A stretch of DNA of 23,073 bases from a virus: positions 1 to 23,073 of the IMG/VR virus record IMGVR_UViG_3300049812_000032; one strand, 5' to 3'. The notes under the pieces were generated by a model, which saw nothing but the letters and a program-made list of their open reading frames with translations, searched no databases and was not told where the DNA came from. The position numbers and the translations under genes are program-made. Numbering within the stretch: the stretch's first letter is position 1; each line of letters opens with the position of its first letter. Positions 1 to 23,073 of this stretch are shown in pieces.

Positions 1-311
1 ATTGTCTCAGCCGCTTCAGAAGCTCTCTGCATGATAGAGTCCATAGAGTCTTCAATTGTTCCACTGACGAAACAGTTAAGCGCCGTAACATCCCTCGGAC
101 TTCCCATAGCAGATTGGACTCTGCCAGCAGCGAGGAACCGCATGTCCATAGTGATCTCTTTATACGCCCTACGATGTTCTTCATCATCCGACATTACTCC
201 TGCTTGTCTGTTAATGGCTTCTTCAAAGCTCTCGTTCTGAAGACGATACTTCATAGCGTGAAGATCGTCACATGGTTTGACTAGTGGTCCTACTGAGTTT
301 CTTCCGTACAT
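1..311 (-). CDS. Ribonucleotide reductase large subunit, class II-like (5' part only)
   Basis: Only the first 103 codons are present; the gene runs off the left end. Ribonucleotide reductases make dNTP precursors from ribonucleotides. The segment MRFLAAGRVQSAMGS, followed by LNCFVSGTIEDSMDSIM (residues 57-94), matches the N-terminal catalytic-barrel entry of class I/II enzymes, and Cys80 is the expected first redox cysteine. Class II (adenosylcobalamin-dependent) is inferred because SIO1/Cobavirus-type phages carry such an enzyme with this motif pattern; the fragment alone cannot exclude class I. The ATG at 311 is preceded by AAAAGGAGAAAG. It overlaps the end of the DUF1289-like gene by 22 bases and is last in the leftward run visible here, downstream of thyX, fitting a dNTP-supply role. 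Confidence 0.85.
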   Translation of the reverse strand, partial: MYGRNSVGPLVKPCDDLHAMKYRLQNESFEEAINRQAGVMSDDEEHRRAYKEITMDMRFLAAGRVQSAMGSPRDVTALNCFVSGTIEDSMDSIMQRASEAAET

Positions 312-451
312 ATCTGGCTTTCTCCTTTTCGTTTAATCTCTTCGATGGTTCTGTCACACCCTATGCAGACATCCCCTTCAAGCTTGCATATGCCTAAGCA
401 TACTTTAGTTTCAGTGGTGTGAAGTGAAAGTGATTTCTGAGAATTGTTCAT
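290..451 (-). CDS. DUF1289-like small cysteine protein
   Basis: A 53-residue protein with four cysteines in the pattern CLGICKLEGDVCIGCDRTIEEI (Cys18, Cys22, Cys29, Cys32), the signature of DUF1289, a short probably metal-binding domain in many proteobacteria and their phages. Its molecular role is not established. I chose the ATG at 451; an in-frame TTG at 481 would add ten residues but lies deeper in the upstream gene. The Shine-Dalgarno is weak (TTGGATC), so translation may be coupled to the upstream 67-residue gene, which it overlaps by 41 bases. Its end overlaps the start of ribonucleotide reductase by 22 bases. Family call fairly sure; function unknown. Confidence 0.8.
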   Translation of the reverse strand: MNNSQKSLSLHTTETKVCLGICKLEGDVCIGCDRTIEEIKRKGESQICTEETQ

Positions 452-614
452 TTTGATCCAAGTGTGCTTTGAAATCTTCAAGAGCTTCCATGATAAAGTA
501 AGTAACTGTTCTGTGGTTTATTGCTGCCATCTCTTCTATAAAGCACAGAACATCAGGGTCTAGTCCTTCGTCTACCAAAGCCTTGAAGTAAGCTTCTTCT
601 ATATACTCTTCCAT
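411..614 (-). CDS. Small acidic hypothetical protein
   Basis: 67 residues, rich in Glu and Asp with alternating hydrophobics, likely mostly helical, with no signal peptide, membrane segment or cysteine pair. I do not recognise the family. The ATG at 614 has a good ribosome binding site (GGAAG about 6 bases upstream) and starts 3 bases after the stop of the DUF6378-like gene, so it is part of the same leftward operon. Its 3' end overlaps the DUF1289-like gene in another frame by 41 bases, a fairly long overlap even for this compact genome. Confidence 0.75.
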   Translation of the reverse strand: MEEYIEEAYFKALVDEGLDPDVLCFIEEMAAINHRTVTYFIMEALEDFKAHLDQNEQFSEITFTSHH

Positions 615-617
615 GAT

Positions 618-896
618 TTACTTCCAATCCATAATTTGAGAAATCTCTCCTGCAATAGCGCCATATCCACATATGTCTATAAAGCTATCGTCTGTGCAGG
701 AATTCTGAACTCTGGCAATCTTAACCAAGATCATCATAACAGCTACGTCAGTCGGTGTAAATTTTACCTCGTCGTCAAAATAGTTGGACCAATAATCTGC
801 AATCCTCTTATGATTTAACCAAGCATCACCATAGTCCTTCTTACGATCTCCGTTAATCAGTTCCTTAGCTTTCTCTAATATATCATCACGTTTCAT
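618..896 (-). CDS. DUF6378-like phage protein
   Basis: 92 residues. The pattern ILEKAKELINGDRKKDYGD, then NHKRIADYWSNY, DVAVMMILVKIARVQ and DICGYGAIAGEI is typical of the DUF6378 family, common in phage genomes near nucleotide metabolism genes; function not established. The conserved GDR.KDYGD near residue 17 and the helical core make an enzyme or MazG-like helical fold conceivable, but that is inference. The ATG at 896 is preferred over GTG at 899 because AAGGAG sits 6 bases upstream of the ATG. The start overlaps the thyX stop as TGATG, so the two are translationally coupled. Confidence 0.85.
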   Translation of the reverse strand: MKRDDILEKAKELINGDRKKDYGDAWLNHKRIADYWSNYFDDEVKFTPTDVAVMMILVKIARVQNSCTDDSFIDICGYGAIAGEISQIMDWK

Positions 897-1573
897 CACT
901 CACTCCTTCTTAAGGCTGTCCAACTATTAGGATACAACTTTTCACAGTGTTTGTCAATACCCTTGGCTATCTCTCTCGTCTCCTTCTGACTGTCTTCGGC
1001 CATCCTCAGGTTACAGATACGAGAGAAAGCGTAAAGAGAACCTGTCCAGAACCATTGCGTATAAGCTGCCTGTGGTAGTACCATCCTAGCTTGCTCAGGA
1101 CACACACCCTTTTCGAGAAGATAGTCATAGGTCCACATCGCTCTATCAACAGACGATTGGTAAGGGTCCGTCATTAGATTTTTAGGGTTGATGTCTATGA
1201 TCTCATTGGACGATCCCTGCTTCTTGTCCTCTGAGTATTTCCGCCACACCTCTGGAAAGAAAAACTCAGGAGTAGTATCGACATATCTACGGGATATCTC
1301 GTTCCAAGCTAGACCCACCTGATGCTTACCCAGTTGTCTGGCTACGAAGATGGGAGCCTTGATTCTAAACTGTAGCTGGGGGTGGCTAAAGGGGGACCAG
1401 TGTTTGTGCTTGGCGAGGTAACCTATAAGATCAACATCCTTAGGCTTCATGTATTTTTTTACGACACCATCGTCATTCCAAAAGTTCCACTCGGAACCTT
1501 TATCAAATGAAACTCTGGCAGCATTTACGACAGTGAGATCAGAACCCATATTGTCTATCAGTTCAACATTCAT
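896..1573 (-). CDS. thyX: Flavin-dependent thymidylate synthase ThyX
   Basis: 225 residues, normal length for ThyX, which methylates dUMP to dTMP using methylenetetrahydrofolate and FAD/NADPH. The core signature reads RQLGKHQVGLAWNEISRRY (about residues 79-97), aligning with the classical RQ..RHR.AS.NE.S.RY motif but with KHQ for RHR and one extra residue before the NE.S. The C-terminal part MVLPQAAYTQWFWTGSL and FSRICNLRMAEDSQKETREI is also typical. The ATG at 1573 overlaps the preceding stop (ATGA), with GGGAG upstream. It sits between small operon genes and, with the dCMP deaminase at about 8.7-9.1 kb, gives a dCMP-to-dTMP route. Confidence 0.95.
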   Translation of the reverse strand: MNVELIDNMGSDLTVVNAARVSFDKGSEWNFWNDDGVVKKYMKPKDVDLIGYLAKHKHWSPFSHPQLQFRIKAPIFVARQLGKHQVGLAWNEISRRYVDTTPEFFFPEVWRKYSEDKKQGSSNEIIDINPKNLMTDPYQSSVDRAMWTYDYLLEKGVCPEQARMVLPQAAYTQWFWTGSLYAFSRICNLRMAEDSQKETREIAKGIDKHCEKLYPNSWTALRRSE

Positions 1574-1773
1574 TCGTCGTACTCCCTATTATACAACATA
1601 ACGTCGTCAAAGTCAAGATCATAAATTTCTCTTAGAACATCGATACGATCCTCAAGAACATCTGAGAATCTCTCTAGAATATCCTGACTAGACAACCCCA
1701 GCAACTCGCACAACAGAGGAGGATCAGTTACCTCTGATAGTCTCTCAATAAACTCTTTAATTGGTAAAGGCAT
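1570..1773 (-). CDS. Small hypothetical acidic protein upstream of thyX
   Basis: 67 residues beginning MPLPIKEFIERLSEVTDPP, then LLCELLGLSSQDILERFSDVLEDR. It is strongly helical and acidic, with no metal or membrane motif. The family is not recognised. The ATG at 1773 is chosen because GGAGG lies 9 bases upstream; a longer start would lie inside the endonuclease I gene without such a site. It overlaps the end of endonuclease I by 17 bases and the start of thyX by 4 (ATGA), so it is clearly in the same translationally coupled operon. Confidence 0.8.
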   Translation of the reverse strand: MPLPIKEFIERLSEVTDPPLLCELLGLSSQDILERFSDVLEDRIDVLREIYDLDFDDVMLYNREYDE

Positions 1774-2155
1774 CTGTAATATCCTCCAAGGTATACCACT
1801 TGAACTTCTCCTTCTCACACCATTCAGCCATCGTCATCTTGCTACCCTTCCTCAGTTTCTTGTTGGGGTTATAAAGAAGGAAGACTAGCTGCTTCTTCTT
1901 AGGGAGACTGTCCCTTATGGCTTTGTATTTCTGAGTGTCCCCTACTCTAAAGAAACCTTTAGCTTCCACTAGAATATCAATCCTGTTCTTGTCGTTACGA
2001 CCTACAAAATCAGGGATGTAATTCCGATGGACGACGTAGGGGACTTTCTCAGGTTCGTACTTACAGTGATCCTTTAGAAGGAGTCCCGCTGTTTTCTCAA
2101 AGTTATTCCGATACTTCGGAGGCACTTTTCTTAGACCGAGTAGCTTTGGTTTCAC
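1757..2155 (-). CDS. Endonuclease I, Holliday-junction resolvase (T7 gp3-like)
   Basis: 132 residues (T7 gp3 is 149). T7 endonuclease I cleaves branched DNA and helps break down host DNA and resolve replication/packaging intermediates. The catalytic set is visible: Glu20 (NNFEKTAG), Asp49 (YIPDFVG), Glu64 and Lys66 (ILVEAKGFF), matching T7 Glu20, Asp55, Glu65 and Lys67. The N-terminal GLRKV aligns with T7 GIRKV, which supports the GTG start at 2155 even though its ribosome binding site is weak and it overlaps the DUF1737-like gene by 53 bases. It follows the polymerase-exonuclease genes, as in T7-like replication modules. Confidence 0.92.
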   Translation of the reverse strand: MKPKLLGLRKVPPKYRNNFEKTAGLLLKDHCKYEPEKVPYVVHRNYIPDFVGRNDKNRIDILVEAKGFFRVGDTQKYKAIRDSLPKKKQLVFLLYNPNKKLRKGSKMTMAEWCEKEKFKWYTLEDITDAFTN

Positions 2156-2294
2156 GGGTCAGAGCCTGAGTCATGCCGCCTGTCTGAGACACGAAGGGAC
2201 TACCTTGGAGAGTCCATCCGTCATTCAACAGTGCAGTTATCTGCTCCTCAAAGCGATCATGTCGGGGCGTGTTGACTACTTTAAATTCAATCAT
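2103..2294 (-). CDS. DUF1737-like small protein
   Basis: 63 residues. MIEFKVVNTPRHDRFEEQI, ALLNDGWTLQGSPFVS and TQALTR match the DUF1737 pattern (a short beta-alpha-beta fold with a conserved GW..Q/G.pf), common in phages and bacteria; biological role unknown. Its lysine- and serine-rich tail (about residues 50-63) lies in the 53-base overlap with endonuclease I and may be a by-product of that overlap. The ATG at 2294 has GAGGAG about 6 bases upstream and overlaps the stop of the upstream nuclease by 8 bases. Confidence 0.85.
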   Translation of the reverse strand: MIEFKVVNTPRHDRFEEQITALLNDGWTLQGSPFVSQTGGMTQALTRETKATRSKKSASEVSE

Positions 2295-3195
2295 AGTTGT
2301 TCTCCTCTTGGTCTAGGTTGATCTCAGGGTAGGCATTACCCTTTCGATTTTTTGGTACGTTTACGACGGTAGTTAAGAACTTGGGACCAGAGCCAGTATG
2401 AAAGGCGCGGACTTCTGGATAACAAATTCTCTTGTATTGGCAGTAAGAGCAGGTAGTACAGAGTTTTAAGTTTCCTGATTTCCCATCCTCCTGTGGAGAG
2501 TAGCATCTTGAAGGTCGGTCTTCCTGCTTTACGCACTTTTTTACGTGTTCTATCCTTTCCTCTATGCTTTCTGAAAAGTGTTCGTGCATTGGATCGTCCT
2601 CGTTATCAAGGTCGTACTCAAGGACAGCAAGCTTACCGCTGTCACGATCCATTGCCAGCCATGCCCACTTACGTTCTCCCTCTGCATGGGCATACGCCTT
2701 GATCTGATCGACATAACCAAAGTCATCGTTGGCTGCTAGTGTACGGTCCTTGAACTTCATGAGTCCGTACTTGGTGGTGGACTTAACGTCAGTTACAATG
2801 CCGTTGATCTTACAGTCCATGTGACCCACCACACCACCGACAGATACAGCCTTTTGCTCATCGGTCACCTCATGTCCAGCCAGACGGGTGAACAGGAGGA
2901 GCATCTCTTCAATCATGTGTCCGTACATAAACTTGATGAGGGTGTAGGGCTTGATACGCTCACCACGGTAGCCGTTGTATGCAAACCACTGGACCAGATC
3001 GTTCTTGCCTACAGATGAGAGGCGAAGCTTACGTCCGTCACGGGGACCGGAGGTAGGAAGGAACTCCTTACGCATGATGTCCTTCATTGCCTCACCGAAC
3101 TTGTCGATCTCAGCTTCAACATCGACACCCTTGTCAGAGTTACGATCCTTCATGAGGGTATAGATATCTTCTACGAGAGTGTCGATACTTTTCAT
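2287..3195 (-). CDS. PD-(D/E)XK nuclease, RecB/Cas4-like exonuclease
   Basis: 302 residues. Nuclease motifs appear in order: GHMIEEM (residues 92-98), GHMDCKI with Asp127, TDVKST with Asp136 and Lys138, and DQIKAYAHA with Gln164 and Tyr168. This is the Asp...Asp-X-Lys...Gln-X3-Tyr pattern of RecB/Cas4-type nucleases. A cysteine cluster follows: Cys231, Cys246, Cys249, Cys252 and Cys258, like the iron-sulfur or zinc clusters of Cas4 and AddB. It occupies the position of T7 gp6 exonuclease, just after DNA polymerase, so a 5'-3' exonuclease removing primers or degrading host DNA is a reasonable inference. The ATG at 3195 has AGGAG upstream; the leader holds one TGGGAYRTCCCA palindrome. Confidence 0.9.
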   Translation of the reverse strand: MKSIDTLVEDIYTLMKDRNSDKGVDVEAEIDKFGEAMKDIMRKEFLPTSGPRDGRKLRLSSVGKNDLVQWFAYNGYRGERIKPYTLIKFMYGHMIEEMLLLFTRLAGHEVTDEQKAVSVGGVVGHMDCKINGIVTDVKSTTKYGLMKFKDRTLAANDDFGYVDQIKAYAHAEGERKWAWLAMDRDSGKLAVLEYDLDNEDDPMHEHFSESIEERIEHVKKCVKQEDRPSRCYSPQEDGKSGNLKLCTTCSYCQYKRICYPEVRAFHTGSGPKFLTTVVNVPKNRKGNAYPEINLDQEENNYD

Positions 3196-3212
3196 TTCAA
3201 TCTCCTATTTTA

Positions 3213-3224
3213 TGGGATGTCCCA
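3213..3224. promoter_or_regulatory. TGGGAYRTCCCA palindrome (copy 1)
   Basis: TGGGATGTCCCA in the 31-base gap between DNA polymerase and the RecB-like nuclease, about 10 bases from the nuclease ribosome binding site. Flanked by the recurrent AATC and TAAAA. Confidence 0.7.
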
Positions 3225-3226
3225 GA

Positions 3227-4957
3227 TTAATGGGTAGCTGCCCAGTTGTGTCCGACTTTGTACTCACCGTCCAGTGGGCATCTCAAATCCAACCTGTCAC
3301 CCGCCGCCTTGATACACTCTACTGCCAACCATCCAAACTTTTCTGCCTGAGTTTCCCTAACTTCAACTTGAAACTCATCATGGATATTACCAACAAAGCT
3401 GTAGTCTATACCATGTATGATAGCATACTCATTCAGTATTGTCAATGCTTTCTTCATAACTATTGCACCGGCTGACTGTAAAAGTGTATTCAAGGCTGCG
3501 TGTTCACTTCGGATTATCAATCGTCTACCGTCTAGTCCTCTGAGGTGGCCCCGCTTGGTTGCCCGTATGACTCGTTCCCGTAGAGTTCGAAGAGATGGTG
3601 TGTTAGAGAGAAACTTTTCTTTAAGTTCTGCTCCGTCTCTTCGAGAACCACCGACAATGCTTCCGATCTTGGCATCTCCTGCGCCGTAGAGGAAAGCATA
3701 GATAAAAGTTTTAGCGTTGTCTCTTGTTGAAAGGCCAGCAGCTTTCTGGTTTGCTGTATGTACGTCTCCGTTCGTGACTTCATGTGTGTACTCCTCATCG
3801 TTCATGTAGTGGGCTAACATTCTAAGCTCCAAGCCAGCGGCATCCACACCTACAAGCTTGAAACCTTTCGGTACTGTCCAGCACTCCCGGCACTCAGTAC
3901 CATACGGAGAGTAAGAGGCAGGAACCTGTGCCATGTTGGGGTTACTGTGCGTCATCCGTCCCGTGACTGCACCAATCGTATTGACCCTGCCATGCACTCT
4001 GCCGTCTTCCTCTACCGCTTCTATCCAAGACTGAACCTGTGCTGATCTCTTCTGTAGCAGTAGATACTCAGCGATTAGTTTGGCTTCGGGTATGTCCACC
4101 TCAGATAGAATACTCTCGTCAACAATGGCATGTCCTTTCTCCGTGAAAGAGGAGGGACTCCACCCGTAGAACTTCAGGTGCCTACCAATCTGTTGGCGTG
4201 AACCTAGATTAAACTCCGGCCAGTCTATGCGTGAAAATGTGCCACCAACGGTATCGATAGAATCCCCAAGAAAGCGAAGGCCAACAGAACTAAGGGAACC
4301 GTCCTTCTTAGTTTTTGGATGGACTTCTTTAACAAATACCGGTAGCGGCGTGAACCTTTTATGTACTTCATCTTCAACCTCCATACTTCTCTGTTTCAAA
4401 CGTGCTTGGATATCGAAAGCTTTCTCAAGGTCAAGCACCCAACCCTTGCGTTCCTGTTGAGACACGATCTCCTGAACCTTATGCTCCAGTTCGATGGACT
4501 CACCGGGAAACTGAGCAAGCCTTTCGCAGAGGGTAGTGTACAACTTGGCAGTCACCTCTACGTCACGCTCACAATACTTAATCATCTCATCAGATAGCTT
4601 GGTCCAGTCATCGTGGTCACCCTTCGCAAAGTGAAGACGCTCACCCCATGCTCTCAGGGAATGTCCTCCGTCTAGCTGTGGGTTGAACAGACGTGAGAGA
4701 ACCAGAGTGTCGATTACCTGTACGTTATCGAACGAGATACCAAGGTGTTCTTCTAGAACGGGCCTATCAAAATTAATGATATTGTGACCGATAACAATGT
4801 CCACATCATCAATATCCTCCTGTATCTGTGCAGTTTCTGCATAAGGTTTCAAAAAATTCCTCTTGCTTTTCGTAGTCAGTTCCATCGTACCTACCATCCA
4901 TACCTTGCTTACGGGCAAAGCGGTAGTTTCGATATCGAGTATAAGCTTCTTTGTCAT
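3227..4957 (-). CDS. Family A DNA polymerase with 3'-5' exonuclease (T7 gp5-like)
   Basis: 576 residues, shorter than T7 gp5 (704). Exonuclease: LILDIETT (Asp8, Glu10), IGHNIINFDRPVL (Asn59, Asp64), YCERDVEVT (Tyr128, Asp132). Polymerase: GAVTGRMTHSNPNMAQVP (residues 329-346), motif A VGVDAAGLELRMLAHY (Asp372), motif B RDNAKTFIYAFLYGAG (Arg412, Lys416, Tyr420) and motif C NIHDEFQVEV (His526, Asp527, Glu528). Tyr420 corresponds to E. coli Pol I position 762. The short length suggests the T7 thioredoxin-binding insertion is missing (inference). The ATG at 4957 is required to keep exonuclease motif I, so the 149-base overlap with the HNH gene is real. A palindrome lies 3 bases beyond the stop. 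Confidence 0.97.
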   Translation of the reverse strand: MTKKLILDIETTALPVSKVWMVGTMELTTKSKRNFLKPYAETAQIQEDIDDVDIVIGHNIINFDRPVLEEHLGISFDNVQVIDTLVLSRLFNPQLDGGHSLRAWGERLHFAKGDHDDWTKLSDEMIKYCERDVEVTAKLYTTLCERLAQFPGESIELEHKVQEIVSQQERKGWVLDLEKAFDIQARLKQRSMEVEDEVHKRFTPLPVFVKEVHPKTKKDGSLSSVGLRFLGDSIDTVGGTFSRIDWPEFNLGSRQQIGRHLKFYGWSPSSFTEKGHAIVDESILSEVDIPEAKLIAEYLLLQKRSAQVQSWIEAVEEDGRVHGRVNTIGAVTGRMTHSNPNMAQVPASYSPYGTECRECWTVPKGFKLVGVDAAGLELRMLAHYMNDEEYTHEVTNGDVHTANQKAAGLSTRDNAKTFIYAFLYGAGDAKIGSIVGGSRRDGAELKEKFLSNTPSLRTLRERVIRATKRGHLRGLDGRRLIIRSEHAALNTLLQSAGAIVMKKALTILNEYAIIHGIDYSFVGNIHDEFQVEVRETQAEKFGWLAVECIKAAGDRLDLRCPLDGEYKVGHNWAATH

Positions 4958-5234
4958 GGATCAGTGTCTCACCGTTTTTCAAAGCTACGTGTTCTAACCT
5001 GTGGCAGTTACTACATAGTATAGCACACTTCGCTGCTTCTTGAAAGAGTTCTTTGTTCAACCTATGTGACCTCCACTTGGAAGACTTCAATCCGAACTCC
5101 TTCTTTGATGGATCACGATGGTGGAACTCAAGAACCTCCTCGGGATACGTACCTCCGCATATCTCACAGGCGTAGTTGGTACGCATCTTTATGTACAAGG
5201 AACGATTAAGCTTTCCTAAATCAGAATTCTTCAT
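4809..5234 (-). CDS. HNH endonuclease, probably homing-type
   Basis: 141 residues from the ATG at 5234, which has GAGG 6 bases upstream inside the primase-helicase 3' end (14-base overlap). The HNH zinc core is clear: CEIC (Cys23, Cys26), LEFHHRDP (His38, His39), then CAILCSNCHRLEH (Cys74, Cys77, His78). The core occupies residues 1-82; the last about 49 residues lie in the 149 bases that overlap the start of DNA polymerase in another frame. Free-standing HNH genes between replication genes are typical selfish homing endonucleases, cutting related phage DNA near their insertion site. A host-DNA nicking role is an alternative. Placement between primase-helicase and polymerase supports insertion. 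Confidence 0.85.
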   Translation of the reverse strand: MKNSDLGKLNRSLYIKMRTNYACEICGGTYPEEVLEFHHRDPSKKEFGLKSSKWRSHRLNKELFQEAAKCAILCSNCHRLEHVALKNGETLIHDKEAYTRYRNYRFARKQGMDGRYDGTDYEKQEEFFETLCRNCTDTGGY

Positions 5235-6879
5235 CGGCAACCTCATGCACTTCAGGTGCTGCACCCGCCACCATACGTCCTGTGTCCATCTCATAGTACA
5301 GCCAGCCAGCATGTCCTGTCCGTCCTGTGCGGCGGCACTTCACAAGCTGCACCTTGGTACAGTTACGAGTGTAGTCATCGTCGGATAGCTTGTCGCGGCT
5401 GAGTAGCAGCGTGTTGAATGCTATCTGATTGATGGACCCAGACCCTTTCATGTCGTACTCGTTGACATCGTGAGGGTCTTTGACACTAGGCTTACGCAGA
5501 TGGGACACGATGATGATAGCCGCGTTGGTTTCCTTGGCAATCTTCAGGCACCTGTCCATGAAGTCATCGATCAACCCGTTCTCGTTGGACTGCACCGCAG
5601 CCTGTAGAGGATCAAGGATAATCACTTCGCAGTCTAGTCCCTTGATGAGGTAGCGCATACGAGAGAACAGGTCGTCAATGTCAGATGATCCCATGTGGTC
5701 ATCGATATGAATCCTGTCGCTCTCCTTCACCTCTTCGTAGAACTTACGGTAACCACTGTAGTCCCGCTCCTCCTCCGGTATCTGCTTGATGTTCACACCA
5801 CCCACGACACTGACCACGTTCTCCGTAGTCTCACCGATGGATGACTCAAGGAACACCGCACCGATCCTTCGGTTCGTCTCCTTGTACATACCGTACAACA
5901 GGTTAGTAACGAAAGTGGTCTTACCTACAGATGTTAAGGCACCGATCACGGTCACCTCCCCTGCCCCCATGCCACCGTTCATCATCTTGTTGAGCGTACC
6001 AAACGAGGAAGGGAAGGGGATAATCTCCGCCTTGCCACGGTTGACGAACGCATCCCAGCAAGTCTCGTCAGACAGTGAGATGACACCGGCAGGTTTATAC
6101 TCCTCCGCTCCCCACCATGACTTCACGAACTGCTGCACCTTACCACGCTGTAGCATCTCTCCTGCATCCTTGAGCGGGAGGGACACCACCTTGGCCTTGC
6201 CCGGTGAGAAGATAGACATCACTTCCTGAGATGCTTTCTTTCCAGCCGCATCATTATCAAAGCAGATGACTACCTTCTCGAACGTCTCCAGCCACTCCAG
6301 ACTTTCCTTGATGTCCTTCGATGCTGCCGCTGCACCACGCTTCAGACTGACGACGGGATACTTCCCATCGAACATCTCAGCCACAGCCATAGCATCTATC
6401 TCACCCTCGGTAACAGTCACGAACTTACCGCCCTTGCTCCAGACATTCTGTCCGAACAGACCAGTGCCTTCCAATGTGCCCGTGGTATAGAACTCCTTGC
6501 TTGGGCAGTTGCGTACTTTGGTTCCGACTACATCACCACCCTGTTCGTGGTAGGGGTAGTGGTGCTTGAGTGTCTGACCAGTTTCTCTGTCATGCTCCAG
6601 CGTCACGCCGTACTTCTCAACGATCCGCTGGGATATCTTCCTGTCACTAATTGGTCCTGATACACCAACCATCTCTAGTCCTCTCGTTTTATGGGATGAT
6701 CCCAGATTTTCTGTGGGTAGTGTGGAGGGATCGATTGATCCCCCCGACACCACATGACCACACTTGAAGCAGTACCCATGCCCATCATCGTAGACTGCGA
6801 GGTTGTCACCTGACTTGTCCTCGCCACTCTCCCTGCATGATGGACACGGAGCCTTGCCAATGAAGGTGGACTCCCCCAT
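5221..6879 (-). CDS. Primase-helicase (T7 gp4-like)
   Basis: 552 residues (T7 gp4 is 566). An N-terminal zinc-binding domain carries CPSC (Cys12, Cys15) and CFKC (Cys37, Cys40). The TOPRIM primase has VTEGEIDAMAVAE (Glu158, Glu160, Asp162) and CFDNDAAGKKA (Asp208, Asp210). The RecA-type ring helicase has GALTSVGKT (313-321, Walker A, Lys320), VIILDPL (Walker B, Asp423), IIIVSHLRKP (His460) and LVKCRRTGRTG near 512-522. The acidic tail ends DEEF, like T7 gp4, where the tail contacts polymerase. It unwinds DNA and makes primers at the fork. The start overlaps the SSB stop as TGATG. A 13-bp variant of the phage palindrome lies inside it at 6692-6704. Confidence 0.97.
   Translation of the reverse strand: MGESTFIGKAPCPSCRESGEDKSGDNLAVYDDGHGYCFKCGHVVSGGSIDPSTLPTENLGSSHKTRGLEMVGVSGPISDRKISQRIVEKYGVTLEHDRETGQTLKHHYPYHEQGGDVVGTKVRNCPSKEFYTTGTLEGTGLFGQNVWSKGGKFVTVTEGEIDAMAVAEMFDGKYPVVSLKRGAAAASKDIKESLEWLETFEKVVICFDNDAAGKKASQEVMSIFSPGKAKVVSLPLKDAGEMLQRGKVQQFVKSWWGAEEYKPAGVISLSDETCWDAFVNRGKAEIIPFPSSFGTLNKMMNGGMGAGEVTVIGALTSVGKTTFVTNLLYGMYKETNRRIGAVFLESSIGETTENVVSVVGGVNIKQIPEEERDYSGYRKFYEEVKESDRIHIDDHMGSSDIDDLFSRMRYLIKGLDCEVIILDPLQAAVQSNENGLIDDFMDRCLKIAKETNAAIIIVSHLRKPSVKDPHDVNEYDMKGSGSINQIAFNTLLLSRDKLSDDDYTRNCTKVQLVKCRRTGRTGHAGWLYYEMDTGRMVAGAAPEVHEVADEEF
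6692..6704. promoter_or_regulatory. 13-bp variant of the palindrome (copy 2), inside primase-helicase
   Basis: TGGGATGATCCCA with the same AGATTTT and TTTTA flanks as other copies, but within codons 59-63 of primase-helicase (Leu-Gly-Ser-Ser-His), in the linker after the zinc domain. The centre has one extra base. Confidence 0.55.
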
Positions 6880-7250
6880 CAGAAGTCCTCGTCGTCCGCT
6901 CCGACTTGTTCCGCCATCTCAAGAACTTTGATCTTCTTGAAGTACGGAGCAACGCCGTGTTGCGGGTGGGGCTTGCCCGGTTCCCACATCACTCGAACCT
7001 TGGAGCCGTACGGAATGTACTTGGAGATTTGATCTCCTTCCGCATCAAGCACCGGGAACCCGGAGAACTTGGTGACGAACTTACGCTGCGGCTGGTTCTT
7101 GTACTCACGGAGTTTGACTCCCTCCTGTGCCAGCTTGGCTGCTTCGTCAGGCTCCAGCGTGAGGACGATGGAATACTTCCCAGTGTCCTGTCCGTTGTAG
7201 CGTTCCGTCTCTTCGAGGTTCGAAAAAGCAACTGTTCCTTCTGTAATCAT
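6879..7250 (-). CDS. Single-stranded DNA-binding protein (T7 gp2.5-like / DUF2815-like)
   Basis: 123 residues from the ATG at 7250, with GAGGAG 8 bases upstream; in-frame GTG at 7259 and TTG at 7256 are too close to that site. The sequence (TGKYSIVLTLEPDEAAKL, then FSGFPVLDAEG and IPYGSKVRVMWEPG) resembles the OB-fold phage SSBs placed before T7-type primase-helicases. The end is acidic with a terminal Phe (GADDEDF), the hallmark tail by which gp2.5 and bacterial SSB contact replication partners. It coats single strands at the fork. It is first in the replisome block, with a sigma70-like promoter upstream at 7301-7329. Confidence 0.88.
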   Translation of the reverse strand: MITEGTVAFSNLEETERYNGQDTGKYSIVLTLEPDEAAKLAQEGVKLREYKNQPQRKFVTKFSGFPVLDAEGDQISKYIPYGSKVRVMWEPGKPHPQHGVAPYFKKIKVLEMAEQVGADDEDF

Positions 7251-7300
7251 ATTCAACACTCCTCTATTGTGTCATACATTGCGTTCATACTACACCCATT

Positions 7301-7329
7301 ATACTACAGGAAAAAAATTCCATTGTCAA
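7301..7329 (-). promoter_or_regulatory. Candidate leftward sigma70 promoter of the SSB-primase operon
   Basis: Reading leftward: TTGACA (7329-7324), 17 bases, TAGTAT (7306-7301); an overlapping TATAAT at 7303-7298 gives a 20-base spacer. The -35 overlaps the stop of the upstream gene. The A/T-rich spacer holds GGAA-T5-TTCC. This is one of the few junctions with a real gap (75 bases) before the next start, which favours an internal promoter. Not tested. Confidence 0.5.
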
Positions 7330-7502
7330 CTACCTTTCTCAACCGAAAACTTTTTAACATAGAAACCATTCCACCTCTCATCTCCTAGCTTTGTAACGTA
7401 GTCCCGATATTCCAATGCCATCTCTTCGGACGTGAAGACTTTGAGAACCTTGGAACTGTCGTACCCGTCATATGAGAAGACAATCCATACGCTATCCATC
7501 AT
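7326..7502 (-). CDS. Small hypothetical protein (58 residues)
   Basis: MMDSVWIVFSYDGYDSSKVL, then FTSEEMALEYRDYV; it looks like a small alpha/beta cytoplasmic protein of a type frequent in phages (aromatic start, then S.E.A..Y). The family is uncertain and no function can be given. I chose the ATG at 7502, with AGAGG about 5 bases upstream; ATG 7499 and GTG 7508 are alternatives. It overlaps the upstream 56-residue gene by 11 bases, so it is coupled. Its stop codon is inside the -35 element of the SSB promoter. Confidence 0.75.
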   Translation of the reverse strand: MMDSVWIVFSYDGYDSSKVLKVFTSEEMALEYRDYVTKLGDERWNGFYVKKFSVEKGS

Positions 7503-7662
7503 AGTCACCTCTCATGTACTCCTTCAGTTCCTCATCGATTGCTTCAGTTACCAGCCTGCTCTTCTGGCTACGAAAGACCTTCCGCTTGTTGAACTTGTGC
7601 ATGTCACGAGCGACAGGGTTCTTCTTCTTCGGTGCCTTACGACGACCATCTTTGATAGACAT
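7492..7662 (-). CDS. Small basic protein, DUF7230-like
   Basis: 56 residues: MSIKDGRRKAPKKKNPVARD, then MHKFNKRKVFRSQKSR and a helical acidic end. The Lys/Arg-rich start with NPVA..M.KFNK..V resembles the short basic DUF7230 family of phages (moderate certainty). The charge suggests nucleic acid contact, which is inference only. The ATG at 7662 has AAAGGA 8 bases upstream. The leader contains the palindrome at 7683-7694 and the large inverted repeat at 7705-7756, so this gene begins a possibly separately regulated group. Confidence 0.8.
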   Translation of the reverse strand: MSIKDGRRKAPKKKNPVARDMHKFNKRKVFRSQKSRLVTEAIDEELKEYMRGDYDG

Positions 7663-7682
7663 AACCAATCCTTTCTAAATTA

Positions 7683-7694
7683 TGGGACATCCCA
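7683..7694. promoter_or_regulatory. TGGGAYRTCCCA palindrome (copy 3)
   Basis: Reads TGGGACATCCCA on the plus strand, with the AAATC and TAA flanks seen in other copies. It lies 20 bases upstream of the ATG of the 56-residue basic protein and beside the inverted repeat at 7705-7756. Candidate operator; function unknown. Confidence 0.7.
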
Positions 7695-7704
7695 GATTTC
7701 TTAA

Positions 7705-7756
7705 GTATCCTAAGGAGAATAACATTAATGATTAATAATCTATCTCCTTAGGATAC
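7705..7756. repeat. 14-bp perfect inverted repeat around CCTWAGG
   Basis: Arms GTATCCTAAGGAGA (7705-7718) and TCTCCTTAGGATAC (7743-7756) are perfectly complementary, with a 24-base A/T-rich loop containing two ATTAAT. In the leftward transcript this could form a 14-bp stem, but no T-run follows, so a simple intrinsic terminator is not supported. The arms contain CCTAAGG/CCTTAGG, relatives of the CCTGAGG units near 12.1 kb. It fills most of the 103-base gap between two genes. Confidence 0.8.
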
Positions 7757-7765
7757 CTTAGTATA

Positions 7766-7945
7766 CTATACTTCTTCCTCCTCCTTGTCAACCACTAAGT
7801 TTACATCCAGAATGAAATCGAACTCATCCGTGTTTTCATAGATGGCACCGATGCACTTGTTGCAGGTGTCCATGTGATTACCTTCGATATCCTTTCGAAG
7901 TAATTCTGAATTATTTAGTTTAACATCACAGATTTTACATCGCAT
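7766..7945 (-). CDS. Small zinc-ribbon-like protein (59 residues)
   Basis: MRCKICDVKLNNSELL at the start gives one CxxC (Cys3, Cys6), and TCNKC gives a second (Cys28, Cys31), the spacing of a small zinc ribbon. An acidic tail (VVDKEEEEV) follows. The role is not known; such mini zinc proteins in phages often bind nucleic acids or host proteins, but that is inference. The ATG at 7945 directly follows the upstream stop (TAA then ATG), with AAGGA 8 bases upstream. It precedes the regulatory gap with the inverted repeat. Confidence 0.85.
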   Translation of the reverse strand: MRCKICDVKLNNSELLRKDIEGNHMDTCNKCIGAIYENTDEFDFILDVNLVVDKEEEEV

Positions 7946-8158
7946 TTACTTGTCCTTTTCTTTAGCATTTACTTGGTCTTTGTAGTTCCTTAGACGTGCC
8001 GCTGCATCGCATAGCACGGCGTAGTCAGACATAAACATATCCCCATCACACTCCCATAGTGTCTGAACGGGACCGTTTACCATAGGCACAAGTCGCAATA
8101 GAAACTCCTCGGCGGTGATCTTTTCTTCGTAGCTCCAGTTGTATTTCTTAGGCATCAT
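7946..8158 (-). CDS. Hypothetical protein (70 residues)
   Basis: MMPKKYNWSYEEKITAEEFL, then LVPMVNGPVQTLWECDGD and DYAVLCDAAARLRNYK. A mixed alpha/beta small protein; family not recognised. The ATG at 8158 overlaps the previous stop as ATGA; an in-frame ATG at 8155 is equally possible (TGATG), and AAGGAG lies 5 or 8 bases upstream respectively. It is followed directly by the zinc-ribbon-like gene. No cysteine or membrane pattern that would give a function. Confidence 0.8.
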   Translation of the reverse strand: MMPKKYNWSYEEKITAEEFLLRLVPMVNGPVQTLWECDGDMFMSDYAVLCDAAARLRNYKDQVNAKEKDK

Positions 8159-8667
8159 GCAATCTCCTTCATTTGTGCGGCCATGCCGATGGTATACCAG
8201 ATTGGTTCTGATGTAAACTGCCACCGGGCCATGTAAGATTTCTCGTTGATGTAGTAGTTACGGTACGCCATGATGGTATTCTCAGGCACCTTGCAGTAGT
8301 CGTGCATACACTGGGGTGGCTCAGTGAAGGGACCGTTGCGTAATTCATATGGACAGTTGCCCAAGTCCCTCACCATACCGATCCTCTCGGTCTTGTGAAC
8401 CTTTCCGTATCTCTTCGTGTACTCCTTGCACAAACTATTAAGAAGGTTCCACAACCATATGTAATTGCTACGGTTTTCCCTAGCCCACACTGCGCTGGGG
8501 TGGTTCTTGTGCGTTGCTTTGTAGCACTCAACACTAGGCTCCCCGTCGATCTCATGGTGCGCTGTGCTGAGTAGCTGGGCAGTCTCCAGTATCATCTTGA
8601 CCACGTGCTTGTCACAGTGCATCTCGGCGCAGCGTTCCGGGTTCTCGTGTAGGTAGAATATATTCAT
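8155..8667 (-). CDS. Conserved marine-phage protein (DKHVVKM family), function unestablished
   Basis: 170 residues. The N-terminal pattern MNIFYLHENPERCAE and HCDKHVVKMILETAQLLSTAH, then CYKATHKNHPSAVWARE, NYIWLWNLL, YGKVHKTE and AYRNYYI matches a family I know from many marine phages and cyanophages, usually annotated hypothetical or loosely as a DNA repair protein. Conserved His, Asp, Lys and Trp residues suggest an enzyme with a nucleic acid or nucleotide substrate, but this is inference. The ATG at 8667 overlaps the dCMP deaminase stop (ATGA), with GGAGG 10 bases upstream, so expression is coupled to a nucleotide enzyme. Confidence 0.88.
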   Translation of the reverse strand: MNIFYLHENPERCAEMHCDKHVVKMILETAQLLSTAHHEIDGEPSVECYKATHKNHPSAVWARENRSNYIWLWNLLNSLCKEYTKRYGKVHKTERIGMVRDLGNCPYELRNGPFTEPPQCMHDYCKVPENTIMAYRNYYINEKSYMARWQFTSEPIWYTIGMAAQMKEIA

Positions 8668-9119
8668 GCTTCTATAACCTCCATCTTAGCTTGTACAACA
8701 TTAACACCGCCCTGAGTCAGGAACTCCAGACCCTCCGTGCTTCTATAGTCTTCTGAGTATATAACACGGATGATCCCAGATTGCAAGATTAATTTGGCAC
8801 ACTCCATGCAGGGTGCATGAGTACACACTATCGTCGCGCCTTCTCCGCTCTCGGTACACCTAGCAAGCTTGGCTATCGCATTGGACTCCGCATGTAGAAC
8901 CTGAGGCTTCGTCACTAGTCTCGGATTATCGCCCACACTCGTGCTGTATATCTCAGATTCGCAATTGTTATCCCACCCTGAGGGTGTACCATTGTATCCG
9001 ATGGATATAATCCTTTCGTCCTTCACAATGATACACCCCACCTTCAACCTCCGTGCCGTGCTACACTCAGCGAATGCGTAGGCAGTTTCCATGTATGCAA
9101 CTAAATGTTTCTCTTTCAT
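8664..9119 (-). CDS. dCMP deaminase (deoxycytidylate deaminase)
   Basis: 151 residues from the ATG at 9119, with GGAGG 7 bases upstream. It converts dCMP to dUMP, the substrate of ThyX. The zinc site is visible: HAESNAIA (His76, Glu78) and PCMECAK (Cys104, Cys107). GYNGTPSGWDNNC (residues 41-53) is also characteristic of dCMP deaminases. The enzyme is cytoplasmic and is commonly allosterically controlled by dCTP/dTTP in this family. It is coupled on both sides (ATGA with the 35-residue membrane peptide upstream and with the DKHVVKM protein downstream). An in-frame start at 9188 is rejected for lack of a good ribosome binding site. Confidence 0.95.
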   Translation of the reverse strand: MKEKHLVAYMETAYAFAECSTARRLKVGCIIVKDERIISIGYNGTPSGWDNNCESEIYSTSVGDNPRLVTKPQVLHAESNAIAKLARCTESGEGATIVCTHAPCMECAKLILQSGIIRVIYSEDYRSTEGLEFLTQGGVNVVQAKMEVIEA

Positions 9120-9223
9120 AAGAACACCTCCACATAAGCAAGTAAAACTATAATCCAACAGAAGAATATACGCTCCTCTACTTTCCAATGCTTACATATC
9201 TTCTTCCACATTATTCCTAACAT
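9116..9223 (-). CDS. Membrane mini-protein (35 residues)
   Basis: MLGIMWKKICKHWKVEERIF followed by FCWIIVLLAYVEVFL. A basic N-terminal half and one hydrophobic stretch (about residues 19-35) suggest a single membrane anchor. The start overlaps the stop of the preceding gene (TAATG) and the stop overlaps the start of dCMP deaminase (ATGA), exactly the coupling seen for established genes here, which is the main support for it being real. AAAGGA is about 11 bases upstream. Function unknown; inner-membrane targeting is inference. Confidence 0.6.
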   Translation of the reverse strand: MLGIMWKKICKHWKVEERIFFCWIIVLLAYVEVFL

Positions 9224-9477
9224 TAGCCCCAATCCTTTCTGTATTCCTGTTCACGCCAGCCCTGCAAATACTCTGCAATCTGGGCCGCAGTCATCATCTC
9301 ACGAGGTACCTTGTACCCCTTGCCGGTTCCATTAGGCCACCAATGTGGGCTGTAGTTGCGGCTGTAGTATCTGTCCGCTGATCCTCTATCGTATGGGCTA
9401 CCATGTGCGTGTTGCATTGCTATCTTTTCTCCTGCTTTCCGTAGTTTCGAAATGATTTCCTGAGTTTCGTGGTTCAT
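9223..9477 (-). CDS. Conserved phage protein with YDRGSADRYY motif
   Basis: 84 residues from the ATG at 9477 (GGAG upstream, ATGA overlap with the previous gene). The centre reads HGSPYDRGSADRYYSR, then PHWWPNGTGKGYKV and MTAAQIAEYLQGWREQEYR. The S.YDRGSAD.YY.R block and the C-terminal Y..GW/Y.E helix recur in many small phage proteins of unknown function. Six or more aromatic residues in a short stretch suggest a compact binding fold. No catalytic assignment is justified. Part of the leftward chain of coupled small genes. Confidence 0.82.
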   Translation of the reverse strand: MNHETQEIISKLRKAGEKIAMQHAHGSPYDRGSADRYYSRNYSPHWWPNGTGKGYKVPREMMTAAQIAEYLQGWREQEYRKDWG

Positions 9478-9629
9478 CTGTTCATCTCCAGCCATTCTTC
9501 TTCGGTTTTACGTGCAGCTTCTTTGTAGGTTTCAGGATCGCCTTTCGGCCACCCAACAAACAACTCCAGATGCTCCAGCCATTCGTCAAAGAGTTGTTCT
9601 TTCAGCATTTCATTTTCATGGTTACTCAT
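9474..9629 (-). CDS. Small acidic hypothetical protein (51 residues)
   Basis: MSNHENEMLKEQLFDEWLEH, then LELFVGWPKGDPETYKEAAR and an acidic end EEEWLEMNR. Predicted largely helical around a central GWPKGDP turn. Not recognised. Both ends show ATGA overlaps with neighbours (start at 9629 with the 71-residue gene, stop at 9474 with the YDRGSAD gene), which supports it as a real gene despite its size. Confidence 0.75.
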   Translation of the reverse strand: MSNHENEMLKEQLFDEWLEHLELFVGWPKGDPETYKEAARKTEEEWLEMNR

Positions 9630-9841
9630 TCTTCAATCTCCTCTTGAAATAATCCATCCCAGTAACTGACAAGGTACCCCCTTGTTCCCACCATTGCAAC
9701 AAAAACTTTTTTACCCGGTGCGTATTCCTCTTCTGTCTTGTACATTCCAGTGTCCCCCTTGGGCGGGATGGTGTACCCCGCCCTTCGGAGTGCCTTGATT
9801 GTTTCCTGTGTCTGTTCCTTGGTCCACACTCTAGCAGTCAT
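9626..9841 (-). CDS. Hypothetical protein (71 residues)
   Basis: MTARVWTKEQTQETIKALRR, then AGYTIPPKGDTGMY and a beta-rich end (KVFVAMVGTRGYLVSYWDG). The first 20 residues look helical; the rest resembles a small beta-sheet domain. Family not recognised. The ATG at 9841 overlaps the preceding stop (ATGA), with GAGGAGG upstream. Coupled to neighbours in the leftward small-gene operon. Confidence 0.78.
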   Translation of the reverse strand: MTARVWTKEQTQETIKALRRAGYTIPPKGDTGMYKTEEEYAPGKKVFVAMVGTRGYLVSYWDGLFQEEIEE

Positions 9842-9987
9842 TCGTCGTCCTCCTCGATAGCATCGTTAAGAACATCCATAGCTTCCTGAAGTGATCTCTC
9901 TGCTTCCTCCTCGCGCCCAACGCGCATCATCATGAGCATGAATTCAATCTTAAATTTCACTGTTTCTGCTAGTTCTTTCTTAGTCAT
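9838..9987 (-). CDS. Small helical acidic protein (49 residues)
   Basis: MTKKELAETVKFKIEFMLMM, then MRVGREEEAERSLQEAMDVL and an acidic end AIEEDDE. Heptad-like hydrophobics suggest a helical hairpin or coiled coil. The ATG at 9987 is preferred (AAAGG upstream); a start at 10020 would fall inside the palindrome at 10008-10019 and lacks a ribosome binding site. It lies 11 bases past the stop of the 88-residue gene. Function unknown. Confidence 0.75.
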   Translation of the reverse strand: MTKKELAETVKFKIEFMLMMMRVGREEEAERSLQEAMDVLNDAIEEDDE

Positions 9988-9998
9988 GTCTTCGCCTT

Positions 9999-10265
9999 TC
10001 AATTTTCTGGGACATCCCATGTTTCACAGATACTTTCTATCATAGACTGGTCGAGTTGTCTACAGTTATTTTCACCACCATATAGCTTCAGGTATTTATT
10101 GATATGTTTCGACGTGGTGCGACTGAAGTATTCCGTTGTCCTGAATGGTCCCTTGCAGTCCCACCCAGCTACCGGGGTTTCATAACTGAACAATACCGAG
10201 ACGTTGGCCTTGGTGTTCTGTAGCTCAGTCATGTTAGAGCCGAGTTGTTTGATTGACATATTCAT
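9999..10265 (-). CDS. Conserved small phage protein, possibly DUF8033
   Basis: 88 residues. The core LQNTKANVSVLFSYETPVAG, then FRTTEYFSRTTSKHINKYL resembles a family frequent in tailed phages (ANV.VLFSY.TPVA...TS.HIN..L), which I believe is DUF8033; role unknown. The ATG at 10265 follows the recurring leader AAAGGAAACTGAACA; ATG 10259 is also in frame. The last codons (TGG GAT GTC CCA) are formed by one copy of the 12-bp palindrome at 10008-10019, so that element is inside the coding region here. Confidence 0.82.
   Translation of the reverse strand: MNMSIKQLGSNMTELQNTKANVSVLFSYETPVAGWDCKGPFRTTEYFSRTTSKHINKYLKLYGGENNCRQLDQSMIESICETWDVPEN
10008..10019. promoter_or_regulatory. TGGGAYRTCCCA palindrome (copy 4)
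   Basis: TGGGACATCCCA overlapping the last codons (Trp-Asp-Val-Pro) of the 88-residue gene, about 20 bases before the start of the next gene. Confidence 0.65.
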
Positions 10266-10278
10266 TGTTCAGTTTCCT

Positions 10279-10467
10279 TTAGTATCTAGAGTTTAGCAGC
10301 GCCGCTGTTTCACGGGCTTTTGCGAAGGCTTCGTCTACTGGAATAGTCTCCTCGTAGAGACCCACCCGCCCGTAGATGGCAAGGCCGTTGCCCAGCGGTG
10401 TGACAGTGGCGCAGGGGTAGCGTTGACCGTCTTCCCAACACGTAAAAGTGTATGTTTTGTTTTCCAT
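10279..10467 (-). CDS. Hypothetical protein (62 residues)
   Basis: MENKTYTFTCWEDGQRYPCA, then TVTPLGNGLAIYGRVGLYEE and a helix AFAKARETAALLNS. Looks like a small beta-sheet followed by one helix, with two cysteines (Cys10, Cys19). Not recognised. The ATG at 10467 is preceded by AAAGGAAACTGAACT, the leader shared with neighbouring genes. A palindrome lies 25 bases upstream (10492-10503). Confidence 0.78.
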   Translation of the reverse strand: MENKTYTFTCWEDGQRYPCATVTPLGNGLAIYGRVGLYEETIPVDEAFAKARETAALLNSRY

Positions 10468-10491
10468 AGTTCAGTTTCCTTTCATGTTTTC

Positions 10492-10503
10492 TGGGACATC
10501 CCA
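10492..10503. promoter_or_regulatory. TGGGAYRTCCCA palindrome (copy 5)
   Basis: TGGGACATCCCA in the 40-base gap between the two-TM membrane protein and the 62-residue gene, followed (leftward) by the AAAGGAAACTGAACT leader. Confidence 0.7.
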
Positions 10504-10507
10504 GATT

Positions 10508-10690
10508 TTACATCATGTCTTCCGTCATCCATGCAGCGAACGCTACCATACCTAACACGCTTCCCGCCGTCAACCCCATCATGGGTATCAACCCGAAATG
10601 TTCAGGACCGATCACCATCAGGGATATCAGGCCGCATGTTATGGATACGAATGCGGATATGATACCAACGATTTTCACAAGTTTAGTCAT
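10508..10690 (-). CDS. Small membrane protein with two transmembrane helices
   Basis: 60 residues: a basic MTKLVK start, a hydrophobic segment at about 6-27 (IVGIISAFVSITCGLISLMV) and a second at about 32-54 (GLIPMMGLTAGSVLGMVAF), then an acidic end. It is probably an inner-membrane protein with both ends on the same side. Early phage membrane proteins of this size often block superinfection or affect host membrane functions, but nothing here proves that. The ATG at 10690 follows GAAGGAAACTGAACT; the upstream gene's stop TGA is within that leader. Palindrome 10492-10503 lies right after its stop. Confidence 0.82.
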   Translation of the reverse strand: MTKLVKIVGIISAFVSITCGLISLMVIGPEHFGLIPMMGLTAGSVLGMVAFAAWMTEDMM

Positions 10691-10693
10691 AGT

Positions 10694-10894
10694 TCAGTTT
10701 CCTTCTTTTATAGTTGGCGTGTTAAAATTACCGTTGCGAATGTCTGTAACGCGCTGTTCTTTGTCGAAATACTCGACCTTGAGAATTTCAACTCCCGCCT
10801 CTATCAAACCAGCGATGTATGCTTTGGCTTCTTCAAGAGTGTCCTCGCAACCAACGAATGCCTTGTGCGGGGTTTTTACTTCGTATCGGATCAT
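10694..10894 (-). CDS. Hypothetical protein (66 residues)
   Basis: MIRYEVKTPHKAFVGCEDTL, then EEAKAYIAGLIEAGVEILKV and EYFDKEQRVTDI. A beta-alpha-beta arrangement with a DTLEEAKAYI helix; family not recognised. I chose the ATG at 10894 because AAAGGAAAA lies just upstream; an ATG at 10909 would start before that site. The gene follows the stem-loop at 10930-10957 and ends in the leader of the membrane protein gene. Confidence 0.75.
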   Translation of the reverse strand: MIRYEVKTPHKAFVGCEDTLEEAKAYIAGLIEAGVEILKVEYFDKEQRVTDIRNGNFNTPTIKEGN

Positions 10895-10929
10895 CTCTTT
10901 TCCTTTCATGTTGACAAATGAACTCTATA

Positions 10930-10957
10930 GAACCCCCTGACGGGTGTCAAGGGGTTC
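10930..10957 (-). terminator. Stem-loop after the first leftward gene (possible terminator, attenuator or processing site)
   Basis: Read leftward, GAACCCCTTGAC, loop ACCC, GTCAGGGGGTTC form a 12-bp stem with one G-U pair; on the plus strand the same position would be a C-A mismatch, so the hairpin favours leftward RNA. It begins 8 bases after the stop of the 296-residue gene. No U-run follows (TATAGAGTTC), so intrinsic termination is uncertain. TTGACA in the stem and TATAGA 15 bases on could also be a weak promoter. Confidence 0.65.
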
Positions 10958-10964
10958 CGAGAGG

Positions 10965-11855
10965 TCACTTGTTTGCGAAGGCTTTGTCACCTAGAGCGTC
11001 AAGCAACTCCTGACCTGTGAGTTCCTCGGGCGCACCTCCGAGAAGCCACACGTCAAGGTCTTCTGCTACCCTGAGTAGCTGTGCTGTGGTAGCCTCAGGG
11101 ATGTGTCGCATGATCGCCGACATGATGTCGTTGATGCTGATCGTCGGCACTTCCTCGGTAGCTTCCTCGGTAGCTCCCTCAGTAGCTCCCTCAGTAGCTT
11201 CCTCGGTAGTTTCCTCGGTAGCTTCCTGAGAAGCCTTCTCAGCGGCCTTCTGAGCCTTCTGGATAGCCTTCCGCATGGCATCAATCTTCCGCCACCCGTT
11301 CGTCTCTCCCTCGGCTACTACCGCATCGAAATTCTCAGACACAAACTTGATGTCTCGAACGTGGTTCGAACGATCAGCCTGAGATAGACCGACGAACATG
11401 TCCTGTAGCGTCTGGCTAGCGTCTATCATCTTGACAGTGAGAGATTTTGTGGGCCATGCGCCGTTCGTCTCTTTCCAGATTATGTTCGCTGCGAACGGAT
11501 GAACCTCCAGCACCAACTTTCGTGCTACCTTCGCATCGGTCTTGACGGCCTTGACCAGTTCCTTGTTGATGGTCTCGGCGGTTACTTCCACGGCTTCGAT
11601 CTTCGACATTGTTTCGTTTCCTTTCTGTTCAGTGGTTTCGTCGTGAATAGTGATATCAGAACATCCATGTTCGTACAATACATTTCTCAGGGCTTCTTCG
11701 GGAGTGTCCCTGCCCTTCGAACAACCTAGAACCGGGTGAGTGATGCTCCAGTTATTATCGAATTCGTTGTATGATGCTTTGAACTGTTCCTCAGTGAATG
11801 TGTACTTCTCCCAGTTATGGGTTGTTGAAGCCTTGAGTATCTTAGTTGTTTCCAT
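10965..11855 (-). CDS. First leftward gene: two-part protein with internal start and acidic repeat linker
   Basis: 296 residues from the ATG at 11855 (AAGGA 9 bases upstream). The N-terminal 82 residues contain NNWSITHPVLGCSKGRDTPEEALRNVL in two blocks (about 36-60), resembling HicB-type antitoxin/RNase-H-like domains (weak resemblance). A second ATG in frame at 11609 (MSKIEAVEVTAE) has its own good ribosome binding site (AAAGGAAACGAAACA), so a 214-residue protein is probably also made, or two genes have fused. The second part has a helical domain, an acidic Thr/Glu/Ala repeat (about residues 212-235) and a C-terminal domain ending DALGDKAFANK. Not recognised. It is first downstream of the leftward promoter, hence probably the first gene expressed. 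Confidence 0.75.
   Translation of the reverse strand: METTKILKASTTHNWEKYTFTEEQFKASYNEFDNNWSITHPVLGCSKGRDTPEEALRNVLYEHGCSDITIHDETTEQKGNETMSKIEAVEVTAETINKELVKAVKTDAKVARKLVLEVHPFAANIIWKETNGAWPTKSLTVKMIDASQTLQDMFVGLSQADRSNHVRDIKFVSENFDAVVAEGETNGWRKIDAMRKAIQKAQKAAEKASQEATEETTEEATEGATEGATEEATEEVPTISINDIMSAIMRHIPEATTAQLLRVAEDLDVWLLGGAPEELTGQELLDALGDKAFANK
11151..11222. repeat. 12-bp tandem repeat inside a coding region (six units)
   Basis: Six 12-bp units of TTCCTCGGTAGC and close variants (TCCCTCAGTAGC twice) in the first leftward gene. On the coding strand each unit gives four residues of the type Ala-Thr-Glu-Glu or Ala-Thr-Glu-Gly, forming an acidic flexible linker. Copy number could vary by slippage. 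Confidence 0.9.
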
Positions 11856-11889
11856 CGGTTCGTTCCTTCGTTGTGTTGCGGTGAGGCAG

Positions 11890-11918
11890 TACATAAGTGC
11901 ACCTCCCGATCCTGTCAA
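11890..11918 (-). promoter_or_regulatory. Leftward sigma70-like promoter of the first early gene
   Basis: Reading leftward: TTGACA (11918-11913), 17 bases, TATGTA (11895-11890), about 35 bases before the ATG at 11855. The perfect -35 with optimal spacing is the main support; the -10 is only partly consensus. Palindrome 11941-11952 lies about 22 bases upstream of the -35. Confidence 0.6.
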
Positions 11919-11940
11919 CACCTCCGGAATAAGAAAATTC

Positions 11941-11952
11941 TGGGATATCCCA
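11941..11952. promoter_or_regulatory. TGGGAYRTCCCA palindrome (copy 6, perfect dyad)
   Basis: TGGGATATCCCA, fully self-complementary, A/T-rich on both sides. It sits just upstream of the leftward promoter at 11890-11918, a position suited to a regulator of that promoter. Confidence 0.7.
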
Positions 11953-12007
11953 TTTTTTTCTGAATATCCCCCAAAGTGTGACAATTATGCAACAGTTTCC
12001 TATGTAT

Positions 12008-12013
12008 ATTATA
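12008..12013 (-). promoter_or_regulatory. Candidate leftward -10 element next to the phased repeats
   Basis: Reads TATAAT leftward within CCTTATAATATACATAGG. No TTGACA-like -35 exists 16-18 bases upstream; instead the first CTGAGG repeat cluster starts 23 bases upstream. This is the layout of an activator-dependent promoter, but it is only a candidate. Confidence 0.35.
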
Positions 12014-12035
12014 AGGTGTCTGGTTCCGTTGTGGT

Positions 12036-12068
12036 TCTGAGGTGGTTCTGAGGTGGTCCTGAGGATTT
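12036..12068. repeat. Phased 11-bp repeat array, cluster A (3 units)
   Basis: Three units at 12036, 12047 and 12058: TCTGAGGTGGT, TCTGAGGTGGT, CCTGAGGATTT, exactly 11 bp apart, with a degenerate unit just before. Palindrome 12071-12082 follows after 2 bases. One-helical-turn spacing places all units on the same DNA face, as in iterons or regulator arrays. Confidence 0.85.
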
Positions 12069-12070
12069 CA

Positions 12071-12082
12071 TGGGATGTCCCA
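12071..12082. promoter_or_regulatory. TGGGAYRTCCCA palindrome (copy 7)
   Basis: TGGGATGTCCCA between the two CCTGAGG repeat clusters. Same 12-bp element as at 3213, 7683, 10008, 10492 and 11941. Confidence 0.7.
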
Positions 12083-12129
12083 TATATCCATACTCAGGCA
12101 TTCTTTCTTCTCACGTTTTCTTCAGCAGT

Positions 12130-12173
12130 CCTGAGGCATCCCTGAGGTGATCCTGAGGTAGTCCTGAGGTGGA
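12130..12173. repeat. Phased 11-bp repeat array, cluster B (4 units)
   Basis: Four CCTGAGG heptamers at 12130, 12141, 12152 and 12163, exactly 11 bp apart (CCTGAGGCATC, CCTGAGGTGAT, CCTGAGGTAGT, CCTGAGGTGGA). An inverted copy CCTCAGG follows at 12182-12188, and a partial inverted copy lies at 12093-12098. Candidate iterons or regulator-binding array. Confidence 0.88.
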
Positions 12174-12224
12174 GCAGTGATCCTCAGGAAATCATGAGGG
12201 TTCTGTGGTAGACTAAAGTAGGCC

Positions 12225-12233
12225 GGGGGGGGG
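12225..12233. repeat. G9 homopolymer in a short GC-rich island
   Basis: Nine consecutive G between GGCC and ACCCACGACGCCCCGCC, flanked by A/T-rich sequence. It could pair with the downstream CCCC as a hairpin; it could also be a sequencing or assembly weak point. No function assigned. Confidence 0.8.
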
Positions 12234-12389
12234 ACCCACGACGCCCCGCCATGTTATATATACCCTCATGACCACATGGGAAGCAATTTGGAGGTCCATG
12301 AATTAGATAATTAACTTAACTAAAGTACAACTTAGGGGTTGACTTTTGGGGTGAGGCGGGTTATTCCTAAGAAATCCTAAGGAACCCTA

Positions 12390-12418
12390 TTGACAAAAGA
12401 AGCTAAATATGTTATAAT
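12390..12418 (+). promoter_or_regulatory. Perfect-consensus sigma70 promoter for the structural genes
   Basis: TTGACA (12390-12395), 17 bases, TATAAT (12413-12418), full agreement with the bacterial housekeeping consensus. It points toward the terminase and capsid genes, about 120 bases before the first start. CCTAAG (12366-12371) and CCTAAGG (12376-12382) lie just upstream of the -35. It implies that late genes can be read by host RNA polymerase. Confidence 0.88.
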
Positions 12419-12439
12419 ATAGTTATATTAGGTTGTTCA

Positions 12440-12489
12440 TTAAGTATGTTATTAAAATTAATAACTAAGTTAATTCTTAAGATACTTAA
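12440..12489 (+). promoter_or_regulatory. Nested inverted repeats in the late leader
   Basis: The outer arms TTAAGTAT (12440-12447) and ATACTTAA (12482-12489) enclose GTTATTAA-AA-TTAATAAC (12448-12465). CTTAAG-ATA-CTTAAG (12476-12490) is an alternative hairpin. All lie just downstream of the consensus promoter. They may be an operator for a repressor or a structured 5' leader. Confidence 0.6.
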
Positions 12490-12537
12490 GTTAGTCAAAC
12501 CGTTAGGTTTGGGGTTTGTCTTTTAAAGGAGAGCGAT

Positions 12538-12600
12538 ATGAACTACGGTTACAAAAAGCCCGCCAAGAAAAAGAAGAAAAAAGCTAAGAAGAGAAAATGA
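12538..12600 (+). CDS. Poly-lysine mini-protein (20 residues)
   Basis: MNYGYKKPAKKKKKKAKKRK, 13 of 20 residues basic. The ATG at 12538 has a strong ribosome binding site (AAAGGAG, 6 bases upstream), and the stop overlaps the next start as ATGA, strong signs of translation. It is the first gene after the late promoter. Similar Lys-rich mini-proteins headed NYG.KKP occur near terminase genes in marine phages. The charge suggests nucleic acid or membrane contact, for example with packaged DNA (inference). Confidence 0.75.
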   Translation: MNYGYKKPAKKKKKKAKKRK

Positions 12601-12845
12601 TAAACTACCGAGGCGAAAAGTTTTCTGGATATAATAAACCGAAGAGGACTCCCGGCAAGTCAAAGAAGTTTGCAGTCTTGGCAAAGCAGGGGGATAAGGT
12701 TCGGTTGGTTAGATTCGGTGATCCTAACATGAGTATCAAAAAGGATCAACCTAAGCGCCGCAAGAGCTTCCGTGCAAGGCACAAGTGTGATACATCTCCA
12801 CCCAGTAAACTATCTGCACGATATTGGAGTTGTAAGAAATGGTAA
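12597..12845 (+). CDS. Basic structural/assembly-associated protein, DUF6321-like
   Basis: 82 residues, strongly basic. MINYRGEKFSGYNKPKRTPG leads to KVRLVRFGDPNMSIKKDQP, then RRKSFRARHKCDT and KLSARYWSCKKW. The FGDPNM...RR.SFRARH.CD....ARYWSCKKW block matches a family (probably DUF6321) found next to capsid or protease genes in many phages and at the C-terminus of some prohead proteases. Two conserved Cys and the His could bind metal. Role in head assembly is likely but unproven. The ATG overlaps the stop of the mini-protein. Confidence 0.85.
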   Translation: MINYRGEKFSGYNKPKRTPGKSKKFAVLAKQGDKVRLVRFGDPNMSIKKDQPKRRKSFRARHKCDTSPPSKLSARYWSCKKW

Positions 12846-12884
12846 CTGTCTTCCTACGTAGTAGGGCAAAGTCAGGAGTGATAA

Positions 12885-13256
12885 ATGTCAGACGATACAC
12901 CAGTAAAGAAGAAACGAGGTAATCCAAACTTCTACAAAGGTATGAAGGCCCTCAATCCCGAAGGAAGACCCAAAGGTTCCCTAAACAAATATACAAAGCT
13001 CTCAAGAGAACTTATGTCCACCAAAGGACCGGAGATTGTAAACAAGGTAATTGAGATGGCATTGGAAGGCGACAGGCATTGTCTGAAGATGTGTATGGAC
13101 AGAATTATCCCTACCTCAAAAGCAGTAGAGATTACACACGAACATCAGGACTTAGGTGTTAATATTATAATCGAAGGTGTAAAAGCTGTAGAAGCAAAGG
13201 AAGCAAAAGAGCAGGAAGTATTTGAAGCAGAGTTTGAAGAAATAAAAGATGCCTGA
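12885..13256 (+). CDS. Putative small terminase subunit (DUF5681-like N-terminus)
   Basis: 123 residues. The N-terminus KKRGNPNFYKGMKALNPEGR and PKGSLNKYTKLSRELM matches the DUF5681 pattern (NP.GRPKGS.NK) found in small terminases and packaging proteins. A helical domain (EIVNKVIEMALEGDRHCLKM) and an acidic tail follow. Its position directly before the large terminase, with an 8-base overlap, supports a DNA-recognition role in packaging; inference from context plus motif. The ATG at 12885 has AGGAG upstream. Confidence 0.8.
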   Translation: MSDDTPVKKKRGNPNFYKGMKALNPEGRPKGSLNKYTKLSRELMSTKGPEIVNKVIEMALEGDRHCLKMCMDRIIPTSKAVEITHEHQDLGVNIIIEGVKAVEAKEAKEQEVFEAEFEEIKDA

Positions 13257-14529
13257 TCTAAAGGTTACTCTTCACGATGCTCAAATGCAAATCTTCAAGT
13301 CTGACAAACGATTTAAAGTAGCAAGTTGTGGCAGGAGATTTGGTAAAAGTTATTTAGCTGCATGGGTGCTGATTATTAAAGCACTCCAAAGTGAGGACAA
13401 GGATGTCTTCTATGTAGCCCCCACATTTCAACAAGCTAAAGATATTCTCTGGTCAATCCTCAAGGACGTAGGCCAGAATGTAATCAAAAGCACACACGAA
13501 AACACTGCTACAATTACACTGGTCAATGACCGTAAGATTTATCTAAAGGGATCAGACAGACCAGATACACTACGAGGCGTAGGTCTAGCATATGTCGTAA
13601 TGGACGAATATGCCTCAATGAAACCAGAAGTGTGGGAAATGATCCTTAGGCCCACACTGGCAGACGTTAAGGGTGGTGCATTGTTTATAGGTACACCCGC
13701 AGGTAAGAACCATTTTCACAAGCTGTGGCTAGAAGCACAACTACCAGAAAACGAAAAAGATTGGGAGTCCTATCAATTTGTTTCAACAGATAATCCTTTT
13801 TTGGACCCCGATGAAATCGAAGCCGCCAAGAAATCAATGTCTACTCAGGCATTTCGTCAGGAATTTGAAGCTACCTTTGAAAGTTTTTCAGGTGGTGTAT
13901 TTAAGGAAGAATGGATTAAATATGAAGATGATGAAGAGTTTGATGAAGATACGGCCTCTAAAACGGGTTCGTATGTGGTTTCAGTCGATCCGGCAGGCTT
14001 TGAAAAAAGCGATAAGTCCAGAGGACTAAAGTCTTCTAAACTAGACGAAACTGCTATATCAGTAGTTAAAGTAGTTGGTGATGAGTGGTTAGTTAAAGAC
14101 ATACACCACGGTCGTTGGAACATCAAAGAGACAGCAGAAAAGATTATTACGATAGCTGAAGATGTAAATGCAACGACAGTAGGAATTGAAGCAGGTGCGC
14201 TTAAGAATGCCATCATGCCCTACATCGAAGATGAAATGAGAACAAGAGGTTCTTGGATTAATCTTACAGATGTTACTCATGGCGGCAAAAGAAAGCAAGA
14301 CAGAATAGTTTGGTCTTTGCAGGGCAGGTTTGAACACGGCAAGATCAAGTTTAGAAAAGCAGAGTGGAACCACCACTTTATAAGTCAGATGCTAGACTTT
14401 CCAAGTCCACTTTCTCACGATGACTTGTTAGACTCTTTGGCATACATAGACCAAGTTTCGGTAGCAGACTTTGCACAACAGATAGAACTAGACGAGTGGG
14501 AACCTTTGGATACTGTATCAGGATATTAA
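13249..14529 (+). CDS. terL: Terminase large subunit (packaging ATPase and nuclease)
   Basis: 426 residues, a usual terL length. ATPase: SCGRRFGKSYLAA (Walker A, Lys33), VVMDEYA (Walker B, Asp119, Glu120), GTPAG coupling motif (148-152). Nuclease: VVSVDPAG (Asp247), GIEAGAL (Glu314) and SHDDLLDSLAY (Asp391, Asp392, Asp395), giving the RNase H-like acidic triad. It drives DNA into the prohead at the portal and cuts the concatemer. The start overlaps the small terminase by 8 bases; the portal gene follows 3 bases after the stop. Confidence 0.97.
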   Translation: MPDLKVTLHDAQMQIFKSDKRFKVASCGRRFGKSYLAAWVLIIKALQSEDKDVFYVAPTFQQAKDILWSILKDVGQNVIKSTHENTATITLVNDRKIYLKGSDRPDTLRGVGLAYVVMDEYASMKPEVWEMILRPTLADVKGGALFIGTPAGKNHFHKLWLEAQLPENEKDWESYQFVSTDNPFLDPDEIEAAKKSMSTQAFRQEFEATFESFSGGVFKEEWIKYEDDEEFDEDTASKTGSYVVSVDPAGFEKSDKSRGLKSSKLDETAISVVKVVGDEWLVKDIHHGRWNIKETAEKIITIAEDVNATTVGIEAGALKNAIMPYIEDEMRTRGSWINLTDVTHGGKRKQDRIVWSLQGRFEHGKIKFRKAEWNHHFISQMLDFPSPLSHDDLLDSLAYIDQVSVADFAQQIELDEWEPLDTVSGY

Positions 14530-14532
14530 TTT

Positions 14533-16476
14533 ATGGATGAACTATCATATAAAGACCCTCAGGCATCCCTAGTTTCGTGGGTTATAAGTAAGGTGGAAGA
14601 ATGGGAAACCCATCGTAACACCAACTACATGGAAAACTGGGATGAGTACTATCGCATCTGGCGTGGTATCTGGTCTTATGAAGATAGAAACCGTGAATCC
14701 GAAAACTCCAAACTAATTTCTCCTGCTACACAACAGGCTATTGAGTCAACTGTAGCAGAACTGGAAGAAGCTATTTTTGGTCAGGACATGTGGTTTGACC
14801 TGCGTGATGATGTTCTTGACCAAAACTCCATTGATGCTACGGTAGTTAAAGTTCTTTTGCAGGAAGACCTGAACAGATGTAAAGTAAAAGATGCAGTAGT
14901 TGAGTGTCTTTTAAATGCTGCTATCTACGGTACAGGCATTGCCAAGATTAATGTTATAGACGAAATAGATCGTGTACCAGTAGAAACTGCTGTTCCCAAC
15001 ACGCTTACTACAGATGTTAGTGTTCAGGAAAATGTAATTACTTCTGTAAAGGTTGACTCACTTACACCAAAAGAATTTGTTATTGATCCCTGTGTAACTT
15101 CTATTGACGAAGCTCTTGGTGTTGCACAGGTTGTCGCCAAGCCTAAGTATGAAATCATTGAAGGAATGAAAGAAGGGGTTTACGAAGATAAACCTTTAGG
15201 AAGTTATGACCATGTTGACTTTGGTTATGACGAAGAGTCGGATGGTGATTACTCCGATATGGATAAGGTTAAGATTGTAGAGTACTGGGGACGGGTTCCC
15301 AAGAAGTATCTTAACAACAAAACCGAAGGGTTGTTAGAAGAGTTTGATTATGAAGACGACGAGCTTGTAGAAGCTGTTGTTGTTATTGCAAATGATTCGG
15401 TAGTTCTTAAGGCGGCTGAAAATCCATATCTGATGAAAGATCGTCCGTTTGTGTCTTTTCAGCTAGATCGGGTTCCCAATAAATTCTGGGGACGAGGCGT
15501 GGCAGAGAAAGGTTACAATCCTCAGAAGGCTCTGGATGCAGAACTAAGAGCAAGGATTGACGCTCTGGCCCTTACAACACATCCTATGATGGGTGTGGAT
15601 GCTACTCGTCTCCCAAGGGGAGTCAAGTTCGAGGTCAAAGCCGGTAAGACAATTCTTACAAACGGTGATCCTCGGTCAGCCTTGCTCCCCTTAAACTTTG
15701 GAAATGTAGCCAACACTACATTTACTGAAAGTGCTGAACTAGAACGTATGGTTCAGATGGGTACTGGAGCAATGGACGGGGCTAACAGTAACTTTGCTAA
15801 CCCTCGTAACTCTACTGCTTCTGGTATGTCTATGCTACAGGCAGCATCTATCAAACGTCAGAAGCGTACTATTATGAACTTTCAGGAAAACTTCCTGATT
15901 CCTTTGATTCATAAGTCTGCCCTACGCTATATTCAGTTTGCACCGGAGCGGTATCCGGCAGGAGACTACAAATTTAAAGCATACTCAAGCATGGGTATTA
16001 TGGCTAAAGAGTTGGAAATGATGCAGCTTATTCAGCTTATGTCCATGACTCAGCCGGGAACTCCTCCCCATGCCATGCTTCTTATGTCCATCTTTGATAA
16101 CAGTTCTGTACCAAACAGGGACGCAATGAAACAGGCTATTGCTCAGACAATGCAGCCTGATCCAGCAGCCGCACAGGTACAACAAATGGCACAGCAACTT
16201 GAACTTATGAAGTTGCAGATGGAAATTGAAGAAATGAAAGCCAGTGCAATGAAAGACACTGCACATGCCGTCAAGTTACAATCTGAAGCTCAAACTAAAT
16301 CACCTGAGATTGACATGGCTAAAGTTCAAATGGAACTGGCAGAAAAGCTGGCACGTATTGAAAAACTTAAGGTAGATGCTGAAAACGTAAGGTCTGAAAC
16401 AATGCGTAATGGTCCTGAAGTTCAGCACCTACAGTCAGAAACTATTCTTAACCTTGCAAAAGCTCAGAACCAGTGA
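14533..16476 (+). CDS. Portal (head-tail connector) protein
   Basis: 647 residues, directly after terL as usual for portals. The N-terminus (WISKVEEWETHRNTNYMENW, then YYRIWRGIW) and ISPATQQAIESTVAELEEAI resemble podovirus portals. The core includes RPFVSFQLDRVPNKFWGRGV. The last about 120 residues are Gln/Met/Lys-rich coiled coil (QQMAQQLELMKLQMEIEEM), like the barrel extension of P22-type portals. It forms the dodecameric ring through which DNA enters and leaves. The ATG at 14533 has only AGGATAT upstream, so translation may be coupled to terL. Confidence 0.92.
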   Translation: MDELSYKDPQASLVSWVISKVEEWETHRNTNYMENWDEYYRIWRGIWSYEDRNRESENSKLISPATQQAIESTVAELEEAIFGQDMWFDLRDDVLDQNSIDATVVKVLLQEDLNRCKVKDAVVECLLNAAIYGTGIAKINVIDEIDRVPVETAVPNTLTTDVSVQENVITSVKVDSLTPKEFVIDPCVTSIDEALGVAQVVAKPKYEIIEGMKEGVYEDKPLGSYDHVDFGYDEESDGDYSDMDKVKIVEYWGRVPKKYLNNKTEGLLEEFDYEDDELVEAVVVIANDSVVLKAAENPYLMKDRPFVSFQLDRVPNKFWGRGVAEKGYNPQKALDAELRARIDALALTTHPMMGVDATRLPRGVKFEVKAGKTILTNGDPRSALLPLNFGNVANTTFTESAELERMVQMGTGAMDGANSNFANPRNSTASGMSMLQAASIKRQKRTIMNFQENFLIPLIHKSALRYIQFAPERYPAGDYKFKAYSSMGIMAKELEMMQLIQLMSMTQPGTPPHAMLLMSIFDNSSVPNRDAMKQAIAQTMQPDPAAAQVQQMAQQLELMKLQMEIEEMKASAMKDTAHAVKLQSEAQTKSPEIDMAKVQMELAEKLARIEKLKVDAENVRSETMRNGPEVQHLQSETILNLAKAQNQ

Positions 16477-16703
16477 CTGACAAAGAAATTCTTGAGGGAC
16501 GTTTAAATTTATTTACCAACGACGCTTGGGTTTCCTTCACTAAGGAACTCGAAGATATGGCAAAATCGTTGGAAAATATACAAAACATACCTGACGAGAA
16601 GACCCTGTTCTTAAGAAGGGGTCAGGTGGATATGCTAAATATGATAATTAATTTAGAGGAAACCACCAAACTAGCGTTGGATCAATTAGAGTTAGACATC
16701 TAA
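16473..16703 (+). CDS. Small conserved protein after portal (76 residues)
   Basis: Starts at GTG 16473, overlapping the portal stop by 4 bases (GTGA), with only a weak ribosome binding site, so it is probably translationally coupled. The sequence is helical and acidic: ILEGRLNLFTNDAWVSFTKE, then LEDMAKSLENIQN and FLRRGQVDMLNMIINLEETT. Small proteins of this look occur between portal and scaffold in SIO1-like phages; role unknown, maybe head-assembly related (inference from position). Confidence 0.75.
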   Translation: MTDKEILEGRLNLFTNDAWVSFTKELEDMAKSLENIQNIPDEKTLFLRRGQVDMLNMIINLEETTKLALDQLELDI

Positions 16704-16752
16704 TCCCAACATTTTTTAACTCCATAATCTTTATAGACGGAGGATTGGTAAT

Positions 16753-17541
16753 ATGGATAGCATTGTTGTAGAAGAACAAGTCGAAACGCCTGAGGAAGCA
16801 GAACAGTATGCGAACATCGAAGAGGCTCCCGAAGTGGAACAACCTCAGGAAGAGCAAGAGGTGGAACTACCTGAAAAGTTCAAGGGTAAGTCGATGGAAG
16901 ACATCGTATCTTCATACGAAAACCTTGAAAAAGAACTTGGACGGAAGGGTCAAGAACTAGGCGAACTCAGGAAACTAACAGACGGTATTCTTCAACAGCA
17001 GATTACCACACAAGAAAGCGGAACAGAAGAGCTTGAAGAGGAAGTTGATTTCTTCGATAACCCTGAACAAGCGGTCAGTAAAGTTATTGAAAACCATCCT
17101 AAGTTCCGTGAGTTTGAACAGCAGCGTCAGACACAACAGATTGAGACGACTACTGCCAAACTTAAAGAAGCTCATCCTGATTTCATGGATATCGTTGCTG
17201 ATTCCAAGTTTCAGGAGTGGGTTCAGGATAGCCCCGTGAGGCAGCAACTGTTTGTTTCGGCACACAACTATAATTTACCAGCCGCTATGGAACTGATGAA
17301 TAATTGGAAAGAGCGATCACTGATAAATAACACAAGTGAAGTCGAAGCAGAAAAAGCAGCCAACCGCGAACAAGCTATGAAGGCAGGAAAAGGTGTTTCC
17401 CGTTCTTCTTCTGAGTCTACAGCCGGTAAAAAAATCTACCGTAGAGCTGATCTTATCAGACTTAAAACTACTGACCCTGATCGTTATGAGTCACTACAGG
17501 ATGAAATCCTAGCTGCTTATGCGGAGGGTCGCGTTAAGTAA
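16753..17541 (+). CDS. Capsid scaffold (assembly) protein
   Basis: 262 residues, very acidic and Gln/Glu-rich, with coiled coil. After an acidic start (residues 1-40), ELPEKFKGKSMEDIVSSYEN and LEKELGRKGQELGELRK form a motif common in podovirus scaffolds. The basic C-terminus KKIYRRADLIRLKTTDPDRY could be the coat-binding segment. It lies between portal and major capsid genes, the standard place. GGAGG is about 8 bases upstream of the ATG. The scaffold guides prohead assembly and leaves before packaging. Confidence 0.9.
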   Translation: MDSIVVEEQVETPEEAEQYANIEEAPEVEQPQEEQEVELPEKFKGKSMEDIVSSYENLEKELGRKGQELGELRKLTDGILQQQITTQESGTEELEEEVDFFDNPEQAVSKVIENHPKFREFEQQRQTQQIETTTAKLKEAHPDFMDIVADSKFQEWVQDSPVRQQLFVSAHNYNLPAAMELMNNWKERSLINNTSEVEAEKAANREQAMKAGKGVSRSSSESTAGKKIYRRADLIRLKTTDPDRYESLQDEILAAYAEGRVK

Positions 17542-17566
17542 CCCTTATAAAGAAAGGAATTAAATT

Positions 17567-18490
17567 ATGGCTTTGGGTACTGGACATCAAACTACCACAA
17601 CGGGTGCAACTTTTATTCCCGAACTGTGGTCCGACGAAGTTATTGCCGGTTATAAGGCAAATCTCGTTCTCGGTAACCTCGTTACCAAAATTAACCACGC
17701 CGGTAAAAAAGGCGACACGATCCACATTCCGGCTCCGGTTCGTGGTTCTGCTAATGTTAAAGCTGCAAACACTCAGGTTACGCTTCAGGGCGACACCCAC
17801 AGTGAAGTGCAGGTTAGCATTAACAAGCACTATGAATATTCCGTCTTGATTGAAGACATCACGGAAGTTCAGGCGCTTCAGTCGCTTCGCCGGTTCTACA
17901 CCGACGACGCTGGCTATGCTCTTGCTACGCAGGTTGATACGGACCTGTTTACGCTTGCTGAAGGCTTTCAGGGCGGAACAGTAGGCGGCACAGGTGCGGC
18001 TCTTTATGAAAAGGCTGTTATCGGTGGTGATGGAACGACCCTGTACACGGGTAACTCCTCAAACGCTTCTGACCTGACGGATGCTGGTATTCGTGCCATG
18101 ATCCTCAAGCTGGATAACGCTGACGTTCCTTCGGATAACCGTTGCATGGTTATTCCTCCGATTGCTGCTAACGACATGCTCGGCATCAACCGCTTCACTG
18201 AACAGCAGTTCATTGGTAACGGTGACGCCATCAAGACCGGCAAGATCGGTAGCATCTACGGCATGGACGTTTACGTTTCGTCCAACTGCCCGTCCATCAA
18301 CTCCAATGCCCAGCGCGTTGGTGTCATGATGCACAAAGATGCTCTGTGTCTTGCCGAACAAATGGGTGTTCGTTCGCAGACCCAGTACAAGCAGGAATAC
18401 CTCGGTGACCTGTTTACGGCTGATACGCTGTACGGTGTTGCGGAACTCCGCGACAACGCTGGTATTGCCTTTGTTGTACCTGCTACCTAA
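17567..18490 (+). CDS. Major capsid protein
   Basis: 307 residues starting MALGTGHQTTTTGATFIPEL, followed by GDTIHIPAPVRG, VQVSINKHYEYSVLIEDITE and RFYTDDAGYALATQVDTDLF, a pattern of HK97-fold coats in marine podoviruses. It follows the scaffold with an AAGGAA ribosome binding site, and a strong stem-loop follows its stop. Codon use is richer in C-ending codons (GGC, AAC, GAC) than in neighbouring genes, as expected for the most abundant virion protein. 'ATG GCT' start context fits high expression. Confidence 0.95.
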   Translation: MALGTGHQTTTTGATFIPELWSDEVIAGYKANLVLGNLVTKINHAGKKGDTIHIPAPVRGSANVKAANTQVTLQGDTHSEVQVSINKHYEYSVLIEDITEVQALQSLRRFYTDDAGYALATQVDTDLFTLAEGFQGGTVGGTGAALYEKAVIGGDGTTLYTGNSSNASDLTDAGIRAMILKLDNADVPSDNRCMVIPPIAANDMLGINRFTEQQFIGNGDAIKTGKIGSIYGMDVYVSSNCPSINSNAQRVGVMMHKDALCLAEQMGVRSQTQYKQEYLGDLFTADTLYGVAELRDNAGIAFVVPAT

Positions 18491-18499
18491 GTAGGTCTA

Positions 18500-18531
18500 G
18501 GGAGTCTCCGGTCTAATGGCTGGGGACTCCC
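18500..18531 (+). terminator. Stem-loop after the major capsid gene
   Basis: GGGAGTCTCC (18500-18509) pairs with GGGGACTCCC (18522-18531): 10 bp with one G-U pair and a 12-base loop. It is nine bases after the capsid stop. No T-run follows (ACCCTTATAC), so it may be a partial terminator or mRNA-stabilising end that raises capsid mRNA over downstream genes. Confidence 0.75.
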
Positions 18532-18554
18532 ACCCTTATACAGGATAAGCTAAT

Positions 18555-19127
18555 ATGATTACTCTTGAAGCAGCCTTATCGGATACCAGTTACAATCTAG
18601 AACTGGAAAAGATTAAAAACAAGATAGCACAGCTATATAAAGAATTGCTTACCAAGACTTTTAAACAAGCTAATCCTGCCGCAAGTATGGAAGAGTTGTA
18701 TAGTTTTTTAGAAGAAAACGAATTGGAATTTAAAGATACTGAAGAGTTTGAAGACGAAGCGGCAGATATTGAAAACATTTTATCGTTGCTTTCAGATAAA
18801 GAAGACCTAGACCCTATTAAAGAAAAATCTTTTGAAACTCCTTCGGTAGCCTCCGGTAAAACACCGGGAAACAAATCAAATGAAAAAGGTGAAGTTCCAA
18901 ACACCGTAGCATTAAAAGATTACAAAGGAGGATTGTTTACCCCTCCAGATAAAAAAATTAAGAAAGTTACAAAAGCACTTAAAACTCCTACTGGAAAAGT
19001 AAACAGAGTTATTGATGACAATCCTAAAGTAGACACTCAAATGCTAAAAGAAGTGTGGGATAAGGAACGAGACAAGCTTTTAGAATTGGTTAGACAACGT
19101 AACAAGGAATATGGTGTTGTACTATGA
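18555..19127 (+). CDS. Hypothetical virion-region protein (190 residues)
   Basis: An N-terminal helical part (LELEKIKNKIAQLYKELLTK), an acidic middle (about residues 50-90), a flexible Ser/Pro/Lys stretch (SVASGKTPGNKSNEKGEV) and a C-terminal basic/helical part (EVWDKERDKLLELVRQRNKE). Not recognised. Its place directly after the capsid gene and its low-complexity make-up suggest a head-completion, connector or internal virion role, but this is context only. AGGA lies about 9 bases upstream of the ATG. Confidence 0.75.
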   Translation: MITLEAALSDTSYNLELEKIKNKIAQLYKELLTKTFKQANPAASMEELYSFLEENELEFKDTEEFEDEAADIENILSLLSDKEDLDPIKEKSFETPSVASGKTPGNKSNEKGEVPNTVALKDYKGGLFTPPDKKIKKVTKALKTPTGKVNRVIDDNPKVDTQMLKEVWDKERDKLLELVRQRNKEYGVVL

Positions 19128-19246
19128 AACCTGTTAAAAATCGAAAAGCCGGTAGCTTTGTCAAAAAGAAAAAGAAAAAAATGACAGAGGAAAAGAAAAA
19201 GAAAAACCTTGCTCGTTGGGCAGGAGAAAGACTTAGGATATCCTAA
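19124..19246 (+). CDS. Lysine-rich mini-protein (40 residues)
   Basis: MKPVKNRKAGSFVKKKKKKM, then TEEKKKKNLARWAGERLRIS. The start overlaps the previous stop (ATGA) and the stop overlaps the next start (TAATG), so it is integrated in the coupled late operon. It is the second poly-Lys mini-protein of the late region (compare 12538-12600). Its basic charge suggests binding to packaged DNA or an acidic capsid surface; inference only. Confidence 0.72.
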   Translation: MKPVKNRKAGSFVKKKKKKMTEEKKKKNLARWAGERLRIS

Positions 19247-19443
19247 TGCCACGCGGAAGAACAAAACCTTTATTTAAACCCATGCCTAAACCACAGACTC
19301 CTAAGTGGTCAAAGCAACAGTTGTTTATAAAACTTTCTAACCAACGACAAGACGAAAGAGCGCCCTTTGATGATGGTGACCAAGCTCTTTACGGTAGTAG
19401 TAAATCATTGTATGGAATAGCTAGATATTCTTCACGAAGTTAA
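19246..19443 (+). CDS. Small basic proline-rich protein (65 residues)
   Basis: MPRGRTKPLFKPMPKPQTPK at the start is basic and proline-rich, followed by FIKLSNQRQDERAPFDDGDQ and a Ser/Tyr-rich end. Likely mostly unstructured. TAATG coupling with the Lys-rich gene. Family not recognised; position suggests a minor virion or assembly protein. Confidence 0.7.
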   Translation: MPRGRTKPLFKPMPKPQTPKWSKQQLFIKLSNQRQDERAPFDDGDQALYGSSKSLYGIARYSSRS

Positions 19444-19459
19444 ACACAAGAGGTAACAA

Positions 19460-19987
19460 ATGAGCGATTATACAATTCAAGTTAGCTGGTCTGGCAAAGA
19501 TGCTCTAGCCGATTCTGACTCTAATAAAATTATTTCTGGTGCAGATTTTAACACTGAGTTTAGTGCTGTTCAAACTGCGGTAAACACTAAGTATGACTCT
19601 GCTGACCTTGGTGTAACTCTTCAACAGTTTGATGCTGACACGTTAAAAGCTGACACTACTGATGAACTTACCGTTGGATATACTTCTGCAAACAGCGATG
19701 CAGGAACCAAAAGCAGTGGTACTTTTACTCCAGACCCACGCACGTCTAATTTTCAACACGCAGTTAACGGCGGAGCGCATACTCTTGCCCCTCCTGCTTA
19801 CAACTCTACAATGGTAATTTTGTACAAAAACAATGCTTCAGCCGGAACTATAACTACAAGCGGATTTACCAAGGTTGATGGAGACGACCTTACGACTACA
19901 GACGGCCATGAATTTTTCATGTACATCACAAGGTATAACGACGGATCAACCACGTTTTCCGCATTGACTGTTAAGGCTCTTCAGTAA
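19460..19987 (+). CDS. Probable virion fibre/tail-associated protein (175 residues)
   Basis: MSDYTIQVSWSGKDALADSD, then NKIISGADFNTEFSAVQTAV (residues about 22-41), followed by a Ser/Thr/Gly beta-rich domain (HTLAPPAYNSTMVILYKNNA, GTITTSGFTKVDGDDL). The start resembles the N-terminal anchor of short fibre or decoration proteins in marine phages; the rest has a beta-sandwich look. It is followed by the glycine-rich adhesin-like gene with a TAATG overlap, suggesting they act together, for example as fibre shaft and tip. Ribosome binding site AGAGG upstream. Confidence 0.75.
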   Translation: MSDYTIQVSWSGKDALADSDSNKIISGADFNTEFSAVQTAVNTKYDSADLGVTLQQFDADTLKADTTDELTVGYTSANSDAGTKSSGTFTPDPRTSNFQHAVNGGAHTLAPPAYNSTMVILYKNNASAGTITTSGFTKVDGDDLTTTDGHEFFMYITRYNDGSTTFSALTVKALQ

Positions 19988-20742
19988 TGTTTATGCCTGC
20001 GGTACAAGGCGGTCACTCTGTTAGTGGTGGAATTACGCTTGACATTACATCAAACACGTCAGATGTAAATATTCTTACATTGGCAACCGCTGCGGGATAC
20101 AATGCAGGAAGTGATACAACAGCTATTACTGTAAACATAGCTAGTGGCGTTGCTATTACTGCGACGAGTGGTAACCCAGCAATTCGAACTGGTGCGCTAA
20201 ATGCAGCGTCAAACCTAACCATTAATCTTGCATCAAGTGCTACTGTCTGTGGATTTGACGGGGCGCAAGGGTCCAACGGCGGGACAAACTCAGCGGGAAG
20301 CGCAGGTGGCAATGGCACCGACGCTATTAAATTTGAAATAACGTCCGGCAGTGGCACCTATGCAGTAGTTAATAATGGCACCCATGTGGGCGGAGGCTCA
20401 GGGGGAGGCGGTGGTGCTGGCGGAGGCGGATCGGCAGGCTGTCGGGCAACTCAGGTAAGTGACGGAAAGGGCGGTTATAGTTGTGGACCGGGAAACACAT
20501 GCGGGTCTACAGGATCAGCAGGATCAGCCGGATCAAGCGGCGCATCTTGCCGCGCTCAGGACGGAACTGCTGGAACTGCGGGTAGCAGCGGAAGTACCCC
20601 CAGCAACGGCTGTCATGTTACGGTAAGTGCCGGATCGGGTGGCGCAGGGGGCGCTGGAGGAACGGCAGGTAAAGCTGTAAATAAAGGCGGTTTAACTGTT
20701 ACGACTAGCGGATCAGGTACATATTATGGAGCAACAAGTTAA
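19987..20742 (+). CDS. Glycine-rich adhesin-like protein (fibre tip candidate)
   Basis: 251 residues. The N-terminal about 110 residues are Thr/Ala/Ile-rich beta-type (ITLDITSNTSDVNILTLATA). From about 110 the protein is extremely Gly/Ser/Ala-rich (GGGSGGGGGAGGGGSAG; GGAGGAGGTAG) with cysteines interspersed (GYSCGPGNTCG, GASCRAQDG, SNGCHV). Runs of GG spaced for packed polyglycine-II helices recall the gp38 adhesin of T-even phages and other phage tip proteins; this is analogy, not proven homology. It is likely exposed on the virion and involved in host binding. TAATG overlaps on both sides. Confidence 0.75.
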   Translation: MFMPAVQGGHSVSGGITLDITSNTSDVNILTLATAAGYNAGSDTTAITVNIASGVAITATSGNPAIRTGALNAASNLTINLASSATVCGFDGAQGSNGGTNSAGSAGGNGTDAIKFEITSGSGTYAVVNNGTHVGGGSGGGGGAGGGGSAGCRATQVSDGKGGYSCGPGNTCGSTGSAGSAGSSGASCRAQDGTAGTAGSSGSTPSNGCHVTVSAGSGGAGGAGGTAGKAVNKGGLTVTTSGSGTYYGATS

Positions 20743-21563
20743 TGGCTAAAGTTCTTATACCTTTTTCTGGAGGAGTAAATTCTACTTATGTACTTCACCG
20801 TTGGCTTACTGAAACGGATCATGAAATTATTGCGTCCTATTCCGAAGAGGAGTGGCTTGATAATGTAACGGATGATCCGTGGCGAGGGTCACGAGAAAAA
20901 AATGCAGCGCAAAACATGGTTAATTGGCTTAAGTCAAATGTTCGAGATTTTACGTTTGAAATTGTTCAGTGGCCTAACAGCTACGTTGAAAATCAAGTTC
21001 CAATCCGCGAGGGTTTTACTGAAACCGTAAACCTCGGAATTCTTGAACCTCGCTATTCTGGTTATAAATCTTTGATCGACAGGCATTTGCCAGATGGAAT
21101 TGTAATTGGCATATCTTTAGAAAACACCGCAACAGATAGTTATGAAAGGTTGCGCGATGTTTTTGAAACGGACGGTGTTGATGTTTACTTTGCAGGTTCT
21201 CGTACCTTAGACCCTATTGCAAAAGGCGAAGCGTTTAATCACGACGCTATTGCTGCAACATTGTCTGGTAGATTTGAGCAACTAGAGTCGATTCCTACTG
21301 ACTTACAGGCGTTAATGGCAGTTGGATGTGACTGTGATCGGCCTGAAGATCAAAAGTTTCTTTGCCTTCCTTGCGGTTATGAAAAAACCCGTGAAGTTTT
21401 ATCTGATATGACCGGCAAAGAGTTTGATGAAATGTTTGCTGAATATGGTTCCTACGGGTCATGGCGTAGTGAAGCTGATCCTGCAACCTATAAATATAGG
21501 GGGTTTCCTTATCGCAAATTTGCTGAAATTATCGGCAAACCTGACAATGTAGGATTTGACTAA
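20742..21563 (+). CDS. PP-loop ATPase, QueC-like
   Basis: 273 residues. MAKVLIPFSGGVNSTYVLHR holds the PP-loop SGGVNS (residues 9-14), as in adenylating ATP pyrophosphatases (QueC, TilS, GMP synthase), with Asn13 in place of the usual Asp. GDP/GIxxE-like segments follow (VIGISLENTATDSYERL, 121-137). A four-cysteine site lies near the end: CDC (196, 198) and CLPC (208-211), comparable in position to the zinc site of QueC, which makes the 7-deazaguanine precursor preQ0. No other queuosine/preQ0 or DNA-modification gene is visible, so the substrate is open. TAATG-coupled to both neighbours. Confidence 0.82.
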   Translation: MAKVLIPFSGGVNSTYVLHRWLTETDHEIIASYSEEEWLDNVTDDPWRGSREKNAAQNMVNWLKSNVRDFTFEIVQWPNSYVENQVPIREGFTETVNLGILEPRYSGYKSLIDRHLPDGIVIGISLENTATDSYERLRDVFETDGVDVYFAGSRTLDPIAKGEAFNHDAIAATLSGRFEQLESIPTDLQALMAVGCDCDRPEDQKFLCLPCGYEKTREVLSDMTGKEFDEMFAEYGSYGSWRSEADPATYKYRGFPYRKFAEIIGKPDNVGFD

Positions 21564-21883
21564 TGATAAGAAGATCTTTCTTTCTTTGGGTTTTTGTTTT
21601 AATAACTCTAGCGGTTTACTCTACCACAGCTAAAGCAAATGAAATACCTTGTATAGGAAAAGAAGAAAGTCAGATATTTGAACCTTCTGAACTGGTTCGT
21701 GGTTACGGAATTAGAGAAGGAGCTTTGATTAAACTGTCTGTTACTTCTGAAGGACACTGGATTCTTACACTATCTCCTCCTGAACTAAATGGAGCAGTTT
21801 GTCTAGTTTTTATGGGAACAGACTGGAAGTTTGTAACTTCTAAAGCTACTAAAGAAGAGGTTAAGTATGGAAGGAGCGATTGA
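21563..21883 (+). CDS. Secreted protein at the start of the lysis block
   Basis: 106 residues with a clear signal peptide: basic MIRR, hydrophobic FFLWVFVLITLAVYS, and an AKA-NE cleavage site at about residue 25. The mature part has two cysteines (Cys30 and one in GAVCLVF), perhaps a periplasmic disulfide. There is no lipobox, so it is not a classical outer-membrane spanin lipoprotein. Position before spanin, holin and lysozyme genes suggests a role in lysis or envelope modification (inference). TAATG overlap with the PP-loop gene. Confidence 0.78.
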   Translation: MIRRSFFLWVFVLITLAVYSTTAKANEIPCIGKEESQIFEPSELVRGYGIREGALIKLSVTSEGHWILTLSPPELNGAVCLVFMGTDWKFVTSKATKEEVKYGRSD

Positions 21884-22229
21884 TTTAAGAACTGTATTAA
21901 CCTTAGGAGGTGTCTTGTTTAGTGTAGCTGGAGCCAGTGCTGTAGCTAAAATGCAAATAAAACAACTATCAGAAGCTTTAGAAGACGTAGAACAACGTCT
22001 AAGAAAAATGGATAGCAGGTGTGACAAACTTAATACCTCTACAGAAACTCAGGAGCAACGCATAAATATTCTTGCTAAGATGGCTTCTCCAGAAAACCTT
22101 AGACGAGATCACATGCAACTAGCAGAAATGCTAACTAATGTTAAACAGCTTGAAAAAAGTTATGACCGGCTATATGCCATGCACAACGGCAAACATCCGC
22201 CAGTAGCCAACGAAAGGAAAGCAGAATAA
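21867..22229 (+). CDS. Membrane-anchored coiled-coil protein, inner-spanin-like
   Basis: 120 residues. One membrane segment near the N-terminus (TLGGVLFSVAGASAVA, about 10-26) is followed by a long coiled coil (QIKQLSEALEDVEQRLRKMD and ILAKMASPENLRRDHMQLAE) and a basic end. This N-in/C-out anchor plus periplasmic coiled coil is the layout of Rz-type inner spanins, which disrupt the outer membrane at lysis. No matching outer spanin is seen. The ATG at 21867 has GAGG upstream and overlaps the previous gene by 17 bases. A DUF2730-type protein is the alternative. Confidence 0.72.
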   Translation: MEGAIDLRTVLTLGGVLFSVAGASAVAKMQIKQLSEALEDVEQRLRKMDSRCDKLNTSTETQEQRINILAKMASPENLRRDHMQLAEMLTNVKQLEKSYDRLYAMHNGKHPPVANERKAE

Positions 22230-22663
22230 TGTTAAGCTTAGTAGGATCACTTCTTGGATTTGCTACCTCAACTGGCCCCGGTCTTTTCAAGATGTACATG
22301 GAAGGCAAGCAGGATGTCAGGGACAAAGAGCATGAACTTAAGATTATGGCTCAACAGTCTCAAGATCGTAGAGATGAAGCTGTAATTACCAGTGTAGGTG
22401 AAACTAACATAGCGGTACATAAGAATGCCGATGAACACGCTAAACGTGCTAGCCAGTGGGTAGTCAACCTGTCTGCTACGGTACGTCCTTTGATTACCTA
22501 CTTTTTCTTTCTTGAGTTTGTCCTTCTGACTTTCCTGTCAGCTTTTGGTCTTATTAGCGCAGAGTTGTTTGACAAGCTGTGGTCAGATGAAATCATAGGT
22601 ATCTTTAGTGTCATTATCAGCTTTTGGTTTGGTCAACGTTTGGTTAGCAAGTGGTCTAAATGA
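22229..22663 (+). CDS. Holin, GTA_holin_3TM-like
   Basis: 144 residues. An N-terminal amphipathic/hydrophobic segment (SLVGSLLGFATSTGPGLF), a long charged helix (about 25-75), then RASQWVVNLSATVRPLITYF leading to two membrane helices (about 87-109 and 122-136). The WVVN..ATVRP motif before the membrane pair matches the three-TM holin family also found in gene transfer agents. It forms holes in the inner membrane, releasing the lysozyme encoded next. TAATG start with AAGGAA upstream; its stop overlaps the lysozyme start (ATGA). Confidence 0.85.
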   Translation: MLSLVGSLLGFATSTGPGLFKMYMEGKQDVRDKEHELKIMAQQSQDRRDEAVITSVGETNIAVHKNADEHAKRASQWVVNLSATVRPLITYFFFLEFVLLTFLSAFGLISAELFDKLWSDEIIGIFSVIISFWFGQRLVSKWSK

Positions 22664-23073
22664 TAAACAAAAAAGGTCTGGAGTTAATCGAAAGCTTCGA
22701 AGGTTTTCGTTCTGAACCTTACAAAGATGTAGCTGGTATCTGGACAATAGGTGTAGGATCAATATACGGACTAGACGGAAGCAGAGTTACCAGAGATCAC
22801 AGGCCAGTTACAAAAGAAGAAGCGTTTGGTCTGATGGAACGAGACTTAAAGACAACGGTAAACAGGTTAGGGAACCTGATTAAAGTACCAGTAAATGAAA
22901 ACCAGTTAGCTGCTTTAGCTAGTTTTGTCTACAACATAGGATCAGGAGCCTTTCAACGAAGCACAGCAAGAATGAAGCTAAACAGAAAAGATTACTTCGG
23001 TTGTGCTGATGAGTTTCTTAAGTGGAAGTATGCAAACAAAAGAGTTATTCCCGGTTTGCTGAGAAGAAGACTC
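22660..23073 (+). CDS. Endolysin, GH24 (T4/P22-type) lysozyme, C-terminus cut off
   Basis: 138 codons visible, open at the right end. The protein cleaves peptidoglycan glycan strands. The catalytic set ESFEGFRSEPYKDVAGIWTI shows Glu14, Asp23 and Thr29 with the exact Glu-X8-Asp-X5-Thr spacing of GH24 lysozymes, followed by GVGSIYG. The region NENQLAALASFVYNIGSGAF is also typical. No signal peptide or SAR segment is seen, so release should depend on the upstream holin. It starts at ATG 22660, overlapping the holin stop. Most of the usual length (about 145-165) is present. Confidence 0.95.
   Translation, partial: MINKKGLELIESFEGFRSEPYKDVAGIWTIGVGSIYGLDGSRVTRDHRPVTKEEAFGLMERDLKTTVNRLGNLIKVPVNENQLAALASFVYNIGSGAFQRSTARMKLNRKDYFGCADEFLKWKYANKRVIPGLLRRRL

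Follow-up and report, generated by a model that had tools for sequence, protein, structure and literature searches.

The PP-loop ATPases form a superfamily in which an SGGxD[S/T]-type loop lies on β1-α1 of a five-stranded Rossmann (HUP) core, and the Asp of SGGxDS is the usual Mg-coordinating residue. These enzymes adenylate an oxygen, of a carboxylate or an amide, and an amine, ammonia or sulfur attacks. In the case of the tRNA(Ile)-lysidine synthase TilS, a lysine amine attacks the ATP-activated centre. Phage receptor-binding proteins are assumed to recognise their hosts via ordinary side chains, which are varied by mutation and recombination, and we know of no enzyme gene accompanying the gp38 adhesins of T2, S16 and PP01.

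At the tip of long tail fibres, the gp38 protein binds the receptor; it is built as a poly-glycine II sandwich whose distal loops make the contact with the receptor (PMC12892980, PMC6851490). In PP01 gp38, the putative receptor-recognition loop follows a long poly-Gly helix (PMC12892980). Among the PP-loop enzymes, Cap9 of type IV CBASS joins a carboxylate to the N-terminal amine of a protein, and QatC of qatABCD probably performs a similar reaction on its operon partner QatB; the target is the N-terminal Gly of the defence protein (PMC13279940). The signatures of QueC are SGGxDS, YxQxHxxE, VPxRN, YPDC and C(x)8CxxCxxC (PMC13329287).

The window, that is, the whole stretch analysed, is an entire IMG/VR record of 23,073 bases, linear and probably a fragment. 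It encodes a PP-loop protein placed between fibre and lysis genes, as the first-pass annotation had described, with a gp38-type adhesin on its 5′ side and Rz/holin-like ORFs on its 3′ side. The features of the region are the following:

19460-19987, + strand: fibre-segment ORF, overlapping the adhesin start; no family match
19987-20742, + strand: gp38-type poly-glycine II adhesin (Foldseek), 251 aa; proposed substrate of the enzyme
20467-20469, + strand: codon AAG of adhesin Lys161, in a predicted β-hairpin loop right after a long poly-Gly run
20482-20484, + strand: adhesin loop Cys166, conserved with or without the enzyme; internal control
20740-20744, + strand: TAATG, overlap of the adhesin stop and the enzyme start
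20742-21563, + strand: 273-aa PP-loop ATPase; founder of the viral family
20766-20783, + strand: PP-loop SGGVNS, residues 9-14; Asn13 invariant in the family
21006-21008, + strand: Arg89 of PIRxGF; invariant
21120-21122, + strand: Glu127 of the SLENT motif; invariant
21327-21374, + strand: Cys196-x-Cys198 ... Cys208-xx-Cys211; a putative site for a metal, not found in all tandem paralogues
21563-21883, + strand: next ORF, secreted-looking, overlapping the enzyme stop; conserved downstream neighbour in many relatives
21867-22229, + strand: coiled-coil/Rz-like, spanin-like ORF (phrog_739, E 0.0015)
22229-22663, + strand: phrog_6637/holin-like ORF

Elsewhere in the window, a pyrimidine-dimer-glycosylase-like ORF (8155-8667; PF03013, E 6e-7) overlaps a dCMP deaminase (8664-9188), and ThyX (896-1573) and endonuclease I (1757-2155) belong to the same early block. 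The terminase (13249-14529) is 49% identical in its first half (residues 6-218) to terminases of SSU5-like phage-plasmids. Only one record matches it over 80% of its length, which suggests a chimera.

The ORF at 20742-21563 is a genuine PP-loop gene, as had been proposed, with SGGVNS and the C196-x-C198-x9-C208-xx-C211 cluster in place. Its relatives, of 28-100% identity, are found in at least 94 IMG/VR loci and it is under purifying selection (dN/dS 0.055 versus the relative in L004), so it is not a chance ORF. The AlphaFold2 model, based on an alignment of 42 members, has a mean pLDDT of 94.2 and a pTM of 0.91. In agreement with the superfamily, SGGxNS lies between a predicted strand (3-7) and a predicted helix (12-24) in β-α-β order, with Asp changed to Asn. 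This substitution, already pointed out from the single sequence, is invariant (42/42 aligned members), and since Asn stands for the usual Mg-coordinating Asp, catalysis is not assured. Gly10-Gly11, Asn13-Ser14, Arg89 and Glu127 are likewise kept in 42/42. The position of Arg89 appears to match the adenine-binding Arg of QueC VPxRN and R233 of QatC, and Glu127 would line the pocket on its substrate side. The Cys cluster is widespread in the alignment without being universal. Some tandem paralogues of T4-like contigs (in L053, L065, L071 and L072) lack it and retain SGGxNS, Arg89 and Glu127, so the putative metal site seems dispensable in part of the family.

The first-pass annotation had suggested a QueC-like enzyme, which would make preQ0 or another 7-deazaguanine for phage DNA and possibly complete a host pathway. 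The PP-loop, the PxR motif and the C-terminal Cys cluster are indeed shared with QueC in the same order, and 20 of the 42 members weakly match PHROG phrog_1550 ‘QueC-like’ (best E 5e-4), a family whose PP-loop is at position 145, as in QatC. Unlike QueC, however, the enzyme has Asn for Asp in SGGxDS, lacks YxQxHxxE and YPDC, carries CxC-x9-CxxC instead of the zinc motif C(x)8CxxCxxC, and retains from VPxRN only PxR (PIRxGF). It matches no Pfam family; PF06508 (QueC) does not match it at E≤10 and matches 0/42 members at E≤1, and QueC chains are absent from its top 50 PDB fold matches. A check for partner genes had been advised, and neither QueD (PF01242) nor TGT/DpdA (PF01702) was found in the window or in nine related contigs, all of them fragments. 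A QueC role, which also leaves unexplained the adhesin linkage and covariation described below, is very improbable.

Searches of NCBIfam, PADLOC and PDB sequences with the enzyme gave nothing significant. The sole NCBIfam match was LarE (TIGR00268, E 0.062), and the TIGR03573 profile (WbuX/PseA N-acetyl sugar amidotransferase) did not match. Foldseek against the PDB returned partial PP-loop matches only (E 2e-4 to 6e-3), namely the sulfurtransferase 5ztb, the nitrile synthetase ArtA, the argininosuccinate synthase ArgG and LarE. The best matches among viral predicted structures comprise one marine-virus protein of uncharacterised function, two proteins without a name, a ‘Rossmann’ protein of Klebsiella phage Miami and several phage ‘7-cyano-7-deazaguanine synthases’. 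The Miami protein (CPT_Miami_102; L089 4001-4924) is a remote structural relative from a cultured jumbo phage and lies near a tail-fibre gene on the other strand. No relatives, or only matches at chance level, were found in 50,697 phage records, and none in the one GTDB genome scan.

Profile comparison by hhalign with QueC, TilS, WbuX and ArgG gave probabilities of 40-82% over the N-terminal ~105-125 residues only, figures to be read as a rough guide with a TilS set probably contaminated by neighbouring QueC genes; the family is therefore not decidable by hhalign. TilS, another PP-loop enzyme, reached 75% over about 107 residues. TilS acts on tRNA with free lysine, however, and the similarity is confined to the N-terminal half. 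WbuX/PseA (TIGR03573) gave the highest probability of those tried (82%) and has an SGGxDSxY-like loop, which in the enzyme reads SGGVNSTY; those proteins, in contrast, are sugar enzymes of about 340 aa, and the window enzyme is without an NCBIfam match. The enzyme represents a new family of PP-loop proteins, and its relation to every named family is remote.

The ORF preceding the enzyme is Gly-rich, and its only Pfam match is PF05268 (GP38), at 17.4 bits (below the curated cut-off of 25; E 0.0042), aligned over 25-216 of 218. Its AlphaFold2 model (pLDDT 94.2) adopts the predicted fold of a poly-glycine II sandwich adhesin, and the only significant Foldseek matches in the PDB are gp38 of PP01 (9v85, E 2e-5) and of S16 (6f45, E 8e-4). 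The protein thus resembles T2, S16 and PP01 gp38 in its predicted sandwich fold with distal loops. It differs from them in the distal loops, which in those proteins are reported to be hypervariable but which preserve one Lys here.

The enzyme had been called a lone gene with no visible partner. On the contrary, its start overlaps the stop codon of the adhesin (TAATG), and the adhesin is the partner, with a loop residue that covaries with the enzyme. Adhesin-centred scans of IMG/VR loci placed the enzyme directly 3′ of 176 out of 201 adhesin ORFs; of the remaining 25, 11 sit at the end of a contig and 14 duplicate the enzyme-less adhesins described below. In the enzyme-centred scan, the adhesin is directly 5′ in 43 of 78 loci. 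These linkage counts take in overlapping loci of the same contigs, whereas the covariation counts below use unique sequences. Most enzyme starts are within 4 bases of the adhesin stop. The non-adhesin loci are mostly T4-like contigs, in which enzyme genes in tandem are flanked by gp15-like and terminase genes. A search of 13 such contigs, which are fragmentary records, did not find the adhesin; it was run without a positive control.

This placement bears on two other explanations. The first is that the enzyme acts on another target, such as a glycan of the host surface, LPS or some metabolite, with the adhesin loop coevolving to bind the altered receptor or metabolite. PP-loop relatives include the N-acetyl sugar amidotransferases, with WbuX at the top of the hhalign comparison, and the tandem-copy T4-like contigs also hold asparagine-synthase-like and other modifying enzymes. 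Its position, however, is fixed to the adhesin, whose stop codon it overlaps, and a third partner would be needed in all lineages to tie the two together; we consider such a target rather unlikely. The second is that the protein only helps the adhesin to fold or assemble, as a dedicated chaperone comparable with T4 gp38 or other fibre chaperones, which would have an ATP-binding fold and modify nothing. Fibre chaperones are typically encoded right behind the gene for the fibre tip, and a PP-loop with Asn might bind but not catalyse. On the other hand, the strict conservation of Gly10-Gly11, Asn13-Ser14, Arg89 and Glu127 speaks against it, and with a chaperone one would not expect a switch of just one loop residue, and of no other conserved column, whenever the enzyme is lost or changes type. 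We hold this explanation to be unlikely, if a little less so than a host target.

Such a switch is found at the adhesin loop. Where the accompanying enzyme has SGGxNS or SSGxNS, the position equivalent to Lys161 is Lys in 69/69 unique adhesins. In adhesins with the enzymes of a variant clade, whose PP-loop SGLGTNS has one extra residue, the same site is Asp (9/9). The members first found (L022, L023, L024 and L238) form one clade in which the enzyme is present, Lys is absent and 4/4 have Asp. The loci L414, L415, L416, L417 and L420 were fetched afterwards as an out-of-sample test and showed Asp in 5/5 and Lys in none. The variant-clade enzyme (L414-L417, L420, L022-L024 and L238) may activate the Asp itself.

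Among the unique complete adhesins without the enzyme, the site is Glu or Asp in five: L111 (SSESGDTC), L174 and L176 (HDGEGIYSC), L135 (PSGEGGYSC) and L184 (YDADTQQC). The sixth, L173, is a distant adhesin in which the motif is missing. Lys counts come from row-by-row reading and alignment; L184 and L238 were aligned by eye at the site and are less certain than the others, although the lack of a loop Lys in either is certain. As the variant clade has the enzyme though Lys is absent, the sequences indicate that the rule is a match between enzyme type and residue and not a need of the enzyme for Lys. Downstream of the enzyme-less adhesin of L111, a small ORF (5758-6162) is 2OG-Fe(II) oxygenase-like.

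Shared ancestry was also considered, that is, that tip and enzyme travel as a recombination module without a functional link and the residue pattern follows descent. Phage fibre regions do recombine as modules, and independent events are few, about five, with the variant clade as a single one. In a tree of 79 adhesins built with the loop columns excluded, the enzyme-less rows are scattered (L174/L176/L135 in one clade, L111, L184 and the distant L173) and the enzyme losses are nested inside enzyme-bearing clades. Independent contrasts were concordant in four cases and discordant in none (sign test p = 0.125, the minimum reachable with four contrasts). The chance that three Lys losses all fall on enzyme-less branches is ~2e-4, assuming uniform losses along the tree and ignoring rate variation.

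The change is also specific to the site. Conservation in at least 85% of the Lys adhesins applies to 55 columns, and none of the others differs in every enzyme-less lineage; the two conserved adhesin Cys are retained there. In L135, a deletion scar is preserved: TAATG and codons for MKILIPFS, the first eight residues of the enzyme, are joined to the next gene. The enzyme was not found elsewhere in the enzyme-less contigs, which are fragments of 4-36 kb. Against shared ancestry alone, three separate enzyme-less lineages turned the same residue acidic with the rest of the adhesin unchanged, one of them carries the scar of the enzyme start, and the prediction held on new loci. We regard the absence of a functional link as improbable.

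It is probable, from the pairing and covariation of the two genes, that the ORF encodes an ATP-dependent phage enzyme dedicated to the upstream gp38-type adhesin, one residue of whose loop it would modify. The broader reading, which we favour by a narrower measure, is that of a self-contained adhesin-modification system in uncultured tailed phages, with a new PP-loop family whose variants are matched to Lys or Asp. Enzyme and adhesin would be co-translated from their overlapping reading frames, the enzyme would bind ATP in the SGGxNS loop, and a single residue of the receptor-side loop (Lys161 in the window) would be modified ahead of the tip's attachment to the virion. The earlier suggestion of a new modifying enzyme was thus the better half of that guess, with the phage’s own adhesin as the likely target.

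In the most likely chemistry, proposed by analogy with Cap9 and TilS, the enzyme would adenylate the carboxylate of a small molecule, which the side-chain amine of Lys161 would then attack to give an amide-linked group. In the variant clade, matched to Asp, the polarity could be reversed, with the Asp activated and joined to an amine. The acidic residue of enzyme-less adhesins might imitate a modified Lys that carries a negative charge; this is only a hint, because a single base change turns K into E and the events are few. Modification would presumably benefit receptor binding.

In the same way as Cap9 and probably QatC, a PP-loop Rossmann enzyme would be encoded beside the protein it acts on, here the adhesin. 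The adenine-binding Arg/aromatic region and the Cys cluster of Cap9 and QatC resemble PIRxGF and CxC..CxxC of the enzyme. Unlike in those systems, the N-termini of the adhesins are not conserved and covariation concerns a Lys or Asp of an internal loop; the sequence relation is only remote. Two other sites on the adhesin were considered and rejected. The N-termini vary (MFMP, MSFG, MALQ, MLLP), and the conserved C-terminal end, G[AST][TV][SAG], is kept by enzyme-less adhesins.

The enzyme is new within a known superfamily, and for the adhesin-enzyme system no counterpart was found in the part of the literature covered. If the proposed modification is true, an enzyme acting on the tip loop adds a new layer to host recognition and the host-binding tip gains chemistry beyond the 20 amino acids. 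It would further account for possible failures of some environmental tip proteins expressed without a partner, and the enzyme would be a new protein-modifying member of the PP-loop superfamily.

The family is also present in another genomic setting. In the T4-like contigs L041 (7187-8807), L043 (3266-4865), L053 and L067, one to three copies lie between gp15-like and terminase genes. Their neighbours include an apparent 2OG-oxygenase, a glycosyltransferase-like ORF and asparagine-synthase-like proteins (in L043 with a PF00733 match, E 5e-12), and in L067 three sulfotransferase-like ORFs are located beside the copies. This setting is perhaps a larger modification island in a hyperplastic region of the cyanophage type.
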